Positions 1 through 64,000 of a stretch of DNA of 64,000 bases are shown one piece after another; the first letter of the stretch is position 1, and each line of letters begins with the position of its first letter. The stretch is from a virus. Under the pieces are notes generated by a model. That model made no database searches. It saw only the letters and a list, made by a program, of their open reading frames with translations, and had not been told where the DNA came from. A program made the position numbers and the translations under genes. The stretch spans positions 1-64,000 of the IMG/VR virus record IMGVR_UViG_3300032315_001604. One strand, given 5' to 3'.

Positions 1-3
1 AAA

Positions 4-33
4 CCCTCACGGAGAAATCCGTGGGGGTTTTTT
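4..33 (+). terminator. Rho-independent terminator
   Basis: A 10-bp GC-rich stem (CCCTCACGGA / TCCGTGGGGG) closes on a GAAA loop and is followed by six T. It ends a gene lying before the window. An almost identical copy lies at 455-484. Confidence 0.9.
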
Positions 34-70
34 ATTTCACACAGAACTCTCTCACCTGCAACAACTTATT

Positions 71-99
71 AGAAGATTCCATGAGTCTTGTAATCTTCT
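71..99. repeat. AGAAGATT inverted repeat, copy 1
   Basis: AGAAGATT (71-78) and AATCTTCT (92-99) form perfect 8-bp arms around a 13-base centre. The repeat lies 28 bases before the -35 box of the next promoter. Copies 3 and 4 sit at nearly the same distance from their promoters, which suggests an operator or activator site. Confidence 0.8.
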
Positions 100-127
100 G
101 AAGTCCCAAAATTCAGGAAAAAAACTA

Positions 128-155
128 TTGACTGCGGAAGTCTTTGGTATATCTT
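128..155 (+). promoter_or_regulatory. Sigma70-like promoter
   Basis: TTGACT (128-133), a 16-base spacer and TATCTT (150-155) stand 10 bases before the ATG at 166. Transcription should start within a few bases of that ATG, giving an almost leaderless mRNA. Confidence 0.75.
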
Positions 156-165
156 GAGCCTCGTT

Positions 166-429
166 ATGAAAAAAACAACTGAACAACTAATCCTCGTCAT
201 CGGCGTAGCCATCTCATCATCCATTCTGACTGTTTTGGTCGGATTCGTGTGTATGATGTTCTACGTCATCCAACCCTATCAGAAGGAAGCCGTAGATCGT
301 GGCTTTGCTTCTTGGGATGTCGTGGACAATGCGACAGGCTCAACCAAGTTTTCTTGGAACGTGCTTGCCGAATCCCTTCATCCTGCCAACTCCGACATTC
401 TCGGAGAATTGGAAAAGCCTTTAGAGTAG
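166..429 (+). CDS. Small single-pass membrane protein
   Basis: The 87-residue product has one hydrophobic segment at about residues 8-33 and a hydrophilic C-terminal part. That part carries the pattern QKEAVDRGFASWDVV...GSTKFSW. The same pattern (QKEAVKAGVAEWVAD...AKFQF) occurs in the protein at 25866, so the two are related small phage membrane proteins of unknown role. An upstream TTG at 154 is in frame but overlaps the -10 box; the ATG at 166 is preferred. Base composition is richer in GC than most of the window. The gene sits alone between its own promoter and terminator, which fits strong independent early expression. Confidence 0.85.
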   Translation: MKKTTEQLILVIGVAISSSILTVLVGFVCMMFYVIQPYQKEAVDRGFASWDVVDNATGSTKFSWNVLAESLHPANSDILGELEKPLE

Positions 430-454
430 GGTTCTTAACATAACACAAACCAAA

Positions 455-484
455 CCCTCACGGAGAAATCCGTGGGGGTTTTTT
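455..484 (+). terminator. Rho-independent terminator
   Basis: The same GAAA-capped stem as at 4-33 is followed by a T run. It ends the gene at 166-429. Confidence 0.9.
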
Positions 485-518
485 CTTGCTCGAATTCAAA
501 CCCGTATTCTCGAGCCAT

Positions 519-547
519 AGAAGATTGCAAGAATCAAATAATCTTCT
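519..547. repeat. AGAAGATT inverted repeat, copy 2
   Basis: AGAAGATT (519-526) and AATCTTCT (540-547) are perfect arms. A further half copy lies at 615-622. This copy is farther from its promoter than the other three. Confidence 0.75.
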
Positions 548-702
548 AAGCCTCGATCTCGAACCTGCTCGAACTCGATGTCGAACATTCCGAAGAGTCT
601 CGAACCAACCCTTTAGAAGATTGCAAGATTCATCAAACATTTTCCCCCAATCCTGTCAAGTGTTTTCGTCAAAAAAAAGTTTTGAAAAAGTGAAAGATTC
701 CC

Positions 703-730
703 TTGCACCTCTCTCCCCTCATGCTATGCT
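703..730 (+). promoter_or_regulatory. Sigma70-like promoter
   Basis: TTGCAC (703-708), a 16-base spacer and TATGCT (725-730) lie just before the ATG at 735. Confidence 0.65.
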
Positions 731-734
731 TTCC

Positions 735-1265
735 ATGTTGTCAGAAGGCAACAAGGTCGGAACCGAACCTGTTAAACAAATCGGAACTGGCGAAAATCCA
801 GAAAGCAAAGTGAACATCGAAGAAATCAAAGCAAAGCTCAAAACCAAGAAAGGCGCGAACCTCTCCGTGGTCTTTGATCGTCAACTCAAGACTCGTAAAG
901 GAGTCATGGAAGCCGTCACCAAAGTTACTCGCATCGTTGCGCGTGGCGGGGTGGAATACGACAACCTTGGCATCGTCCAAGAAAAACGCGAGAACGGCGA
1001 ACTCCCCTCGGAGAACGCTGGACTCCCTTGGGGTGAGTGGGTGGAGTTTCCCCTTCACATCCGCCACAAGGACATGGACTATGCTCGCTTCTACCCTGCA
1101 AGCGGCATCGGCTTCAAGCCCCAAGTCTCCTACTTCCTCGACGGAGTGGAAGTCTCCAAGGATCAAGTGCAACCTCTCTGCCTCGCCTCGGAGTTTCCGA
1201 AGCGTGACGAAGAACCGCTTTGCTTCACGATCAAGGCGCACAATGTCGCCATGATCCGCGACTGA
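735..1265 (+). CDS. Early-type protein of unknown function
   Basis: The product is about 176 residues and soluble, with a lysine-rich N-terminal third (around SKVNIEEIKAKLKTKKGA) and a compact remainder containing WGEWVEFPLHIRHKDMDYARFYP. I recognise no family. The start is uncertain. ATG 735 begins only four bases after the -10 box, so a leaderless message could begin at or inside it; TTG 738 is an alternative. Frames reaching back to 486 cross the promoter and repeats and are not credible. It is GC-richer than the main genome and ends in its own terminator, like its neighbours. Confidence 0.75.
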   Translation: MLSEGNKVGTEPVKQIGTGENPESKVNIEEIKAKLKTKKGANLSVVFDRQLKTRKGVMEAVTKVTRIVARGGVEYDNLGIVQEKRENGELPSENAGLPWGEWVEFPLHIRHKDMDYARFYPASGIGFKPQVSYFLDGVEVSKDQVQPLCLASEFPKRDEEPLCFTIKAHNVAMIRD

Positions 1266-1288
1266 AGATTCTTCCAATCTTCTAACAG

Positions 1289-1320
1289 CCCCGATCATCG
1301 AAAGGTGGTCGGGGTTTTTT
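1289..1320 (+). terminator. Rho-independent terminator
   Basis: An 11-bp stem (CCCCGATCATC / GGTGGTCGGGG, with G-U pairs) and GAAA loop are followed by six T, ending the gene at 735-1265. Confidence 0.9.
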
Positions 1321-1363
1321 GCATCTTGCCATCTTCTAAAACCCTCACCTGCAACGACTTATT

Positions 1364-1392
1364 AGAAGATTTCATGAATCAAACAATCTTCT
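1364..1392. repeat. AGAAGATT inverted repeat, copy 3
   Basis: Arms at 1364-1371 and 1385-1392 are perfect and lie 30 bases before the -35 box at 1423. The preceding CTCACCTGCAACGACTTATT closely matches the sequence before copy 1. Confidence 0.8.
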
Positions 1393-1422
1393 AAGCCTCG
1401 ATAAATCAGGAAAAATATTCCC

Positions 1423-1450
1423 TTGACTCTCCCATCAGACTCTTTATCTT
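1423..1450 (+). promoter_or_regulatory. Sigma70-like promoter
   Basis: TTGACT (1423-1428), a 16-base spacer and TATCTT (1445-1450) lie 10 bases before ATG 1461. It has the same layout as the promoter at 128-155. Confidence 0.8.
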
Positions 1451-1460
1451 CTCCCTCGTT

Positions 1461-1826
1461 ATGAACACCACACCATCAACACTCAAACTGGCAGACCTCC
1501 AAGCCATTGCTGACCTCACAGCAAAGTTTCTCGGTCTGTCCTATAAGCCAAAGGCAGTCATCAAAGACACACGCAGGGGCAAAGCCTACACCCACAAGGG
1601 ATGGTTCTCCATTCCCCAATGGGCATGGCAACGTGGGGATCGCTACGTCACCTACTACACAGTCCACGAAGTCTGTCACTTCTATGCTGGTGGCATCAAT
1701 CACGGAAGTCTCTTCAAGAAGGTAGAGGATCGTGCTATGGCCTACTGGGGAATCTATCTGGAACGCAAGAAGGTCTACCCCAAACGAATCTTCGATGGCC
1801 CTTGCAAGAACGATACCATCTTCTAA
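1461..1826 (+). CDS. Small zincin-like metallopeptidase
   Basis: The 121-residue protein contains HEVCHFYAGGINHGSLFKK. This is an HExxH zinc motif followed by a third histidine and an FKK segment, the layout seen in YgjP/SprT-type zincin domains. It is small enough to be little more than the catalytic core. Three more small HExxH proteins occur at 24195, 47004 and 52097. Substrate and role are unknown; cleavage of a host protein early in infection is only a guess. The promoter and terminator are private to this gene. Confidence 0.8.
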   Translation: MNTTPSTLKLADLQAIADLTAKFLGLSYKPKAVIKDTRRGKAYTHKGWFSIPQWAWQRGDRYVTYYTVHEVCHFYAGGINHGSLFKKVEDRAMAYWGIYLERKKVYPKRIFDGPCKNDTIF

Positions 1827-1843
1827 TCTTTGTGTGTGGGGAA

Positions 1844-1875
1844 CCCCATCATCCGAAAGGGTGGTGGGGTTTTTC
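1844..1875 (+). terminator. Rho-independent terminator
   Basis: CCCCATCATCC, GAAA loop and GGGTGGTGGGG are followed by T-rich sequence, ending the gene at 1461-1826. Confidence 0.9.
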
Positions 1876-1911
1876 TTTTGTCCAGAACTCTCTCACCTGC
1901 ACGGATCAATT

Positions 1912-1940
1912 AGAAGATTCAATGAGTCAAGCCATCTTCT
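1912..1940. repeat. AGAAGATT inverted repeat, copy 4
   Basis: AGAAGATT (1912-1919) pairs with ATCTTCT (1934-1940). It lies 28 bases before the -35 box at 1969. Confidence 0.75.
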
Positions 1941-1968
1941 AAGCCTGAAAGTATTTTGAAAAAAACTA

Positions 1969-1996
1969 TTGACCTCTCCATCAGACCTGATAATTT
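1969..1996 (+). promoter_or_regulatory. Sigma70-like promoter
   Basis: TTGACC (1969-1974), a 16-base spacer and TAATTT (1991-1996) lie 10 bases before ATG 2007. Confidence 0.7.
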
Positions 1997-2006
1997 TATC
2001 ACCGTT

Positions 2007-2237
2007 ATGAACAAACACACATTCAAACGTGGACGAGGCAGCAACCCTGCTTCCAAAAACAACCTCAAACTCGGAGCCGCCTCACGCAACTGGTGGGTCT
2101 ATGAGCGTGGTGCTGGCATCGGTTGGACTCCAGTATTCGGCCCTTACTTCCAGAAGAAAGCTATGGAGATCGCATCCTCCCTTGAAGCCACCAACCAAGA
2201 CAAATCCAACCCCATCTACACAGCAGCAACAATCTAA
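2007..2237 (+). CDS. Small basic protein, first of a three-gene cassette
   Basis: The 76-residue product begins MNKHTFKRGRG and contains NWWVYERGAGIGWTP. No family is recognised. ATG 2007 is chosen because it lies 10 bases after the -10 box, exactly as at 166 and 1461; an in-frame TTG at 1956 overlaps the promoter. It heads a short operon with 2246-2419 and 2424-2624. Its MN.xTFKR opening resembles that of the third gene (MNRNITFKRKG), which hints at a short duplication. Confidence 0.75.
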   Translation: MNKHTFKRGRGSNPASKNNLKLGAASRNWWVYERGAGIGWTPVFGPYFQKKAMEIASSLEATNQDKSNPIYTAATI

Positions 2238-2245
2238 CCACTACC

Positions 2246-2419
2246 ATGAACCAATACATCGCCTACAACAAACTCACAGGTCTTTACTGGCAAGTCGGTA
2301 AAGGCTTCACCACAAGCAAGTGTGCAGCCACCTTACTGTCACCTGCTGAACTGGCAGTCCTTAACTATACCTACGATAACGTCTCTCACGAAATCGTTGC
2401 CCTCCGTCTTGTCTACTAA
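2246..2419 (+). CDS. Very small protein, second gene of cassette
   Basis: A 57-residue frame (MNQYIAYNKLTGLYWQVGKG...) is closed by TAA at 2417-2419. It is supported by tight spacing: 8 bases after the previous stop, 4 bases before the next ATG, and the shared CTACCATGAAC / ATACCATGAAC start context. The composition matches its neighbours. The function is unknown; the YNKLTGLYW opening suggests a small beta-rich fold. Confidence 0.7.
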   Translation: MNQYIAYNKLTGLYWQVGKGFTTSKCAATLLSPAELAVLNYTYDNVSHEIVALRLVY

Positions 2420-2423
2420 TACC

Positions 2424-2624
2424 ATGAACAGAAACATTACCTTCAAACGTAAAGGAGTCACCTTCAGAGTCGAAGAATTCTTTGAGGACACCACACCCAA
2501 CATCAATGTCTGGGTCTTGAACAAGGAAGGGAACCATTGGGATTGGAAGATGCTAACCACTTGGGACTACGAGAAAGTTGTCCGTGCTTTGAAGAGTAAA
2601 GGAATGGACTACTTCAAAGACTGA
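2424..2624 (+). CDS. Small protein, last gene of cassette
   Basis: The 66-residue product begins MNRNITFKRKGVTFRVEEFF and ends in a charged helix (YEKVVRALKSKGMDYFKD). ATG 2424 is four bases after the previous stop; an earlier in-frame start at 2322 would overlap the preceding gene fully. No known domain is recognised. A strong terminator follows at 2648. Confidence 0.75.
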   Translation: MNRNITFKRKGVTFRVEEFFEDTTPNINVWVLNKEGNHWDWKMLTTWDYEKVVRALKSKGMDYFKD

Positions 2625-2647
2625 TCGATCTCAACCTCGATGTCTAA

Positions 2648-2677
2648 CCCACCGCTGGAAACGGCGGTGGGTTTTTT
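2648..2677 (+). terminator. Rho-independent terminator
   Basis: CCCACCGC and GCGGTGGG form the stem and six T follow. It closes the GC-richer early block. Confidence 0.9.
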
Positions 2678-2744
2678 CGTGTCTGTGTTTATATAAACAT
2701 GTCATCTTCTAAAACCGTTATGACACGACACACAGTAAATTTTT

Positions 2745-2773
2745 CAGCATGTGTTTATGACAGACCCATGCTG
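2745..2773. repeat. CAGCATG inverted repeat
   Basis: CAGCATG (2745-2751) and CATGCTG (2767-2773) are perfect 7-bp arms in the non-coding gap after the early block. No T run follows, so an operator or RNA hairpin is more likely than a terminator. Confidence 0.5.
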
Positions 2774-2837
2774 TGAAAATATGCCTATAGGAACCTTAGA
2801 AGATTAGAAGCTTCATGGGGCAATGCCCCCTACCCTA

Positions 2838-2865
2838 TATAGGTATAGGTATAGGTATAGGTATA
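2838..2865. repeat. TATAGG tandem repeat
   Basis: Four perfect TATAGG units (2838-2861) plus a partial fifth lie just beyond the 3' end of the minus-strand methyltransferase. Confidence 0.8.
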
Positions 2866-2895
2866 CAGTCTTTTACTTGAATCTTTCCTTACCCT

Positions 2896-3564
2896 TTAAT
2901 TTTTTGTAATAGGGTTTCTGTAAACAGTTTGGCCTTTTTCGAATACTATGATACTATCGTAGAAGCTGATGGAAGTTGTGTTATTTCCTGACTCTGTTTC
3001 TTGATAACCGCTTCTTGTTCCTCTGTTAATTCCATCTGGATCTATATTAGCCGTCTTTGCATTGATTTGGTCTATATAGTCCTTTGCATACTCTGTAAAG
3101 GATTTTTGATAATCTCCTGAGAATTCTTTCCAATATGAGGTATGGGTATCTTCCACGGCATAGATTCCTAGAGTAGAGAGTTTTGGATAGAGATATTCGA
3201 AGGTTTTGATCTGGTGGCTCCATTGGTGACTTCCGTCATCCAAAACGATAGTGGGTATACCGAATTCGTCTATGATACTCTGTAAGAAGTTTGGATCCGA
3301 TTGATCGCCTATTCTCACGGAAATTTCTCCATCATCGAATCTTTTGCAGTTTCCATTTATATCCACTCCGACGATTTTGGTATAGGGACCGAAATAGTTT
3401 TTCCACATTTGCAAGGAACCTCCGTTATTGACTCCTATTTCCAGAAAGAGAAAGGATTTGTTTACTAGATGGGAGAAATGTTTTTCATAGGTTGGCAGAT
3501 ACCAAGGCCATTTGCACATTTCGTTTCCCTTGTGATTATTAAATTGATTCCAGAGTGACATCAT
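2896..3564 (-). CDS. Class I SAM-dependent methyltransferase
   Basis: The 222-residue product shows a Rossmann SAM-binding motif, FLEIGVNNGGSLQMW, then VGVDING, and an acidic strand-4 segment IVLDDGSHQWSHQ. This layout is typical of sugar or secondary-metabolite O-methyltransferases and of phage methyltransferases associated with glycans. The substrate is not readable from sequence. Two adjacent Met codons (3564, 3561) could start it. It is on the opposite strand to its neighbours and much AT-richer than the early block next to it. A second, unrelated-looking methyltransferase lies at 29104. Confidence 0.85.
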   Translation of the reverse strand: MMSLWNQFNNHKGNEMCKWPWYLPTYEKHFSHLVNKSFLFLEIGVNNGGSLQMWKNYFGPYTKIVGVDINGNCKRFDDGEISVRIGDQSDPNFLQSIIDEFGIPTIVLDDGSHQWSHQIKTFEYLYPKLSTLGIYAVEDTHTSYWKEFSGDYQKSFTEYAKDYIDQINAKTANIDPDGINRGTRSGYQETESGNNTTSISFYDSIIVFEKGQTVYRNPITKN

Positions 3565-3607
3565 ATTATATTAGATATTTTTCAGAGAAAGTCAATAAAT
3601 ACTGATA

Positions 3608-4003
3608 ATGAAGTTTTCCGATTATATGAGTTCTAATTTTGAAGGTGCAGGTTTTTTGTTTGTGACATTGGATGATAAAATTCTGATGTTACAGAAGCCG
3701 AACAAGAAGTGGAGTCTGGTTGGAGGGCATAGTGAGAAGGGGGAATCTCCTTTGGAGACTGCTCAGAGGGAATGTAAGGAAGAAATTGGTTTTTTACCTT
3801 CAGGTAAAATTTTTAAAAATATCAAATATAAAAAAGCCGAATCGGATTGTTATTCTTTTGTCCAAAGGGTTGATTCGAAATTCAAACCTCGTTTATCATC
3901 GGAACATATTGACTATAAATGGATACCTTTCAAAAAAATTAACAAGTATGTTATATCCAAAGCAGTTCGTGACTTGCTTCCTCATCTGAAAGGAATGTTT
4001 TAA
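3608..4003 (+). CDS. Nudix hydrolase
   Basis: The 131-residue protein has a complete Nudix box at about residues 40-62 (GGHSEKGESPLETAQ then RECKEEIGF), fitting Gx5Ex7REUxEExGU. Such enzymes cleave nucleoside diphosphates linked to another group: damaged nucleotides, ADP-ribose or RNA caps. Specificity cannot be read here. The N-terminus MKFSDYM resembles the short leader found on several neighbouring proteins. A TAAATA box lies just before the start. It is followed 12 bases later by the kinase-like gene. Confidence 0.9.
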   Translation: MKFSDYMSSNFEGAGFLFVTLDDKILMLQKPNKKWSLVGGHSEKGESPLETAQRECKEEIGFLPSGKIFKNIKYKKAESDCYSFVQRVDSKFKPRLSSEHIDYKWIPFKKINKYVISKAVRDLLPHLKGMF

Positions 4004-4015
4004 AATAAATAGTAT

Positions 4016-4645
4016 ATGGCAACTTTTTCTGAATATTTGTTTGAAGAATATCCCCAAAATTTTTCTTTTGGGGAATTCAATGCTATCAAGTCCTATAACG
4101 GAAAATTGAAGTATGCCAACGAAAGATTGAAAAAACTTTCTTCTGGAAGTTCCAGAGTTGTTTATCAAGTTGATGATCAGAAGGTTTTGAAGATTGCCAA
4201 AAACAAAAAAGGATTGGCTCAAAACGAATCGGAAGCCGATTGGTCAAAAGATGCTTACGATGTCACTGCCAAAGTTTTTGAAAACAGTCCAGAATATTTC
4301 TGGGTCGAAATGGAATTTGCCAAAAAGTTGATACCGACAAGATTCAAACAATTGGTCGGATTTTCCATTCAAGATATGCAAACCGCGATGCGAGCATTGA
4401 AAGATCGTATGCGTCCCTCACGCTTTGGCACAACCAAACTTTCCCCTGACCTTGAAAAGCAATTATATGAAAATGAATTTTATCTGGACATGGAAAGATT
4501 TGTCGCAGATTATGATATGGAAACTGGAGATTTCGGAAGATTAAATTCTTATGGAGAAGTAATTCGAGACGGACAGCCAAAAGTTGTTTTGGTTGATTTT
4601 GGAGTGACCAACCAAGTATGGAACGATTATTACAAAGTTTCTTAA
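4016..4645 (+). CDS. Protein-kinase-like fold protein
   Basis: In this 209-residue protein the segment GSSRVVYQVDDQKVLKIAKN resembles a glycine loop followed by the VAIK lysine, and VVLVDFGVT near the C-terminus matches the DFG metal-binding motif. No clear HRD catalytic loop is visible; RLNSYGEVIRDG occupies that position. It could therefore be a divergent kinase or a pseudokinase. The start MATFSEYLFEEY looks like the capsid-targeting type of leader seen on other genes here, so it may be carried in the head. A TAAATA late-type box precedes the ATG. Confidence 0.65.
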   Translation: MATFSEYLFEEYPQNFSFGEFNAIKSYNGKLKYANERLKKLSSGSSRVVYQVDDQKVLKIAKNKKGLAQNESEADWSKDAYDVTAKVFENSPEYFWVEMEFAKKLIPTRFKQLVGFSIQDMQTAMRALKDRMRPSRFGTTKLSPDLEKQLYENEFYLDMERFVADYDMETGDFGRLNSYGEVIRDGQPKVVLVDFGVTNQVWNDYYKVS

Positions 4646-4677
4646 AAAAAATTGTAAATTTTTGTTTCTTAAAGAGA

Positions 4678-4685
4678 TATAAATA
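4678..4685 (+). promoter_or_regulatory. T4-late-like promoter box
   Basis: TATAAATA is a perfect match to the T4 late promoter consensus. It lies 16 bases before ATG 4702. Confidence 0.7.
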
Positions 4686-4701
4686 TAATAGAAGTAGTAT
4701 T

Positions 4702-4947
4702 ATGCCAAAAAAGAAAATAGATTATAACAAAAGAATGATGTTCAAAGAGAACGAGAAAAAAAGAAAAAGAAAAGAAAATCTCGTTATCAAAAACGTGGTC
4801 ATCAAAGAAATTTTCGATGAGACAGGAGAGGTTGTAGAAAATACGACTATTCAATTTTCATTCGATGGCATTCTTATCAATTTAAGTGTGGCTGCTGCTA
4901 TTAAAATGAATGTGGAGCTTACCAAGATTTTAAATATAAAACAATGA
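4702..4947 (+). CDS. Small basic protein of unknown function
   Basis: The 81-residue product has a lysine-rich N-terminal half (MPKKKIDYNKRMMFKENEKK) and a C-terminal half rich in beta-type residues (TIQFSFDGILINLS). ATG 4702 is chosen because it follows the late-type box; frames from 4618 overlap the previous gene. Its TGA overlaps the next ATG (ATGA), indicating coupled translation. Confidence 0.75.
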   Translation: MPKKKIDYNKRMMFKENEKKRKRKENLVIKNVVIKEIFDETGEVVENTTIQFSFDGILINLSVAAAIKMNVELTKILNIKQ

Positions 4948-5105
4948 AACAAACCTTTAAAGAATATCTTTTGGAAAAGAAGAAAAGAAAATCCAAGAAA
5001 AAGAAGAAAACAAAATCCAAAAAAGTTTTTGGCGGTTTCTGGTGGGGTGCAGGTTATCCTTATTTTGATGGTGGGGGTGATGGAGATGGAGGAGGAGAAG
5101 GGTAA
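4944..5105 (+). CDS. Small virion-type peptide with capsid-targeting-like leader
   Basis: The 53-residue product begins MKQTFKEYLLEKKK, close in form to the T4 internal-protein leader (MKTYQEFIAE), with a possible LxE prohead-protease site. A lysine-rich run follows, then an aromatic and glycine-rich tail (GGFWWGAGYPYFDGGG). An internal head protein or a membrane-active peptide is plausible. It overlaps the previous stop by 4 bases. Confidence 0.7.
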   Translation: MKQTFKEYLLEKKKRKSKKKKKTKSKKVFGGFWWGAGYPYFDGGGDGDGGGEG

Positions 5106-5115
5106 TTAATATAAT

Positions 5116-5625
5116 ATGAAAAACAAAGATCACATACTTTTGGAACAGCTTTATTCGAAAGTTAAACCTTCTAATATTTTGAATGAAGAGATGATTCCTA
5201 CCAAAGACTATTTTGTCGCAAAAATGGAATCGGAAAGAAGTATTAATGTGTATGATGTTGGAAATGAAGCTAAAGGTTTGTTTTTAAGTGTTAAAGAAAA
5301 AGTTTTGAATTTTTCTTATAAGTTGGAATTTGATTATGCTTCATGGGGAATCGAAGGATTTAGAATGGCAGCATCTATGCTTTCTCCTTTTACTATTGTT
5401 ATCGCAGATGACTATTCACAAGAAGATTTTTCCGAGCAACAAGAAATTATAAAATTTACAAAAAATTTAGACACAGGACTTTTTAAAGTTGATAATCTTG
5501 TGTTAGAAGAAGGTAAATCATTATCTCCTACAATGATCGATCTTTGGGTTAGAAAAGTTGGAGACAAGTGGGAACTCGTAGAAGAAAAGTGTGAAGTAAG
5601 TTTTATCAGACCTGATATCTATTGA
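5116..5625 (+). CDS. Putative internal head protein
   Basis: The 169-residue product begins MKNKDHILLEQLYSKV, matching MKSKDQILLENIY (30964, minus) and MRSRDEILLAEAY (54752). This shared leader suggests head targeting. The rest (residues 45-165) is a mixed alpha/beta region with no recognised fold. ILLE fits the (I/L)xE cleavage pattern of T4-type prohead proteases. Confidence 0.75.
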   Translation: MKNKDHILLEQLYSKVKPSNILNEEMIPTKDYFVAKMESERSINVYDVGNEAKGLFLSVKEKVLNFSYKLEFDYASWGIEGFRMAASMLSPFTIVIADDYSQEDFSEQQEIIKFTKNLDTGLFKVDNLVLEEGKSLSPTMIDLWVRKVGDKWELVEEKCEVSFIRPDIY

Positions 5626-5649
5626 TTTTATTCTTTTTCTTGTTAGTAT
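5622..5649 (+). promoter_or_regulatory. Sigma70-like promoter
   Basis: TTGATT (5622-5627), a 16-base spacer and TAGTAT (5644-5649) lie 8 bases before ATG 5658. Confidence 0.65.
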
Positions 5650-5657
5650 ATTGATAC

Positions 5658-5801
5658 ATGAGCGCAGGAAAAGGCGATAAACCAAGAAACTGTTTTAGCA
5701 AAGATTTCAAAAGCAATTTTGATCAAATCAAATGGGAAAAAAAAGACCCATCAAAAAAAGTTGTAAAGAAAAAAGGTAAAACTATTTTTTACTTTAAATA
5801 A
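5658..5801 (+). CDS. Conserved small phage protein (GKGDKPRNCFS type)
   Basis: The 47-residue protein begins MSAGKGDKPRNCFSKDFKSN. The KGDKPRNCFS...F..N(F/Y)D.I.W pattern is widespread among phage small proteins; no function is established that I know of. Its 3' end overlaps the convergent nucleotidyltransferase gene by 13 bases. It has its own promoter. Confidence 0.8.
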   Translation: MSAGKGDKPRNCFSKDFKSNFDQIKWEKKDPSKKVVKKKGKTIFYFK

Positions 5802-6472
5802 AATCGAAAACTTTCCAAAGATAAAGTTTTATCTTCTACTTCAGATTTGTAAGCATATAATTTTTCTATATAGCCGTCATGTCGTAATTTTTTAAAAACC
5901 AAATTACCAACAGAATATTCTCCTTCTTTTTCCAAACCATCTACACGTAATTTTTTAATTTGATCTCTAATATTTTTTAAAGTTTCGATTCCTTCTTTAT
6001 TGGAAATCGCAGAATCTATTTTGGTTTCTATATCATTAGCCAAACTTGAAACTACAGGATCATCCATTTGTCTTTTGGCTTTTTTAGGAAAAGCTATCCA
6101 TTTGTTTTGAAGAATATCATACACTCCTTTATCTTTTAACAAATTTTCTTTATCTTTTAAATTGACTTCGACTTTATATCCCTTAATATAAATCTCATGA
6201 TCTTTGTTGAATATTTTGCTTTTGGAATCAAAATAATCATAAGAAGTATCCAAACAACCTTTATCTAAAACATTCACAATAATATGCAAATCAAAATCGC
6301 TAGTTGGTCGCCACTGATAAGAGGCCAAAGAACCAGTAAGAAGAACATTTTTAATTTCTACTGGAGTTTCGATTCCTTTTAAAAAAATTTTTGAAATCTG
6401 TAACAATTTTTCGCGTATTTCTTCACGAAGATTATTTTTATCATCCCATACTTTTGAGTTTAATTTGTTCAT
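5789..6472 (-). CDS. Nucleotidyltransferase-fold protein
   Basis: The 227-residue protein has a polymerase-beta-type motif, LLTGSLASYQWRPTSDFDLH, with the GS and DxD positions intact (SDFDLHIIV). Families with this motif transfer NMP to proteins, antibiotics or RNA ends. The rest is helical and lysine-rich. It is the only minus-strand gene between 3.6 and 16.4 kb. The substrate is unknown. Confidence 0.8.
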   Translation of the reverse strand: MNKLNSKVWDDKNNLREEIREKLLQISKIFLKGIETPVEIKNVLLTGSLASYQWRPTSDFDLHIIVNVLDKGCLDTSYDYFDSKSKIFNKDHEIYIKGYKVEVNLKDKENLLKDKGVYDILQNKWIAFPKKAKRQMDDPVVSSLANDIETKIDSAISNKEGIETLKNIRDQIKKLRVDGLEKEGEYSVGNLVFKKLRHDGYIEKLYAYKSEVEDKTLSLESFRFYLK

Positions 6473-6514
6473 TTGTTATTCTTCTATTGTAATTAGTTAA
6501 GAATATTTATTAAA

Positions 6515-6724
6515 ATGATGACAGATTTGACATCAACATTATTTTCGGTTGGAATGTTTTCAGGCGCATCGGCCTTTTTTATAGGAACAATGACTGCTAC
6601 CAGTAGTTTTTTGTTCCTTTTTTTATTTATGTTCCTTTCGTCATTTTTAGGACTTGTGGCCTATCATGTTTTAGTGTATTATATTTGCAAACTTGCTGAA
6701 AAACTTAATCTTTTAGAAAAATGA
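6515..6724 (+). CDS. Two-pass membrane protein
   Basis: The 69-residue product has two hydrophobic stretches at roughly residues 9-30 and 32-57 and a short charged tail (AEKLNLLEK). Two adjacent ATG codons (6515, 6518) could start it. No family is recognised. Its stop overlaps the next start by 4 bases. Confidence 0.7.
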   Translation: MMTDLTSTLFSVGMFSGASAFFIGTMTATSSFLFLFLFMFLSSFLGLVAYHVLVYYICKLAEKLNLLEK

Positions 6725-6909
6725 TTTTTGACAGTCTGATTTTTAAAGAAAACGATTCTTTTTATATTGATGTTAGTGATGTTTCTGATATCTCAATTGA
6801 GATTAATGATCATATACGTTTTACACATGAAGGTAAAAAGTATCTTGGTAAAGTCAAAGTAGGAAAATACAGTTTTGATAAAATTTATAGTATAGAAATA
6901 CTAAAATAA
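6721..6909 (+). CDS. Small beta-rich protein of unknown function
   Basis: The 62-residue acidic protein (MIFDSLIFKENDSFYIDVSD...) has alternating hydrophobic residues and a central FTHEGKKYLGKVKVGKYSF turn-like segment. An OB or SH3-like small barrel is possible, but I cannot assign one. It overlaps the preceding gene by 4 bases. Confidence 0.65.
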   Translation: MIFDSLIFKENDSFYIDVSDVSDISIEINDHIRFTHEGKKYLGKVKVGKYSFDKIYSIEILK

Positions 6910-6910
6910 C

Positions 6911-6938
6911 TTGCTTTTTTCTTAGATTAATCTAAAAT
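6911..6938 (+). promoter_or_regulatory. Sigma70-like promoter for GMP reductase
   Basis: TTGCTT (6911-6916), a 16-base spacer and TAAAAT (6933-6938) lie 9 bases before ATG 6948. Confidence 0.7.
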
Positions 6939-6947
6939 AGAAAGCAT

Positions 6948-7889
6948 ATGAACAAAGAAATTGCTCTAAGTTATGATGATGTTTATCTTATTCCAGAATA
7001 TTCAGAGCTTGATACGAGAAAACACGCAGACACATCTTTAACTTTGGGTCAGTATAAATTCAATTTACCTGTTGTTCCTTCGAATATGAAAACGGTAATT
7101 GATGAAAAATGGTGTCGTTGGCTTTCAGATAATGATTATTTTTATATCATGCATCGATTTGATGCAATTACAGTTCCTTTTGTCAAAAGAGCAAATGAAG
7201 AAAATCATAAATATATCAGCATTAGCACTGGCGTAAATAAAGATTCTTTGGATGAATTGAATTTAATCAAAAGTGAAGGTTATAAAGTTGATTATATTAC
7301 AATTGATGTTGCTCATGGTCATCATTTAAAAGTAAAAACACGTATACAAGAAATTAGAAATTTATTTCCTGATGTTTTTATAATTGCTGGAAATGTTACA
7401 ACACCAGAAGGAATCAAAGATTTGGAATCTTGGGGAGCAGATGCTACAAGAGTTGGTATTGGACCTGGCAAGGCATGTACCACACGTTTCCAAACAGGAT
7501 TTCATGTGCCAATGTTTACAGCACTTCAAAAATGTGCAGAAGTAGCAAATACTCCTATTTTTGCAGATGGTGGTGTTCACCATTATGGTGATATTGCAAA
7601 AGCTTTGGTTGCAGGAGCAAGTTGGATTATGGCAGGTTCTCTTTTTGCTGCATGTAGCGACTCCCCTGCTATGACAGTAAATGGTAGAAAAGTATATTAT
7701 GGCTCTGCAAGTGCTTATAACAAAGGACATAATAACAATATCGAAGGAACAATTTTAGACTTGGAACCTCATTCATCTTTGGATGAAAGATTGAGAGAAA
7801 TTATGCAAGCATTACAGAGTTCAATTAGTTACTCAGGCGGTAAAAATTTAGATTCATTAAAAACTACAAAATATGTCATTACGTATTGA
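6948..7889 (+). CDS. guaC: GMP reductase
   Basis: The 313-residue protein has no CBS domains and matches the short GMP reductase of Gram-positive bacteria rather than IMP dehydrogenase. Visible motifs are IDVAHGH, IIAGNVTTPEG, the catalytic loop VGIGPGKACTTRFQTGF (Cys about residue 177), FADGGVHHYGDIAKAL and the C-terminal LQSSISYSGGKNLDSLKT. The reaction is NADPH-dependent GMP to IMP plus ammonia. With the adenylosuccinate synthetase at 29618 it forms a route from guanine to adenine nucleotides. It has its own promoter and overlaps the next gene by 17 bases. Confidence 0.88.
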   Translation: MNKEIALSYDDVYLIPEYSELDTRKHADTSLTLGQYKFNLPVVPSNMKTVIDEKWCRWLSDNDYFYIMHRFDAITVPFVKRANEENHKYISISTGVNKDSLDELNLIKSEGYKVDYITIDVAHGHHLKVKTRIQEIRNLFPDVFIIAGNVTTPEGIKDLESWGADATRVGIGPGKACTTRFQTGFHVPMFTALQKCAEVANTPIFADGGVHHYGDIAKALVAGASWIMAGSLFAACSDSPAMTVNGRKVYYGSASAYNKGHNNNIEGTILDLEPHSSLDERLREIMQALQSSISYSGGKNLDSLKTTKYVITY

Positions 7890-8076
7890 TAATCCTATTC
7901 TGCAAGAAGAATATCTTTATTTGGTAGAATTGCCAGAAAAAGATAAAGACGGAAAAACTATATTTGAAATTGCTCAATATAGAAAAAATAAATTTTGGTT
8001 TTTTGGATGGGAAGTTCCAGAAGTTCCAGAAAAATTTTTATCTTGGAAAGAATTAATTGTTGCAATTAAAGAATAG
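7873..8076 (+). CDS. Small protein downstream of GMP reductase
   Basis: The 67-residue product (MSLRIDNPILQEEYLYLVEL...) contains FWFFGWEVPEVPEKFLSWKE. No family is recognised. It overlaps the 3' end of guaC by 17 bases, so translation is probably coupled. Confidence 0.65.
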   Translation: MSLRIDNPILQEEYLYLVELPEKDKDGKTIFEIAQYRKNKFWFFGWEVPEVPEKFLSWKELIVAIKE

Positions 8077-8096
8077 GTTATTGATAAGTATTATCA

Positions 8097-8708
8097 ATGT
8101 CTTATACGTTATATAGCGATTTATCTGTAAGTCCTTCAAATTCTAATGTAGGATACAACAATTCTTGGTTACACGTACAGAACAATGCAAACAGAGAATT
8201 GTTTGCACAAGCATCTTATATCACAAATTTTGATGATTTAACTATTTCACTATCTGCTGGAAATGTTGATATTGGAGCAGTTGAAATCAAAGATTGGAAT
8301 TCAAATATAAGAGCAGATGTCACAACATCTGATGGATTAAATGCATTACGAGTATTGACTCAAGATTTAGAATCATCGGTTGATGATATCACGATTGGTG
8401 ATAAAAATGGCAATTTTGCTACTATCCAAATGCCTCAATCCGCATTGAGAGTTTATCCCGTTATCACTGCTGGTGGATTTACAAGATGTGAAACAAGAAC
8501 TTCTGGTAACCCAACTTTTGTACCATGCCAAATTTTAATATACAATAGCGCGAATACACATGTCTTTCCAGTATTAACTTTATCAAGTGGGTTATCGTGT
8601 CGAATACCGATTGGTAAAAATAGTGAAAATAACCATATTTTAACATTAAATTTGGAAGTGTCTGGTGTTAATGATTATGCAGGATGCGAAATCACATTCT
8701 TTGCTTAA
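8097..8708 (+). CDS. Virion structural protein, fibre cluster
   Basis: The 203-residue beta-rich protein carries NSWLHVQNNANRELFAQASY near the N-terminus and is then TN..DLTISLSAGN. The same module (NAWIPIS..RPLFAQASYLTN..DISVSLSASN) opens the protein at 9447, so the two are paralogous. It is probably a fibre-associated or decoration protein. ATAAGTA, a late-box variant, precedes the ATG. It starts the fibre cluster. Confidence 0.75.
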   Translation: MSYTLYSDLSVSPSNSNVGYNNSWLHVQNNANRELFAQASYITNFDDLTISLSAGNVDIGAVEIKDWNSNIRADVTTSDGLNALRVLTQDLESSVDDITIGDKNGNFATIQMPQSALRVYPVITAGGFTRCETRTSGNPTFVPCQILIYNSANTHVFPVLTLSSGLSCRIPIGKNSENNHILTLNLEVSGVNDYAGCEITFFA

Positions 8709-8710
8709 TT

Positions 8711-9376
8711 ATGATTCTCTGTTTATCAGATATTCATTTAGGAAGTCCGATATGTCAGGCAGAATTGACATTAAAAATATTAGAAGATTGCGAGTACGAT
8801 AAACTTATAATTTGTGGAGATATTTTAGATTCTTATAATATCCACAGGCTTTGTAAAAAACAATGGAAAGTTTTATCTGCATTGAGAAAAATTTCTAAAA
8901 CCAAAGAATGTATTTTTATTAAAGGAAATCACGATAAAAGTTTAGATACAATCAGTGCATTGCTAGGATTTGATTTTAAATTAGAACACATTGAAACAAT
9001 TGGTGGTAAAAAGTTTTACTTTGTTCATGGAGATAAATGGGATTATATAATTCAATTAAGACCATTCCTAACAGAAATAGCATCTGGAATTTATTATTTT
9101 TTACAAAAAATAGACAAGACCCAAAAGTTTACAAGAAAATTAAAAAAGAAAATTAAAACTTGGAGATCTTCTGCTGATAAAGTTATGGAAAGAGTAGCTA
9201 ATCACGGAAAATTTTTAGATTGTGATGTTGTTGTTTTTGGTCATACTCACATGCCAGAGCATAAAAACGTCAATGGAATAGAATGTGTTAATTTAGGTTC
9301 TCAGTGTGATCTACCAGTTACATACTGTAAAATAAGTAATAAAGGTAACATAACATTAAAAAGTTTGGATAAATAA
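8711..9376 (+). CDS. Calcineurin-like metallophosphoesterase, LpxH-like
   Basis: The 221-residue protein begins MILCLSDIHLGS and shows all five metal-site blocks: SDIHLG, CGDILD, KGNHDKS, VHGDKWD and GHTHMPEH. The IHLGS and VHGDKWD versions are typical of UDP-2,3-diacylglucosamine hydrolase-like enzymes of lipid A synthesis, though substrate identity is not proven. ATG 8711 is preferred over 8684 because it begins just before the first metal motif and avoids overlap. It is one of four phosphoesterases in this window. Confidence 0.85.
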   Translation: MILCLSDIHLGSPICQAELTLKILEDCEYDKLIICGDILDSYNIHRLCKKQWKVLSALRKISKTKECIFIKGNHDKSLDTISALLGFDFKLEHIETIGGKKFYFVHGDKWDYIIQLRPFLTEIASGIYYFLQKIDKTQKFTRKLKKKIKTWRSSADKVMERVANHGKFLDCDVVVFGHTHMPEHKNVNGIECVNLGSQCDLPVTYCKISNKGNITLKSLDK

Positions 9377-9434
9377 TACGAAAATTAATATTTTTTTTAA
9401 AAATAAAGATACAATAAAAAAGATATTTAAAAGA

Positions 9435-9440
9435 TAAATA
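9435..9440 (+). promoter_or_regulatory. Late-type promoter box
   Basis: TAAATA (in AGATAAATA) lies 6 bases before ATG 9447. Confidence 0.55.
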
Positions 9441-9446
9441 TTGTTG

Positions 9447-9878
9447 ATGGCCACACTCACACCAACTTTAACTTCAGTAGTTCCAAATCCAAATGTTGCT
9501 TATTGTAATGCATGGATTCCAATATCTAATGACGCTGGTAGGCCGCTTTTTGCCCAAGCATCGTATTTAACAAATGCCTCTGATATTTCTGTTTCTTTAT
9601 CTGCTAGTAATTTAAATATAAATTTAGCAGATGTTGAAAATTTAATTGCAACAACAAATACTCTTGTCGGTGTTCTTACCGCTACATCAAACCGTATTAA
9701 CGGTTTTGTAATTCCTAATTATAACAGAATCGCAAATACCTATTATGGGACTTCAAACAATTTATCTAAGGTAGATTATAAGTTTAATAGTACTATAGTA
9801 GCTTCTTTATCATTTACATATACGACACCTACTTCTGCTGATGGTGCTTTACTTGCTGAAGTAATAAAGACTCTCTAA
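9447..9878 (+). CDS. Virion structural protein paralogous to 8097
   Basis: The 143-residue protein opens MATLTPTLTSVVPNPNVAYC and then repeats the LFAQASY..TN module of 8097. The middle part (LADVENLIATTNTLVGVLTA) is probably helical. It is likely fibre-associated. ATG 9447 is chosen over the TTG codons at 9441 and 9444 because it follows the late-type box at the usual spacing. Confidence 0.7.
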   Translation: MATLTPTLTSVVPNPNVAYCNAWIPISNDAGRPLFAQASYLTNASDISVSLSASNLNINLADVENLIATTNTLVGVLTATSNRINGFVIPNYNRIANTYYGTSNNLSKVDYKFNSTIVASLSFTYTTPTSADGALLAEVIKTL

Positions 9879-9882
9879 ATTT

Positions 9883-11028
9883 ATGCCCTATACCTTTAAT
9901 CCGTTTACTGGTGGATTAGATGGAGCAGGTGCAGGTGGGCTTGCAGATGCTCCTTCTGATGGAGTTCTTCGTGCTCGAAAGAACGGATCTTGGTCTACTA
10001 TTGATGCAGCAGATATTCCCAGCTTACCTGCTAATGGTCTTGATATGACTTTAATAGAAGCAACAGATGGCTTGTATGGATACATAGGAGATATAGGAGT
10101 TAATCAGTTTGTTGGGGATACCTCTTTAACGGGTTTGTATCTGGGAAATAGTGTTACAAGTATTGGAAATCAGGCTTTTTATGAGTGCTCTGGTCTTATT
10201 GGTTCTTTAACTATACCAAATAGTGTTACTAGTATTGGTAGTCTGGCTTTTCAAAGTTGCTCTGGTTTTACTGGTTCTTTAACTATTCCAAATAGTGTTA
10301 CAAGTATTGGTAGTAGTGCTTTCTATAATTGCTCTGGTTTTACAGGCTCCTTAACTATCCCTAATAGTGTTACTAGTATTGGTAGTCTGGCTTTTTATGA
10401 TTGCAGTGGTTTCACAGGTTCTTTGACTATAGGAACTAGTGTTTCAAGTATTAATGATGGTGCTTTTGAAAGTTGCAATGGGTTTACAGGCTCCCTCACC
10501 ATTCCGGGAACAGCTTCAATCGGAAGCTTTGCGTTTTATGCTTGCAGCTTTAATGGCTTAAATGTAACTGGAACTTCTATAAATTCTAATGCTTTTGAAT
10601 ATAATAAAACAAATGCTTTTGGATCATTGAATATTGCTAATACCATTACAAGTATTGGAAATCAGGCTTTTTATGAGTGCTCTGGTCTTATTGGTTCTTT
10701 AACTATACCAAATAGCATTACAAGTATTGGTAGTTATGCTTTTGATAGTTGCTCTGGTTTTACTGGTTCTTTAACTATACCAAATAGCATTACAAGTATC
10801 GGAGGTAGTGCTTTTAGAAATTGCTTTAACTTAACAAATGCTTATTTGAATCAGCCCTTGTCTGCAATAGGTTCCAATGCTTTTCAAAATTCAGGTCTTA
10901 CCACAATTCACCTTCAACCATCCCCCAACACTCCTGCGGGTTGGACCATAGGTTCTGGGCAAACAATACGTGGTAAATCTGGAATTACCGTGGTAGCAAA
11001 TTGGACAACCCATCCTAATCCTCCGTAA
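9883..11028 (+). CDS. BspA-type leucine-rich-repeat tail fibre protein 1
   Basis: The 381-residue protein begins MPYTFNPFTGGLD, a short opening also found at 11037 and 13564 and probably the virion attachment end. About residues 80-335 are BspA-type (LRR_5) repeats with unit IPNSVTSIGSxAFxxCSGFTGSLT, about 23 residues long. The C-terminal cap contains NAYLNQPLSAIGSNAF and PSPNTPAGWTIGSGQTIRG. LRR_5 proteins bind glycans or proteins at surfaces, so a receptor-binding role is likely. Nearly identical DNA units invite recombination. Confidence 0.85.
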   Translation: MPYTFNPFTGGLDGAGAGGLADAPSDGVLRARKNGSWSTIDAADIPSLPANGLDMTLIEATDGLYGYIGDIGVNQFVGDTSLTGLYLGNSVTSIGNQAFYECSGLIGSLTIPNSVTSIGSLAFQSCSGFTGSLTIPNSVTSIGSSAFYNCSGFTGSLTIPNSVTSIGSLAFYDCSGFTGSLTIGTSVSSINDGAFESCNGFTGSLTIPGTASIGSFAFYACSFNGLNVTGTSINSNAFEYNKTNAFGSLNIANTITSIGNQAFYECSGLIGSLTIPNSITSIGSYAFDSCSGFTGSLTIPNSITSIGGSAFRNCFNLTNAYLNQPLSAIGSNAFQNSGLTTIHLQPSPNTPAGWTIGSGQTIRGKSGITVVANWTTHPNPP

Positions 11029-11031
11029 ATA
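11026..11031 (+). promoter_or_regulatory. Late-type promoter box
   Basis: TAAATA overlaps the stop of the previous gene and lies 5 bases before ATG 11037. Confidence 0.5.
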
Positions 11032-11036
11032 ATATT

Positions 11037-12260
11037 ATGCCATACAAATTTAATCCATTTACAGGTAGTTTAGATACAGCAGGTTCAGGAGGTATTCCAG
11101 AAGCTCCTGCTGATGGCAATCTCTATGACAGAAAGAGTGGTCAATGGGTTCAACCTGAAGCATCAGATGTTACAGACTTTCCTACAAATTTTGCAGACCA
11201 TACTTTTATTACCACTAATGATGATCCCAGTAAAGTTATCATGACTTATGGAAGTATTGGTAGTAGTGCTTATAATTATAGAACAGATTTAACAGGTCTT
11301 TATTTAGGAAGCTCTGTAACAAGTATTGGAAGTAATGCTTTTCAAGGTTGCGGTGGTTTTACTGGTTCTTTAACCATACCAAATAGTGTTACAAGTATTG
11401 GTAGTGATGCTTTTAGAAGTTGCTCTGGATTTACTGGTTCTTTAACCATAGGAAGCGGTGTTACAAGTATTGGTAGTTCTGCTTTTTATCAAACTAGTTT
11501 AACAGGATCTTTAACCATTCCCAATAATGTTACAAGTATTGGAAGTTATGCATTTTATCAAAATGAAGGTTTTACAGGTACATTGACTTTATCAAATAGC
11601 CTGACAAGTATTCAACAGTCAACTTTTAAGAGTTCTAGTTTTACAGGCTCTTTGACTATACCTAATAGTGTAACAAGTATTAATGATGGTGCTTTCTATA
11701 GTTGCACTGGCTTTACTGGTTCTTTAACTATTCCAAATAGCGTTACAAATATTGGTAATCAGGCTTTTGCTTATTGCACTGGCTTTACTGATTCTTTAAC
11801 TCTTGGTAATACCATTACAAGTATTGGAAGTCAGGCTTTTTATGAGTGCGACTTTTCAGGTTCTCTAATTATTCCGAATAGTGTTACAACTATTGGAAGT
11901 CAGGCTTTTTATGACTGCAACTTTTCAGGTTCTCTAATTATTCCGAATAGTGTTACAACTATTGGGAGTTATGCTTTTGCTTATTGCTACGGTATTGGAA
12001 GTTCTCTAACTATTCCAAATAGTGCTACGAGTATTGGTGATCGTGCTTTTCTTGCATGTGAAAGCGTAATAGATGCTTATTTGAATCAGCCTCTGTCTGC
12101 ATTTAATAATACTTTTCAAGCCTCAAATCTTACTACAGTTCACCTCAGACCATCTCCTAATACTCCTGCGGGTTGGACTATAGGTTCAGAGCAAACAATA
12201 GTCGGGCAAGACGATGTTAATGTAGTGGCAGATTGGACAACATATCCAAATCCCCCTTGA
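11037..12260 (+). CDS. BspA-type leucine-rich-repeat tail fibre protein 2
   Basis: The 407-residue paralogue of 9883 shares the MPYKFNPFTGSLD opening and the PSPNTPAGWTIGSEQTI cap. LRR_5 units run from about residue 85 to 360, with two adjacent near-duplicate units (SGSLIIPNSVTTIGSQAFYD type) that suggest recent expansion. Variable positions fall at fixed points of each unit, which fits a variable binding face on a conserved solenoid. It probably forms or decorates a tail fibre. Confidence 0.85.
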   Translation: MPYKFNPFTGSLDTAGSGGIPEAPADGNLYDRKSGQWVQPEASDVTDFPTNFADHTFITTNDDPSKVIMTYGSIGSSAYNYRTDLTGLYLGSSVTSIGSNAFQGCGGFTGSLTIPNSVTSIGSDAFRSCSGFTGSLTIGSGVTSIGSSAFYQTSLTGSLTIPNNVTSIGSYAFYQNEGFTGTLTLSNSLTSIQQSTFKSSSFTGSLTIPNSVTSINDGAFYSCTGFTGSLTIPNSVTNIGNQAFAYCTGFTDSLTLGNTITSIGSQAFYECDFSGSLIIPNSVTTIGSQAFYDCNFSGSLIIPNSVTTIGSYAFAYCYGIGSSLTIPNSATSIGDRAFLACESVIDAYLNQPLSAFNNTFQASNLTTVHLRPSPNTPAGWTIGSEQTIVGQDDVNVVADWTTYPNPP

Positions 12261-12290
12261 TTTATTTCTCCCAAGATATAAAATAATAAT

Positions 12291-13088
12291 ATGTCTAAAA
12301 CAGTTCATTTTGTATCAGGTCTTCCAAGAGCCACTAGCACTCTTCTCTGCAACCTATTAGCACAGAACCCAAGAGTTCATGCAACAGCAACATCCCCTTT
12401 GCATGAGATTGGTTATATTGCAAGGAAAGTATTTCAAACTGAAGAAGCAAAAGCGATTGGTGGTGATGTGCTTGAGACTATGTTTAAGGATTATGTCAAA
12501 GGTGGGGTCGAAAATGCTTTTAATTCATTGACAGATAGACCTGTTGTAGCCGATAAATGCAGATCATATATTGGTCACTTGGATATGATCTTTCAAATCT
12601 TTCCTGATGCTAAAGTTCTTGTTCCAGTAAGAGATGTAAGAGGCATTCTTTGCTCCATGGAAAAAATCAGAAGAAAGCATCCAGCACCTTTTAATGGCTT
12701 CGAAGAACAAAATCCAGCTAACTTTACTACAATTGAAAAAAGAGCGCAGGGATGGCTTCAACATCCACCTGTTGGCATTGCTATTGAAAGATTGTTTGAA
12801 GCAACAGCAAGATTTAAAGACAAGCTTCACTTTGTTCATTCAGAAGACTTAACATCAAACCCTAAAGAAACTATGCAAAAGGTTTGGGAATATCTTGAAG
12901 AAGATTTCGATAAACATGACTTTAATAATGTAGAACAATATACTAAAGAAGTAGAAGTGGGTTGGCCTTATGGTGATCATTCTATTAGACCTCAAATTAA
13001 ACCATTACCTATGGATTATGATAAGATTCTTGGAAAACAGCTATCAGATGCTATAAAGCAGAAGTTTGCTTGGATAAATAATTTATAA
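12291..13088 (+). CDS. Sulfotransferase family protein
   Basis: The 265-residue protein opens MSKTVHFVSGLPRATSTLLC, a PAPS-binding 5'-phosphosulfate loop, and has KVLVPVRDVRGILCSM, the 3'-phosphate-binding segment. Both are hallmarks of PAPS-dependent sulfotransferases. It sits between fibre genes and overlaps the next start (TAATG), so sulfation of fibre proteins or of a host surface glycan is a reasonable inference, not shown. It is full length for a minimal sulfotransferase domain. Confidence 0.85.
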   Translation: MSKTVHFVSGLPRATSTLLCNLLAQNPRVHATATSPLHEIGYIARKVFQTEEAKAIGGDVLETMFKDYVKGGVENAFNSLTDRPVVADKCRSYIGHLDMIFQIFPDAKVLVPVRDVRGILCSMEKIRRKHPAPFNGFEEQNPANFTTIEKRAQGWLQHPPVGIAIERLFEATARFKDKLHFVHSEDLTSNPKETMQKVWEYLEEDFDKHDFNNVEQYTKEVEVGWPYGDHSIRPQIKPLPMDYDKILGKQLSDAIKQKFAWINNL

Positions 13089-13555
13089 TGAAATACGCAA
13101 TATTAGGACCAAGAAAAGCAGTTAATAGAATCTCTGATACAGAACCACAAACATTATCAAGTTTAAGTGCTACTGTTGTAGAGTTTACAGATGAACAAGC
13201 ACATACTGTATTAGCAGGTTTATCAGCAACACCATCAACTCGTTATTTTTATCTCAGCGGAAATTTAATTACATTTAAAGATAAGTTTGAACAAGATAGA
13301 TCAACTCCTACATTAACCCAAGAACAGACCATCAAAAGAGGTGAAATGTTTGTTCAGAATAAAGGATTTTCAGCACAGAGGCTTGTTACATTAATGGACA
13401 AGTTGATTCAAGTTAAAGAAGCTAATGCTTTAGCTTCAAACCCAAAGCTTGTTGCTGTATATCAATGGCTCCAAGAAGTAAAAGCGAAAGCGATTGCTAC
13501 GCAAATTAATTTTTCAGAACCACCTTATACATTCGAAGAAGTCATAACCGAATAA
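13088..13555 (+). CDS. Fibre-cluster protein, possible assembly chaperone
   Basis: The 155-residue protein (MKYAILGPRKAVNRISDTEP...) has a beta-rich first half and a helical second half (QRLVTLMDKLIQVKEANALA). Proteins of this size placed beside fibres often act in fibre assembly, but I do not recognise a defined family. It overlaps the sulfotransferase stop by one base, so the two are co-translated. Confidence 0.6.
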   Translation: MKYAILGPRKAVNRISDTEPQTLSSLSATVVEFTDEQAHTVLAGLSATPSTRYFYLSGNLITFKDKFEQDRSTPTLTQEQTIKRGEMFVQNKGFSAQRLVTLMDKLIQVKEANALASNPKLVAVYQWLQEVKAKAIATQINFSEPPYTFEEVITE

Positions 13556-13563
13556 GTATTTAC

Positions 13564-15342
13564 ATGGCCTATTCCTTCAATCCGTTTACAGGTAGTTTAG
13601 ATGATTCTGGAGGAACATCTGGTATTGTAGATGCACCTTCTGATGGAGGCTTGTATGGTCGGGGAACTTTTGATACTAGTGGAGTCTCCTTACTGCTTCA
13701 CATGGATGGATCATCTGGATCTCAAAACTTCATTGACAGTTCTTTAAATAATTTCACAGTAACTAATAATGGAGGTGCTCAAATTGATACAGCATTCAAG
13801 AAGTTTGGAACAGGTTCTAGTTATTTTAATTATGGTGACAGTACATATTTGCAAACTGAGTCTTCTTCGGAATTTGGTTTGGGTACTGGGAATTTTACTG
13901 TTGAAATGTGGCTATACAAAGATACTGCAATATTAAACTTTAATGGGTTTTTTTGCATAAATCAGTACAATAATAATGGTATTTTAATTAGAATACAGTC
14001 AGCTTTTGATTCTCTTTATGTTGGTGGAGAAACTTATAATTGGGATCCTAGCACCAACTTTCCATTAAATCAATGGAATCATTTTGCCCTAGTAAGAAAT
14101 AATGGAGTAATAAAAATTTATATTAATGGCATTGCAGTTTTTACTGCAAATAATAATAATAACAATTTAGGATCTACAGGCATAGTCACTGTTGGTGCAA
14201 GTTCTCACAATTATAATGAAGGGTTTGGTGGTTATATTGATGAAGTAAGAGTTGCCAAAGGTGTTGCAAGATACATGGCAAACTTTGATGTGCCTACTGT
14301 GCCTTTTTCTAATCCTGCATATCCTGCTCCAAGTTGGAGTAATCACACCAAGGAAGACATACTCAACAATGAATCTGGTCCTCCTTTAACTCTCCTTATC
14401 AATTCTGATAATACTATTACAGGGGTTTATGGAAGTATTGGTTATCAGGCATATACTGGCCAAGATCAATTGTTAGGATTACAAATAGGTACAAGTGTTA
14501 TAACTGTTGGTAGTGGAGCCTTTGAGTATTGCTCTGGTCTTACTGGCTCTTTAACTATACCAAATAGTGTTACAGATATTGGTAATGGAGCTTTTGGTGG
14601 TTGCACTGGTTTTACAGGTTCTTTAACAATACCAAATAGTGTTACAAATATTGGTAGTTTTGCTTTTTATCAATGCTCTGGTTTTACAGGTTCTTTAACT
14701 ATTCCTAATTCTGTTACGAGTATTGGTAATAATGCTTTTAGAAATTGCAACGGATTTACAAATTCTTTAGCCATACCAAATAGTGTTACAAGTATTGGTA
14801 GTGATGCTTTTATAGATTGCTCTGGTTTTACAGGCTCCTTAACTATCCCTAATAGTGTTACTAGTATTGGTAGTCTGGCTTTTGAAAATTGTACTGGCCT
14901 AACAAACGCTTATTTAAATCAGCCACTATCTGCGGTTGGATCTAATGCTTTCATTAGTTCAGGACTCACTACAATTCACCTTCAACCATCCCCCAACACT
15001 CCTGCGGGTTGGACCATAGGTTCTGGGCAAACAATACGTGGTAAATCTGGAATTACTGTAGTAGCTGATTGGACTGAATATCCAGTTGGTACTTGCAATG
15101 ATGCAACTGCACAAGTTCTTATGACAGGTTGGGTTTATGGAGATAGAACATTATCCCCAATTGGATATTTTCCGTTTGGAGGAGAAACCTATGTTTATGG
15201 GGATGAAGTTGTAAGATATGTAGATGGTGTTTGGATCTATGAAAACAGTGGATTAGAAATAACAAGGGCTTATGGTTATGTGGGACGCCCTTGGCTGGCT
15301 ACTTGGGATTCTCCTTTTACATCAAGTAAAATATGTCCATAA
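13564..15342 (+). CDS. Tail fibre protein with LamG-like domain and LRR repeats
   Basis: The 592-residue protein begins MAYSFNPFTGSLDDSGG. Residues about 36-225 form a concanavalin/LamG-type jelly roll (SLLLHMDGSSGSQNF, GTGNFTVEMWLY, GYIDEVRVAKGVARY). Residues about 285-450 are LRR_5 repeats, and the PSPNTPAGWTIGSGQTIRG cap follows, here extended by about 90 residues. The DNA of the cap (14960-15075) is almost identical to 10888-11005 in fibre 1, evidence of gene conversion or recent duplication. Two carbohydrate-binding-type domains in one protein support a receptor-binding role. Confidence 0.85.
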   Translation: MAYSFNPFTGSLDDSGGTSGIVDAPSDGGLYGRGTFDTSGVSLLLHMDGSSGSQNFIDSSLNNFTVTNNGGAQIDTAFKKFGTGSSYFNYGDSTYLQTESSSEFGLGTGNFTVEMWLYKDTAILNFNGFFCINQYNNNGILIRIQSAFDSLYVGGETYNWDPSTNFPLNQWNHFALVRNNGVIKIYINGIAVFTANNNNNNLGSTGIVTVGASSHNYNEGFGGYIDEVRVAKGVARYMANFDVPTVPFSNPAYPAPSWSNHTKEDILNNESGPPLTLLINSDNTITGVYGSIGYQAYTGQDQLLGLQIGTSVITVGSGAFEYCSGLTGSLTIPNSVTDIGNGAFGGCTGFTGSLTIPNSVTNIGSFAFYQCSGFTGSLTIPNSVTSIGNNAFRNCNGFTNSLAIPNSVTSIGSDAFIDCSGFTGSLTIPNSVTSIGSLAFENCTGLTNAYLNQPLSAVGSNAFISSGLTTIHLQPSPNTPAGWTIGSGQTIRGKSGITVVADWTEYPVGTCNDATAQVLMTGWVYGDRTLSPIGYFPFGGETYVYGDEVVRYVDGVWIYENSGLEITRAYGYVGRPWLATWDSPFTSSKICP

Positions 15343-15438
15343 GATTAAAGGATTTGGTGTAAATGTATTATCAAATAGCAGGGGAACTGTTAATGTAATT
15401 TTTTAATTCTAAAAAATTCGGATAAGTAATAAACGATT

Positions 15439-16272
15439 ATGTTTATTACAATTTTAGCTTTATCAGCGTTTATTATTGCTGGTGTGGCCGCTTATTTTTC
15501 AGTTCAAGGTATTGCCACATTATATGCAGGGGCTTTTATTTCTGTGTTGGTCATGGCTGGTGCATTAGAAGTTGGAAAACTTGTTGCTACAAGTTTTCTT
15601 TATCGATACTGGCACAAGACCAATTTATTACTAAAAACCTATATATTAATTGCCATTCTTACTTTAATGGGAATTACATCAATGGGTATATTCGGATTTT
15701 TGACATCTGCATATCAAACAAGTCTTATTGAATTTTCTCAAGCAGAAACTCAACAAGAATTTTTGATATCGCAAAAAGCGATACTAGAAAAAGAATTAGC
15801 ATCTTTGACGATGCGTGTTGATACTCTTAATCAATCTCGCCTCTCTCAAGAACAAAGACTTCCATCAATGTCTCGCACAGCAGCAAAACCTGTATATGAA
15901 GATATTAAAAAGTCTGGTGAAGAAATTACACAAGCTAGAGGAAGAATGAATACAATTTTTGAAGAAATTAAAACTCTGGATTTACAAACACTAGAAGCAC
16001 AAAAGCAAAGCGGAAAACAAAAAGATATTGGAACTCTCAAATATGCAGCAGAACTTTTTGGAACAGATATCAACACCATTGTTAAATGGTTTACTTTAGC
16101 AATTATTGTCGTGTTTGACCCATTAGCTATTGCATTGGTTCTTGCATATAATATTGCTGCTAATAGAAAGTTTGATGATGAAGAAGAATATGTAGAGGAA
16201 CCTGAAAATGAAACATCTACCATAAAAACAATTAAAAAAATTTTTAGTAGAAAAGCTAAGTATAGAGACTAA
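15439..16272 (+). CDS. Multi-pass membrane protein with internal coiled coil
   Basis: The 277-residue protein has hydrophobic segments near residues 1-22, 28-45, 64-88 and 214-238. A long heptad-like region (about 95-175) lies between the third and fourth. The last helix contains VVFDPLAIALVLAYN, followed by an acidic tail. It is likely an inner-membrane protein made in infection or a virion component that enters the membrane. The function is unknown. A late-box variant (ATAAGTA) precedes it. Confidence 0.75.
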   Translation: MFITILALSAFIIAGVAAYFSVQGIATLYAGAFISVLVMAGALEVGKLVATSFLYRYWHKTNLLLKTYILIAILTLMGITSMGIFGFLTSAYQTSLIEFSQAETQQEFLISQKAILEKELASLTMRVDTLNQSRLSQEQRLPSMSRTAAKPVYEDIKKSGEEITQARGRMNTIFEEIKTLDLQTLEAQKQSGKQKDIGTLKYAAELFGTDINTIVKWFTLAIIVVFDPLAIALVLAYNIAANRKFDDEEEYVEEPENETSTIKTIKKIFSRKAKYRD

Positions 16273-16273
16273 T

Positions 16274-16414
16274 ATGAAATATAGCAAAAACAGAAAATAT
16301 AGAGATCAAGAAAAAGTTATTGAAAAAGAAATAAAGGTTGTTAGAAAAAAGATTAAAAAGAAAACTTTACTCTTAGAAAAAGTTAAAGGATTTTTTAAAA
16401 ATTTTTGGAAATAA
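16274..16414 (+). CDS. Small lysine-rich peptide
   Basis: This is a 46-residue, strongly basic frame (MKYSKNRKYRDQEKVIEKEI...), one base after the preceding stop. Its KYRD repeats the last residues of the membrane protein (KAKYRD). It is plausibly a real, helical, co-translated peptide; no family is recognised. Confidence 0.55.
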   Translation: MKYSKNRKYRDQEKVIEKEIKVVRKKIKKKTLLLEKVKGFFKNFWK

Positions 16415-16451
16415 ATTTTGAAATAAACATATATTTTTTTGTTTTAAAAAG

Positions 16452-16908
16452 TGGTGGAGGTGTCGGAGTGCTGCCCTCCGAGTCTTTATAATCTACATTT
16501 ATATGTCTACATGTTTTAGTATCTTTAGCATTTCAGTCACCATACGGTAACGAAGACTTTAGGCTGCTTGGTGACACTAACCGAATTTTTAGTCTGCCTA
16601 TAGATATTAACGCAATCTATATACGGATAGTATTTTGTTTATTATGTCAGAATTACTAACAACCCGACACCCTCTGCTATCAATGAACTCTTAGAGGATC
16701 TAAGTTCAAGGTCTTTAGGCTGCTAAGAGCATTTCGTCTTCAGCACCTACGAGATACTCGTCGGCGTTGTTGAAGATATGTTCAGCTTCAGCTAAGATGG
16801 AGTCAGTATTATCTGCTCTTAATTTTTAATCGATTTTTTACGAGGCCATCGATTAACCTCGACATGCGATACAAATTTCAATTATAAATCGAAATCTAAT
16901 TCACCCCC
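16452..16908 (-). ncRNA. ssrA: tmRNA with unusually long tag
   Basis: Read on the minus strand, the RNA starts GGGGGTGAATTAG and ends CACCTCCACCA. The 7-bp acceptor stem includes G3-U70, the alanine identity pair. Pseudoknot 1 is clear (CGAGG...CCTCG with AATCGAT...ATCGATT) and carries the tmRNA-typical GGCCTCGTAAAAA. The tag frame starts at GCA (16816) and ends TAA (16717-16715). It encodes 33 residues beginning ADNTDSILAEAE and ending GAEDEMLLAA, the usual degradation tail. E. coli uses a tag of about 10. The T-loop (GGCAGCA) lacks the normal TTC. It rescues stalled ribosomes with SmpB, which is presumably host-supplied. Confidence 0.93.
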
Positions 16909-16931
16909 AAATTTTCAAAGATCTAATCTAT

Positions 16932-18113
16932 TTATTCAACCTTCAAGGTTTTACCCAATGAATTGATTGTGGCTTTTTTATTCGTAACCTTAATCAATTC
17001 AACACCTGTGCTATTTTCTGAATAATTGACAATACAAAATCCGTTTTGCCAATTTGCACCTTTAACATAGGTAGGATTCAATTTACAAGCGCATCCGATT
17101 TCATGGTTCTCAACAATTTCCATTGGACGAGATCCAATCTTTGGAATGGTTTGATATGTCGATCCCAAACGATGAGTATGGCTTGTGATTGTTGAGGCAA
17201 AATGTTTTTCAAAATTACCTCTAGCAGAGAAGCCACCATGCTTACGAACAATATCACCATGATACACGAAAACGTTATTTGGTAGCTCGACTAATGAATC
17301 CATATCATCAGTAGCATCTACCAAACGAATTCGGGACCATTCTTCTTGGGGATGAAAAACTTTTGTATATGAGAGATTCTCTGCGATTTGTGGAAGCTCT
17401 AATAGTTGTTTGATATCATCACTAGCAGAAATATATCTCCACCAACGACCTTCGATACCATTACCAGAATGATTTCCATTCGTTTCAAGAATCTCTGCTT
17501 TGAATGGCTCTGTAATATCATGAAGAATTTTGAGAAATTTATGATAAGCTTCAATTTCATCATTAATACTATGGGTATGTCTAGGATCTTTAGAATACTT
17601 GCTAATAGAAAGAAGATCGACAGTATCGCCATTAAGAATAATTCTTTCTGGTTTCATTTCTTCAACAGCCTGAAGAAAGATGTTGATCGTATCCCAACAC
17701 TCAAAACCGAAGTGAGTGTCACCAATAATCATTGTTGATTTGTTGGCAACCGAATAGGTTTTAGGTTTTACTGGAGCAGGATATTGAATATATTTAACAT
17801 TTTCCAAAAACTCTTTCAATCGCTCTTGGTGAAAATCATTCTTAGTCATTCCTGCCAAATATGGAGCATCGAAAGATTCTGTTGTTTCTTCTTCGGTAAT
17901 AATGTTAATAGGGTTATCATTCTCATCGAAAGAATTTTGAACCGTAGTTTTTACAATTGTAGTATTACGGCGGCGATCTGTAACCCAATCATGAATTGTT
18001 GATCTTGGAACTCCCAAGAGTTCTGAAATTTCTGTTTTGGTTTTGCCTTTTCCATGAAGCTGTAAAACTTTTTTACGCTTTATGTTTCTATCCAAGTTAA
18101 TATTCATGCTCAT
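16932..18113 (-). CDS. HTH plus metallophosphoesterase fusion
   Basis: In this 393-residue protein, residues about 8-45 form a helix-turn-helix (KKVLQLHGKGKTKTEISELL, VPRSTIHDWV) like those of resolvases and transposases. The C-terminal 250 residues are a calcineurin-type phosphoesterase with GDTHFGFE, LNGDTVDL, ETNGNHSGNG, YHGDIVRKHGG and SHTHRLG. A DNA-binding domain joined to a phosphoesterase suggests action on nucleic acid. It lies directly upstream of the tmRNA on the same strand, so the two may share a transcript. Confidence 0.85.
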   Translation of the reverse strand: MSMNINLDRNIKRKKVLQLHGKGKTKTEISELLGVPRSTIHDWVTDRRRNTTIVKTTVQNSFDENDNPINIITEEETTESFDAPYLAGMTKNDFHQERLKEFLENVKYIQYPAPVKPKTYSVANKSTMIIGDTHFGFECWDTINIFLQAVEEMKPERIILNGDTVDLLSISKYSKDPRHTHSINDEIEAYHKFLKILHDITEPFKAEILETNGNHSGNGIEGRWWRYISASDDIKQLLELPQIAENLSYTKVFHPQEEWSRIRLVDATDDMDSLVELPNNVFVYHGDIVRKHGGFSARGNFEKHFASTITSHTHRLGSTYQTIPKIGSRPMEIVENHEIGCACKLNPTYVKGANWQNGFCIVNYSENSTGVELIKVTNKKATINSLGKTLKVE

Positions 18114-18172
18114 ATATTAACAGAACAGCCAATAATGTCAATAAAATATGCTTACAGTTGCGTTTATAGATT

Positions 18173-18180
18173 TATAAATA
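18173..18180 (+). promoter_or_regulatory. T4-late-like promoter box
   Basis: A perfect TATAAATA lies 15 bases before ATG 18196, the same distance class as at 4678. Confidence 0.65.
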
Positions 18181-18195
18181 TTAATATATAGTATT

Positions 18196-18588
18196 ATGCC
18201 AAATTTTGTTTCCAAATTCAATATATTAGAAGAAAAACATAGAGCTTTTATTAATTTGATAATCAAACCTTTAATGTCATTGATTATTTTTTTAAGTGTA
18301 GGTTATTATACCATGTGGCTTTCGACCAACTATGTACGTCAAGATAAGTTTTTTGATTTTGTTGAAAAACAAACAAAAGCGGATGAACAACAAGACGATA
18401 GTTCAAAAGCGCGTTTTGAAGTAACGCAAATAAAATTAGAAACTATTATAAATCAACAAGTTGCATATACAGAACAAATTAAAACACTAAACGCGATGTT
18501 ACTGTCTTATCAAAAACAAGTTGATGAGTTAAACGATAGAATTTTATATCTGGAAAGAAATCAAAGATTATATCATCAAGACCCTTAA
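18196..18588 (+). CDS. Membrane-anchored coiled-coil protein
   Basis: In the 130-residue product, residues about 24-45 form one transmembrane helix (LIIKPLMSLIIFLSVGYYTM). The remainder is a long coiled coil (residues 55-125, IKTLNAMLLSYQKQVDELN). The topology resembles i-spanin-like or other single-pass phage proteins, but no partner gene identifies it. It is preceded by a late-type box. Confidence 0.7.
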   Translation: MPNFVSKFNILEEKHRAFINLIIKPLMSLIIFLSVGYYTMWLSTNYVRQDKFFDFVEKQTKADEQQDDSSKARFEVTQIKLETIINQQVAYTEQIKTLNAMLLSYQKQVDELNDRILYLERNQRLYHQDP

Positions 18589-18592
18589 GAGG

Positions 18593-18598
18593 TAAATA
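18593..18598 (+). promoter_or_regulatory. Late-type promoter box
   Basis: TAAATA lies 6 bases before ATG 18605. Confidence 0.5.
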
Positions 18599-18604
18599 TA
18601 CTAG

Positions 18605-19204
18605 ATGCCAGCATTACCATCACTTAGAATTAGCGAATTACCAAAATTTACAGGTGATATAACAACGTTATATTTTCCTGCAAATGTCGGTTTTCCTGCG
18701 GAAACATATACGGTTCCTTTTTCAACATTAAGAACACAAATATTAAACGAAGCTACAGTTCAAGGAAATTTATTAATAACCCAAAATTTAAGTGCAAACG
18801 GTTCTTTTATTGTTGGAAGTTATAACCATCAAACAGCAATAACTACTTTGGAAGGTTTTACTAATGGAACCACACTTTCTACATTAAAACCTACAACATC
18901 AATCAATTTTATTTTAAGTCCTAACTCAATATATTCTTATAAAATAACAGTAGCAGCATATGAAGTTAGTACAAACTATGCAAATAGTTTTGAATTTAGC
19001 GGTGTTATAAAAAGAAATTCTTCTAATGCAACATCAATCGTAGGATACCCAACAAAAATCATTAACGTTCAAGAAGACGCTAATGTTGATGTAAACATAT
19101 CTGCAAATAATACAAACAAGTCTTTAGATGTGGTAGTAAAAGGATCTACAGGAAGTGCTTATCGTTGGACGGCATCCGTATATACAACAAACGTTAGAGT
19201 ATAA
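18605..19204 (+). CDS. Putative virion structural protein
   Basis: The 199-residue protein opens MPALPSLRISELPKFTGDIT, a form common at the N-terminus of phage fibre or decoration proteins (ISELP). The C-terminal 120 residues are predicted beta-rich with many Ser, Thr and Asn (SIYSYKITVAAYEVSTNYAN). It is probably a late virion protein, consistent with its late-type box. Confidence 0.7.
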   Translation: MPALPSLRISELPKFTGDITTLYFPANVGFPAETYTVPFSTLRTQILNEATVQGNLLITQNLSANGSFIVGSYNHQTAITTLEGFTNGTTLSTLKPTTSINFILSPNSIYSYKITVAAYEVSTNYANSFEFSGVIKRNSSNATSIVGYPTKIINVQEDANVDVNISANNTNKSLDVVVKGSTGSAYRWTASVYTTNVRV

Positions 19205-19206
19205 TT

Positions 19207-19377
19207 ATGAAATTCGATTTATTAGTAAATTCTATTTTAGAAGAAAAAAAAGATGCTTGTTACTATAAAGTAAAAAGAAGATATAAGGTTTGGCCTTCTG
19301 CTTATGCTTCAGGTGCTTTGGTAAAATGTCGTAAAGCAGGTTCAAAAAACTGGGGAAATAAATCTAAAAAGAAATGA
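19207..19377 (+). CDS. Small basic virion-type protein
   Basis: The 56-residue product has a leader MKFDLLVNSILEEKK, then YYKVKRRYKVWPSAYASGAL and VKCRKAG. The RYKVWPSAYASGALV(K)CRK motif is familiar from many phage proteins of unknown function. The leader matches its neighbour (MKFDLLVEQLL) and fits the capsid-targeting group. It overlaps the next gene by 4 bases (ATGA). Confidence 0.75.
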   Translation: MKFDLLVNSILEEKKDACYYKVKRRYKVWPSAYASGALVKCRKAGSKNWGNKSKKK

Positions 19378-19850
19378 AATTTGATTTATTAGTTGAGCAA
19401 TTATTAACGGAAATTTCTGAAAATAATTCCAAAAAGACCTATAAAGTTTCTTGTTATAAATACGGTATTTCAAAAGAAACAACAGCAGTTTCTCCAGAAC
19501 AAGCTATTTCTTTTGTTGCTGTTAGATATGCAAAAGATAAAGGATTAAAATCTACAGCATATAGTAGAGTGATCAGCGATTTTAAAAAGTGTTCAAAAGC
19601 AAAACTTGTTGAAGAAGGATTTGAATTGGAAAAAAAAGAAGGACTTCGTGGTTGGTTTAAAAGAAATAAAGGAAAGGGATGGATTGATTGTAAAAAAAGC
19701 AAAAAAGGAAAATTGGTTCCTTGTGGTAGAAAAAAAGGAACAAAAAGCGGTAAAGGATATCCTGCTTGCAGACCAACTCTTTCAATGTGTTCTGGAAGTA
19801 AAAGAAAAAAGAAAAGTTCTAAAAGAATAACTTGGAAAAAGAATAAGTAA
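19374..19850 (+). CDS. Basic cysteine-containing putative internal head protein
   Basis: The 158-residue protein has a leader MKFDLLVEQLLTEISE, then a middle domain, then a very basic tail. The tail (GLRGWFKRNKGKGWIDCKKS, PCGRK, YPACRP) carries regularly spaced cysteines like small zinc-ribbon or DUF5872-type sequences. Such tails probably bind DNA. Together with 19207 and 60159 (minus) it forms a family of lysine-rich proteins with the same leader. Confidence 0.75.
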   Translation: MKFDLLVEQLLTEISENNSKKTYKVSCYKYGISKETTAVSPEQAISFVAVRYAKDKGLKSTAYSRVISDFKKCSKAKLVEEGFELEKKEGLRGWFKRNKGKGWIDCKKSKKGKLVPCGRKKGTKSGKGYPACRPTLSMCSGSKRKKKSSKRITWKKNK

Positions 19851-19858
19851 TTTGCACA

Positions 19859-20230
19859 ATGAAATCTATTGTTACAAATAAAAATCTGTCTTTTGAAGAT
19901 TATTTTGTCTTATCAGAAGCATTAGAATTTAAAGATGGTGGATTTTCAATGACGGCTGATGATCCTGAAAAAGGCATAACATTAGCTCAAATATTTAAAG
20001 ACGTTAAAGATAACAGAAAAGAAATTGTAAATCGTATAAAACAAAGTATAAAATCTTATCATTTCAGTCCATTAGTTATTGCAGCATCGATGTTGTTAGC
20101 TGGAATTAATACTCAAAATTTTATTGATCAAAATCCTGAAGTTTTAAATTACGGCATTAATCAAAACGTTATAAATAAAGCTGCTGAATTTTTAGATAAA
20201 AATCCTAAAATCCTAAAATTTTTTCAATAA
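19859..20230 (+). CDS. Putative internal head protein
   Basis: The 123-residue product opens MKSIVTNKNLSFEDYFVLSE, an F.DYF..SEA leader of the kind seen on other possible packaged proteins. The rest is helical, ending with an asparagine-rich NQNVINKAAEFLDKNPKIL. No fold is recognised. Its stop overlaps the next ATG by one base. Confidence 0.7.
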   Translation: MKSIVTNKNLSFEDYFVLSEALEFKDGGFSMTADDPEKGITLAQIFKDVKDNRKEIVNRIKQSIKSYHFSPLVIAASMLLAGINTQNFIDQNPEVLNYGINQNVINKAAEFLDKNPKILKFFQ

Positions 20231-20394
20231 TGGAAACATATAAACACGGAATTGTTAATACAGATTCTCATCAAGTTTTGAGAAGAGGACAAGCCGTGAA
20301 AGTTTTATATGAAAAAGATGGTTATTATGTAGTTAAACCTTACATTGCTTGTTTTGAGCAAAAAATAAAAAAAGAAGATATTATTGTTAATTGA
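20230..20394 (+). CDS. Small protein of unknown function
   Basis: A 54-residue frame (METYKHGIVNTDSHQVLRRG...) starts within the previous stop (TAATG). The sequence alternates like a small beta barrel (QAVKVLYEKDGYYVVKPYI). It lies immediately before the tRNA cluster. Confidence 0.65.
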   Translation: METYKHGIVNTDSHQVLRRGQAVKVLYEKDGYYVVKPYIACFEQKIKKEDIIVN

Positions 20395-20419
20395 CATTAA
20401 TGTGGTTTTAAGGTAAGTT
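20391..20419 (+). promoter_or_regulatory. Possible tRNA-cluster promoter
   Basis: TTGACA overlaps the previous stop codon; a 17-base spacer leads to TAAGTT (20414-20419). The -10 box is weak. The first tRNA starts at 20440. Confidence 0.4.
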
Positions 20420-20439
20420 CTTAATGTATTAATTTAAAT

Positions 20440-20510
20440 GCCTGGTTAGTTTAATGGTAAAACGGTTGATTTGTAATCATCTAATACCAGTTCGATTCTG
20501 GTACTAGGCT
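20440..20510 (+). tRNA. tRNA-Thr (anticodon TGT)
   Basis: The acceptor GCCTGGT/ACTAGGC pairs with one G-U, the anticodon loop is TTTGTAA and the T-loop TTCGATT. CCA is not encoded. One mismatch lies in the anticodon stem. Confidence 0.88.
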
Positions 20511-20518
20511 TATTAAAT

Positions 20519-20594
20519 TGCGGGATAGAGTTCTGGTGAACTCAAGTGTCTCATAAGCACTTTTAGGTGGGTTCGATCCCCACTCCCGCTACCA
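20519..20594 (+). tRNA. tRNA with CAT anticodon (Met or Ile2)
   Basis: The anticodon loop is CTCATAA on stem AGTGT/GCACT, the T-arm GTGGG TTCGATC CCCAC, and CCA is encoded. The first acceptor pair is a T-T mismatch; a 1-72 mismatch is otherwise a mark of initiator tRNA, but the three G-C pairs expected in an initiator anticodon stem are absent. Identity (Met, initiator, or Ile reading AUA) is unresolved. Confidence 0.85.
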
Positions 20595-20598
20595 ATAT

Positions 20599-20829
20599 AT
20601 GTATATACCATCAAAACATTTCGAAAATCCTGAACAAGAAGTTGTTTGTCTTTTAACAGGAGAATCTTATGTTTATTTAGAAGGTGATGATATGTCTCTT
20701 CTAGATACAAAATATCATGAAGGTGCTATACAAGAATTACCAAAAAGATTTTTTTATCATCCAATGGGTATAAACAAAGGAAACGGAAATTTTAAAATTT
20801 TGATGAAAAATCCACAGTTTCTTGACTAA
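20599..20829 (+). CDS. Small protein inside the tRNA cluster
   Basis: The 76-residue product (MYIPSKHFENPEQEVVCLLT...) starts 4 bases after the CAT tRNA. It is acidic in the middle, with a C-terminal FKILMKNPQFLD. No family is recognised. It must be made from a processed tRNA transcript or a start inside the tRNA. Confidence 0.6.
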   Translation: MYIPSKHFENPEQEVVCLLTGESYVYLEGDDMSLLDTKYHEGAIQELPKRFFYHPMGINKGNGNFKILMKNPQFLD

Positions 20830-20864
20830 TAAATATTTTTTGATATATTTATATATGAATTTAT

Positions 20865-20936
20865 GTCGCCATCGTCTAACGGTTAGGACACATGGTTTTC
20901 ATCCATGTAATCGGAGTTCGATTCTCCGTGGCGATG
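20865..20936 (+). tRNA. tRNA-Glu (anticodon TTC)
   Basis: The acceptor GTCGCCA/TGGCGAT, anticodon loop TTTTCAT on stem CATGG/CCATG and T-loop TTCGATT are all well formed. CCA is not encoded. Confidence 0.92.
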
Positions 20937-20941
20937 CTTTT

Positions 20942-21015
20942 GCAGAATTAGTTTAATGGTAGAACGAAGCTCTTCCAAAGCCTAGATGAGGGTTCGATTC
21001 CCTCATTCTGCACCA
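20942..21015 (+). tRNA. tRNA-Gly (anticodon TCC)
   Basis: The acceptor GCAGAAT/ATTCTGC is perfect, the anticodon loop is CTTCCAA and the T-arm GAGGG TTCGATT CCCTC. CCA is encoded. One anticodon-stem mismatch. Confidence 0.9.
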
Positions 21016-21016
21016 C

Positions 21017-21043
21017 TTGACATATCAAAATAAAAAATAAATT
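21017..21043 (+). promoter_or_regulatory. Sigma70-like promoter for bS21
   Basis: TTGACA (21017-21022), a 15-base spacer and TAAATT (21038-21043) lie 6 bases before ATG 21050. It begins right after the tRNA-Gly CCA end. Confidence 0.6.
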
Positions 21044-21049
21044 AATCAT

Positions 21050-21274
21050 ATGATTAATGTAGAAGTAAAAATATTCAAAAAAGGAGATCAGAAATTAGCT
21101 TTAGATAAAGCACTCCAAAGACTAAAAACAAAATTAACCAATGAAGGTGTAATGGATACAGTAAGAGCAAAAAGAGCTTTTGAAACACCCAAGGAAAAAA
21201 GAGAAAGAAAATTAAGAAACAGACTTAAATTAATTAAAAGTAAAAAATCCTTTGACAGAAAGAAAGATCTTTGA
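21050..21274 (+). CDS. rpsU: Ribosomal protein bS21
   Basis: The 74-residue protein matches bS21 throughout. A short N-terminal strand (INVEVKIFKKGDQ) is followed by LALDKALQRLKTKLTNEGVM and the arginine-rich ending RAFETPKEKRERKLRNRL. bS21 binds the 30S platform near the anti-Shine-Dalgarno sequence and affects initiation. Phage copies are known from marine and huge phages and may replace the host protein. This copy has its own promoter with essentially no leader and lies among tRNAs, pointing to a role in redirecting host ribosomes. Confidence 0.93.
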   Translation: MINVEVKIFKKGDQKLALDKALQRLKTKLTNEGVMDTVRAKRAFETPKEKRERKLRNRLKLIKSKKSFDRKKDL

Positions 21275-21275
21275 T

Positions 21276-21500
21276 AAAGTATTAATACGATTCGGTAGCA
21301 GTCTATATCCGAATCAGAATAAGGGATCTTGCCTGTTAGTGTGTTGGTGAACTTATTCGCTGGATGAGTTAAGCTGCATAAAACTTTGACTCCATGCATT
21401 GATTAACACAGGCTTTGACGTAGATTATTCTGCGAACTCGCGGAGGCTTCGTTAAGGAAAGGACAATTTCTAGAGTAAAACCTTTCAAAAACTAAATTTA
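21276..21500 (+). ncRNA. Probable structured non-coding RNA
   Basis: The stretch holds no credible gene but many paired segments: GATTCGG/CCGAATC (21289-21295, 21309-21315), GAATAAG/CTTATTC (21317-21323, 21352-21358), GCCTGT/ACAGGC (21331-21336, 21408-21413) and GAAAGG/CCTTTC near 21467-21486. The GCCTGT pairing overlaps the second hairpin, so a pseudoknot is possible. It runs directly into tRNA-Ser. I do not recognise the class. Confidence 0.55.
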
Positions 21501-21585
21501 GGTAGCGTACTCAAGTGGTTTACGAGAACTGTTTACTAAACAGTCGAACAGAAATGTTCCGTGAGTTCGAATCTCACCGCTACCA
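21501..21585 (+). tRNA. tRNA-Ser with unusual ACT anticodon
   Basis: The acceptor GGTAGCG/CGCTACC is perfect. Anticodon stem ACTGT/ACAGT encloses TTACTAA, a long variable arm (CGAACAGAAATGTTCC) marks class II, and the T-arm is GTGAG TTCGAAT CTCAC. A34 in this box is rare; GCT is normal. Confidence 0.9.
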
Positions 21586-21607
21586 TATACTTGCACCGAT
21601 TCATTTT

Positions 21608-22027
21608 ATGGAAAAAATAGAATACGATTTGTTTAAAAAATCAATTGTTCCTTATGGCTTAGATAGGGGTGCTCCTAAATTTGATATAATTGAAACAAAA
21701 ACTAAAAAAGATCAACACTACAATCTTGCGGTGCAACAAGCACAAAAAGAATTTGAAAATCTTAAACAAATAGCTGATGTAATCAGCAAACAAGCTCAAC
21801 AAATAAAAGAGCGTTTAGAAACTACAGAACTCATATATAACGCTGAACGTAGCTTTACCCCTGTTGTTGGAGCCAGCTACTGGCTTATAAAAGATACAAA
21901 AAAGAATAATATAAAAATTGTTGTTTTGGGACCGAATGATTGGGCTACAAACCCTCCAGAAAATTATCAATATATTTCAGAAGTTCAATTTTTAGCTAAT
22001 GGTCTTTGGGAAAAATTAACTGACTAA
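21608..22027 (+). CDS. DUF2452-like protein
   Basis: In this 139-residue protein the central helix (LKQIADVISKQAQQIKERLE) is followed by IYNAERSFTPVVGASYWLI and VVLGPNDWA, the order seen in DUF2452 proteins. That family is found in phages, bacteria and eukaryotes without an assigned activity. ATG 21608 is chosen; an earlier in-frame start at 21515 lies inside tRNA-Ser. Confidence 0.75.
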   Translation: MEKIEYDLFKKSIVPYGLDRGAPKFDIIETKTKKDQHYNLAVQQAQKEFENLKQIADVISKQAQQIKERLETTELIYNAERSFTPVVGASYWLIKDTKKNNIKIVVLGPNDWATNPPENYQYISEVQFLANGLWEKLTD

Positions 22028-22032
22028 TAACT

Positions 22033-22060
22033 TTGACTTTTTTGTTTATTATAATAAAAT
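22033..22060 (+). promoter_or_regulatory. Sigma70-like promoter
   Basis: TTGACT (22033-22038), a 16-base spacer and TAAAAT (22055-22060) lie 6 bases before ATG 22067. Confidence 0.65.
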
Positions 22061-22066
22061 ATTGAA

Positions 22067-22273
22067 ATGGAAAATTGTTATTATACAAAAATTAAATTCA
22101 TGAATAGAAATTTTGGTATTTATATTCTTACCAAAGGAGAAAATGAATTTGATTTACAAATGGAAGTCAAAGGTTCTCTTTGTGGAGATGATTTTATTTT
22201 GTTAAGAAGATATCTTATAGAAGAAGGATACGTTGAAGAAGCAAGAGAATATAATAAAAATTTAATTGGGTAG
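22067..22273 (+). CDS. Small protein overlapping tRNA-Ser
   Basis: The 68-residue product (MENCYYTKIKFMNRNFGIYI...) is beta-rich then helical (LLRRYLIEEGYVEEAREYNK). The last six bases, including the TAG stop, are also the first six bases of tRNA-Ser(TGA), so processing of the tRNA would remove the stop from the mRNA. The function is unknown. Confidence 0.65.
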   Translation: MENCYYTKIKFMNRNFGIYILTKGENEFDLQMEVKGSLCGDDFILLRRYLIEEGYVEEAREYNKNLIG

Positions 22274-22358
22274 ATGGCAGAGTTGGTCTATTGCATCTGA
22301 CTTGAAATCAGAAGTGGGGGAAACTTCACCGTGGGTTCGAATCCTACTCTACCCGCCA
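22268..22358 (+). tRNA. tRNA-Ser (anticodon TGA)
   Basis: The acceptor GGGTAGA/TCTACCC is perfect, stem TCTGA/TCAGA encloses CTTGAAA, a long variable arm is present and CCA is encoded. It overlaps the end of the preceding gene. Confidence 0.93.
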
Positions 22359-22388
22359 TTTTTAATCTGAAATGTAAGTATTTGAACT

Positions 22389-22595
22389 ATGAATAACAGC
22401 GGAAACTCATTTATGGATAAAACATCAGATTTTTCAATCAAACTTTCTATTGAAGAATCTTTGTCACAATTAAAACTTTCAAAAAATTTATTTCAAGCAG
22501 TTTTTCCAAATGGTGAAACTGTTGATTTTGAAAAATACGAAGAAGCAATTTCTTTTTTATCAACTAACCCATCTTGTAAAATTTACGTAAAATGA
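22389..22595 (+). CDS. Small protein of unknown function
   Basis: The 68-residue product (MNNSGNSFMDKTSDFSIKLS...) is helical with a C-terminal ISFLSTNPSCKIYVK. ATAAGTA-like sequence (GTAAGTATT) precedes the start, suggesting late expression. It overlaps the next gene by 4 bases. Confidence 0.6.
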   Translation: MNNSGNSFMDKTSDFSIKLSIEESLSQLKLSKNLFQAVFPNGETVDFEKYEEAISFLSTNPSCKIYVK

Positions 22596-22831
22596 AATTT
22601 GATACATTAATAGAACAGACATTAAGTGGATTAGCTCAAGGAAAAACCTTGGAAGATATTGCCAAAAAACATAATGTTGATATTGAGTCTTTAAAAAAAG
22701 AACTTGATAAAGGAATAAAAGTCGAACACGAACATACCAAAAATAATCAAACCGCTAAAACAATTGCGATGGATCATTTATTTGAAAATCCAGAATATTA
22801 TACAAAATTAGCAAATATAGAAAAGAAATGA
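22592..22831 (+). CDS. DUF5661-like small protein with head-type leader
   Basis: The 79-residue product has a leader MKFDTLIEQTLSGLAQGKTL matching the MKFDLLVEQLL group. The second part has EHTKNNQTAKTIAMDHLFEN and PEYYTKL, the pattern of the DUF5661 family (EH...IA.DHL.E.P.YY..L), common beside phage head genes and of unknown role. Overlaps with both neighbours are 4 bases. Confidence 0.75.
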   Translation: MKFDTLIEQTLSGLAQGKTLEDIAKKHNVDIESLKKELDKGIKVEHEHTKNNQTAKTIAMDHLFENPEYYTKLANIEKK

Positions 22832-23256
22832 GTTTTGAGCAATATTTTGAATCAAAAGAATTCAATTTAAAAGATTACTACAACTTTTTAAATTCTTTTT
22901 TACAATCTAAAAAAGGGTGGAATTTAAAAGAAATACCAAACGATCCTTACAATCAATTAGAAATTGTAGATAAAAATGGTAAAAGGTTTGGTAAAATTGA
23001 AAGAGAATATAATCCAAAAACAAAGACCTTGTATTTAAATCATATCAGTGTTGGATTTGATGACAAAGGACAAAGAATGAAAGGATTGGGATTGGTAGAC
23101 TTAATCTATAATTTTGAAAAAAATATTGCACAAACATATGGAGTTAAAAAGGTATGTACTGAAGCTGTAAACGAAATTACAGAGAAAAAATTCAAAGAAA
23201 TTTATAAAGATTGTAAAATTATAAAAAGTAGAGATCAATTATGTGCTTATCTTTGA
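22828..23256 (+). CDS. Possible GNAT-fold acetyltransferase, packaged type
   Basis: The 142-residue protein has a leader MSFEQYFESKEF. The later part (TLYLNHISVGFDDKGQRMKG, LGLVDLIYNFEKNIA) has a strand, an RxxGxG-like turn and a helix, as in the acetyl-CoA site of GNAT enzymes. The assignment is tentative because other conserved strands are unclear. Confidence 0.6.
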   Translation: MSFEQYFESKEFNLKDYYNFLNSFLQSKKGWNLKEIPNDPYNQLEIVDKNGKRFGKIEREYNPKTKTLYLNHISVGFDDKGQRMKGLGLVDLIYNFEKNIAQTYGVKKVCTEAVNEITEKKFKEIYKDCKIIKSRDQLCAYL

Positions 23257-23269
23257 TAAGTAGTATAAT

Positions 23270-23842
23270 ATGAAAAAAGACGATATTAACATTAACGAAG
23301 CTTATGCTCAAATGTATAATCAAAAGCAATTAGATGAAGGTATTTTTGATGTAGCTAAAGCAAGAGGAGCACAAGCTATTGGGGCTGTTAAAGGTCTTGG
23401 TCAAAAGGTTGGTGGTGCTTATAAACAAGCAAAAGGTGGTTTAGTGCAAAAAGCAGTAGGGGCAGGTGCAAAAGCATTAGGTCTTGATCCTACAAAATCA
23501 GAATTATATCAAAAAGGAAAAGAACAACAAAGAGTAGGAAAAGCTCAAATTAAAGATGCTGGTGAAGTAGCTCAAGGTGCAAAATATAATACGTACATTA
23601 ATTCTGCTCTTGATGGTTTGGTAAAAGATTTAAAAAGATTAAACATTCCTATTAGCGATGAGAATGCTATGAAAAAAGAGCTTTTTAATGTTTTAAAACG
23701 TCAAATGACAGAACTTAAAACCAGTGGTGGTCAGTTTAGTGTCGGTTCGTCTACAAAGGTAGGTTTAAATAAACCTAAAGAAACAGCAGAACAAGAGGCT
23801 ATTCGTGCAGGTAAAGCATTCACATATACCCCTCCAAAATAA
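23270..23842 (+). CDS. Putative internal head protein, glycine/alanine-rich
   Basis: In this 190-residue protein, residues 1-25 (MKKDDININEAYAQMYNQKQ LDEG) look like a leader ending at a possible LDEG cleavage site. A low-complexity helical segment follows (GAQAIGAVKGLGQKVGGAYK), then a more ordered C-terminal domain (LDGLVKDLKRLNIPISDENA). A late-box variant (ATAAGTA) precedes the start, supporting a virion role. Confidence 0.7.
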   Translation: MKKDDININEAYAQMYNQKQLDEGIFDVAKARGAQAIGAVKGLGQKVGGAYKQAKGGLVQKAVGAGAKALGLDPTKSELYQKGKEQQRVGKAQIKDAGEVAQGAKYNTYINSALDGLVKDLKRLNIPISDENAMKKELFNVLKRQMTELKTSGGQFSVGSSTKVGLNKPKETAEQEAIRAGKAFTYTPPK

Positions 23843-23896
23843 AACATCCTAATAATCTTCTTGCTTTAATTTAAAAGCAGAGTAAGATAGTTTAAT

Positions 23897-23973
23897 CGGG
23901 ATGTGGCTCAACTTGGTAGAGCATCTGCTTTGGGAGCAGAGGGTTGCAGGTTCAAATCCTGTCATCCCGACCA
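23897..23973 (+). tRNA. tRNA-Pro (anticodon TGG)
   Basis: The acceptor CGGGATG/CATCCCG and stem TCTGC/GCAGA are perfect, with loop TTTGGGA and T-loop TTCAAAT. CCA is encoded. Confidence 0.95.
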
Positions 23974-23980
23974 TTTATTC

Positions 23981-24009
23981 TTGACAATATTTTGTTTTTA
24001 TAATATTGT
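23981..24009 (+). promoter_or_regulatory. Sigma70-like promoter
   Basis: TTGACA (23981-23986), a 17-base spacer and TATTGT (24004-24009) lie 6 bases before ATG 24016. A better TATAAT at 23999 has only a 12-base spacer. Confidence 0.6.
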
Positions 24010-24015
24010 CTATTC

Positions 24016-24198
24016 ATGAACGTAAAAATTGTTTTTATTTCTATTGTGTTTATTTCTTTATTCATTATTACAGCAGGAACTGTAACAGAAATTTTTACAA
24101 TTAAACTTCGTAATGAGTTGATCAAAGATATGGCAAAAATGGAATATTACCAGAAAGAAGTAAATGGTAACATTTTGTGGATTAAGGATAAAAAATGA
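24016..24198 (+). CDS. Small single-pass membrane protein
   Basis: In this 60-residue product, residues about 4-25 (KIVFISIVFISLFIITAGTV) are a membrane helix; the tail is charged (NELIKDMAKMEYYQKEVNGN). It overlaps the next gene by 4 bases. The function is unknown. Confidence 0.7.
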   Translation: MNVKIVFISIVFISLFIITAGTVTEIFTIKLRNELIKDMAKMEYYQKEVNGNILWIKDKK

Positions 24199-24842
24199 AA
24201 ATAAAACATTACATCAAAGAAGTAACCCCTGATATTTTTGCTGTTGTTATTAAAAACAAATATGATCGCGCCATGCTTTTTTGTCGCGCCCAAGAATATT
24301 ATGAAAGCCCAAGTCCTAAGTTTCGTGGAAAACAATTTTCTATTTGGGACTATATGAAATGGTATCATGAAAGATACGGAAGGGGATTTAGTTATGCAAA
24401 TGATTGGTCTGGTTTTAATATACCCCTCAAAATTATCACTCAATGCTATAATAAACTTGGTAAATTTGAAATACCCTATGATAAAATAGCGTATGATATT
24501 ATCGTAAAAATAAATAGAAATTGTGTTTTTGCGGATGGTTATGTGATTGGTTGCGGTGATACAAAAGGTGATACCTTCAAACATGAGGTTTGTCATGGTC
24601 TTTATTACACCGATAAAAAATACAAAAAGAAAATGGATGCTTTGACCAAAGGACTTCCAAAACAAATTTACAATACATTCAAGAAAAATATTTTAGAAAT
24701 GGGATATACTACAAAAGTCGTTGATGATGAGATACAAGCATATCTTCAATATGGATATGAAAATGAAGATTTTGGAAAAGGGGTTGACATTGGTGTTCGT
24801 ATCGAATATAGTAGTCTTTATAAACAACAATCAAAATTATGA
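24195..24842 (+). CDS. Zincin-like metallopeptidase
   Basis: The 215-residue protein contains TFKHEVCHGLYYTDKKYKKK, an HExxH motif with the same HEVCH core as the gene at 1461. The downstream VVDDEIQAYL supplies an acidic segment that could give the third zinc ligand. Related phage proteins are usually annotated as hypothetical. The substrate is unknown. It is translationally coupled to both neighbours. Confidence 0.75.
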   Translation: MKIKHYIKEVTPDIFAVVIKNKYDRAMLFCRAQEYYESPSPKFRGKQFSIWDYMKWYHERYGRGFSYANDWSGFNIPLKIITQCYNKLGKFEIPYDKIAYDIIVKINRNCVFADGYVIGCGDTKGDTFKHEVCHGLYYTDKKYKKKMDALTKGLPKQIYNTFKKNILEMGYTTKVVDDEIQAYLQYGYENEDFGKGVDIGVRIEYSSLYKQQSKL

Positions 24843-25213
24843 AAGCAAAACATACATTTAAATACACATACGAAGAAGGCTGTGAAAACTTTTCACCAGT
24901 TGAAGTCATTTTTGATATACCAACAGGAGAAGTAACTATTACTCAAATGCTTTACAACTTTGAGTGTTACTTGAAAGCTTGTGGCTTTGTCTTTGATGGA
25001 CATTTGGAAGTTGTACCAGAAAGTGGTTATGATGTCATCGATGATACAGACTATTGTTGTATGGGTGATACTGATTATATCAAAACTGATTGTATCGGCA
25101 AGGAACATACACCCAATCACGAAATAGAAAAAAACAAATGGGTTCATGGTATGTGCAATCCTCCTTCACCTGATTGGAAGAAACAAGAAAACAATTGGTA
25201 TCATAACGAATGA
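24839..25213 (+). CDS. Conserved phage protein with NWYHN tail
   Basis: The 124-residue product contains TITQMLYNFECYLKACGFVF followed by a cysteine- and aspartate-rich middle, and ends PPSPDWKKQENNWYHNE. A similar DWYHNQ ending occurs on 25509. The family is common in phages; no function is known to me. Confidence 0.7.
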   Translation: MKAKHTFKYTYEEGCENFSPVEVIFDIPTGEVTITQMLYNFECYLKACGFVFDGHLEVVPESGYDVIDDTDYCCMGDTDYIKTDCIGKEHTPNHEIEKNKWVHGMCNPPSPDWKKQENNWYHNE

Positions 25214-25512
25214 AAAAACCTACACATAAACAAAAGATTGAAATGTATGAAAAATTCTTACATAAGATTAATATGTGTGTAATGTGTTGTAATGATACAG
25301 GAGTTAGAGAACTTGTACATAATGCAGATAATTGGTCTTATATGCATCGTGTAGGAAACGGAGAACCCTCTGAAAGAGAACAACAAAGATTGATTACAAA
25401 AGCATTTTGGCAACTTTGCGATACTCCAGAATCGGATAAAGAAGTCGAAGAAAGACAAAGAATATATACCGAAAAGAAAAAAGAAAGAGAAGAAGCTGCT
25501 ATAAATTTATGA
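25210..25512 (+). CDS. Small helical protein with CxxC-like cysteines
   Basis: The 100-residue protein begins MKKPTHKQKIEMYEKFLHKI and has MCVMCCND, then a charged C-terminal helix. Proteins opening with a short helix and MC..C often bind a metal, which is unproven here. It overlaps neighbours by 4 bases on both sides. Confidence 0.65.
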   Translation: MKKPTHKQKIEMYEKFLHKINMCVMCCNDTGVRELVHNADNWSYMHRVGNGEPSEREQQRLITKAFWQLCDTPESDKEVEERQRIYTEKKKEREEAAINL

Positions 25513-25856
25513 AAAAGAAAAATAATAAATTTAAACCATATCCATCGACAGATGTATGTTCACCATATTATGATTCAAAATCAACAATTACGGAGGAACA
25601 TTACACACTAGACGGTGATCATCCCGAAGATCGAATCTATAGAGATAAAGAATTTATCAACAGACTTCAATCACATATTGATTTGGTATATGATATTTTA
25701 GCTATGGATTTAAAACTTAATGAAAAGGGCAAAGAATGGCTTTTTGATTTTGTTTATAACGAAGAAGAAAATATTGAGTTTGAAAACTTCTTGGCAAAAT
25801 ATAAGGTCAAGTATAAAGATCTGGTTACTTCAAATGATTGGTATCATAATCAATAA
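25509..25856 (+). CDS. Acidic protein of unknown function
   Basis: The 115-residue product has a middle helix (DLVYDILAMDLKLNEKGKEW) and an ending TSNDWYHNQ resembling the end of 24839. No known domain is recognised. Confidence 0.65.
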   Translation: MKKKNNKFKPYPSTDVCSPYYDSKSTITEEHYTLDGDHPEDRIYRDKEFINRLQSHIDLVYDILAMDLKLNEKGKEWLFDFVYNEEENIEFENFLAKYKVKYKDLVTSNDWYHNQ

Positions 25857-25865
25857 AATAAATTT

Positions 25866-26042
25866 ATGAACGAAAATGGTCCTGTATATATTCTAATGAT
25901 GATCTTTGTCCTAATAGCAATATTCATCTTTGGTGGTGCTGTTAGTGGCTCTCAATGGCAAAAAGAAGCTGTAAAAGCTGGAGTTGCTGAATGGGTAGCA
26001 GATGCGAATGGTGATGCTAAATTTCAATTTAAGACAAAATAA
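25866..26042 (+). CDS. Small membrane protein related to 166-429
   Basis: The 58-residue product has a membrane helix at residues 7-26 and then SQWQKEAVKAGVAEWVADAN, the same pattern as the first gene of the window. The two differ strongly in base composition despite the similar protein motif. Confidence 0.75.
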   Translation: MNENGPVYILMMIFVLIAIFIFGGAVSGSQWQKEAVKAGVAEWVADANGDAKFQFKTK

Positions 26043-26046
26043 ATAT

Positions 26047-26229
26047 ATGATAACAAAACTAGTAGCATTAATCGCAGTAGTTGCCTCATCTATCGGATTG
26101 AGTGTGGCAACTCTTATCTATGGGTGGGGATTAGAACCGAAAAGCTGGACAGCAATTATAATTTTCGGTATATTTGGTCAAGTTGTTGTAAGCAGTCTTT
26201 ATAGAAAAATCATGGAAGATGGCAAATGA
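26047..26229 (+). CDS. Two-pass small membrane protein
   Basis: The 60-residue product has hydrophobic segments at about 3-24 and 33-52. ATG 26047 follows the previous stop by 4 bases; the in-frame start at 26002 would overlap the previous gene. A holin-like topology is possible, with no other support. Confidence 0.65.
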   Translation: MITKLVALIAVVASSIGLSVATLIYGWGLEPKSWTAIIIFGIFGQVVVSSLYRKIMEDGK

Positions 26230-26456
26230 AATACAGAATTAAAGAAGAAACAAAGATGGGTAAACATTACTTTTACCCTCAATATAAAAAATTCCTATTC
26301 TGGAAGAATATGACTGAACGTGATGTTAAGGATGTAGTTGTATACCCTCACCTAAAAGGAGCTAGAGATCATATTGAAATCTTTGAAGAGAGACTAAACA
26401 AGAAAAAGAAGCTTGATAGTTACAAACAAGTATTGTATCATTCCTATATATCATAG
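26226..26456 (+). CDS. Small basic protein of unknown function
   Basis: The 76-residue product contains KHYFYPQYKKFLFWKNMTER and a lysine-rich helix. The HYFYPQ.KK.LFW pattern is seen in short phage proteins of unknown role. It overlaps the previous gene by 4 bases. Confidence 0.65.
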   Translation: MKYRIKEETKMGKHYFYPQYKKFLFWKNMTERDVKDVVVYPHLKGARDHIEIFEERLNKKKKLDSYKQVLYHSYIS

Positions 26457-26717
26457 ATGAAATATAAATTTGTAGAAACTCAAGGTTGCACGGCATTTGG
26501 CTTCACTGTCAATGATGAAGACCTTGCTAATATTTCCAAAGAGAAACAAAAAGAAATTATTGATTATCTTTGTGAAAAAATGAAAGAAGAAATTGATAAA
26601 GGAACTGTTTTGTTTTCAGATATTGTTGGAGTTTTTCAAGAAACGGATCATGGTTCTGAAAAAGAACCTTGCGATCAATGCTATGATACTGTAAGTTGGA
26701 CTATATGGGAGATTTAA
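26457..26717 (+). CDS. Small acidic protein
   Basis: The 86-residue protein (MKYKFVETQGCTAFGFTVND...) has a possible CxxC near the end (PCDQCYD). It starts immediately after the previous stop. The function is unknown. Confidence 0.65.
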   Translation: MKYKFVETQGCTAFGFTVNDEDLANISKEKQKEIIDYLCEKMKEEIDKGTVLFSDIVGVFQETDHGSEKEPCDQCYDTVSWTIWEI

Positions 26718-26719
26718 AT

Positions 26720-27256
26720 ATGAATACAAATGAATATGTAAAAATATTGGAAGAAGAGTGTGGCAAAAATCAAACACACAAGAAAAAGCATATTAAAAAA
26801 AGCACAGGTATAAATGCGCTTTACATAACAGAAAAACCAGATTATAGTTGGACGATTAAAGATCGTTTGAAACTTACTTTTATTATTCTTAAAAACCGTT
26901 GGATGTTTTTGAAAAACTACAACCCTCTGGATTTTAGATCTTATGAAGAAGAATATAACCCATATGGGTTTGATAAGATCTATACTAAATTTCACAGAAC
27001 ATCAACTCCATTAACTCGTTTTAAAAATTTTTGGGGTGAATTTGAAACTACTTTAAAAAATATTAAAGATGGTTTTTTATATACCCCACTCGCTGTTAAA
27101 CACTATCAAAAAAATAAAGAAAGAATATCTTGGTTTGAAGAAAACCTTTCAAGAATGTTTGCCGATAAGTTAGATGTTGATGTTAGAAAAGAATTAGATA
27201 AACATGGATATGATCTTGACGGACAAGGTAGAATTTGTTATAAAGTAAAGGAATGA
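26720..27256 (+). CDS. Conserved phage protein of unknown function
   Basis: The 178-residue aromatic- and lysine-rich protein contains KDRLKLTFIILKNRWMFLKN and FRSYEEEYNPYGFDKIYTKF. It is probably a soluble helical protein. ATG 26720 is preferred to 26696, which overlaps the previous gene. A similarly built protein occurs at 42955 (both have W..K.RL/KL.F, then F/YYDKI-like segments). Confidence 0.65.
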   Translation: MNTNEYVKILEEECGKNQTHKKKHIKKSTGINALYITEKPDYSWTIKDRLKLTFIILKNRWMFLKNYNPLDFRSYEEEYNPYGFDKIYTKFHRTSTPLTRFKNFWGEFETTLKNIKDGFLYTPLAVKHYQKNKERISWFEENLSRMFADKLDVDVRKELDKHGYDLDGQGRICYKVKE

Positions 27257-27420
27257 AAATTGTAATTCTATCTTTACTTTTAACTGGATGCACAACGCTT
27301 ACAGATAAAATGGTAAAACCTGCCATTACTGAAGATAACTATTGGAAAACTCCTTGTATTTGGGATGGAACTATTTTAAAAAAACCTTGGCTTAAAAAAA
27401 ATGAAAGTTCGAATCAATAA
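27253..27420 (+). CDS. Small lipoprotein
   Basis: The 55-residue product opens MKIVILSLLLTGCTTL, a short lipoprotein signal with the lipobox LLTGC, so the mature part should be lipid-anchored. A spanin-type (Rz1) role is conceivable, but the mature part is not proline-rich and no partner is clear. It overlaps the next gene by 20 bases. Confidence 0.7.
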   Translation: MKIVILSLLLTGCTTLTDKMVKPAITEDNYWKTPCIWDGTILKKPWLKKNESSNQ

Positions 27421-27802
27421 CATTGGTGCAGAGCCTGTAACGTATATTGGCAAAAGATTTGAAGAGCCAATATATGAATGCTCTATTGTAAAGTATTATT
27501 TTAATAGGTATTATGGAATGCTGGAACAATACCTGAAAGATGGCTGGGTAGATAATGGCGATTGTCTTACTTATAAGAATGCTTCTATTAGTAAGAGTTG
27601 CTTTTTGGGTAAAGAAACAAATTATGTTATAGCATTTCTTAAATACAACAAAGATGGTGGCTATACAGAACTTGAATCGGTTTGTGATAGATTGCTTTAC
27701 ATCGAAGAGGATGAGAAAAAAGATTTCTTTGAAGTTTATAAAATTGCTGATAGGATGATAATAGAGAAGGTTGACAAAGATGAAAAACAAAATTCAAATT
27801 GA
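27401..27802 (+). CDS. Protein of unknown function
   Basis: The 133-residue mixed protein contains GKETNYVIAFLKYNKDGGYT and an acidic C-terminal region. No family is recognised. It overlaps both neighbours by about 20 bases, typical of a compact operon. Confidence 0.65.
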   Translation: MKVRINNIGAEPVTYIGKRFEEPIYECSIVKYYFNRYYGMLEQYLKDGWVDNGDCLTYKNASISKSCFLGKETNYVIAFLKYNKDGGYTELESVCDRLLYIEEDEKKDFFEVYKIADRMIIEKVDKDEKQNSN

Positions 27803-27932
27803 AAAACAAATAAAAACAGCCAAATCTATTTTAAAAGATATAGAATTAAGCTATAAGAATAAAGATGGAAGATATGGTGTTTATGCATATTCCGTCCAAC
27901 ATGAAGAATTGAAAAGGTTGGAAAATTTATGA
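27780..27932 (+). CDS. Small helical protein
   Basis: A 50-residue frame (MKNKIQIEKQIKTAKSILKD...) ends in ATGA overlap with the next gene. The sequence suggests two helices. It directly precedes the bL12-like gene. Confidence 0.6.
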   Translation: MKNKIQIEKQIKTAKSILKDIELSYKNKDGRYGVYAYSVQHEELKRLENL

Positions 27933-28054
27933 GTGATAAATTAGAAAAAATCATGGAAGAGATTGGTAAATTGACAATTACCGAACTTAACGAACTTATT
28001 AAAAGTTTAGAACCTATCTTTACACCAAAAGAAGAAAATACATTGACTGATTAA
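27929..28054 (+). CDS. bL12 N-terminal-domain-only protein
   Basis: The 41-residue product has residues 4-31 (KLEKIMEEIGKLT ... ITELNELIKSLEPIF) matching the N-terminal dimerisation domain of ribosomal protein bL12, whose usual form is LxxIxxLTxxExxELxxxLExxFG. The C-terminal domain of normal bL12 (about 70 residues, recruits elongation factors) is absent. The hinge is reduced to a short acidic tail. Such a protein could bind uL10 or host bL12 and alter the stalk. The short length limits certainty. Confidence 0.7.
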   Translation: MSDKLEKIMEEIGKLTITELNELIKSLEPIFTPKEENTLTD

Positions 28055-28099
28055 ATATATCTGGTAAATTAGATATAGTTCTTTGAAAAATTTAAAAAA

Positions 28100-28679
28100 G
28101 TTTAGTGCTGGATAGTCGGACCAGCACTAAAAATCCTGATGCGAAACCCATCAGGTCAGAGATAGGTTTAACCAATTAACAACTCTGCAATAAATGGATT
28201 GGTTTATAAAAAGGTATGCAACTCTACCTCTCTATATAACGGATACGTGTCCGTGTTCTGATCAGACATATAGAGTCCCATAGTGGATAGCTTGGAAGCG
28301 AAAAAAAAGAGTGTAGGTTCTGGGTAAACCAAAGCTATATAGGCTAAAACTCTTGTCCCGAAAGGGGTAAAGGTTCTGTGTTCTTCTGTTGTTGGCTTAT
28401 TGCCAACCAGAAGCCAGCAGTTTAAGGCGCAACTTAAACATCAGTCTGGTCCTGTTTGCGACAAAAACACCAATTTTAAGCCGAGAATCCTAACGAGATT
28501 CTAGTCAGAACCCACTGATGAGATGAAGCTGGTCGTTCCAGTAATAAGGGGGATGGTTGCCATGACCCGCATACGGTGTGCGTAAGTTGACTCGTCTGAA
28601 AAGATAGGGAGTCCGTGCTTGATTCCAGAAGGAAAAATCCGAAAGGAAAATGATGGTATGTAAAGACAGCCGAATTTTT
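28100..28679 (+). ncRNA. Large ornate structured RNA (ROOL/GOLLD-like)
   Basis: About 580 non-coding bases contain many perfect hairpins. Examples are TTAGTGCTGG/CCAGCACTAA (28102-28111, 28121-28130), CCTGATG/CATCAGG (28135-28141, 28149-28155), ACGGA/TCCGT near 28240, CCCGAAAGGG near 28357, GTTGGC/GCCAAC near 28391 and AGAATC/GATTCT near 28485-28501. CAGAG/CTCTG and AACCAAT/ATTGGTT interlock as a pseudoknot (28157-28204). Size, complexity and direct abutment on tRNA-Asn match the phage-borne giant RNA classes ROOL and GOLLD. The exact class is not proven. Confidence 0.75.
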
Positions 28680-28751
28680 TGATGCGTAGCTCAATGGTAG
28701 AGCACTTGGCTGTTAACCAGGCTGTTGTAGGTTCGAGTCCTACCGCATCAG
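28680..28751 (+). tRNA. tRNA-Asn (anticodon GTT)
   Basis: The acceptor TGATGCG/CGCATCA is perfect, stem CTTGG/CCAGG encloses CTGTTAA and the T-loop is TTCGAGT. CCA is not encoded. It starts immediately after the large RNA. Confidence 0.94.
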
Positions 28752-28762
28752 TAATTATTATT

Positions 28763-28882
28763 GTGAAAAAACTATTATATACTATTATATTTGTTAGTAT
28801 TTGTTTACTTGTTTCTGGATGTTATAGCACAAAATCTATGGGCGATTCAGAAAAAGCAGATAAATATCTTTTCGTGTATTAA
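28763..28882 (+). CDS. Tiny lipoprotein
   Basis: A 39-residue frame with GTG start gives MKKLLYTIIFVSICLLVSGC, a lipoprotein signal with lipobox LVSGC, and a mature part of only about 20 residues. The GTG choice places the lysines correctly before the hydrophobic core. It is possibly an Rz1-like or immunity lipoprotein. Confidence 0.6.
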   Translation: MKKLLYTIIFVSICLLVSGCYSTKSMGDSEKADKYLFVY

Positions 28883-28926
28883 CTAACGCTAAAAATAATA
28901 AAATTTGGCATTAATTAATTTTTAAA

Positions 28927-28954
28927 TAGACAAAAAACCAATTCGTGATAAAAT
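28927..28954 (+). promoter_or_regulatory. Sigma70-like promoter
   Basis: TAGACA (28927-28932), a 16-base spacer and TAAAAT (28949-28954) lie 7 bases before ATG 28962. Confidence 0.55.
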
Positions 28955-28961
28955 AACAATA

Positions 28962-29111
28962 ATGAAAAAATATTGCACGTTTCCAGATGAAACCAAAATC
29001 GAACTTCATTCAATTTTGGATGTAACTGATACTCATACTTGTATCTGTTACAATGATGAAAATATTTCCCAAATACTTTGGGTTCCTAACGATTTTATTG
29101 TTAATGATTAA
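28962..29111 (+). CDS. Small protein of unknown function
   Basis: The 49-residue product (MKKYCTFPDETKIELHSILD...) contains CICYNDENISQILWVPNDFI. It has its own promoter and overlaps the next gene by 8 bases. Confidence 0.6.
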   Translation: MKKYCTFPDETKIELHSILDVTDTHTCICYNDENISQILWVPNDFIVND

Positions 29112-29625
29112 TAGTAGAAATGATCTGTTTAGTCTTTTAAATGGATCCGAAAATATTGGAATAGAATTAGGAGTAGCAAAGGGAAGATACTCAAAAACAA
29201 TGGTTGATTCTGGAAAGTTTTCCAAAGTATACGGAGTAGATCGTTATACGGATCATCACGATTCAAAAGAATATATATCAGCAATATCTTATATTGGTTT
29301 AGATAAACCTTATGTATTAATTCGTTCTACTTTTGATGAGGCATTAACTTTGTTTGAAGATGGATATTTTGATTTTATATATGTCGATGGTTATGCTCAC
29401 ACTGGACAAGAAGAAGGAAAAACTTTGTATTCTTGGTATAGAAAACTAAAAAAGAATGGCGTTTTTGCTGGTCATGATTATCATGAAAAATGGCATTTGA
29501 CTAAAAAATCAGTAGATGATTTTGTTGCTGAAAACAATTTAACTTTAAACATAACTTCCGAAGAAAACGATGAAAAAAACTGTTTGTATCCATCGTGGTA
29601 TGTGCTAAAGTATTTTTATGATTAA
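29104..29625 (+). CDS. Class I SAM-dependent methyltransferase
   Basis: The 173-residue protein has a SAM motif IGIELGVAKGRYSKTMV, VYGVDRYTD, and the strand-4 FDFIYVDGYAHTGQ. It ends with GVFAGHDYHE, a pattern of the Methyltransf_24 type. The substrate is unknown. ATG 29104 avoids the long overlap implied by a start at 29053. It is translationally coupled to the synthetase gene that follows. Confidence 0.8.
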   Translation: MINSRNDLFSLLNGSENIGIELGVAKGRYSKTMVDSGKFSKVYGVDRYTDHHDSKEYISAISYIGLDKPYVLIRSTFDEALTLFEDGYFDFIYVDGYAHTGQEEGKTLYSWYRKLKKNGVFAGHDYHEKWHLTKKSVDDFVAENNLTLNITSEENDEKNCLYPSWYVLKYFYD

Positions 29626-30631
29626 ACACGTTGATGTTATCGTCGGTCTTGCTTGGGGGGATGAAGGCAAGGGTAAAATCTCAAGTGCAATGGCGAAAGA
29701 CTATGATATGGTCTGTCGTTGGAATGGTGGACCAAATGCTGGTCATACTGTTTATTTGGATGGTAAAAAATATAAAACTCATCTGATTCCTTCTGGTGTT
29801 TTTCATGGAAAGAAATCTGTTATTGGTCCAAACTGTGTTTTGAATATCGATAAATTTCTCAAAGAAATTGAATATTTAAAACAAAATGGTTTTGATACAT
29901 CTTTGGTCAAAGTTCATCCAAATGTTCATGTGATTACAGATGCACACATTGAATATGATTTAAAACATTTGAAACCCAAACTTGGAACTACTGGTCAAGG
30001 TATTGCTCCTTGCTATGCAGATAAAGCAAATCGTGTTGGTATTCAAATTAGAAATATGAGTTTTGCTCCTTTGAAAGATTTTATTTGGGATGGAAAATTA
30101 GAAGGAAAAATTCTTTGTGAAGGTGCTCAAAGTATCTGGTTGGATATCAATTATGGCGATTATCCTTATGTTACAAGTTCTGAAACATTTCCTCACAATG
30201 CTTGTTCGCTAGGATTTTCTCCCAAGAAAATTCGTGACATTATCGGCGTGGCAAAAATTTACGATACCAAAAGTGGTGTCGATCCTCTGTTTCCAGAATG
30301 TCTTTGGAATGATGCAAGACTCAATCAACTAATTGAACTTGGGGGAGAGTTTGGATCTACGACAGGTAGAAAGCGAATTGTAAATTGGTTAAACTTTGGA
30401 AGATTAAACAATGCTATTAATCTTTCAGGTTCAACCAAAGTAATCATCAATAAATGTGATGTGTTTGAAAAGGTTGGAATCTTCAGAATCAATAATTTTC
30501 ATGAAACATCTTTGGAAACAAATTCTTTTGATCAACTAAAAGATATCATTAAGAAGTCTTTGGTAAATCAAAACATCAACGGATTAAAGCCAAACAATAT
30601 TATTTTCTCTGGTGATCAGACGCATATTTAA
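29618..30631 (+). CDS. purA: Adenylosuccinate synthetase family protein (PurA/PurZ)
   Basis: The 337-residue protein is shorter than bacterial PurA (about 430) and near the length of archaeal PurA and phage PurZ. Visible motifs are WGDEGKGK (catalytic Asp15), GPNAGHT (His43), LGTTGQGIAPCYADK, EGAQSIWLDINYGDYPYVTS, STTGRKR (aspartate loop) and NKCDVF (GTP base recognition). The Asp is kept, whereas classical PurZ is reported to replace it. The reaction is therefore most likely IMP + Asp + GTP to adenylosuccinate; use of dGMP, as in the PurZ0 type, is not excluded. It pairs functionally with GMP reductase at 6948. Confidence 0.88.
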   Translation: MIKHVDVIVGLAWGDEGKGKISSAMAKDYDMVCRWNGGPNAGHTVYLDGKKYKTHLIPSGVFHGKKSVIGPNCVLNIDKFLKEIEYLKQNGFDTSLVKVHPNVHVITDAHIEYDLKHLKPKLGTTGQGIAPCYADKANRVGIQIRNMSFAPLKDFIWDGKLEGKILCEGAQSIWLDINYGDYPYVTSSETFPHNACSLGFSPKKIRDIIGVAKIYDTKSGVDPLFPECLWNDARLNQLIELGGEFGSTTGRKRIVNWLNFGRLNNAINLSGSTKVIINKCDVFEKVGIFRINNFHETSLETNSFDQLKDIIKKSLVNQNINGLKPNNIIFSGDQTHI

Positions 30632-30964
30632 CTATTTTGCAAACTTTTGTGCTATTTTATCTTGTATTGATGCACTCATATCTACGAATGTAGATTCTTT
30701 TGCAAAATCAAATAAAAGTCTTTGAATTAACATATATTTTTGGTCTAAATCTTCTGGAGATAGTGAATATTTTTCGGAAAAATGTTTTAATACATCAGGA
30801 TTTTTTAATGCTTTATCAACAAATTCGTATAAAAAATTGGATATAAGTACATCTAATTTATCAGCTTCTTCAAAGCGAAAATTTTGATAGCTAGACATAA
30901 CAGAAGGATTCGAAATATCTTCGTTATAAATATTTTCCAATAAAATTTGATCTTTACTTTTCAT
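30632..30964 (-). CDS. Putative internal head protein
   Basis: The 110-residue product has a leader MKSKDQILLENIYNED, close to those at 5116 and 54752. The remainder is helical (VLISNFLYEFVDKALKNPDV). It is convergent with and directly abuts the purA stop. TAAGTATAACATA, a late-box variant, lies before its start on the minus strand. Confidence 0.75.
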   Translation of the reverse strand: MKSKDQILLENIYNEDISNPSVMSSYQNFRFEEADKLDVLISNFLYEFVDKALKNPDVLKHFSEKYSLSPEDLDQKYMLIQRLLFDFAKESTFVDMSASIQDKIAQKFAK

Positions 30965-31007
30965 TATGTTATACTTACATTAGTTTTCATCAATTTAAAA
31001 GATAAAT

Positions 31008-31196
31008 ATGAATATAGTGAACGTGGCAAATACTTCTTTATATAAAGAATTCTTGGCAATGAAAGAAGAAGTCATGAAGCACAAGTGGTATGAATCCGAA
31101 AAAGCAGGATGTGATATCGGCTTCGCAAGAGCAGTGATTGATTGGACAATGAGGTTTAAAACTCAGTGGATTAAAAATAGAAAAAAGAAAAATTAA
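31008..31196 (+). CDS. Conserved small phage protein
   Basis: The 62-residue product contains EVMKHKWYESEKAGCDIGFA followed by RAVIDWTMRFKTQWIK. The pattern KHKWYxSExxGxDxGxxxAxxDW is common in phages of marine and freshwater origin; the function is unknown. TAAATA overlaps the start codon. Confidence 0.75.
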   Translation: MNIVNVANTSLYKEFLAMKEEVMKHKWYESEKAGCDIGFARAVIDWTMRFKTQWIKNRKKKN

Positions 31197-31202
31197 AAAT
31201 CC

Positions 31203-31230
31203 TTGTATAATTTTTAAAATCTGTCATAAT
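31203..31230 (+). promoter_or_regulatory. Sigma70-like promoter for outer-membrane protein
   Basis: TTGTAT (31203-31208), a 16-base spacer and CATAAT (31225-31230) lie 8 bases before ATG 31239. Confidence 0.65.
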
Positions 31231-31238
31231 TATAGTCT

Positions 31239-31772
31239 ATGGTTAAAACATATATCAAACTAATGGTAGTTGGACTCTTCGCTTTGACATCTACTGTCAT
31301 GGCTGGTTCTGACTTTAAATCAAACAAAGAAGTCGTTGTTAACGATTGTCGCTTCCGCAACAATGAGTTGCAACTCGACCTCTTTGGTTCTGGTGCGTTT
31401 TATCAACAAGGACAACCTCTTTGGGGTGGCGGTGTAGGCTTGAACTACTTCTTCCTCAAATATGTTGGTCTTGGTGTTGAACAAACCTTGGCAGGACGCG
31501 AAGAAGGTGGAACCGAATGGGGAACTTTCGGAAACTTTTTCCTTCGCTATCCTATTTGCTCTTGGAATATTGCTCCTTATGCTATCGCTGGCCTTGGAGC
31601 CGTTTATTCTAATGGCAGAGAAGGAACTCTTGCTGGAACAGTTGGTGGCGGTATCGAATATCGTATCACCGACAATATCGGTATCTTTACTGATGCTCGC
31701 TGGCTTTATAACACCAGCAACGGCAACAGCGGAGCAGTTCTTGCTCGTACTGGTATCAAGTTTGCTTTTTAA
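31239..31772 (+). CDS. Outer-membrane beta-barrel protein
   Basis: The 177-residue protein has a signal peptide (YIKLMVVGLFALTSTVMAG, cut near residue 23). The mature part is beta strands with alternating hydrophobic residues (GGGVGLNYFFLKYVGLGVEQ), and it ends in phenylalanine (TGIKFAF), the usual barrel-assembly signal. This implies a Gram-negative host. It may block receptors or superinfection, or alter the envelope; that is inference. Codon choice is GC-richer than surrounding genes. Confidence 0.85.
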   Translation: MVKTYIKLMVVGLFALTSTVMAGSDFKSNKEVVVNDCRFRNNELQLDLFGSGAFYQQGQPLWGGGVGLNYFFLKYVGLGVEQTLAGREEGGTEWGTFGNFFLRYPICSWNIAPYAIAGLGAVYSNGREGTLAGTVGGGIEYRITDNIGIFTDARWLYNTSNGNSGAVLARTGIKFAF

Positions 31773-31786
31773 TTAAAGTAACTTTA

Positions 31787-31857
31787 TGGCTCGTAGTGTA
31801 ACGGTAACACCAGAGAATTTGGATCTCTTATTCATAGTTCGAATCTATGCGAGCCAG
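31787..31857 (+). tRNA. tRNA-Gln (anticodon TTG)
   Basis: The acceptor TGGCTCG/CGAGCCA is perfect, stem AGAGA/TCTCT encloses ATTTGGA and the T-loop is TTCGAAT. CCA is not encoded. Confidence 0.92.
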
Positions 31858-31861
31858 TTTT

Positions 31862-31944
31862 GGGTAAGCGGTAACGTTGGAGAGTTACTTCAGACTGTAA
31901 ATCTGACGCCATTGGCTTAGTAGGTTCGAATCCTACCTTACCCA
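31862..31944 (+). tRNA. tRNA-Tyr (anticodon GTA)
   Basis: The acceptor GGGTAAG/CTTACCC and stem TCAGA/TCTGA are perfect, with loop CTGTAAA and a class II variable arm (GCC ATT GGC). CCA is not encoded. Confidence 0.93.
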
Positions 31945-31964
31945 CTTTCTTTGAAAATTTTAAA

Positions 31965-32057
31965 AGTCCTATAGTTTAACGGTAAAACAGCACTCTTATA
32001 CAGTGTAAGCTGGGCGACTCTGGCGTGATGAAGGTTCGAATCCTTCTAGGACTACCA
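31965..32057 (+). tRNA. tRNA with TAT anticodon (Ile) and long variable region
   Basis: The acceptor AGTCCTA/TAGGACT is perfect, stem GCACT/AGTGT encloses CTTATAC, the T-arm is GAAGG TTCGAAT CCTTC and CCA is encoded. The variable region is 23 bases, which is abnormal for Ile. Confidence 0.82.
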
Positions 32058-32094
32058 TTTATATGTAGTTGTATATCCTCTGTATTTTTATAAG

Positions 32095-32100
32095 TAAATA
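32095..32100 (+). promoter_or_regulatory. Late-type promoter box
   Basis: TAAATA (in AAGTAAATA) lies 4 bases before ATG 32105. Confidence 0.5.
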
Positions 32101-32104
32101 TAAT

Positions 32105-33565
32105 ATGTCCGAATTGGAAGACAGCATTATAGATTTATATAGAGAAGCATTAAATTCTAAAAATAATAACAAAGAAGATTTGATTAAAGAAGTATCAAAT
32201 TCTGTCGAATTGTTAAAAAACGATATTGTTGTCGAACAAAAAGATTCCAACGATCCTCTGGAAAAATTTCTTTTTAAACTTACAGGTATTTTAAAAGAAA
32301 ATAAAAAAAGTGAAGAACCTTCATTGATTGAAGAAATAACAGAAACATTTGAAATTCAAGAGGATACAACTGTTAAAAAAATAAAAGAAGAAAAAACCAA
32401 AAATGTTTCTGAAGATATTGAAGAAAAAAACGATCCATTAGAAAATTTTCTTTTCAAACTCAATGATATTTTAGTCACAAAGAAAAACGAAACAGTTAAA
32501 AACTCTGCTTTAAATTTAATTGAGCAATTAAAAAACAAAGAAGACGAACCTAAAAAAATAGAAATAGAACAAAAACCAAAAGAAGTTCCTTTACCTCCTC
32601 AACCAGAATTGGGACAAGTTCCGAATGTTACACCACCGCTTGATGTTCTTAAAAAAAGAGCTAAACCCTTACCTAAAAAGAAAAACGATTATGTAAAAGA
32701 ATTAGAAAGTGCAGACAAAGATTTACCAAAAATACCAAAAGAATCGGAACAGCAAAAAACAATAAAAGAAGAAGTTCAAAAACACATTAAAGAATTTTTA
32801 GGCAAATACAGAAATGGTGTAGTTGCTGAAGGTGGTGGTGGTGATGGAAATTTTTCTACCGAATTTAAAAACGGTGGAACAATGAATGGAGATTTAAATG
32901 TTTTAGGTCAATATCTCTCAGGTGGCGTTGATCTTGCAACTATTTTTAGTGGAGGTGGTGGGGGTTCCAGTGACAGATTAATAGCAGGATTACAACAATT
33001 AATTTTAAATTCAGATGGAACTTTAACATTTCCTGATGACACAATTCGCACATCTGATGGAAAACTTTTATCAATTGAAGCGGAAACTTTAGCACTATCA
33101 GCATTTACAAAAATAGCATTATCTGGAAATGCATTTTATGCATATGATTCAAATGGAAATGCAATAACATTTGATACTATAGATAACGAAATTGTTTTAA
33201 CAACACAAGGAACAAACAGTTGGACGTTTGGTGATGATGGAAAACTTTCAGGACCAAATAATATTTTAGAGATTAATGGAAATTTAAATACATCCAACAA
33301 AATACTTTCTGGTGGTGTAGATCTTGCAAATATATTTTTAACCCAAGTTGTTTCATCAACGTTTTTACCAAATGTTAGACAATTTGATTATGTACAAATT
33401 AATGAGAATAGTTATTCTTATTGTGGGAGCGCACCATACGGATCTTTAACTTCTGATAGTACATGGACTATTAAGCGTTTATTGTTTACAAGCGTGGGAA
33501 CATTTCTTTCTGGTGGTACAGTTTACAATTCTGTTTGGAATAATAGATATTCTTATAGTTACTAA
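32105..33565 (+). CDS. Tail-fibre-like structural protein
   Basis: In this 486-residue protein, residues 1-230 are charged and helical, with a twice-repeated module (NDPLEKFLFKLTGILKE and NDPLENFLFKLNDILVT). A proline-rich linker follows (PKEVPLPPQPELGQVP). The C-terminal half is beta-rich and glycine-rich with NGDLNVLGQYLSGGVDLATI repeated as ING.LN.....LSGGVDLANI, typical of phage fibres. ATG 32105 is selected by the late-type box and because 32069 lies against the tRNA. Confidence 0.78.
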   Translation: MSELEDSIIDLYREALNSKNNNKEDLIKEVSNSVELLKNDIVVEQKDSNDPLEKFLFKLTGILKENKKSEEPSLIEEITETFEIQEDTTVKKIKEEKTKNVSEDIEEKNDPLENFLFKLNDILVTKKNETVKNSALNLIEQLKNKEDEPKKIEIEQKPKEVPLPPQPELGQVPNVTPPLDVLKKRAKPLPKKKNDYVKELESADKDLPKIPKESEQQKTIKEEVQKHIKEFLGKYRNGVVAEGGGGDGNFSTEFKNGGTMNGDLNVLGQYLSGGVDLATIFSGGGGGSSDRLIAGLQQLILNSDGTLTFPDDTIRTSDGKLLSIEAETLALSAFTKIALSGNAFYAYDSNGNAITFDTIDNEIVLTTQGTNSWTFGDDGKLSGPNNILEINGNLNTSNKILSGGVDLANIFLTQVVSSTFLPNVRQFDYVQINENSYSYCGSAPYGSLTSDSTWTIKRLLFTSVGTFLSGGTVYNSVWNNRYSYSY

Positions 33566-33567
33566 AT

Positions 33568-35442
33568 ATGGCAATTATCAATGCAGCAAACAATGGAAAT
33601 TGGTCAAATAGTAATACTTGGCCAAGCGGAATATTTCCTACCGTTTTAGACGATGTATATGCAAACAATCGAACAATTTACATTGATCAAAATATATCAG
33701 TATATAGTCTCAATACTACAGCGGGTACTGGAGGAACGGCTGGTGGTAGGTTTTATGCAAATCAAGGTGATAGAATTATAAATGCAAATATAATTCAAGC
33801 AGGGACTACATATTGTGTCACAGTAACAGGAACAGGTACTAGAACAATTTCCTCACAATTCATAGAAGGATCTGACACTACAAATACTACTGCTGCTATT
33901 TTAATACAAGGGACATCTACAGCATTACCAAATGTTGTTACTTATGGGAGCGCAGTTGGTGGTTTGGCATCAGGCGGTGGTGCTACTAGTACACCATCAG
34001 CAATAACAATTGAAGGTGGTATTTTAACTCATTATGGGTTTGTTTCTGGTGGAGGTGGACAAGCAACTACAAGAAGTACTGGTATTAAAATATACCAAGC
34101 AGCAAGCAGTACAATACCAGTTTCGGCTATTATATATGGAAATGTTAAAGGTGGTACAAATCCAATATGTACTGGTATAACCTGTGAGTTTTCTCCTGCT
34201 GCTACGACACTTTCAAGTTGTTTGATTTCGATATATGGAAACCTTTCAGGTGGAGATAGTTTATTAACCGCAACAACAAATAATGCAGGTTTATATACCA
34301 ACACAACAATCCATACAGAAGTTTCAGGAAACATACACGGAGGATCTGGTTTTTCTTATACAAATGGTGGTATTGTTGGATTTGCTACAACAACCCTTGA
34401 TGTTAATATTGTTGGAAATGTTTATAATCATAATAGTTTTGGTTTTTGTCCAGGAATATCTTATTCAAGCACTTCGGGTAATATTAATATAACTGGAGAT
34501 GTTGTTTGTCTTGATTCATTTGGTGGCGTTCCTGCTACAAATAGTATTAATAGCTATGCAATTTATCAAAATGGTGGTACAGCTTTAAATATTCTTGGTA
34601 ATGTTTATGGTTGTCGAGGTCTTGTAGGTTTTGCTAATGGTGGAATTTATTTAGATTCAACTAATGTTACAAGTATAACAGGGAATGTTTATGGAGGAAA
34701 TACTGGTAACTCTTATGGGATTTATGTTGCGGACAGTCCGAATATAGTTAACATATATGGTAATGTTTATGGGAATACTGTAGGTAGAGGGGTTGGTGGT
34801 CATGGCATATATATTAATTCGGGAACAGCAAGAGTAAACATTTATGGATCTGCTATAGGTTCAGAAAATGACAATACATCTTGGGGAGTAAGAAATAACA
34901 GTACTGGTGTAGTATATGCCAAAAGAGTTGTAGCTAATTCATTTGGCGTGGGATCGGGAGGAGTGTCCGACAACCCAAATTATGGTGTTGGGAGTGATAG
35001 CATTAGTGGTAGAAATCTTGTTGAAGAGTTGGTTTTTGGACCAAGAGGACAAATACCTGTTTTTGGTCCTACTTATATTGTTAAAGAAACTACCAATAGT
35101 GCAACAATACAAACGTTTGATGTTACAAAATCAAACTTTTATCAAGAAAAAAAATTAGTAGATGATACAATAATCAATACATTTTTACCAAAAGTTTCGG
35201 ATGTAAGGTCAAATGTTGTTTATGATTCTTTAACAGGAACTATGATTGTTCCTGCTCCATCTTCGGTTAATTTTGAAATACCTGTAGACAATACACAAGG
35301 TACAGCATACCTAACACCAAACATTTTATGGAATACCCAAACAACAGAATTAACGAGTCTTTCGACAGTTATTGGTTACAGAATGAATAATATTGCAACA
35401 GTTGAAACGGTTGGAAATACGTTAGCATCTTATAATATATAA
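33568..35442 (+). CDS. Large beta-helix-like fibre/adhesin 1
   Basis: The 624-residue protein opens MAIINAANNGNWSNSNTWPS, then GIFPTVLDDVYANNRTIYID, resembling the start of G8-type or polymorphic repeat adhesins. The body is rich in Gly, Thr, Asn and short repeats (NIYGNVYGN, ITGNVYGGNTGN) that suggest a right-handed beta-helix. The C-terminal part (about 545-624) ends with TTELTSLSTVIGYRMNNIAT. It is probably a tail spike or fibre. It is followed by a paralogue two bases later. Confidence 0.78.
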   Translation: MAIINAANNGNWSNSNTWPSGIFPTVLDDVYANNRTIYIDQNISVYSLNTTAGTGGTAGGRFYANQGDRIINANIIQAGTTYCVTVTGTGTRTISSQFIEGSDTTNTTAAILIQGTSTALPNVVTYGSAVGGLASGGGATSTPSAITIEGGILTHYGFVSGGGGQATTRSTGIKIYQAASSTIPVSAIIYGNVKGGTNPICTGITCEFSPAATTLSSCLISIYGNLSGGDSLLTATTNNAGLYTNTTIHTEVSGNIHGGSGFSYTNGGIVGFATTTLDVNIVGNVYNHNSFGFCPGISYSSTSGNINITGDVVCLDSFGGVPATNSINSYAIYQNGGTALNILGNVYGCRGLVGFANGGIYLDSTNVTSITGNVYGGNTGNSYGIYVADSPNIVNIYGNVYGNTVGRGVGGHGIYINSGTARVNIYGSAIGSENDNTSWGVRNNSTGVVYAKRVVANSFGVGSGGVSDNPNYGVGSDSISGRNLVEELVFGPRGQIPVFGPTYIVKETTNSATIQTFDVTKSNFYQEKKLVDDTIINTFLPKVSDVRSNVVYDSLTGTMIVPAPSSVNFEIPVDNTQGTAYLTPNILWNTQTTELTSLSTVIGYRMNNIATVETVGNTLASYNI

Positions 35443-35443
35443 T

Positions 35444-37303
35444 ATGGCAATTATCAATGCAGCAAACAATGGAAATTGGTCAAATAGTAATACTTGGCCA
35501 AGCGGAATATTTCCTACTTCTAATGATGATGTTTATGCTAATACCAGAACTGTTTATATTGATCAAAATATAAATGTCAATAGTCTCAATACTACAGCAG
35601 GTACTGGCGGAACGGCTGGTGGTTTATTTTATAATACAGGCTCAATTTCTATAACAGCAGGTACAATTATGCCAGGAACAACAAACGTATTAACGTTAAC
35701 TGGAAATAATAATATTAATATTCAAAGTAGTTTAATTTCTGGTTCTTACACAACCACCAACACATGGGGTATAATTATGATAGGAGCTTCTCCCGCACCA
35801 ACCGTAACAATTAACAGCTATATTTCAGGGGGTAGTTTTGCGGGTACAACTGGAGGTATTAGACAAGAAGCGGGAAATTTAAACGTATCGGGAACTATAG
35901 TTGGAGGATCCGCAAACTCTACATGTCCCGCTATATACATTATCAATGTAGGAAACTATCCAGTTGTTTTTAATGGTGTTGGTAGTGTTGTAGGAAGTAG
36001 ACGTATACAGCTTGGAGCGGGGATCAACATCACATACGTAGGACAAGAATTTTCAAATAAAAACAGTTCTTTTACATTTACTGGTATTGTGTCTGGTTCT
36101 CCTCTAATTTCAGATCAAAACAACCAAACATCGGCTGCTATGCGTATTAATACAACAATACCTGTGTTTATAAATGGGGATGTTATAGGCGGTTCTGGTG
36201 GATTTTCTACATTCGGTGGTACTATTCAAAATTCAGGTCAAGCTGCTGTTTATATTGAAGGTAATTCGGTTGTAACTTTGAGTGGTAATGTTTATTCGGG
36301 AGTTGCTAATTTATCAGGAAGTTCTTTTGAATCTATTTATGTTCGAGGTCCATCACCCACTCTCAACATTATTGGAAATATTGTCAACGTAGAAACTTTA
36401 GGTACTGGAAATGGTTGTTTGGATTTTGGTAGTACAACGGGTTTTTTTAATCTTACTGGTAATATTATTTCAAGTTCTGGTACAAGAAATGTAGCAAGAG
36501 TTGTTGGAGTTGGTAATACAAATACTTTTACTATGTACGGAAATATTAGTGCAAATCGAAGTATAGGATTGACTATGGCAAATAATAGCACAGTAAATAT
36601 ATATGGTGATGTTTATGCGGGTAATACATCAGGTAGTGGTGGCACTGGATCAGCGGGTATAGTTATATCATCAGGTGCAAGAGGAAAACTTAATGTATAT
36701 GGTACGGTAAATTCAGGAAATGCCAACTTTTCACATGGAATTGGTTATGGTAGTAGTGTAGTAACCTCAATTTATGCTAAAAAATTAAAAGGTGGTGTAT
36801 ATGGTATTGGATCTGGTACAGGTACACCTTTGACATATGCAATTGGAGCGACACAAAACGTTGTTTCGTTGCCAACGATGAATATTGTATGCGAAGAATT
36901 AGAATTTGGAAGATATGGAGCACCACCAGTTTTATTAAATGTTTGTTTTGCTGATAAATCTTTTAATACTATTACTATGCCAGTTACAAGTACAACCGCA
37001 GAAATAAAAACATTAGTCGATCCCAATTTTAATAATATCATGCCATCGGTTTCTGATGTTCGTTTAGAAACAATTTATAGTGCAGGTAACTTAATAGGAA
37101 CTTGCAATATACCACCAATTGAAAATGTTGAATTTAAAGTACCAGTTGACAATAGCTATGGAATAGCCGCACTAACACCCCAATCGATTTGGAACACAAC
37201 TACTACACAATTAACTTCTTTATCGACAAGTATTGGTTATAGACTTAATAATGCTGCAACAGTTGAATCGGTGGGTCAGCAGGTAGCAGCATTTGGTGCA
37301 TAA
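35444..37303 (+). CDS. Large beta-helix-like fibre/adhesin 2
   Basis: The 619-residue paralogue of 33568 has a first ~75 bases identical to it, and the C-terminal domain (TTQLTSLSTSIGYRLNNAAT) is alike, while the middle has diverged. This is a tandem duplication with conserved attachment and cap regions and a variable middle. A late-type box is contained in the short junction. Receptor specificity or a two-fibre assembly is the likely purpose. Confidence 0.78.
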   Translation: MAIINAANNGNWSNSNTWPSGIFPTSNDDVYANTRTVYIDQNINVNSLNTTAGTGGTAGGLFYNTGSISITAGTIMPGTTNVLTLTGNNNINIQSSLISGSYTTTNTWGIIMIGASPAPTVTINSYISGGSFAGTTGGIRQEAGNLNVSGTIVGGSANSTCPAIYIINVGNYPVVFNGVGSVVGSRRIQLGAGINITYVGQEFSNKNSSFTFTGIVSGSPLISDQNNQTSAAMRINTTIPVFINGDVIGGSGGFSTFGGTIQNSGQAAVYIEGNSVVTLSGNVYSGVANLSGSSFESIYVRGPSPTLNIIGNIVNVETLGTGNGCLDFGSTTGFFNLTGNIISSSGTRNVARVVGVGNTNTFTMYGNISANRSIGLTMANNSTVNIYGDVYAGNTSGSGGTGSAGIVISSGARGKLNVYGTVNSGNANFSHGIGYGSSVVTSIYAKKLKGGVYGIGSGTGTPLTYAIGATQNVVSLPTMNIVCEELEFGRYGAPPVLLNVCFADKSFNTITMPVTSTTAEIKTLVDPNFNNIMPSVSDVRLETIYSAGNLIGTCNIPPIENVEFKVPVDNSYGIAALTPQSIWNTTTTQLTSLSTSIGYRLNNAATVESVGQQVAAFGA

Positions 37304-37306
37304 ATA
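37301..37306 (+). promoter_or_regulatory. Late-type promoter box
   Basis: TAAATA overlaps the stop of the previous gene, 5 bases before ATG 37312. Confidence 0.45.
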
Positions 37307-37311
37307 ATTAT

Positions 37312-37497
37312 ATGGAAATTATAAGCGTAGAGGTTTTTATAACCAAACAATATATGTTTAAAAAAAATGATGTAAATTATAGTTGTCTTGTAGAAATAAA
37401 AAATAATCAAATAGCAAATATATCCATTACTTGCAGTAATGGATTAAACGTTGAACAAAATATTACAGAAGAAATTAAAAATTTAATATCTATTTAA
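37312..37497 (+). CDS. Small protein after fibre genes
   Basis: The 61-residue product (MEIISVEVFITKQYMFKKND...) is beta-rich. It follows fibre 2 by 8 bases and shares the late-type signal, so a small virion-associated role is possible. No family is recognised. Confidence 0.6.
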   Translation: MEIISVEVFITKQYMFKKNDVNYSCLVEIKNNQIANISITCSNGLNVEQNITEEIKNLISI

Positions 37498-37505
37498 ATT
37501 TTTTC

Positions 37506-37532
37506 TTGATGTTTTGTTTTTTTTATTATAAT
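37506..37532 (+). promoter_or_regulatory. Sigma70-like promoter for tRNAs
   Basis: TTGATG (37506-37511), a 15-base spacer and TATAAT (37527-37532) lie 11 bases before tRNA-Val. Confidence 0.65.
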
Positions 37533-37543
37533 ATATCAAGTAT

Positions 37544-37618
37544 GCACAGTTAGCTCAGTGGTAGAGCGGTACGTTTACACCGTATTGGTCGGGGGTTCGA
37601 ATCCCTCACTGTGTACCA
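37544..37618 (+). tRNA. tRNA-Val (anticodon TAC)
   Basis: The acceptor GCACAGT/ACTGTGT has one G-U pair, stem GTACG/CGTAT encloses TTTACAC and the T-loop is TTCGAAT. CCA is encoded. Confidence 0.93.
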
Positions 37619-37620
37619 TA

Positions 37621-37691
37621 GGGGGATTAGTTAAGTGGTATAACTCCTGATTTGCATTCAGGTGTCACCAGTTCGACTCTGGTATCCTCCA
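37621..37691 (+). tRNA. tRNA-Ala (anticodon TGC)
   Basis: The acceptor GGGGGAT/ATCCTCC includes the G3-U70 alanine identity pair. Stem CCTGA/TCAGG encloses TTTGCAT. CCA is not encoded. Confidence 0.93.
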
Positions 37692-37697
37692 TTTTTC

Positions 37698-37725
37698 TTG
37701 TTATATTTTAAAATTCTGTTAGAAT
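37698..37725 (+). promoter_or_regulatory. Sigma70-like promoter
   Basis: TTGTTA (37698-37703), a 16-base spacer and TAGAAT (37720-37725) lie 6 bases before ATG 37732. Confidence 0.7.
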
Positions 37726-37731
37726 CAAAAA

Positions 37732-37998
37732 ATGCAAACTTATATTACAGAATTTTTTGGAATTCTAATGATGCTTAGTTTTATGCTTTGTTATATTCCA
37801 CAAATTGTTAAAATATTCAAAAATCGATCATCAAATGATGTGTCATTAATGCTGATTTTGATGTCTATTGTTGGTTATATATCTGGTATGATTTATATGT
37901 TCTTAACAAGATTTGGAATTTGGTGGTTTATGAATTATTGTGTGGGATTGATCATGTGTAGCATTTTAGTCTATGCGTGGTTTAAATTTAAAAAATGA
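37732..37998 (+). CDS. SemiSWEET / PQ-loop family transporter
   Basis: The 88-residue protein has three membrane helices (about 8-24, 37-57, 64-84) and the PQ-loop signature LCYIPQIVKIFKNRSSNDVS. This is the size and topology of bacterial SemiSWEETs, which act as dimers to move sugars. A phage copy would be an auxiliary transport gene placed in the host membrane. It has a private, near-leaderless promoter and follows two tRNAs. The substrate is unknown. Confidence 0.82.
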   Translation: MQTYITEFFGILMMLSFMLCYIPQIVKIFKNRSSNDVSLMLILMSIVGYISGMIYMFLTRFGIWWFMNYCVGLIMCSILVYAWFKFKK

Positions 37999-38010
37999 AT
38001 AATATTTAAT

Positions 38011-38038
38011 TTGCGTTTAAATTTTTTTCTGTTATATT
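38011..38038 (+). promoter_or_regulatory. Sigma70-like promoter
   Basis: TTGCGT (38011-38016), a 16-base spacer and TATATT (38033-38038) lie 9 bases before ATG 38048. Confidence 0.65.
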
Positions 38039-38047
38039 TTAAATACT

Positions 38048-38350
38048 ATGATTAAAACTGTACAGAAAAAAGAAGAATATTTTATTGAATTCACAGATGA
38101 AGAAATGGATCAATTGGGATTTAAACCCAACACAAGATTCACAATAGAATTGAGTGAAGATAAAAGCAGTTTGAAATTAACTCCCCACGAAGAAATGGAA
38201 ATCGATTTGGATGAGTTTTCCAAAGAAGATTTAATTAATATTATTGTTGCTGCAAATAAAGCAGATATGACTTTTGAAGATTTTGTTGTTGACTCTTTGA
38301 CTAAATTCTGCGAAGCTCATAAGGACGAAGATGAAGGGTCTATTTTATAA
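38048..38350 (+). CDS. Possible AbrB/antitoxin-like regulator
   Basis: The 100-residue acidic protein has an N-terminal part (VQKKEEYFIEFTDEEMDQLG, FKPNTRFTIEL) shaped like a SpoVT-AbrB swapped-hairpin domain. The second half is helical (KEDLINIIVAANKADMTFED). No toxin neighbour is evident. The assignment is tentative. It overlaps the next gene by 20 bases. Confidence 0.6.
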   Translation: MIKTVQKKEEYFIEFTDEEMDQLGFKPNTRFTIELSEDKSSLKLTPHEEMEIDLDEFSKEDLINIIVAANKADMTFEDFVVDSLTKFCEAHKDEDEGSIL

Positions 38351-39014
38351 TAATGTTCGCCAAGAGGCAAGAAACCACGAAATTCTTTTTTGGGGTTGCT
38401 TGCATTGGCATCATAATCCAAAGTGGGATATTCCCATTTGGAAGCGTAGAGGGTTTGATTCTGTTGAAGAGCACGACGAAGCTATTGTTTTAAATTGGAA
38501 TAGTAAAGCATCGGATAAAACTATTGGTTTTCTTCTGGGCGACATCATGTTTGGTTATGGTGGAATGGAAGAATTCATGAAGCTTATGCGCCGTTTGAAG
38601 TTTCAACGCCTCTTTGTTATGTCTGGAAATCATACAGCAGGGTGGAAACAAGCATTTGAAAGTGTAAAAGACAATACAGTATATGTTGATGGATATCGCA
38701 GAGAAGTAATATTTGTTCCAAACTATTTGGAAGCATATATTAATGGTCAGCCTATTGTCATGTGCCACTATCCAATTTTGTCTTGGAACGGAGCAGGAAA
38801 AGGTTCGTGGATGCTTTTTAGTCATGTTCATGGTTCACTTGGAAATAGTGAATTAGGACGTATGTATTTGAAAGATGGAGGTTATAACTTGGAAGTTTCC
38901 GTTGAAGCAACAAAATTTCCTTTGACTTATGGAGAAATTGGTGCTATTATGAGAAATAAATCTAAATTTAAAACAGATCATCACGACGAAAATGCATCAA
39001 CACCATTTAGCTAA
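38331..39014 (+). CDS. Calcineurin-like metallophosphoesterase
   Basis: The 227-residue protein has metal-binding blocks FWGCLHWHH, LLGDIMFG, SGNHTAGW, CHYPILSW and SHVHGSLG in the proper order. The D of the first block is replaced (GCLHWHH), as seen in some phage members. It is likely a phosphodiesterase or phosphatase of unknown substrate. Confidence 0.8.
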   Translation: MKGLFYNNVRQEARNHEILFWGCLHWHHNPKWDIPIWKRRGFDSVEEHDEAIVLNWNSKASDKTIGFLLGDIMFGYGGMEEFMKLMRRLKFQRLFVMSGNHTAGWKQAFESVKDNTVYVDGYRREVIFVPNYLEAYINGQPIVMCHYPILSWNGAGKGSWMLFSHVHGSLGNSELGRMYLKDGGYNLEVSVEATKFPLTYGEIGAIMRNKSKFKTDHHDENASTPFS

Positions 39015-39015
39015 T

Positions 39016-39249
39016 ATGATTTTTCATTTAGGAAAAACATCAATTTATATTGCTTACAAATTAAAATATTTGAGATTTTTTTGGTTTCCCAAATATTCTT
39101 ATTTTGATGGCGGTTCTTATTTTAAATTAAGCTTTTATTGGTTTTATTATTTGGTAGAATTTTCTCGACCAAAAAAAAATAAATGTGTCTATAAAAAAAT
39201 TTCTTTGAAAGAACTTGACAAAATTTTAAAGAAAGATATTATTAAATAA
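39016..39249 (+). CDS. Small aromatic-rich protein
   Basis: The 77-residue product (MIFHLGKTSIYIAYKLKYLR...) contains FPKYSYFDGGSYFKLSFYWF and a basic C-terminal tail. It could associate with membranes, but no clear membrane helix is seen. ATG 39016 follows the previous stop by one base; 38992 is an in-frame alternative. Confidence 0.6.
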   Translation: MIFHLGKTSIYIAYKLKYLRFFWFPKYSYFDGGSYFKLSFYWFYYLVEFSRPKKNKCVYKKISLKELDKILKKDIIK

Positions 39250-39744
39250 ATGAACAAAGAACTGGAACTTAAACTTGTTGAAAAATACCCTGTAATTTTA
39301 AAAGATTATGGTGGAGATATGAAACAAACCTGTATGCATTGGGGAATGGAATGTGGTGATGGGTGGTACGATCTTATTGATGAATTATTGGGAAAGCTTG
39401 ATTTAATCTCTAAAAACATGGGAGTTCAAGTAACTGCTGCTCAAATTAAACAAAAATTTGGAACTTTACGTTTTTATTATGATACAGTTATCACAAATGA
39501 TCTAAATGTGGATATGTGCGTTGAAGATATTATCCGAGATGTAGTTTCTACAACGGAATCAAGATCTGCACAAATTTGTGAAAAAACTGGAAAAGGGGGA
39601 ACATTATGCAGTCGAGTAGGTTGGTTAAAAACTCTCTGTAAAGACGAAGCAGACACAGAAGGGTTTACACCAGTAAATCCAGAACTTGCTAAGTATTGGG
39701 ATGAGACTGATAATGAACAATTATCTAATAAAGAAAATATTTAA
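39250..39744 (+). CDS. Conserved phage protein with zinc-finger-like cysteines
   Basis: The 164-residue protein contains AAQIKQKFGTLRFYYDTVIT, then SAQICEKTGKGGTLCSRVGW followed by LKTLC. The pattern (V.KEKFGTLRFY ... C..C/TG..G......GW..TLC) is frequent in phage hypothetical proteins. The cysteines may bind zinc. It starts directly after the previous stop. Confidence 0.75.
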   Translation: MNKELELKLVEKYPVILKDYGGDMKQTCMHWGMECGDGWYDLIDELLGKLDLISKNMGVQVTAAQIKQKFGTLRFYYDTVITNDLNVDMCVEDIIRDVVSTTESRSAQICEKTGKGGTLCSRVGWLKTLCKDEADTEGFTPVNPELAKYWDETDNEQLSNKENI

Positions 39745-39997
39745 AACATTATTATGTTTTTTATTATGCTCTTGCAGTGTTATTGAAGAAAAAAAATTCA
39801 AAGGAGAATTTAATTATACAAAAAAAGAACAAGATATGTCTAAAAATAAATTTGGCGTAGAATTTAAAAAAAGAATATATGAGACACGCGACAAAACAGA
39901 AATGTATTATATTGGTGGCAGCATTTATCATAACTATGATCTTTTCAGTAAGTCTTATCATATTAACGGCTTTACTCAACTAGGATTAGAATTTTAA
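39713..39997 (+). CDS. Lipoprotein
   Basis: The 94-residue product has a signal IKKIFKTLLCFLLCSCSVIE with a lipobox ending in Cys (LLCSC). The mature part is beta-like with YYIGGSIYHNYDLFSKSYHI. It begins 32 bases inside the previous gene, where ATG 39713 gives the proper basic N-terminus. It is probably envelope-anchored in the host. Confidence 0.65.
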   Translation: MNNYLIKKIFKTLLCFLLCSCSVIEEKKFKGEFNYTKKEQDMSKNKFGVEFKKRIYETRDKTEMYYIGGSIYHNYDLFSKSYHINGFTQLGLEF

Positions 39998-40008
39998 AGG
40001 AGAAATAT

Positions 40009-40632
40009 ATGGGATTATTTGATAATTTTTATTTTAAAACTTATAAATTAAAAAGAAACATTTTACCTAAAAACTTGGGTGAACTTTCTTTGAAAGAAAT
40101 TCAAGATGCTCAATATCAAACAAAAGACTTAGGAGAAACTTTTGTTGGTCATTTTTACTTAAAGAAAAAAGATGGTGTATATCGTCTTTTTAAACATGAT
40201 ATAGAATATAAATGGATTGAAGGGGATAAAAAAGCTAAATCTTTAATGGATCGTCTTGGTCACATGGAAGAAATATCTTCAAAAGAAATTTTAATCGATG
40301 ATATTGGAACCAATACTATCAATGTTTATAATTTCTTTTCCAAAGAAAATCATGATTATTGGGTAGAATTTGCTTTAGTATTTTTAGAAAATGAACTTTT
40401 AAAAATCGATCTTCATGAGTTTCGTGAAGAAAAAAATGATGATAAGAAAGTTTTTGATTTGGAATTCAACGAAAAAATGCGTAAATCTGTAGAGTTTTAT
40501 AAAACTCCTTTAGGAAAAATTATTCATCTTCTCCGAGAAATATATTTGAAAACTCTTTGGAGATTTCAAATTTTTATTGGAAATATTTTTATTAAAATTG
40601 GAAACGCAATTAAATTGTGGCGACTTCTATGA
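40009..40632 (+). CDS. Protein of unknown function with strong Shine-Dalgarno
   Basis: The 207-residue product (MGLFDNFYFKTYKLKRNILP...) has a middle alpha/beta region and a hydrophobic, aromatic C-terminus (FQIFIGNIFIKIGNAIKLWR). AAAGGAGAAATAT before the ATG is one of the few clear Shine-Dalgarno sites in the window, which contrasts with the many near-leaderless starts. Confidence 0.7.
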   Translation: MGLFDNFYFKTYKLKRNILPKNLGELSLKEIQDAQYQTKDLGETFVGHFYLKKKDGVYRLFKHDIEYKWIEGDKKAKSLMDRLGHMEEISSKEILIDDIGTNTINVYNFFSKENHDYWVEFALVFLENELLKIDLHEFREEKNDDKKVFDLEFNEKMRKSVEFYKTPLGKIIHLLREIYLKTLWRFQIFIGNIFIKIGNAIKLWRLL

Positions 40633-41111
40633 AATTTATAGAGATACTTTTACAAAATAGCACAGTCAAAGAAGCTAAACTTTATTCTGCTGCTAAAAAA
40701 GCGAGTTTAAAGCCTGATACAGGTGTTACCATTGTTAATCAAGCTGCTTATCATGTTATCAAAGATTGTGCAACAATTACATATCGATATCTTCCAATTT
40801 ATATTTGGGGCCAATATCAAGATCCGTTCCAAGCATTAAAAGGAAAATTTACAAAAAAAGACATTCAAGATTTTTTAACTGTCGCCAATTCTGATTTTGT
40901 TTATCATCAATTACTTTCGTTAATTTTAGATAAAATTGGTAAAGAATCAGAACCTCAAGAACAGAAACCAGTAGTTGCAAATTATGCATCAAGTGATGAT
41001 CCTTATGGAGATTATGGATCATCTGCATATGAAGAAGTTTCTCAAGCAACCACACAAATAAGCATATCTACTTTAGATTTACTTTGTGCTGAATTTGGTG
41101 TAACTAGTTAA
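40629..41111 (+). CDS. Putative packaged or accessory protein
   Basis: The 160-residue protein (MKFIEILLQNSTVKEAKLYS...) is helical with a low-complexity acidic insert (ASSDDPYGDYGSSAYEE) and a C-terminal helix STLDLLCAEFGV. The opening MKFIEILLQ resembles the short leaders of the internal-protein group. ATG 40629 is preferred to the GTG at 40617. Confidence 0.6.
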   Translation: MKFIEILLQNSTVKEAKLYSAAKKASLKPDTGVTIVNQAAYHVIKDCATITYRYLPIYIWGQYQDPFQALKGKFTKKDIQDFLTVANSDFVYHQLLSLILDKIGKESEPQEQKPVVANYASSDDPYGDYGSSAYEEVSQATTQISISTLDLLCAEFGVTS

Positions 41112-41321
41112 ATGATGTTGGAATTCAAAAATCCAATACCTGTTGTCACTCCTATGGGGGATGGATATGCTATATATGTAGTTAATAGCGGAACATTTGA
41201 AAATGATATTTGGACAGTTTGTTTAGAAGAAAGTGGAAAAATCTTGCATTTTCGATCAGATCAACTTAATATTTATGCAAACGCAACATTTGGTATAAAG
41301 AAATGCAACTCACAAAAATAG
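41112..41321 (+). CDS. Conserved small phage protein
   Basis: The 69-residue product contains FKNPIPVVTPMGDGYAIYVV, FENDIWTVCLEESG and the C-terminal NATFGI. This order is common in phages, where similar proteins are annotated as hypothetical. It is likely a small beta barrel. It starts right after the previous stop. Confidence 0.75.
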   Translation: MMLEFKNPIPVVTPMGDGYAIYVVNSGTFENDIWTVCLEESGKILHFRSDQLNIYANATFGIKKCNSQK

Positions 41322-41335
41322 TCTAACTTTTTCTG

Positions 41336-41363
41336 TTTACTTTCTTAAAATTTTCTCTATAAT
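41336..41363 (+). promoter_or_regulatory. Sigma70-like promoter
   Basis: TTTACT (41336-41341), a 16-base spacer and TATAAT (41358-41363) lie 6 bases before ATG 41370. Confidence 0.72.
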
Positions 41364-41369
41364 GTCTTT

Positions 41370-41546
41370 ATGAAAAATATAGATTATTTCCTTTTTATTA
41401 TCATTCCTATAGCCATATTGTTGACTATTGACATTCAACAAACATTTAAAAATCGAGAACTTCAAACTCAAATCGATGAATTAAAAATTATTGTTGACCA
41501 AAAATTTCTTCCTGCTATAATTCTCGAACAACCCAATATTCGATAA
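41370..41546 (+). CDS. Small membrane-anchored coiled-coil protein
   Basis: The 58-residue product has an N-terminal membrane helix (YFLFIIIPIAILLTIDI) followed by a short coiled coil (NRELQTQIDELKIIVDQK). It has its own promoter and a one-base overlap with the next gene (TAATG). Confidence 0.65.
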   Translation: MKNIDYFLFIIIPIAILLTIDIQQTFKNRELQTQIDELKIIVDQKFLPAIILEQPNIR

Positions 41547-42331
41547 TGCATACCATTATAATTCCTGATGTCCACCAAAGAGTAAATTCTGTAAAATGGG
41601 TTTTAGAAAACGAGAAAGAATATGATGAAGTAGTCTTTCTTGGCGATTGGTTTGATTCTTTTTACGATCCACCAAAAGTTGCAGGATTTGAAGAAACTTG
41701 TGAGTATCTAAAACATCTTGTTTTAGAACATCCCAACAAGGATAAATTTGTTTTTTTAATTGGCAATCATGATATTAGTTATATCTATGAAAATAAAAAC
41801 TTTTCACCTAACCCAGTTTCAAAAACTTTAAAATATTATTGTTCTGGTTTTACAATTTCTAAAGCCAGAAAATTTCGTCGTGTGTTTTTTGATCATGGTT
41901 TAAAAGATGATTTCTTTTTTAAACATTTTAAATTTGCACATCAAACACAAGGATGGACTTTATCTCATGCAGGAATTTCGGTTAAATTTTTTCCTTACGA
42001 TTATAGTATAGAAAGATTTGTAAATGAACTTCTTCCCGATGTTTGGAAAAACTTTAGAAATCTTGAGTATAATCATAATGAAATCATTTCTGCTGCTGGT
42101 TATTATCGCGGTGGACATCATCCAGTAGGTGGCGTTATATGGTATGATTGGAGAGCAGAATTTAGTTCTACTATTGAAACTGGAAAACAAATTGTTGGTC
42201 ATACGACAGTAAAAGAACCAGATTGTATTCACATGAATACACCTTTGGAGTGTTGGAACTTAGATACCGAAAAAGATTACGGTATTATAATTGATGGTCG
42301 TTTGATTACCAAAAAAATAAATATTACATGA
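41546..42331 (+). CDS. PP2A/calcineurin-like phosphoesterase
   Basis: The 261-residue protein opens MHTIIIPDVHQRV and has FLGDWFDSF, LIGNHDISY, LSHAGIS and VGHTTVKEP. These complete the metal-site set, with the GDxxD and GNHD forms typical of Ser/Thr-phosphatase-like phage enzymes. The target could be protein, nucleotide or RNA cap. Translation is coupled upstream and downstream. Confidence 0.85.
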   Translation: MHTIIIPDVHQRVNSVKWVLENEKEYDEVVFLGDWFDSFYDPPKVAGFEETCEYLKHLVLEHPNKDKFVFLIGNHDISYIYENKNFSPNPVSKTLKYYCSGFTISKARKFRRVFFDHGLKDDFFFKHFKFAHQTQGWTLSHAGISVKFFPYDYSIERFVNELLPDVWKNFRNLEYNHNEIISAAGYYRGGHHPVGGVIWYDWRAEFSSTIETGKQIVGHTTVKEPDCIHMNTPLECWNLDTEKDYGIIIDGRLITKKINIT

Positions 42332-42540
42332 CTGTTAAAGAATTAATAAATCGATTACAACAAATCGATAACCAAGAAATGATAGTTGTTGTTAATGGCT
42401 ATGAAGACGGATTTGATGACATCAAAGATCCAAAGGTCGTTGCTACTTATGAGCAAGTAGATCGTAATTGGTATAACGGAAAATACGAACAAATTTCTTC
42501 TGGACAAGGTGGCAATCTTATGCTACTATTGCCTAGATAA
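42328..42540 (+). CDS. Conserved small phage protein
   Basis: The 70-residue product has MTVKELINRLQQIDNQEMIV and VVNGYEDGFDDI, a form widely found in phages (TVxELIxxLxxxPxxxxVxxxGYExGxDD). No function is established that I know. It overlaps both neighbours. Confidence 0.78.
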   Translation: MTVKELINRLQQIDNQEMIVVVNGYEDGFDDIKDPKVVATYEQVDRNWYNGKYEQISSGQGGNLMLLLPR

Positions 42541-42953
42541 TGAAAAAGAAAGTTTTATATATTATAACTGGTCCTTCTGGAGCGGGTAAAACTACTCGCG
42601 CTAAAGAATTAATGCGCGAAAAAGGCATTAAGCACCATTACGAAGCAGATATGCTTATGATTGATCGTAATGGAGATTACGCATTTAATCCTAGAAAATT
42701 AAAAGAGTGTCATGGTTGGTGTCAGAAAGCAACCGAAAGAGCTATGCTTCTCGGTGAAGCTGTTATTATTTCCAATACAATGACAATGAAATGGGAAGCA
42801 GAACCTTATATTGAAATGGCAAGACATCACGGCTATCATATCATAATTGAACATTTAAAAACTGAATACAAAAATGTTCATGAGGTTCCTCAAGAAATTG
42901 TGGAAAAAATGAAAGCTAGAAGAGAATTTTTTAAATTGGAGGATTTTGAATAA
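42540..42953 (+). CDS. P-loop kinase (PNK/N4BP2-like)
   Basis: The 137-residue protein has Walker A ITGPSGAGKTTRAKEL at residues about 8-23, then HYEADML, and later VIISNTMTMKWEAEPYIEMA with RHHGYHIIIEHL. The last block is typical of AAA_33 kinases related to polynucleotide kinase and N4BP2. It probably phosphorylates 5'-OH ends of nucleic acid. With the RNA ligase at 44721 it could form an RNA-repair pair. Confidence 0.78.
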   Translation: MKKKVLYIITGPSGAGKTTRAKELMREKGIKHHYEADMLMIDRNGDYAFNPRKLKECHGWCQKATERAMLLGEAVIISNTMTMKWEAEPYIEMARHHGYHIIIEHLKTEYKNVHEVPQEIVEKMKARREFFKLEDFE

Positions 42954-42954
42954 T

Positions 42955-43605
42955 ATGAGCATAGAAAAAATTATAGCAAGAGATCATAAACTTAGTGAAG
43001 ATTATCTTAAAGAAGCCAAACTTAATACTTGGCAAAAATTAAATTTTCATATCCGTTCTTGGACAAACAAAAAATTTGGTGTCTGGGATATTTGGGATAT
43101 TGTTCCTTATGGTTGGCAAAGATTTTATTACGACAAAATCAAAACCATTTTTAAACCACATCACTCTAGACTTCGTAAAGCTATTCCTCGTCAATGGTGG
43201 GATCTTACTGGTCTGATTGTTGAGATTAATTTTGAAATCATTAAATCCTTTTACGAAGATGAATACTCAAAAGGAATTGTTGATTGGGACGCTGATGAAC
43301 ACCATAAAAAATTTGCTGAATGGTTGGAAGCATCTTACAAATACATCACTGTGGAACGCCCAGAATTTGAAAAACAAAAAGATGCTTCATATCCAAAAAC
43401 AGATAATTTTTCTGATTGGTTTGGAGAAGAAAAAACTGATAAAAATGGCGTTGTTACTCGCACAATGAAAACTTGTGAAGAACGCTATGGAAAGTCGTAT
43501 GAAGAGGTTTATGCTGAAGTTAATAGACTTGAAGCTCTTATTGATAAAACTGACACAGAAATATTAACAGAACTTATTAAAAAAAGAAATTATTTTTGGA
43601 CATAA
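42955..43605 (+). CDS. Conserved phage protein of unknown function
   Basis: The 216-residue tryptophan-rich protein has VWDIWDIVPYGWQRFYYDKI and KAIPRQWWDLTGLIVEINFE. The C-terminal half is helical. Similar proteins occur in large phages, without assigned function. ATG 42955 lies one base after the previous stop. Confidence 0.72.
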   Translation: MSIEKIIARDHKLSEDYLKEAKLNTWQKLNFHIRSWTNKKFGVWDIWDIVPYGWQRFYYDKIKTIFKPHHSRLRKAIPRQWWDLTGLIVEINFEIIKSFYEDEYSKGIVDWDADEHHKKFAEWLEASYKYITVERPEFEKQKDASYPKTDNFSDWFGEEKTDKNGVVTRTMKTCEERYGKSYEEVYAEVNRLEALIDKTDTEILTELIKKRNYFWT

Positions 43606-44117
43606 TGAAAATAAAATTAAATTCAGAACAACTTGAATATGCTAAAAATTTAGCATCAAAAAGACATGAATCAAAAAACATTTCTTTTAGAAATGCACAT
43701 AGATTACATAAAAATTTAAAAAAATCTAAATTAGATCATTATATTTTACACATTACTCATAAAGCACATTTTTTAGGAGTTTTAGGAGAAATGGCTTATG
43801 CAAAAATTGTTAACGATAAAATTGATGAAAACATTTATGAGGTTAGAGATACAGGAGCAGATGTTGGAGATGTAGAAGTAAAAACATCGACATGGAAAGG
43901 TAATGATATAGAATTAAAAGTTCAGAAAAACCATTTTGAAACAAAATTTCCAAAAAAATATGTTTTGGTAAGAATAGATGAAAATAATTTTGATGAAATT
44001 GAAGTTATTGGGGAAATAACAAGAGAAGATTTTGATAAAAAGAAAAAAATAAAACAATACGCTCCAAATTATCCTATCAATTATATTGTTGGTATGAACA
44101 GTTTAAATTTATTGTAA
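43605..44117 (+). CDS. Possible PD-(D/E)xK nuclease-fold protein
   Basis: The 170-residue protein contains FLGVLGEMAYAKIVNDKI, then DTGADVGDVEVKTSTWKG. A conserved glutamate followed by D...xEVKT is the core of PD-(D/E)xK nucleases. Small phage proteins of this type may be endonucleases or restriction-like enzymes. The start overlaps the previous stop by one base. Confidence 0.65.
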   Translation: MKIKLNSEQLEYAKNLASKRHESKNISFRNAHRLHKNLKKSKLDHYILHITHKAHFLGVLGEMAYAKIVNDKIDENIYEVRDTGADVGDVEVKTSTWKGNDIELKVQKNHFETKFPKKYVLVRIDENNFDEIEVIGEITREDFDKKKKIKQYAPNYPINYIVGMNSLNLL

Positions 44118-44118
44118 T

Positions 44119-44511
44119 ATGGCTGAATATAAAAATTTTATAATGACAAAAGAATTTTTGGATAATAATCCAAAAGCTATTTTTGTATTTGGAGATAATA
44201 CAATTCGTCAAGGTTATGGTGGAGCAGCAATACTAAGAGATCATCCACAATCTTATGGTTTTATTACAAAAAAATATCCTGATAACAAAGACGAATCTTT
44301 TTATCAGCCTAAAGAGTATGCAATTGTTTTTTTTGATGAACTTGTAAAATTGAGAGAAAAAATTCAAGACGATCCATTTAAAATGTTTTACATATCTCAA
44401 TTAGGTGGTGGTTTAGCAAACAAATATAACATTTGGGAAAAGGTTATTAAAAGTGGTTTGGAAAAAAATTTGCAAGAGTTTCCAAATGTGGTATTCTTGT
44501 GGGGGAAATAA
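44119..44511 (+). CDS. Macro-domain-like phage protein
   Basis: The 130-residue protein contains KAIFVFGDNTIRQGYGGAAI, then YGFITKKYPDNKD and FYISQLGGGLANKYNI. The GDNTxRxGxGGAA loop and GGGLA turn resemble nucleotide-diphosphate-binding loops of macro domains. It may bind or process ADP-ribose, but family membership is uncertain. Confidence 0.68.
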   Translation: MAEYKNFIMTKEFLDNNPKAIFVFGDNTIRQGYGGAAILRDHPQSYGFITKKYPDNKDESFYQPKEYAIVFFDELVKLREKIQDDPFKMFYISQLGGGLANKYNIWEKVIKSGLEKNLQEFPNVVFLWGK

Positions 44512-44512
44512 A

Positions 44513-44737
44513 ATGATTTACGGATTTAATATAACCGAAGAATATGCTTTAAGTTTTGGTCTTTTTTATAAAGTTCGAAATTTTAAAGATGGCATTACAT
44601 TTTTTGAATTTTTGCTTAATTTAAATCTTTATAAAGCAGATCACAATCCACAGATTCGATTAAATTTGGTTATATTTAATTTTACTATTTTTGACATTAC
44701 GTTATATAACGTAAGGCACTATGACTCTTATCTGTGA
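44513..44737 (+). CDS. Small conserved phage protein
   Basis: The 74-residue product (MIYGFNITEEYALSFGLFYK...) ends in FNFTIFDITLYNVRHYDSYL. The final F...FD.T.YN.RH pattern occurs in other phage proteins. ATG 44513 is chosen to avoid overlap; the 3' end overlaps the RNA ligase start. Confidence 0.68.
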   Translation: MIYGFNITEEYALSFGLFYKVRNFKDGITFFEFLLNLNLYKADHNPQIRLNLVIFNFTIFDITLYNVRHYDSYL

Positions 44738-45809
44738 TAAACCATCTGTTGATGATGGGTTTGGTATATACGAACATGACTTTTGTGGTATACCTGCTTA
44801 TTTGATTATTCCTGCTATTGATGCAAAATGGAATAAAAATAATTTAAACTACAGATCCTTAATTATAAGCAAAGAGAATTCCGAAGTTCTTTCTAGTGGC
44901 TGGCCTAAATTTTTTAATTGTGGCGAAAAACCAGATTGCTATCCAGATCCAAACAAATATGATGATTGGAACATACAAGAAAAACTTGATGGTTCTTTAT
45001 TGATTGCAGATTATGTTAATGGAAAATTTAATATGCGAACTCGCGGAACAGCTTCGTATATAACCCAAAACAATTTTTCTGATTTTGAGCTTTTAAAGGA
45101 TTATCATTCAGACATTGTTTCTTTTTTAGAAGAAAATAGTCATCTGTCTTTGCTTTTAGAAATTATTACTCCAAATAATATTATTGTTATTAGAACGCCA
45201 ATGGTTCAATTTTATTTGCTTGGTGCAATCGATAAAACGACTTTAAACCCTTTGCCTTTAAAAAAAGTTGAAGAAATTTCTCAAGAATTAAAAATTCCTA
45301 CTCCTGAAGTATTTTCTTTTGAAAATTTAGAAGAAACTATTAAAACAGTCAAAGAGTGGAAAGGAAAAGAGGGTATTGTTATTTCATATAACGACAATCA
45401 AAATCGAATTAAAATTAAATCAGATTGGTATTGTTGGATTCATAAAATTAAATCTAAATTAAATTCCGAATCAAACTTAATTGAATTTTATGTAAACGAA
45501 GGTCTTCCATCATATAAAAAATTTTATGATATTATAAAAAACAATTTTGATTGGGAACTTGCCGAACAAATGACAAATGAAATTTCTAAAATGGTAGATT
45601 GTGGAAAAAAAGTCAAAAAAATTATTAAAGGAATGGATAGGTTTATTGATACAATTAAACACTATCCTACAAGAAAAAAACAAGCTCAACAAATAATGTC
45701 TTCGTATGGCAGCAATCAAAATAATACGTCAGGAATGCTTTTTAATTTATTAGATGGTAAAAATTTAACCAAAGAACAACTGATCAAACTAATGCATCAA
45801 AATTTATGA
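44721..45809 (+). CDS. ATP-dependent RNA ligase
   Basis: The 362-residue protein has nucleotidyltransferase motif I, IQEKLDGSLL (nucleophile Lys88), then FNMRTRGT, motif III-like LLLEIITPNNIIVI, motif IV EGIVISY and motif V RIKIKSDWY. This is the T4 RnlA type of RNA ligase, which seals RNA ends such as nuclease-cut tRNAs. It is a plausible partner of the kinase at 42540. It overlaps both neighbours. Confidence 0.88.
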   Translation: MTLICDKPSVDDGFGIYEHDFCGIPAYLIIPAIDAKWNKNNLNYRSLIISKENSEVLSSGWPKFFNCGEKPDCYPDPNKYDDWNIQEKLDGSLLIADYVNGKFNMRTRGTASYITQNNFSDFELLKDYHSDIVSFLEENSHLSLLLEIITPNNIIVIRTPMVQFYLLGAIDKTTLNPLPLKKVEEISQELKIPTPEVFSFENLEETIKTVKEWKGKEGIVISYNDNQNRIKIKSDWYCWIHKIKSKLNSESNLIEFYVNEGLPSYKKFYDIIKNNFDWELAEQMTNEISKMVDCGKKVKKIIKGMDRFIDTIKHYPTRKKQAQQIMSSYGSNQNNTSGMLFNLLDGKNLTKEQLIKLMHQNL

Positions 45810-46066
45810 AAAGAAAACAAATAGAAGAATATATTGAACTATATAATCCAGAACTAGAAATACTTTTAGCAGACGGTTTTGATGAAGCATTTTTAGGTAT
45901 TGGTCAACAATTTAACAATTTTTTTGCAATTTATGATCGATTTAAATGTGTTGAAATTTTAGCTAAAGATATGACTTTGGAAGATGCCGAAGAATATTTT
46001 GATTTTAATGTTGTCGGTGCTTATGTCGGGGAAAACACACCAGTTTTTGTTGACATTATTCGATAA
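45806..46066 (+). CDS. Conserved small phage protein
   Basis: The 86-residue acidic protein has DGFDEAFLGIGQQFNNFFAI, YDRFKCVE and FDFNVVGAYVGENTPVF. The same order (DEA..G...........YD..KC...L......EA.E.F.FN..GAYVGE.TP.F) is common in phages and some bacteria; the function is unknown. Confidence 0.78.
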   Translation: MKRKQIEEYIELYNPELEILLADGFDEAFLGIGQQFNNFFAIYDRFKCVEILAKDMTLEDAEEYFDFNVVGAYVGENTPVFVDIIR

Positions 46067-46078
46067 ATCCTATAGAAT
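46050..46078 (+). promoter_or_regulatory. Sigma70-like promoter for dUTPase
   Basis: TTGACA (46050-46055), a 17-base spacer and TAGAAT (46073-46078) lie 6 bases before ATG 46085. Confidence 0.7.
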
Positions 46079-46084
46079 GGTTTT

Positions 46085-46513
46085 ATGAATGTTTTAAAAA
46101 TTAAGTTTTTATCCGAATCTGCAACGTGTCCATCAAGAGCAAATATAACTGATGCAGGGTTGGATTTGTGTGCAGCAGAAGATATGACTATTTTGGCTCA
46201 AAATAGGGGTATGATCAAGACTGATTTGGCTTTTGAAATTCCTGAAGGTTATTATGGTAGAGTTGCTCCAAGATCAGGTCTGGCTCTAAAAAACGGTATT
46301 GATGTTTTTGCAGGTGTTGTTGATAGTTCTTATAGAGGACCAGTTAATGTTATTTTATACAATAGCGATAAAGCTGATTTTCATGTATCAAAAGGAGACA
46401 GAATTGCTCAAATCATCATCGAAAAACATTATAATTTTTCTCTTGAAATTGTTGATGTTTTAAGTGATACTACTAGAGGATCTGGCGGTTTTGGATCTAC
46501 TGGAATGCAATGA
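46085..46513 (+). CDS. dut: dUTPase
   Basis: The 142-residue protein carries all five motifs of trimeric dUTPase: ITDAGLDLCAAED, APRSGLALK, GVVDSSYRG, GDRIAQIII and the C-terminal RGSGGFGSTG. It converts dUTP to dUMP, keeping uracil out of DNA and feeding dTMP synthesis, alongside the dCMP deaminase at 48400 and ribonucleotide reductase at 50077. It has its own promoter. Confidence 0.95.
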   Translation: MNVLKIKFLSESATCPSRANITDAGLDLCAAEDMTILAQNRGMIKTDLAFEIPEGYYGRVAPRSGLALKNGIDVFAGVVDSSYRGPVNVILYNSDKADFHVSKGDRIAQIIIEKHYNFSLEIVDVLSDTTRGSGGFGSTGMQ

Positions 46514-47007
46514 ATATTTTTGTTTTAGATGAACATCCTGTAATTGCAGCACAATATAACTGCGATAAACATGTTGTTAAAATGGTTTTAGAATTATTTC
46601 AACAACTTGGTTCTGCTGTCATTAGACATGGTGCAAAACCAGAAAAAATGCCTTTGACTTCAAAAGGTACTCCATTAAAGGGCGGATATCACAATCATCC
46701 TTGCACTCGTTGGTGTGGCGATTCTCGTATTAATTTTATGTGGGCATCATCTCATGCTATTGCACTTTGTAAAGAATATACAGCACGATATGGTAAAAAA
46801 CATTCATGCGAAAATGGCATTAATCAATTAGCAAATATGCAATATATGATTCCAGATGGTTCTTTAACACCATTTGCTCTTGCTATGCCCGATCAACACA
46901 AATCTCATGATGCTGTAACAGCTTATCGAAATTATTACCTTAGTGATAAAAAATCATTTGCGACTTGGAATAAACTTAACAATACTCCTTTTTGGTGGAA
47001 ATTATGA
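46510..47007 (+). CDS. Conserved phage protein (CDKHVVKM type)
   Basis: The 165-residue protein opens MNIFVLDEHPVIAAQYNCDK followed by HVVKMVLE, with HPCTRWCGDS and FALAMPDQ. This family is frequent in phages, sometimes labelled as a pyrimidine-dimer glycosylase-like protein, but I see no basis here for that activity. The conserved His, Asp, Lys and Cys suggest an enzyme. Confidence 0.75.
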   Translation: MNIFVLDEHPVIAAQYNCDKHVVKMVLELFQQLGSAVIRHGAKPEKMPLTSKGTPLKGGYHNHPCTRWCGDSRINFMWASSHAIALCKEYTARYGKKHSCENGINQLANMQYMIPDGSLTPFALAMPDQHKSHDAVTAYRNYYLSDKKSFATWNKLNNTPFWWKL

Positions 47008-47588
47008 ACAAAAACATTGCTAAACTAATTGCCGATGTTTCTAAAAAATGCATCGAAAATAAAATTAATTTTAGATTAGAATATGCGGAACAAGTTGATG
47101 TTAATAATATACCTTGTAGTGGATATTTTGATGAAGAAAGTTTAGTTGTCGCTGTAAAAAAGAAAAAGATCGAAGATTGGTTGGATATTTTAGTACACGA
47201 ATCTTGTCATTTGGATCAATGTATTAAAAAATCAAAATATTGGTATCCTGATGATGTTGGATTGTTTGTTGTTGAAGGATATCTTAAAGGAAAAAAATAT
47301 AGTCAAAAAAAGATTTATAATGCTTTTATAAACACAATCAATATGGAAATGGATTGTGAAAAGAGAACTATTCAAAAAATTAAAAAATATAAATTGGATA
47401 TTAATATTGATCTTTATATACAAAAAGCTAACTCTTATTTGTTTGGATATGGTGCAGTATTTAAAGATAAATTTTGGCCAAAAGCCCCATACGAAAATCC
47501 TAAAATATATCTAAAAATGCCTAAAATTTTCTTGACAGCAGAAGAATATTTTGATGTGCCTGACAAATATTTAAAATTATATAAATAG
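47004..47588 (+). CDS. Zincin-like metallopeptidase
   Basis: The 194-residue protein contains DILVHESCHLDQCIKKSKYW, an HExxH motif, followed at a distance by NMEMDCEKRTI, whose acidic residues could give the third ligand. ATG 47004 is preferred. It is related in layout to the genes at 24195 and 52097. The substrate is unknown. Confidence 0.75.
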   Translation: MNKNIAKLIADVSKKCIENKINFRLEYAEQVDVNNIPCSGYFDEESLVVAVKKKKIEDWLDILVHESCHLDQCIKKSKYWYPDDVGLFVVEGYLKGKKYSQKKIYNAFINTINMEMDCEKRTIQKIKKYKLDINIDLYIQKANSYLFGYGAVFKDKFWPKAPYENPKIYLKMPKIFLTAEEYFDVPDKYLKLYK

Positions 47589-47592
47589 ATGT

Positions 47593-47832
47593 ATGAAAAA
47601 GATAATCCGTCCATCAGAAAACGAAGAAGCCGTTTATTATTCTGATTTTAACGGAAAACTATTAAATGATGTTCCACCAGTTGAAATTAGTATTGACTTT
47701 AATTATGGTTCAAAGTATGATGGATGTAAGCTAGAAATTCATCTTGGTGATGGGGAATTTGATGAAATTTTGGCATTTTTAAAAACAAAATTATCATCTG
47801 ACTTTAAACATAATTATGAGCAGTTTAAATAG
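47593..47832 (+). CDS. Small acidic protein
   Basis: The 79-residue product (MKKIIRPSENEEAVYYSDFN...) has a beta-rich middle (VEISIDFNYGSKYDGCKLEI). It overlaps the HNH gene by 17 bases. No family is recognised. Confidence 0.65.
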   Translation: MKKIIRPSENEEAVYYSDFNGKLLNDVPPVEISIDFNYGSKYDGCKLEIHLGDGEFDEILAFLKTKLSSDFKHNYEQFK

Positions 47833-48403
47833 AGACACCGTTTTAGTTTTAAATAAAAATTGGCAAGCTATTAACATTAGTACACCAGCAGATGCATTAT
47901 CTATGATGTATGCTAATACTGCTACTGGCTTGGACATTCGCGGTAAAGACGATATGGTTCCTCTGACATGGAAAGAATGGATAAATCTTTCTTGTTCTGA
48001 TCAAGATTCTTTTGTTAAAACCATTCAAGGAAAAGTAAAAATTCCAAAAATTATTATTTTGTGTCGTTATGATAAAGTTCCTAAAAAACGTCCCAAAATT
48101 ACCCGAAGGGGTATTTGGATTAGAGATCAAGGAATTTGCCAGTATACAGGTAAAAAAATTAATCCAAACGAAGGAAATATCGATCACGTTATTCCTAAAA
48201 GTCGCGGAGGTGCTACGGATTGGACTAATTGCGTACTAGCACATAAAAAAGTAAATGCTAAAAAAGCTGATAGAACACCAGAAGAAGCAGGATTAAAATT
48301 AATTCGACAACCTTCTGTTCCAAAAGAATTACCAGTTTCTTTTTATCTTACAAACAAATACAACATTCAAGAATGGGAATTGTTTTTGAATTCTAAATCA
48401 TGA
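47816..48403 (+). CDS. HNH endonuclease
   Basis: The 195-residue protein has a C-terminal HNH domain: CQYTGKKINPNEGNIDHVIP followed by KSRGGATDWTNCVLAHKKVN, with the DH, N and H/K positions intact. The N-terminal half (VLNKNWQAINISTPADALSM) matches the extension typical of stand-alone phage and bacterial HNH nucleases. It may be a homing-type or packaging-linked nuclease. Confidence 0.85.
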   Translation: MSSLNRDTVLVLNKNWQAINISTPADALSMMYANTATGLDIRGKDDMVPLTWKEWINLSCSDQDSFVKTIQGKVKIPKIIILCRYDKVPKKRPKITRRGIWIRDQGICQYTGKKINPNEGNIDHVIPKSRGGATDWTNCVLAHKKVNAKKADRTPEEAGLKLIRQPSVPKELPVSFYLTNKYNIQEWELFLNSKS

Positions 48404-48807
48404 GAGAGTCTTGGCAAAAACACGCTATGGAACTTGCAAAAGTTGCCATGTTAAGATCCGAAGACCCACATAAAAAAGTTGGTGCATGTATTCTTGGACA
48501 TAATAATGAAGTTTTAGCTGTTGCTTATAATGGTTTAGCAAGTGGTGTAAACGTTCACAATACTTTCTGGAAAGACAGAGATGAACGTAGACCTTTTATG
48601 ATTCACGCTGAAACAAATTGTTTGGCAAGAATTCGTCAAGGTGAAGGGAAATTAATAGCTTGTACTTTGTTACCTTGCTCTAATTGTGCAATTAATATTG
48701 TGGCTCATGGAATTAAAGAAGTGTTCTTTAATGAAATGTACAGCAGAGACTATAAGGCTGTAGAGATTTTTAGTTTTTATGGCGTTAAGTGCCATCAACT
48801 TGATTAA
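48400..48807 (+). CDS. Deoxycytidylate deaminase
   Basis: The 135-residue protein has zinc-site motifs HAETN (His69, Glu71) and PCSNC (Cys93, Cys96), plus substrate-side NGLASGVN. It deaminates dCMP to dUMP for thymidylate synthesis. It overlaps the HNH gene by 4 bases and converges on the minus-strand group. Confidence 0.9.
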   Translation: MRESWQKHAMELAKVAMLRSEDPHKKVGACILGHNNEVLAVAYNGLASGVNVHNTFWKDRDERRPFMIHAETNCLARIRQGEGKLIACTLLPCSNCAINIVAHGIKEVFFNEMYSRDYKAVEIFSFYGVKCHQLD

Positions 48808-49706
48808 AGTTCGTATGCGCCTTTTGCCAATCTGTAATCGATTGGTTCAGACATAGAATATTCTTTGACTGCTTTTTCTATACTTTCTTTGACAGTTGGA
48901 AGTCCTAACCCCATACTTTCAATTTTATCAGTGTTTAAAATACAATTACTTCTACCAACTTTAAATTTGGCATCAGGAATAGAAACAAAATTCCACTTTG
49001 GATTTTCTAATCCATGAGACTTTAAAATTTCAACAACTTCTTTGGCTTCAATACTACCTTTATTCGTAACATTATAAATTCCTAAAAGTCTATTCTTTTC
49101 AATGAACTTGTAAACAAAATTTACAAGATCATCAACATTAGTAATAGAATTTTGTTGACTAATTAAATTATCATAGTTTAAAATTTTCCAAAGATAATTT
49201 TTAGATTCAGAAACGCCATTAAAAGGTATACGAATTCTAAAGATATATCTTTCGAAATGCTCACTTAACTTTTCAAAAGCATCTTTAGTTTTAGAATAAA
49301 AAGAACTAAAATTACTATCTGCTCCGAAATTTGGAAGATCATCTTCGGTATATTGTTGTGAATAACCATCATAAATGCAACCAGATCCAATGTGAATAAT
49401 TGGAATTCTGAGACGGTTGGCGACTTTAGTAATATATAAAGGTACTGTTACGTTATAATGATAACAATTTTCTTTGTCGGTTTCACATGCTTCAACATTA
49501 GGTCTACCAGTATAACCAGAACAATTTATAATCCAATCGAAATGTGCTTTTGGATAGTTCGATTCTCTGTGTAAAAAATTTACAAATGTATCAGGATCTT
49601 CATAATTCAAATCAGATTTACTAATATGAACAATGTTATGCTTTTCATTAGCCTTTGCTAAATAGTTTCCAATATAACCTTTTCCGAGTATTAATATTTT
49701 CATCAT
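48804..49706 (-). CDS. Extended short-chain dehydrogenase / nucleotide-sugar epimerase
   Basis: The 300-residue protein has a dinucleotide motif (ILGKGYIGNYLAKA), INCSGYTGRPNVEACETDKE, and a catalytic YSKTK. It is close to RmlD-type dTDP-4-dehydrorhamnose reductases and NAD-dependent epimerases. It may make or alter a nucleotide sugar used for glycosylation, possibly with the methyltransferases. It lies in a minus-strand group with the next two genes. Confidence 0.82.
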   Translation of the reverse strand: MMKILILGKGYIGNYLAKANEKHNIVHISKSDLNYEDPDTFVNFLHRESNYPKAHFDWIINCSGYTGRPNVEACETDKENCYHYNVTVPLYITKVANRLRIPIIHIGSGCIYDGYSQQYTEDDLPNFGADSNFSSFYSKTKDAFEKLSEHFERYIFRIRIPFNGVSESKNYLWKILNYDNLISQQNSITNVDDLVNFVYKFIEKNRLLGIYNVTNKGSIEAKEVVEILKSHGLENPKWNFVSIPDAKFKVGRSNCILNTDKIESMGLGLPTVKESIEKAVKEYSMSEPIDYRLAKGAYEL

Positions 49707-50092
49707 TTTATATATTCTGCATTAAAAGTTTTTCCACTCCATTCCCTAGCGGAATGAGATTTTTGAGCAATGTCTGATATATTATCTTTGTAAGATCTAA
49801 TTCTAAAAGATCCTTCTGCGTCATATGTCCAGAGTTGATTTTTACCTGATGGATACATATATGCTGTCATAGCATGACCTCTAAGTTTTCCGTTTTTATC
49901 ATACCAACTATATCTAAAAACTTCTGACCATATATTATATTTTTTTAAAGATTGTTTAAATATTATAGCTGTGGGTAAACAAGAATTTATTTCTTTTTCC
50001 ATCCAAAATTCAGGATTTTGTGGTGTATTAACACAAGCTACGCTTAAAAAACAAACTATTAATAAATAGTATTTTTTTATTTGATAGGACAT
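49703..50092 (-). CDS. Lipoprotein with papain/transglutaminase-like residues
   Basis: The 129-residue product has a signal ending in lipobox LSVAC. The mature part has SCLPTAIIFKQSL, GKLRGHAMTAYMY and LWTYDAEGS. Cys, His and Asp come in the order seen in papain-like or transglutaminase-like enzymes. The activity is a guess. It overlaps both neighbours. Confidence 0.68.
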   Translation of the reverse strand: MSYQIKKYYLLIVCFLSVACVNTPQNPEFWMEKEINSCLPTAIIFKQSLKKYNIWSEVFRYSWYDKNGKLRGHAMTAYMYPSGKNQLWTYDAEGSFRIRSYKDNISDIAQKSHSAREWSGKTFNAEYIK

Positions 50093-52059
50093 GCACCACC
50101 TTCACATTCCAAACCTTGAATAGCATCTTCTCCTATATCAGAAGATTTCATCGTTTGAATTGGTTTAACTTTAGCTTTATTTTTTTCGTATGTTTCACCA
50201 TTAATTTCTTCGTATGGTGCTTGTTTGAATCCGTGATTTTGTCTCAACAAAAAGCTTACAGATTTAATTGAATTTTGATAATTTTCTTCTAACCATTTTT
50301 TAAGCTCTGGAAGTTCTTCTTCCGAGTAATATGCGGTAACACTAACCGCATTATCTGACCAAATAGTTTGAAGTTTTTTGACTGTTTCGAGTTGTTTGAT
50401 AACTCCCATATCTGCTGCAAAAATTGCACCATCTGGAGTTTCGCATGGAAACTCAATAACAACGGTATCATGATTTTCGGATCCATCGAAATTGATTACA
50501 TATTCAGTATGATAACCATTATCTCTGCAATATTGAACCAATGGATCATTACTAGCCATACGCACACGACGAATATAGTATTTTGAATAAGCGGGATGGA
50601 TTCCTGGTGTAGCACCACCAAGTAGACTTAATGTTCCACTAGGCTTAATTGTTGTAAGTTTAATACTACGAGGCCAACCTTTTTGTTTGCTCCATTCTTT
50701 ATCAAATTTGCGTAGTTCTTTGTAACAATCGTCTAACCAATCAACTTTATCAAGTGATTGACAAACACCAGTTACTCCAAGACCAAGACGCATGTTCTTA
50801 TGAACAATTTTATTTGTTTCATCATGAATGAATGGAAGTGCAGCAATTGCTTTTTGGGTTTTATAAAGCAATTTAGCACAATCAATTAATTCTTCTTTGT
50901 TTGTAACATTATTCAGATAAAGTTCTGAAAGATTACAACACTCATATGAAGCAAGACTGATTTCACCACAAGGATTTGTACCAACTACATTGTCTTCATC
51001 GGTTGGATAAAGACTAGAATCCTTCATTGGACCGTCTTTAATTCTTCCATATTTCTGAGAAAGAGGAAGGTTAAAGAAACCATAAGGTTCGCCTTTCGCA
51101 AAACCAGTTTCTTTATCTGTTGTATAACCATTTTGCCAGATCTCGTTTGAAATGTGGGAAAAGTCATCAGCATAAATCGTGTTGTTAGACATTGCTCTCC
51201 AGTTAGGAATATTTCCCAATGACCAATTTTTTGCGCGTAAAAAGAGATAATCATCAGGATCTCCTATAGCGATTTGAGCAGAACGACGAACATTACCAGA
51301 AACAACAATACTTCCAATGATATTACAAATATCTAATACATCAATAGAACGAAGTTTTTTACCTTCTCTTGTTTGGAAGATTTTTGCAATTTTATCAATA
51401 CCTTCTATTAATATTCCTGCTCCACTAGCTTGTCCACCAAAACCTCGAATCTTTTCACCTGCACCGCGAACAAGAATTGTAGAATAATTAAAAGATTTTC
51501 CAGATACATAAAAAGCATGAAGAACACGATCTAGCAATTCGATCCAACCTTCACGACTATCGGGAATAATAAATTTTGCATCTTTTGTATATTCGTGTGT
51601 AATCGTTACACCTTTTTTAATTTTAGGAAGTTCGTGAATATCTTCTCTACGAATAGAAAAACCGACACCGCCGCCAAGCATTAAATTTTCAAACAAAAAT
51701 AAAAATGCTTTTGGTTCGTTCATAGATACGTTCCAGCAATTCAATAAAGAATTTGCTCCAAAACGCTCAACTGTGTTTGTTCCTAATTGCCAAAGCATTC
51801 TTCCTGCATAATTGCAGCGCAAATTAAAAATATGATCGAAAAGTCTTTCTGCTTCTTCTTGTGTATAATCTGCTCCTAATTTTTGTGCGCCGTTAATACA
51901 ACGTTGAATCGTTTCATGCCATTCTTCTTTTTGACCATCTTCTTTTAAACGAGCATATGTTCTTTTATAAACAATATAACCTAATCCGTTAAATCCCCAG
52001 TTTGTTTTTTTATTCGAATATTGTTTAGTAAATTCATCTGAAATAATATTTGTGCTCAT
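50077..52059 (-). CDS. nrdJ: Adenosylcobalamin-dependent ribonucleoside-triphosphate reductase (class II)
   Basis: The 660-residue monomeric class II type is like the Lactobacillus enzyme. Motifs include NCWNVSMNEP, GGGVGFSIRRED, NPCGEISLASYECCNL (active-site cysteines), TIKPSGTLSLLGGATPGIHP and a C-terminal CEGGACP redox pair. It reduces NTPs to dNTPs with B12 as cofactor and needs no oxygen or small subunit. It depends on cobalamin from host or environment and supplies DNA precursors with dut and the dCMP deaminase. Confidence 0.93.
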   Translation of the reverse strand: MSTNIISDEFTKQYSNKKTNWGFNGLGYIVYKRTYARLKEDGQKEEWHETIQRCINGAQKLGADYTQEEAERLFDHIFNLRCNYAGRMLWQLGTNTVERFGANSLLNCWNVSMNEPKAFLFLFENLMLGGGVGFSIRREDIHELPKIKKGVTITHEYTKDAKFIIPDSREGWIELLDRVLHAFYVSGKSFNYSTILVRGAGEKIRGFGGQASGAGILIEGIDKIAKIFQTREGKKLRSIDVLDICNIIGSIVVSGNVRRSAQIAIGDPDDYLFLRAKNWSLGNIPNWRAMSNNTIYADDFSHISNEIWQNGYTTDKETGFAKGEPYGFFNLPLSQKYGRIKDGPMKDSSLYPTDEDNVVGTNPCGEISLASYECCNLSELYLNNVTNKEELIDCAKLLYKTQKAIAALPFIHDETNKIVHKNMRLGLGVTGVCQSLDKVDWLDDCYKELRKFDKEWSKQKGWPRSIKLTTIKPSGTLSLLGGATPGIHPAYSKYYIRRVRMASNDPLVQYCRDNGYHTEYVINFDGSENHDTVVIEFPCETPDGAIFAADMGVIKQLETVKKLQTIWSDNAVSVTAYYSEEELPELKKWLEENYQNSIKSVSFLLRQNHGFKQAPYEEINGETYEKNKAKVKPIQTMKSSDIGEDAIQGLECEGGACPIK

Positions 52060-52096
52060 GTTTTATATTTAAAGGAAATTGACAATAATCAATATA

Positions 52097-52483
52097 TCAT
52101 TTTTTATTTTTTTTGTAAATCTTTTTTTTAGTTTTTTTCTTCAAAATATTCTTTTGAAGTTCTGCTTTATATAATTTGATTGCTAGATATTTTAAAAATC
52201 TTGTAATATCCAGCAAAGATAAATTGTTAATAAGTCGAGATTCTGTATATAAAACTTGAGTTTCTGACCAATCGGGATACAGATAATGAACACATTCATG
52301 ATATGCTGTTCGAAGCATATCTTTACGATGATCAATTTCTAAAACATCTTTTTCGTAATCACACCAACCATAATAGTATCCTCCCAATCTTTTAAAGATA
52401 AAAAAACTAGGCGGCTTTCTGCGAACTAAATTTAGACATTTTTCATGTATCTGATTTAGCTGATACTTTTTGAGTTTTTTCAC
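52097..52483 (-). CDS. Zincin-like metallopeptidase
   Basis: The 128-residue protein contains LRTAYHECVHYLYPDWSETQ, an HExxH motif with the WSE segment common to a small phage family, followed by YTESRLI, which supplies an acidic residue. The C-terminal tail is very lysine-rich. It is the fourth HExxH protein in the window, again with a Cys inside the motif. Confidence 0.75.
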   Translation of the reverse strand: MKKLKKYQLNQIHEKCLNLVRRKPPSFFIFKRLGGYYYGWCDYEKDVLEIDHRKDMLRTAYHECVHYLYPDWSETQVLYTESRLINNLSLLDITRFLKYLAIKLYKAELQKNILKKKTKKKIYKKNKK

Positions 52484-52498
52484 AATAATATTTAGCCA

Positions 52499-52687
52499 TT
52501 ATTTTAAGTTTGTAGATTGTTGATGTGTAATGCCATGAAATAACGATATAATAATATAAACTGATAACCAATTATTAAAATTATAGGCTATTTCTAGAGA
52601 AAATAGATTATTTAAGCTCCACATTAAAAGAAGTGGAGCAAAAGCTATGTATAAAAGCAAAATGACTAGATAAATTATTATTTTCAT
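52499..52687 (-). CDS. Two-pass small membrane protein
   Basis: The 62-residue product has two hydrophobic helices (IIIYLVILLLYIAFAPLLLM and NWLSVYIIISLF). It is divergent from the AAA+ gene at 52766. No family is recognised. Confidence 0.62.
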   Translation of the reverse strand: MKIIIYLVILLLYIAFAPLLLMWSLNNLFSLEIAYNFNNWLSVYIIISLFHGITHQQSTNLK

Positions 52688-52730
52688 AAGATATCATCTT
52701 AAAATATTTTTTTGAAAAATCAATTTTTAT

Positions 52731-52759
52731 TTGCTTTTATTAGTGTTTAAGGTTAGTAT
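52731..52759 (+). promoter_or_regulatory. Sigma70-like promoter
   Basis: TTGCTT (52731-52736), a 17-base spacer and TAGTAT (52754-52759) lie 6 bases before ATG 52766. Confidence 0.65.
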
Positions 52760-52765
52760 GAGCAT

Positions 52766-53953
52766 ATGCTTTTTTCTAAAAATTTAAATGCAGTATCCGT
52801 TTCAAAAAAAGTTGATTATTATAGATTAGAAATGGGCAATGAGTTTCCTATAAAAAGATATATTACAGAAATGTATGGATATGCTCCATGTAGTTATAGC
52901 ATTGAAACCGATTTCAATTGTAATATTTTAGATTTTTTAACTCAAAATGGCGAATTAATAAACTTTTTAGCATATGGAAAATATGAAAATATTTTAGAGG
53001 GAAATGTTGAAAAATTAAAAAATGGCTTTTTCTTATTTAAATATAAAGACGTTTTTATAAAAATATCTTTAAAAAACTTTTCAAGTAATTTGTTCGATAA
53101 TGACGATATTGAAATTTCAATAGAAAGTAACAAAGAAGAAAAAAAAACATTCGCTTTATGTTTTTATGGTCCTGCTAATATTAAAGAATATCCTTTAAAA
53201 GATTTTGAATCTTTTATTATAAAAGATAAACAAAATACTAAAGTTCATCTTTTTATTAAAAATCAATATGGCGATTATGATTTTGAACCACTTTCAATTA
53301 ACTTGCCAACCAATTTAGATTTGGAATTGAATTACGGTAAAGACTTTTTAGATGTTGATAAAAAAATCAAAGATCGTCTCGCAGAAAAACCAAATGGTTT
53401 ATTCATGTTTCATGGATTGCCAGGTACAGGAAAAACGACATATATCAAATATTTGGCATCACAAGTAAAAAGAGACTTTATCTATATTCCGACATCAATG
53501 ATTGAGTTTTTTACATCGGATCCTAACTGTCTTCATACCTTAATACAAAAACCAAATTCTGTTATTATTTTGGAAGATGCTGAAAAAGCAATTCTTAAAA
53601 GATTGGGTGATGGCATGGATTCTTCCGCAGTATCATCACTTTTAAATCTATCAGATGGTATTTTAAGTGATATATTAAAAACTTCTGTTATTGTGACTTA
53701 TAATTGTCCAAAACAAGATGTTGATGATGCATTAAAAAGAAAAGGTAGATTACAAATAGATTATGAATTTTCTGCACTATCAGTCGAAAATTCTAAAAAA
53801 TTAGCTAAACATTTAAAGTATCCAAAAAAACTTATTGAAGAAAAAATAGCAAAACCTTTAACCCTAAACGAGATTTATAACTTAGAAAAGGATGTAGAGT
53901 TTTATAATGAAACAAAAAAACAAGAGCCAAAAAGAATCGGGTTTGGAGCTTAA
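52766..53953 (+). CDS. AAA+ ATPase
   Basis: The 395-residue protein has an N-terminal ~190 residues that are beta-rich and unrecognised. Then come Walker A FHGLPGTGKTTYI (residues about 217-224), Walker B NSVIILEDAEKAI, sensor-1 SVIVTYN and arginine-finger-like KRKGRLQIDYEF. It resembles Bcs1-like or stand-alone phage AAA ATPases (SSLLNLSDG). It probably remodels protein complexes. It overlaps the RecB-like nuclease gene by 47 bases. Confidence 0.83.
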   Translation: MLFSKNLNAVSVSKKVDYYRLEMGNEFPIKRYITEMYGYAPCSYSIETDFNCNILDFLTQNGELINFLAYGKYENILEGNVEKLKNGFFLFKYKDVFIKISLKNFSSNLFDNDDIEISIESNKEEKKTFALCFYGPANIKEYPLKDFESFIIKDKQNTKVHLFIKNQYGDYDFEPLSINLPTNLDLELNYGKDFLDVDKKIKDRLAEKPNGLFMFHGLPGTGKTTYIKYLASQVKRDFIYIPTSMIEFFTSDPNCLHTLIQKPNSVIILEDAEKAILKRLGDGMDSSAVSSLLNLSDGILSDILKTSVIVTYNCPKQDVDDALKRKGRLQIDYEFSALSVENSKKLAKHLKYPKKLIEEKIAKPLTLNEIYNLEKDVEFYNETKKQEPKRIGFGA

Positions 53954-54746
53954 TTCTTTTATTGAATTAGAAGAATGCTTTTCACATATTAAGTTTTTTA
54001 GTAAAAATCACACTTATACTATTAACGATAATCCAGCAAAAACTTCCGTTTCTGGTTTGTTAAAAAAATATGAGAAGCCTTTTGAAAAAAATAAAGTCGC
54101 AACGTATGTTGCAGAACGTGATCAAAAAAGCGTAGAAGCCGTTTTAGCTGAATGGGAATTTGCAAAAAATTATTCATGTCATAAAGGTTCGGAATTTCAT
54201 TTATTTGTAGAAAACTATTTTAGTAGAAAGCAAACAACAATAGATGCTAAAGCATTAAAAAATTTTTATAAAGAAAACGAAAATTTTTATAAAGACACAT
54301 CAATTAGCGAATATTATAAAGAGCTTGCTCACTTAATTAAAAACTTTTTAAATTTTTATAATTGGTGGAAAAAAGATCACATTCTTTTAAAATCGGAATT
54401 TGTTGTAGGAGATAAAGAATCTGGTATTTGTGGAACGATAGACAATTTATCTTATAATAAAGAAACAAACGAGTTGGTCATTTTTGACTATAAAACAAAC
54501 AAAGAAATTAAAAAGAAAAATCCAAGAGATGATACTTTCTTACAACCCATTCAGTATCTATCTCAGTGTGAATATATCAAATATAGTCTACAACTTTGTT
54601 TATATCAAACAATTATTGAAAGAAATAGTGATTTTAAAGTCCCTAAATCTTATATAGTATGGGTAGCCAATAAAGAAAAATATGAGTTAATGGAAACATT
54701 AAATCTTAGAAAAGAAGCAGAAATGTTACTCGATCAGCATAAATAA
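53907..54746 (+). CDS. RecB/Cas4-like PD-(D/E)xK nuclease
   Basis: The 279-residue protein has motif order HKGSEFHLFVE, ICGTIDNLSYNKETNELVIF, DYKTNKE and YSLQLCLYQTIIE. This GxxxH, GxxD, DxK, QLxxY order is the signature of RecB-family exonucleases. It is likely to process DNA ends in replication, recombination or host DNA breakdown. It shares the AAA+ gene's transcript. Confidence 0.82.
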   Translation: MKQKNKSQKESGLELNSFIELEECFSHIKFFSKNHTYTINDNPAKTSVSGLLKKYEKPFEKNKVATYVAERDQKSVEAVLAEWEFAKNYSCHKGSEFHLFVENYFSRKQTTIDAKALKNFYKENENFYKDTSISEYYKELAHLIKNFLNFYNWWKKDHILLKSEFVVGDKESGICGTIDNLSYNKETNELVIFDYKTNKEIKKKNPRDDTFLQPIQYLSQCEYIKYSLQLCLYQTIIERNSDFKVPKSYIVWVANKEKYELMETLNLRKEAEMLLDQHK

Positions 54747-54751
54747 TTAAT

Positions 54752-55312
54752 ATGAGATCAAGAGATGAAATTTTATTGGCAGAAGCTTATTCTGCTATTT
54801 TAGAAGAAAAAAAGAAAAAGCTTTCTGATAAACAAAAAAAGATTGCTTCAGTAGCTGAACCAAAAGATGAAATTACTGGTGCAGATTTTAAAAAGTTAAA
54901 AGAAGAAAATTTAGACATGGTTGGTGTTGAAATGGCTGATGAACATCCTCATTTTTCAGGAGGAGGTGAAGAAGAAGAAGAGTCATCAATGAATGAAACA
55001 AACCTTTCAGCAATTTGTAAAAATGCTAAAATGTTAATGAGCATTGTAAAAAGTGGAGCAGATCTTGATACATGGATGCAGCAATCACTTGCAGTAATTG
55101 CTGATAATATTACAAGTGTTGCTCAAGTAGCAGTTTATGATTTCAATAAAAATAACACGTACACCGAAGCTAAACAAGTAAATCCTTGGGCAGTATGTGG
55201 AAAAATTGAAGATAAACCAAAAAAAGAACGTTGCGTAAAAGGTGTGAAAAAAAGTGCTAAAAAGTACGGTAAAAAAATAACATCAAAATCAATTAAAGCA
55301 AAAAGTAAATAA
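54752..55312 (+). CDS. Putative head protein with capsid-targeting-like leader
   Basis: The 186-residue protein has a leader MRSRDEILLAEAYSAILEE. The middle is acidic, a helical segment follows (DLDTWMQQSLAVIADNITSV), and it ends with VNPWAVC...ERCVKGVKKSAKKYG. The NPWAVC/CVKxVKK pattern recurs in phage head-associated proteins. Its position just before the scaffold-like gene supports a head role. Confidence 0.78.
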   Translation: MRSRDEILLAEAYSAILEEKKKKLSDKQKKIASVAEPKDEITGADFKKLKEENLDMVGVEMADEHPHFSGGGEEEEESSMNETNLSAICKNAKMLMSIVKSGADLDTWMQQSLAVIADNITSVAQVAVYDFNKNNTYTEAKQVNPWAVCGKIEDKPKKERCVKGVKKSAKKYGKKITSKSIKAKSK

Positions 55313-55338
55313 TTTGTAGAAATGTAATTAAACTAGGA

Positions 55339-55344
55339 TAAATA
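55339..55344 (+). promoter_or_regulatory. Late-type promoter box
   Basis: TAAATA (in GGATAAATA) lies 13 bases before ATG 55358. Confidence 0.5.
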
Positions 55345-55357
55345 ATATTATAATACT

Positions 55358-56218
55358 ATGATAGATCCAATCGCAAAAGCATACTTAAAAGTCATCGAAG
55401 AAGAAACTTCTTCATGTGTAGTCGATTCAACTAAAACACAAGTTGGTAAAGTTTTTGGAGATGCTGAATCTGAAAAGAAAGCACACGAAACAGCACCTAA
55501 CTCATCAACCGAAAAAGTTGAAAAAGAAGTAGAAGAACCAACCGAAGCTCCTGATGAATTGACAAGTGCTGGTGCAGACGGTGAACTCAAAGCAGTAAAA
55601 ACTGAAGCAAGCAATCCTTTTGATGCTCTTTATAATAAAGTTTTAAATGAAGAAATGTTTGATTTTTCAACAGCAGATAATTCATTAGAACCTAGTGATG
55701 AGATGGCATCTGAAGAAGATACAGAAGAATTTGATGATGAATCAGAAGATTCCGATGAAATTACAGTAACATTAGATCGTGAAATGGCTCAAAAACTTCA
55801 TGATGTATTAATGGCAGTTCTCGGAAACGAAGAAGAAACTGAAGAAACTGAAGAAGCAGAAGAAGAAACTGAAGATGAATTAGAAGACATGGATGAAGTT
55901 AAAGAATCTGTTGACGAAGAAGAAGAAGAAGACGAAGAAGAAGACGAAGATGAGGAAGAAATGGAAGAAGCCGTCGAAGCAGAATATCATGGACACGCTT
56001 TAGTAGATCAAGAAAAATTAGAAAAAGGAATGACTAAACATTCTAATATGGAAGTTAAAGGTGCAGTTCCCGTTTCAAAGAAAAAAGCTGAAGTAGTAAA
56101 AGGTAAAAAAGCAGACGGAAAACCTGAAAAAATGACAGGAAATCCAGAAGAACTTACCAGCAAAAGTAAAAACAATGCTGGTGGTGTAAAAACTGGTCAA
56201 TTCCTTTTTGATCAATAA
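55358..56218 (+). CDS. Acidic scaffold-like prohead protein
   Basis: The 286-residue protein has a leader MIDPIAKAYLKVIEEE. The centre is extremely acidic (long Glu/Asp runs around residues 165-205), the C-terminal part basic, ending GGVKTGQFLFDQ. Acidic, helical, leader-bearing proteins near T4-like head genes typically form the prohead core and are cut by the prohead protease. It is followed by a strong terminator, consistent with high late expression. Confidence 0.75.
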   Translation: MIDPIAKAYLKVIEEETSSCVVDSTKTQVGKVFGDAESEKKAHETAPNSSTEKVEKEVEEPTEAPDELTSAGADGELKAVKTEASNPFDALYNKVLNEEMFDFSTADNSLEPSDEMASEEDTEEFDDESEDSDEITVTLDREMAQKLHDVLMAVLGNEEETEETEEAEEETEDELEDMDEVKESVDEEEEEDEEEDEDEEEMEEAVEAEYHGHALVDQEKLEKGMTKHSNMEVKGAVPVSKKKAEVVKGKKADGKPEKMTGNPEELTSKSKNNAGGVKTGQFLFDQ

Positions 56219-56237
56219 AAAACAAATATACTCAAAG

Positions 56238-56262
56238 AAACCCCGCTTCGGCGGGGTTTTTT
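56238..56262 (+). terminator. Rho-independent terminator
   Basis: CCCCGC TTCG GCGGGG followed by six T. The UUCG loop makes this the strongest terminator of the late region. Confidence 0.92.
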
Positions 56263-56280
56263 ATTAGTAAGTATAGTATA

Positions 56281-56610
56281 ATGAATTTTAAAAAGTTTTT
56301 TAATTTAAATTCTAGCAACCCACAACATCGCAGTATTAAAAGAATTACTGATGTTGGAGCAGACAGAAAACATCAAAACATCGTTGCTAAATCTCAAGGA
56401 ACATATCAATATAAAGATAGTGCTTTAGACGATGCAGAATTAAACAAAAGCGTTTTAATATCTAATACTAGAGCACAAAGTATTGCTAATAAATATGGTT
56501 TAAATATAGAAAAAGAAAATAAAAATAAACCATTTCAAAAACAATTAAAAGATTCTGGAAAATTTTTAATTTATATTCCAAATAAAGGATATTATATAAA
56601 GAGCAAATAA
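56281..56610 (+). CDS. Small basic protein, head-neck region
   Basis: The 109-residue product (MNFKKFFNLNSSNPQHRSIK...) is rich in Asn and Lys. A late-box variant (AGTAAGTATA) precedes the start. It lies between the scaffold-like gene and the neck gene, so a virion role is likely; no homologue is recognised. Confidence 0.65.
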   Translation: MNFKKFFNLNSSNPQHRSIKRITDVGADRKHQNIVAKSQGTYQYKDSALDDAELNKSVLISNTRAQSIANKYGLNIEKENKNKPFQKQLKDSGKFLIYIPNKGYYIKSK

Positions 56611-56611
56611 A

Positions 56612-57241
56612 ATGGAAACTTTAAGATATTTAGATAAGCAAAACAATCTAAACGAAAGAAACAATTTTGCCTTTTGGTGGAAAGAGCAGATTAACATATA
56701 CGGTCAAATGACTGAATATTATGCAACTAATGCTACACTATCTGCTATGAATCCTATATATGGTGAACAACCAGATTTAAGTTTTGGAACTGGACAAAAC
56801 TTGGTTGTAATGTTAAATTTAAATAATGATTCATATCTATTATCTAAATTTGGTATTCTTGCAGATAGTGATGTAACAGGGGTGATACATCCATCACATT
56901 TTACTGCTATATATGGATTATCAGCGGAACCAAAAAATGGTGATTTGATTAAACTTTCAGAATTCGGTAATGATCGTCTAAATTATCCAAGAAGAGGTGG
57001 AGGAATTTATGAAATAACAGAAGTAATTGATGAATTTCAATTAAATGCTATTGCTAGTCATTATGTTTGGTTTTTTAAAGCTAAGAGATATGATTACAGT
57101 CATGAAACTGGATCTCCAGGTTCTGGACAAGGAAACAATGCTGCAAATGATAATGATATTATAGAACAAGCAGCACAAGACAATTTTAATTACATTGAAG
57201 ATAATCCATGTAGCAATACATCGGTCTATGGTGATTACTAA
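56612..57241 (+). CDS. T4 gp14-like neck protein
   Basis: The 209-residue protein follows the plan of T4 neck protein gp14: INIYGQMTEYYATN, PDLSFGTG, LLSKFGILADSDVTGVIHPS, EPKNGDLIKL and GGGIYEITEVIDEF. These match the SKFG..D..T..I.P..F, EPK.GDLI and .YEI..V blocks. gp14 forms the neck that joins the head to the tail. Its position just before the tail genes agrees. Confidence 0.75.
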   Translation: METLRYLDKQNNLNERNNFAFWWKEQINIYGQMTEYYATNATLSAMNPIYGEQPDLSFGTGQNLVVMLNLNNDSYLLSKFGILADSDVTGVIHPSHFTAIYGLSAEPKNGDLIKLSEFGNDRLNYPRRGGGIYEITEVIDEFQLNAIASHYVWFFKAKRYDYSHETGSPGSGQGNNAANDNDIIEQAAQDNFNYIEDNPCSNTSVYGDY

Positions 57242-57561
57242 AAAGTATATTCTTTTTCAGAAGAATATTTTGTCGTATTTAAATGTTCTTCACTATAACA
57301 AATTTCAATATTATAAAGTTGTTCTAGAACTTTTTTAAGAATAATATTTTCTGTTGCTTCCATGTATTTATAAATCGCTAAAGGTTTAATATCTAATTTA
57401 TCAAACGGTAATTTTTTTTCTTCGGCTTTATCAGCTATCATATTAACAGCTTCAAATAAGCATATCCATCTCGCTAATTGTGATGCTTCATCATGTGTTT
57501 TTTCCCACCACTTTAGCTGGTCATCTTTTTTATTTTTTATTTTTAAGTATTTCTTTTTCAT
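57238..57561 (-). CDS. Small helical protein
   Basis: The 107-residue product has a central helix LARWICLFEAVNMIADKAEE and then PFDKLDIKPLAIYKYMEATE. Likely two helical bundles, function unknown. It overlaps the neck gene end and is coupled to the next minus-strand gene. Confidence 0.65.
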   Translation of the reverse strand: MKKKYLKIKNKKDDQLKWWEKTHDEASQLARWICLFEAVNMIADKAEEKKLPFDKLDIKPLAIYKYMEATENIILKKVLEQLYNIEICYSEEHLNTTKYSSEKEYTF

Positions 57562-57983
57562 GCTTTTTCTAAAGGTATTCCTGTTATATTTGAAACATTA
57601 ATAGGTTCTGTTACTCTGGCAACTGTAAATCCTATTGTTACAACATTTTTCTTTTTACAAGAATCACATTCAAATTCTAAGCGTGAAGTGTCTTGTGGTA
57701 AGAATGTCATTAAATTTGGCTGATTACAATATGCACAATTTAAAATTGTTGATAAGTTTTCAAGTTTATCGAGTTCTTTTTGTTTTGTTTTTTCTACGAA
57801 AAAAGAAATAACCATTGACGAAATTGCATAAAATAAAATATATTGAATAGCAATAAATATCAAAAATATAGCTAGAAAATTATAGCCTAATAGATATCCG
57901 CCCATACCAGCAAGTAAAGAAACAACACTAACGTAAAAAGTAGATTTTATAAAGTTTTTAGATTTTGAGTCTAATTTAGACAT
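57558..57983 (-). CDS. Membrane protein with zinc ribbon
   Basis: In this 141-residue protein two membrane helices (about 13-60) are followed by a zinc ribbon with CAYCNQP and FECDSCKKK, four cysteines in two CxxC pairs. The cytoplasmic ribbon could bind nucleic acid or protein at the membrane. No family is recognised. Confidence 0.7.
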   Translation of the reverse strand: MSKLDSKSKNFIKSTFYVSVVSLLAGMGGYLLGYNFLAIFLIFIAIQYILFYAISSMVISFFVEKTKQKELDKLENLSTILNCAYCNQPNLMTFLPQDTSRLEFECDSCKKKNVVTIGFTVARVTEPINVSNITGIPLEKA

Positions 57984-58024
57984 AAAAGAATATTACCAAA
58001 ATATTCCTTTTTTGTCAACACATT

Positions 58025-58507
58025 TTATAATTTAGGTTGAGATTCTGGTTGGGATGGAATAGCCGCAACAGGAACTTGTAGCGGTGGTTGTTCTGACATA
58101 TTAACGACATCTGTAACACGCATACCAACATCTTTAATATCGTTTAAAGATCTTTTTAACTTTTTAAAAAGTTCTAACAATTCTGATTTTTGATTTTCGG
58201 TTAGTGATACTGTGTTATTATTAACACATTGGCTCAATTTTCCAGCAGCAGCTAATAATAATACAAACGCATCAGCTAAATCAGTGTTTATTGTTTGTAA
58301 AGGCCATGGAACACTTGATGGATTAGGAGGCTGTGGAACAGTTGGTGGAAACCCAACTGCTTGATTTTGTTGATTTGGAAAATTGTATCCATCCTTTGTA
58401 GAAAAAGGTACAAAATCTTTTCTTGGTCCTTGGCTATAAGCAGGATATTGTTTTGGTGACCAAGTACTTTCTAAAGATTCATTTAATATTTTATTTAAAT
58501 CGATCAT
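58025..58507 (-). CDS. Putative structural protein with leader
   Basis: The 160-residue product has a leader MIDLNKILNESLEST, then a proline- and glutamine-rich part (QNQAVGFPPTVPQPPNPSSV), then a helical domain (DLADAFVLLLAAAGKLSQCV). It is possibly a packaged head protein. It overlaps the zinc-finger gene by 4 bases. Confidence 0.68.
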   Translation of the reverse strand: MIDLNKILNESLESTWSPKQYPAYSQGPRKDFVPFSTKDGYNFPNQQNQAVGFPPTVPQPPNPSSVPWPLQTINTDLADAFVLLLAAAGKLSQCVNNNTVSLTENQKSELLELFKKLKRSLNDIKDVGMRVTDVVNMSEQPPLQVPVAAIPSQPESQPKL

Positions 58508-58686
58508 CTTAATTTACCAACTTTAACTAAGTTACCACATCTGCCACAAATCCATCTACATTCTTTAGTTGGTTGTTTGGTTTGTGGATCTACCGTATCT
58601 AAAATTTTTCCATATACTTGAGCACCACAAAAAGAACATCCGATGGGTCTATTGTCTACTGCTTGATATTCTGGTGATTTGTTCAT
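58504..58686 (-). CDS. Small zinc-ribbon protein
   Basis: The 60-residue product has CSFCGAQVYGK and CRWICGRCGN, two CxxC-type pairs forming a zinc ribbon. It could be a late transcription or processing factor (T4-like phages use small zinc proteins in late transcription), but that is only a suggestion. A late-box variant (TAAGTATAATATG) forms its start. Confidence 0.7.
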   Translation of the reverse strand: MNKSPEYQAVDNRPIGCSFCGAQVYGKILDTVDPQTKQPTKECRWICGRCGNLVKVGKLR

Positions 58687-58693
58687 ATTATAC

Positions 58694-59482
58694 TTACTTA
58701 GCGTTTTTAGGTTTCCAAGTATGTTTTTCGTTTTCTAATTTCTCTACGACAAATTTTACAAACTCAGATCTAACAATATCCTCTTTTGTAAATTCAAAAT
58801 GATGTATTCCAAATTTTTTGGAATCTTCATCGGAAAATATATCACATATTTTTGAAAAACCACCAGATTTATTTTCTGGTAAATCTGATTGCATTGGATC
58901 ACCACAAAAAATAATTTTGGAAAATTCGCCCATTCTTGTAATGGTTGTAATCAATTCTCTAAAACTAATATTTTGACATTCATCAACTATTACGCACTTA
59001 GTAGCCCAATGTAAACCACGAATATAATTCACTGGTGTAGCATTAAATCTTTCATCATTTCTTAATCTGTTTATAGTTGCTTTGTCTAATAATTCTTCTA
59101 GCTTTTCCATAAAAGGAACCATATATGCTTCAAATTTTTCATCAATAGTTCCTGGTAAATAACCGATTTTACTATCAGCACTTTCCACTGCACTTCTTAC
59201 AAAGATAATATCAGATATTTTTTTATTTCTTAATAAATGTAAAGCACCATAAACAGCAGTAATAGTTTTTGAAACACCTGCTGGTCCTTCGACAAAAACA
59301 CAACGAGTATCTTTATCAAGTAAAATTTTAATTAATTCTTTTTGTTTTTCAGTCCAAGGTAATTCTTTGATTGGGAAATCAAATGCTACTTTTTCTCTTT
59401 GAAATACATATGGTGATGTGTCTTTAGAAGAACTTTTTTTATCTAAAGACGTATCCTTTGAGCGGATCTTTTTTTTACTCAT
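58694..59482 (-). CDS. phoH: PhoH-like ATPase
   Basis: The 262-residue protein has Walker A VEGPAGVSKTITAVYG (GPAGVSKT at about 66-73), IIFVRSAVESADSKIGYLPG, Walker B CVIVDECQNIS and IIFCGDPMQSDLP. This is the P-loop domain of PhoH proteins, common in marine and T4-like phages and linked to RNA or phosphate-stress functions. Its precise role in phages is unsettled. Confidence 0.9.
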   Translation of the reverse strand: MSKKKIRSKDTSLDKKSSSKDTSPYVFQREKVAFDFPIKELPWTEKQKELIKILLDKDTRCVFVEGPAGVSKTITAVYGALHLLRNKKISDIIFVRSAVESADSKIGYLPGTIDEKFEAYMVPFMEKLEELLDKATINRLRNDERFNATPVNYIRGLHWATKCVIVDECQNISFRELITTITRMGEFSKIIFCGDPMQSDLPENKSGGFSKICDIFSDEDSKKFGIHHFEFTKEDIVRSEFVKFVVEKLENEKHTWKPKNAK

Positions 59483-59485
59483 ATT

Positions 59486-59860
59486 TTATACTCCGTAAGA
59501 AGTAGGACTGTTATTCGATGTAGCTTGTGAGGTTTGTTGGGTTTCGTTTCCTGTTTTTTGTGGTTCTTTTAAAATACCTTTTTTCATTAAACTTAAAACA
59601 AATTTTTCTTTTTTTTCTGTTGGTAATTTTTCAAAATCTAATTCATCAATTTTGTTGAGTAAATCATCTTCAGGATTAACTTCTGTACTATTTTCAAGAG
59701 GATCTGCTATAGCTTGTAATGCTTTTTTAGTAGCAGGATTTATACTTGTCATAACTTTTTTTAAATCTGATGATACTTGTTGTGGATTTACTGTGACACT
59801 TGAAGAAGAGGTTGTTAATTCTTCAATAACTTTGTTTAAAATGGTTTCAAATTTTTTCAT
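59486..59860 (-). CDS. Putative internal or structural protein with leader
   Basis: The 124-residue product has a leader MKKFETILNKVIEELTTSSS. The rest is Ser/Thr-rich, then helical, ending in a Gln/Thr-rich tail. The start at 59860 is chosen because a TATAAATA late box (59869-59876) lies 8 bases upstream on this strand; a longer frame to 59887 would include the box. Confidence 0.7.
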   Translation of the reverse strand: MKKFETILNKVIEELTTSSSSVTVNPQQVSSDLKKVMTSINPATKKALQAIADPLENSTEVNPEDDLLNKIDELDFEKLPTEKKEKFVLSLMKKGILKEPQKTGNETQQTSQATSNNSPTSYGV

Positions 59861-59868
59861 ATCTTTTA

Positions 59869-59876
59869 TATTTATA
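59869..59876 (-). promoter_or_regulatory. T4-late-like promoter box
   Basis: A perfect TATAAATA on the minus strand lies 8 bases before the ATG at 59860. Confidence 0.7.
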
Positions 59877-59880
59877 AAAA

Positions 59881-60159
59881 CTACCAATCTTTACAAGCTT
59901 GATAGCGAGGAGTACCTGGTTTTGCTGATGAACATTTATGTCTTGCTCTGAAAGATTTTTTACGTTTAGTGTTTCCTGATTTACCAGTAACTCTTACGCC
60001 TTTTTGACCCCAATGTATTCTTTTATAACCACCTTTTGGGTTTTTAACACATTTCATCCATTTTTTGCCTTTGCGATCTGAAGATGTTTTTCCTGTAACT
60101 TTCGTGCAACGTGCAGCTTCTTCTAAGAGAGAAGAAACCAATAAATCGAAATTAATCAT
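59881..60159 (-). CDS. Basic putative internal head protein
   Basis: The 92-residue product has a leader MINFDLLVSSLLEEAARC, then a very basic body (SGNTKRKKSFRARHKCSSAK, PGTPRYQACKDW) with spaced cysteines. It resembles the basic tails at 19374 and the leader of 19207. DNA binding inside the head is plausible. Confidence 0.75.
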   Translation of the reverse strand: MINFDLLVSSLLEEAARCTKVTGKTSSDRKGKKWMKCVKNPKGGYKRIHWGQKGVRVTGKSGNTKRKKSFRARHKCSSAKPGTPRYQACKDW

Positions 60160-60220
60160 GCATATACTTATTCTTTGAGAGAAACTAAAAACATTTATAA
60201 AAAATGGTAAAAATTAAAGG

Positions 60221-60226
60221 TAAATA
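60221..60226 (+). promoter_or_regulatory. Late-type promoter box
   Basis: TAAATA lies 12 bases before the sheath gene ATG at 60239. Confidence 0.5.
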
Positions 60227-60238
60227 GTAGTATAAATT

Positions 60239-62434
60239 ATGGCAGCAAGAACAATAGCATCACCAGGCGTACAAATTAACGAAGTTGATTTAAGTTTAAT
60301 CGCAAGACCAACAGGCGAAACAAACATTTTCATGACAGGTTTTGCCGACCAAGGACCAACCGATGAAGTTATCAACGTTACAAGTTTAACAGAATATGAA
60401 GAAATCTTCGGTGTTCCAACAAATGCAGCAGAAAGATATTCATATCATGCTGCTAGACAAATTTTAACAACATCACCAGCTAACTTGTTGGTTACTAGAA
60501 TGCCTTATGGTTCTGGTGCAGGTGTTGGATATACAAACTCTTACAGCGCATTGGTGTATCCAATTTCATCAAACGGTGCTACTTATGAATCTTCAACAGA
60601 GTATAGAGTATTAGAACCAGAATCTATTCTTTTAACTGATGATGAATATCAAAGTTTAGTAGAAAACGATGTAGCATGGTCTGATGGTTGGCTTAATATT
60701 CCAAGTTACAATTTTGATGGTATCGGCAGAGCAGGTTTTGTAGTAGTAAATGCTGCAAAAACAACCGTATCAAATCTTTATGAAGGTTTTTATGTAGCTC
60801 TTGCTGATAATAGTAACAATAACCCTGCAACAAATTTTGATGCTATAACAGGAGTAAAATCTGTTAATACTATCGACTCCAGTAATTCATATCAAACCTT
60901 TGTTAATGTTCCAAGTTCAAGATTTGGTTTCCAATTAACACAAAATTATCAAAATTACACAGGTCAAAGTGTTTCAGAAGTTGTTGAAAACTTCCCAACA
61001 AATTATGATTTTGCAACAACAAAATTCAATGATTACTTGACATTGATGGTCTTTAAATTAAGACCTACGACATATAGCCAAGATACAGTAACTCTCGATT
61101 ATATTGTTACTGAAGGTTATACAGGTTCATTATACATTGACAGAACGCAACAAAATCCAAATGGTGGTTCATTTATTACATCATTTATTGATAATTTAGC
61201 AAATGCTCGTTCTGCTAACATTAAAGTTATTACAAATCCTTACATCTCAACAACAGGAGATTGGATTAATAATGACGGTACATCTAAAAAATCTGTTAGA
61301 GTACAAACAGTAGCTAAAAATCTTTACTCTGCTGGTGTTTATGTATCAGATACAGATAAAGTAGCTAAAGATGTTGGTAACATCCCATTAAAACTTGAAA
61401 GAGTTTTAAGAACATTAGAAAATAATGATACAATAAATTTAGATGTAACAATCGAAGCTGGTTTGGGTAGTATTTGGACTAGTGCAAAAGCACGTTTTGT
61501 AGATTCTACATATACTGGTCAACCAAGAATTTTTGATGACACATATCCATTAGATATTTCTGTTCTTAAAAATACTACAGGTGTTCTTGTTGGTGGAGTG
61601 AGAGAAGATTATTTTTCTATTGTAAACCAATTTGTAACATTTGCAGATAAAACTAGAAAAGATCACATGTTCATTGCAGATCCTTTAAGAAATATCTTTG
61701 TAAAAGGATCCAATTCAAAAATAGCTAAGAGTAGAGACTTCATCTTCTCAACTGACATTTATTGGCCATTGAGAAATCTTTTCGCTGGTGTTGAATCAAG
61801 CTATGTTGCAACATATGGCAACTGGATCAGAACAAATGATACAGCATCAGATACCTTCTGCTGGATTCCTGCATCAGGTTATATTGCATCCATATTTGCA
61901 TCGTCAGCACAAACATCATTCCCTTGGTCTGCACCAGCAGGTTTCACAAGAGGAACATTGTTTAATGTATCAGATATTGCAATCAATCCAACACAAAAGC
62001 AAAGAGATCTGCTTTACAAAATTAACATCAATCCTATTGCATTCTTCCCAAATGATGGAAACGTAGTTTTTGGACAAAAAACACTCTATCGTAAACCATC
62101 AGCCTTTGATAGAATCAATGTTCGTAGATTGTTCTTAACATTAGAAAAAACTGCTCAATCAGTTCTTAAATTCTTTGTTTTCGAACCTAATACATTCACA
62201 ACAAGAGCAAGAGTTGTGGGTGCATTAACACCAATCTTCGATCAAGCACGATTGAATGAAGGATTATACGATTATGCTATTGTGTGTGATGAAAGAAACA
62301 ACACACCAAACACAATAGACAGTAATGAATTGAGAGTCTCTCTTTATATTCAACCTGTTCGCACTGCCGAATTTATTCTTGCAGACTTTATTGCTACAAG
62401 AACAGGAGTGAACTTCGAAGAAATACTATCATAA
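60239..62434 (+). CDS. Tail sheath protein (T4 gp18-like)
   Basis: The 731-residue protein opens MAARTIASPGVQINEVDLSL, the typical start of contractile sheath proteins (SPGVxxxExD), with FMTGFADQGPTDEVINVTS. The C-terminal domain has FWPLRN-like YWPLRNLFAG, PTQKQRDLLYKININPI and RRLFLTLEK, conserved in T4-like sheaths. It forms the contractile outer tube of the tail. It is followed by the tube gene, as in T4. Confidence 0.94.
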   Translation: MAARTIASPGVQINEVDLSLIARPTGETNIFMTGFADQGPTDEVINVTSLTEYEEIFGVPTNAAERYSYHAARQILTTSPANLLVTRMPYGSGAGVGYTNSYSALVYPISSNGATYESSTEYRVLEPESILLTDDEYQSLVENDVAWSDGWLNIPSYNFDGIGRAGFVVVNAAKTTVSNLYEGFYVALADNSNNNPATNFDAITGVKSVNTIDSSNSYQTFVNVPSSRFGFQLTQNYQNYTGQSVSEVVENFPTNYDFATTKFNDYLTLMVFKLRPTTYSQDTVTLDYIVTEGYTGSLYIDRTQQNPNGGSFITSFIDNLANARSANIKVITNPYISTTGDWINNDGTSKKSVRVQTVAKNLYSAGVYVSDTDKVAKDVGNIPLKLERVLRTLENNDTINLDVTIEAGLGSIWTSAKARFVDSTYTGQPRIFDDTYPLDISVLKNTTGVLVGGVREDYFSIVNQFVTFADKTRKDHMFIADPLRNIFVKGSNSKIAKSRDFIFSTDIYWPLRNLFAGVESSYVATYGNWIRTNDTASDTFCWIPASGYIASIFASSAQTSFPWSAPAGFTRGTLFNVSDIAINPTQKQRDLLYKININPIAFFPNDGNVVFGQKTLYRKPSAFDRINVRRLFLTLEKTAQSVLKFFVFEPNTFTTRARVVGALTPIFDQARLNEGLYDYAIVCDERNNTPNTIDSNELRVSLYIQPVRTAEFILADFIATRTGVNFEEILS

Positions 62435-62436
62435 GA

Positions 62437-62442
62437 TAAATA
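62437..62442 (+). promoter_or_regulatory. Late-type promoter box
   Basis: TAAATA (in AGATAAATA) lies 10 bases before ATG 62453. Confidence 0.5.
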
Positions 62443-62452
62443 ATTTAAACAT

Positions 62453-63028
62453 ATGGCAATACCAGAATATACACCGCAAGACAGAGGTTTACTTAACAAT
62501 TATGGAATTTCAAATTTCTATAATGCAGCCGCTAACAACGATTTTATGCGAACAAATTTGTTCCGCATTATATCTCTTGGTGGCGTAAGATTTACAGCCA
62601 ATGAGCTTCTTTATTTAACTTCAACAACATTACCAGGTCGTGCAATCACAAACATCCAAGTTCCTTTTATGGGATTAGTGTTTAACGTACCAGGCACAGC
62701 AAACTATCCTAACAGTGGTGCATGGAATGTATCATTCAGAGTACCACAAAACCTTTCTATTCGTAGAAAATTTGAACAATGGACTAGAGATGTTTTCAAT
62801 GACATCGATAGTTCAGGTTCTTATAGTATTCCAAGTGCAGATTCTTCTAATCAAGTTGTTATAACTTTAATTGATAAAGTAGGAACACCTATCAGAACAT
62901 ATACACTTTATGGTGCATACTGCCAATCAGTAGGCGATGTCAATATGGACATTACTACTTCTGGCGAAGTAATGGTACAACAAGCAACATTAGCATATCA
63001 ATACTGGCAATTAAGTAACAACCCATAA
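62453..63028 (+). CDS. Tail tube protein (T4 gp19-like)
   Basis: The 191-residue protein has NLFRIISLGG near the start, then LTSTTLPGRAITNIQVPFMG, and WNVSFRVPQNLSIRRKFEQW. These are the features of T4-like tail tube proteins. The last part (SVGDVNMDITTSGEVMVQQA) fits the conserved C-terminal strand pair. It forms the inner tube of the tail under the sheath. Confidence 0.92.
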   Translation: MAIPEYTPQDRGLLNNYGISNFYNAAANNDFMRTNLFRIISLGGVRFTANELLYLTSTTLPGRAITNIQVPFMGLVFNVPGTANYPNSGAWNVSFRVPQNLSIRRKFEQWTRDVFNDIDSSGSYSIPSADSSNQVVITLIDKVGTPIRTYTLYGAYCQSVGDVNMDITTSGEVMVQQATLAYQYWQLSNNP

Positions 63029-63048
63029 ACAAAAACTTAAATTAGGCA

Positions 63049-63054
63049 TAAATA
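63049..63054 (+). promoter_or_regulatory. Late-type promoter box
   Basis: TAAATA (in GCATAAATA) lies 6 bases before ATG 63061. Confidence 0.55.
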
Positions 63055-63060
63055 TTTGAT

Positions 63061-63810
63061 ATGGCTAATTTAAGATCAAGTCCTTACGAATATTATCTAA
63101 AACTATTAGGCAGATGGCCTACTGGTTTAGCATTAGCTAGTCAATGGTTAGTGTATTTTGATTTTAGTTCTGTGGGTTGTTTACAAGGGGATTTACAAGG
63201 GTTAATCCGCAATAAAGAGAGTGCTTTCGGTTCGAATGGTTGGACTATAACAAACACTGTTACAAAATATCTTTTAGATGGTGGATTACAGTATTCATCT
63301 GATAATTTAACTGGTTGTGTATTTGCTAGACAAGTTAATTTACCAAGCGAGAGTATTAATGCAGGAAATGTCGGTTTAGATTATGGGGGTTATCAAGCAC
63401 CAGCAACAATAGGAAATAGAGAAAAATATAAAAAACTAACAGTCACCTTTCTAGAAACTAATGCATCGTTTTTAGATTTAGTTTTAAGACCTTGGACAGT
63501 AATGGTAGGTTATAATGGTTTAGTTGCAAGAGCTAGTAATTCATCAAAAAATGTTAAGTGTAACTATGCAGATGTTTTAATGTATGCAAAAACTGGTGTT
63601 AGTAACAGAATGCAAGTACGTAAAATATACAGGTTTTATAATCTTGCACCAGTTTCTATAGATGGTGAAGAATATTCTTATATGACGGAAGGCATGAAAT
63701 ATAGTAATGTTTCTTTTGTTTATGATGGTTATAGTGTATTAGATGCCAATACACCTAGTTTAATTGACTTAAATAATTCATTTTTAAGTCAATTAGGATT
63801 TTCAAGTTGA
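63061..63810 (+). CDS. Baseplate/tube-type tail protein (gp48/gp54-like)
   Basis: The 249-residue protein contains SQWLVYFDFSSVGCL, LTVTFLETNASFLDLVLRPW, and YRFYNLAPVSIDGEEYSYMT. The block 'VTFLE...F.D...RPW' and the later 'APVSIDGEEY' resemble tube-fold proteins that start the tail tube on the baseplate in T4-like phages. The exact T4 equivalent is not certain. It lies between the tube gene and a baseplate-hub-like gene. Confidence 0.7.
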   Translation: MANLRSSPYEYYLKLLGRWPTGLALASQWLVYFDFSSVGCLQGDLQGLIRNKESAFGSNGWTITNTVTKYLLDGGLQYSSDNLTGCVFARQVNLPSESINAGNVGLDYGGYQAPATIGNREKYKKLTVTFLETNASFLDLVLRPWTVMVGYNGLVARASNSSKNVKCNYADVLMYAKTGVSNRMQVRKIYRFYNLAPVSIDGEEYSYMTEGMKYSNVSFVYDGYSVLDANTPSLIDLNNSFLSQLGFSS

Positions 63811-63834
63811 AAAACTTTTGTTGTTTGTTAGTAT
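63807..63834 (+). promoter_or_regulatory. Sigma70-like promoter
   Basis: TTGAAA (63807-63812), a 16-base spacer and TAGTAT (63829-63834) lie 6 bases before GTG 63841. Confidence 0.65.
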
Positions 63835-63840
63835 CTAACT

Positions 63841-64000
63841 GTGAATAAAAATTTTTTTTATAAGGTAGATTTACCTTTTTCTAAAAAAGTTATTAATTTT
63901 AAAGAACTTACAACCGAAAATCAATTAGAAATTGAAAAAATCAATCACTATTATCCATCTAATATTGAATATTATATGGAATACCATAACAATTTTTTGA
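63841..64000 (+). CDS. Baseplate-hub-like protein (partial, runs off window)
   Basis: A frame from GTG 63841 gives MNKNFFYKVDLPFSKKVINF followed by KELTTENQLEIEKINHYY and stays open to the window end. 'DLPFSKKxIxFxExTTxxQxxxEK' resembles the start of T4-like baseplate hub subunits such as gp26. GTG is chosen because of the promoter 6 bases upstream. Confidence 0.65.
   Translation, partial: MNKNFFYKVDLPFSKKVINFKELTTENQLEIEKINHYYPSNIEYYMEYHNNFL

Follow-up and report, generated by a model that had tools for sequence, protein, structure and literature searches.

An open reading frame (ORF) of 41 codons in a tailed phage is, judged by sequence comparison and predicted structure, the N-terminal domain of ribosomal protein bL12, responsible for dimerisation and anchoring on uL10, and nothing more. 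The ORF belongs to the virus record IMGVR_UViG_3300032315_001604 (195,163 bases), of which positions 1 to 64,000 form the window analysed here, and it translates to MSDKLEKIMEEIGKLTITELNELIKSLEPIFTPKEENTLTD. The features concerned are:

27929..28054 (+): bL12 N-domain-only gene, 41 aa; ORF with a PF16320 match above cut-off, conserved in seven further viral contigs and under purifying selection
27938..28021 (+): codons 4-31, predicted bL12 dimerisation/uL10-anchor helical hairpin (helices 3-13 and 17-31), from profile, PDB, AlphaFold2 and Foldseek comparisons
28016..28051 (+): codons 30-41, the close of helix 2 in a form specific to the phages (I-F-T-P for cellular K-F-G-V) and a variable tail, without hinge and without C-domain, from alignments and the lack of a PF00542 match
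27929..27932 (+): ATGA, in which the start codon of the peptide gene overlaps the stop of the preceding 53-aa ORF (27771-27932)
21050..21274 (+): bS21 gene, 74 aa, with PF01165 at 21101-21226 (E 6.2e-11)

A sequence-only reading of this DNA had assigned the peptide to the bL12 N-terminal domain, and the assignment is borne out by profile, PDB and model comparisons. The Pfam profile Ribosomal_L12_N (PF16320) matches residues 4-28 with an E-value of 6.8e-6 and 26.1 bits, against a curated cut-off of 25; the match spans profile positions 1-25 of 48, with the hinge part missing, and no other Pfam family reached an E-value better than 0.16. When the entire 195-kb record was scanned in six frames with PF16320, the peptide was the sole match (E 6.3e-6; 24.2 bits, slightly below the cut-off), and six of the related records exceeded the cut-off. 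All six phage copies compared with the profile match it, the best with E 8.6e-7. In the PDB, the top matches to the single sequence were the Thermotoga maritima L7/L12 N-domains (residues 5-31, E 0.0036), to which a profile of six phage members aligned with E 2.8e-5. The alignment is gapless, with 14 of 27 residues identical (52%), and every hydrophobic position of the hairpin (L5, I8, M9, I12, L15, I17, L20, L23, I24, L27, and F31) is hydrophobic in T. maritima too. With a control HMM made solely from the T. maritima and E. coli N-terminal domains (NTDs), the peptide scored 21.7 bits, the best of 20,000 shuffled sequences 11.1 bits, and the next among the 1285 open frames of the window 6.0 bits; a chance or low-complexity helix is rejected on these two backgrounds. 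By sequence and predicted fold the peptide is thus placed in the L12_N domain family and is not a complete bL12, the profile of which (TIGR00855) gave 17.9 bits against a cut-off of 84.4.

The predicted fold agrees with the L12 helical hairpin, as had been anticipated from the sequence. AlphaFold2 places helices at residues 3-13 and 17-31, with block-mean pLDDT values of 87-92 over the first 30 residues, and Foldseek pairs the model with 1zav_U, the L12 NTD bound to L10, over 27 columns with an rmsd of 0.6 Å and 52% identity. The Foldseek E-value (5.2) is uninformative at such length, and the superposition counts as supporting evidence only. The model is a monomer, and because its input alignment contained cellular bL12 NTDs, fold and homology do not test the assignment wholly independently.

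The loss of the normal C-terminal domain, also claimed from the sequence, holds as well. PF00542, the profile of the bL12 C-domain, matched neither the ORF nor anything else in the 195-kb record, and ten related viral records were likewise negative; the same search was positive in 10 of 14 control genomes. The absence is strong, not absolute, because viral records may be incomplete. Supply of the C-domain from elsewhere in the record was rejected on the same searches, and a phage-encoded uL10 partner was sought and none found. In one bacterial phylum (151 genomes), PF16320 gave 149 matches in 148 genomes, all within open frames that run to 126 codons or more, whereas the frames around the phage matches span 43-58 codons; therefore, an anchor-only bL12 is not the ordinary state of the domain in the phylum sampled.

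In a scan of 84,980 species genomes, the closest cellular N-domains were those of full-length bL12s from Zambryskibacteria (58% over 31 aa) and from Anaerolineae, which are the nearest found and not necessarily the donor, because the scan used short peptide patterns. Compared with cellular bL12 (L7/L12; 1zav, 1dd3), the peptide is alike in the hairpin, the length from the start codon, and the hydrophobic pattern, but it is without hinge and C-domain, is encoded by a phage outside ribosomal operons, and has a different end. All phage copies end the hairpin with E-P-I-F-T-P, at the position of the E-[DE]-K-[FW]-G-V that runs into the hinge in all ten cellular comparators. This end might change or abolish docking.

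Seven further viral contigs carry the peptide gene, giving eight records in total. In 50,697 annotated phage records, a tblastn search with the peptide gave only insignificant matches (E at least 4). Scanning viral contigs with a broadened alignment brought up no copies outside this clade, the PHROGs collection held no significant family, and a 9-residue match in L002/G004 was dismissed as chance, since it lies antisense within other sequence. Across the phage copies, the 33-residue core MSxKLxxIMEEIxKLTITELNELIKSLEPIFTP is almost invariant, and the tails vary (KEENTLTD, KEEKNEP, ENKTDEHGNN, EDKKDESSNQ). Within the 33 codons of the core, comparison of the window copy with the others gives 6-10 synonymous and 3-5 non-synonymous changes (pS 0.33-0.55, pN 0.04-0.06; pN/pS about 0.1); pairs not involving the window copy have none, or three where L016 is included. 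These substitution patterns show a real gene under purifying selection, and, with the core kept, the tails exchanged, and pN/pS low, the selected unit is the hairpin itself.

The surroundings of the gene differ among the copies. In the window, it closes a series of small ORFs (26226-28054) that overlap or abut one another; the 53-aa ORF lies upstream and a non-coding element downstream. In L006/L007 it stands directly 5' of a homologue of ORF 27401; in L014 and L017/L020 a small lipoprotein-like ORF lies upstream and the downstream genes differ; and in L016 the gene is flanked by still other genes. In every copy, its start overlaps the upstream ORF by 4-11 nt, and this start/stop overlap suggests translational coupling. 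The related phages G001 (211 kb) and G006 are without the gene, which marks it as accessory in the genomes compared. Taken together, conservation and gene context favour a functional, probably ribosome-directed gene.

The phage is equipped with further translation genes. Part of its tail sheath protein is similar to those of T4-like myophages (Prochlorococcus, Synechococcus, and other phages; 34-40% identity), and bS21 is present in four of the five large related records (this phage and three relatives). There are 13 tRNA genes in the window. A tmRNA without SmpB was observed at 16452-16908 (-) and also in L059, L060, L061, and L062 (5 of 5 large related records); its tag is unusually long, conserved, and acidic, ADNTDSILAEAEHIFNNADEYLVGAEDEMLLAA (33 aa) in the window and 34-35 aa in the relatives. 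As the phage encodes bS21, tmRNA, and 13 tRNAs, the translation machinery is evidently a phage target. Myoviruses encoding bS21 were attributed mainly to Bacteroidia hosts (PMC9976891); together with the weak Shine-Dalgarno signal at the gene starts and their A-rich upstream sequences, this attribution makes a Bacteroidota host only a guess.

As a homologue of a ribosomal domain, kept by selection in a T4-like phage, the gene falls in the broad class of phage-encoded ribosomal proteins. The phage bL12s described by Mizuno et al. (2019) are C-domain (Ribosomal_L12) proteins, standalone or within larger polypeptides (PMC6375957), and huge phages encode L7/L12 (PMC7162821); in a 735-kb phage, a match to the whole bL12 along its length was found. 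A query with the whole bL12 in the annotated phage collection gave matches spanning most of the protein, several of them in records resembling bacterial contigs filed as phage. These systems share with ours a part of bL12 in a tailed phage, but they are of the C-domain or whole-protein type, whereas here the N-domain stands alone. The nearest analogue of an anchor without effector comes from Mycobacterium phage 32HC, whose bL9 N-domain protein (PMC6375957) likewise keeps the anchor domain without the cellular C-domain; it differs in the protein and the site (23S rRNA), and an unrelated C-terminal sequence replaces the lost domain, compared with a few variable residues here. Phage bS21 (PMC6375957; PMC9723584), an exchangeable ribosomal protein of aquatic myophages which this phage has too, differs from the peptide in acting in the small subunit and in initiation and in being a whole protein. 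In the open-access literature searched, no report of an N-domain-only bL12 and no description of a stalk-occupancy route of viral translation control were found.

Bacterial bL12 dimerises through its NTD, which also anchors it on the C-terminal region of uL10, with several dimers per ribosome, and the C-terminal domain (CTD) recruits IF2, EF-Tu, EF-G, and RF3 (PMC4592705; PMC12548414). Phage bL12 and bS21 were detected in E. coli ribosome fractions (PMC6375957). The best-supported mechanism, to which we give a probability of roughly one half, is that the peptide binds to host uL10, forms dimers with host bL12, or both, so that the complement of factor-recruiting C-domains is reduced or altered. 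The peptide would fold as the bL12 hairpin, pair with itself or with host bL12, and take up segments of the host uL10 C-terminal helix that otherwise bind bL12. Positions held by the peptide would bear no CTD, or just one, and thus the stalk would have fewer arms recruiting IF2, EF-Tu, EF-G, and RF3, by which the phage might tune or dampen translation on remodelled host ribosomes. In its most specific form, a dominant-negative or stalk-retuning bL12 which, as an anchor-only mini-protein on uL10 sites, sets the number of factor-recruiting arms during infection, the proposal is tentative and somewhat short of an even chance. We infer that the peptide is expressed, that it dimerises and docks on uL10, and in which direction it acts; it could inhibit, act selectively (e.g., on trans-translation), or protect. 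With a concentration of 20-40 µM in E. coli (PMC12548414), bL12 is very abundant, and the peptide would compete only if it were strongly expressed or bound with higher affinity.

The phage-specific E-P-I-F-T-P end, conserved in every copy, can also be read as a sign that the hairpin was exapted off the ribosome, either as a dimerisation module with a non-stalk phage or host protein or as a regulator of free uL10 and bL12 pools; any partner could explain the strong conservation. However, the bL12 core pattern is close enough to give 52-58% identity to cellular NTDs, and the co-occurrence with bS21 points to the ribosome, which leaves exaptation rather unlikely. Docking on uL10 might also alter the stalk geometry and so affect one process rather than bulk translation, for example, trans-translation together with the phage tmRNA, another stalk-dependent GTPase, or a stress response. 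Selectivity of this kind is conceivable, since a compound that binds the bL12 NTD blocks trans-translation only (PMC12548414). It would fit the tmRNA without SmpB in this phage and four relatives, but tmRNA is present in the peptide-less G001 and G006 too and the two are therefore not tied; we consider a selective modulator unlikely.

Small accessory genes exchanged among neighbourhoods of small variable genes, here in a phage tRNA region, are typical of host takeover and counter-defence, and the peptide could accordingly mimic the bL12 anchor as a decoy, soaking up or displacing a toxin or defence factor of the host that works via the stalk. The stalk-directed toxins known to us bind the C-terminal part of stalk proteins, however, and this is the part which the peptide is without, making a decoy quite improbable. 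Least credible, to the point of being very nearly dismissed, is that the peptide is not a functional bL12 relative at all. It is very short and its single-sequence score is barely above the Pfam cut-off, as would be expected of a chance helical hairpin or a decaying remnant of a captured bL12 gene; yet purifying selection, eight records in differing contexts, and the shuffle and background controls all stand against this, and decay in particular is contradicted by the pN/pS of about 0.1 and by the tail exchange.

Known phage ribosomal proteins resemble replacements of host parts, whereas an anchor-only bL12 has the look of an inbuilt competitor for the only site on the ribosome that a protein fills in several copies. 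If the peptide docks, it would offer a natural 33-residue tool to titrate stalk occupancy, the reason for several bL12 dimers per ribosome would become testable in infection, and the bL12-uL10 interface would be a phage target; small molecules are already known to bind the bL12 NTD (PMC12548414).

Between the peptide gene and tRNA-Asn lies a non-coding element of about 600 nt (28060-28675, +), the G+C content of which (0.41-0.45) is above that of its surroundings (about 0.30). Relatives of the element were observed at L006:3145-3885, L023:5567-6206 (-), and L048:5181-5763, in L049 and L050, and in part in L022; in L006 and L017, the element is separate from the peptide gene. It has no Rfam match and no match among the 50,697 phage records. 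Related phages conserve it, the side helices being exchangeable, and RNAalifold, from four sequences only, predicts 173 pairs, 13 of them with compensatory changes. The sequence GTTCTTTGAAAA near its start resembles a Bacteroidetes rRNA-leader boxA. The element may represent a large, ornate, and so far unclassified phage RNA akin to GOLLD and ROOL. A further structured RNA is perhaps present at 21275-21500 (+), between bS21 and tRNA-Ser, where a stretch starting with TCCTTTGACAG holds no obvious gene and has hairpin-like sequence. Several long paralogous proteins are encoded at 9883-15342 and 33568-37303 (+), among them some with repeated SLTIPNSVTSIG units (by eye, BspA-like leucine-rich repeats) and one pair sharing the start MAIINAANNGNWSNSNTWPSGIFPT; they are likely adhesion or tail-associated proteins. 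Also by eye, a PurA-like adenylosuccinate synthetase (29618-30631, +) and an IMP dehydrogenase/GMP reductase-like protein (6948-7889, +) were recognised, which suggests manipulation of the purine nucleotide pool.
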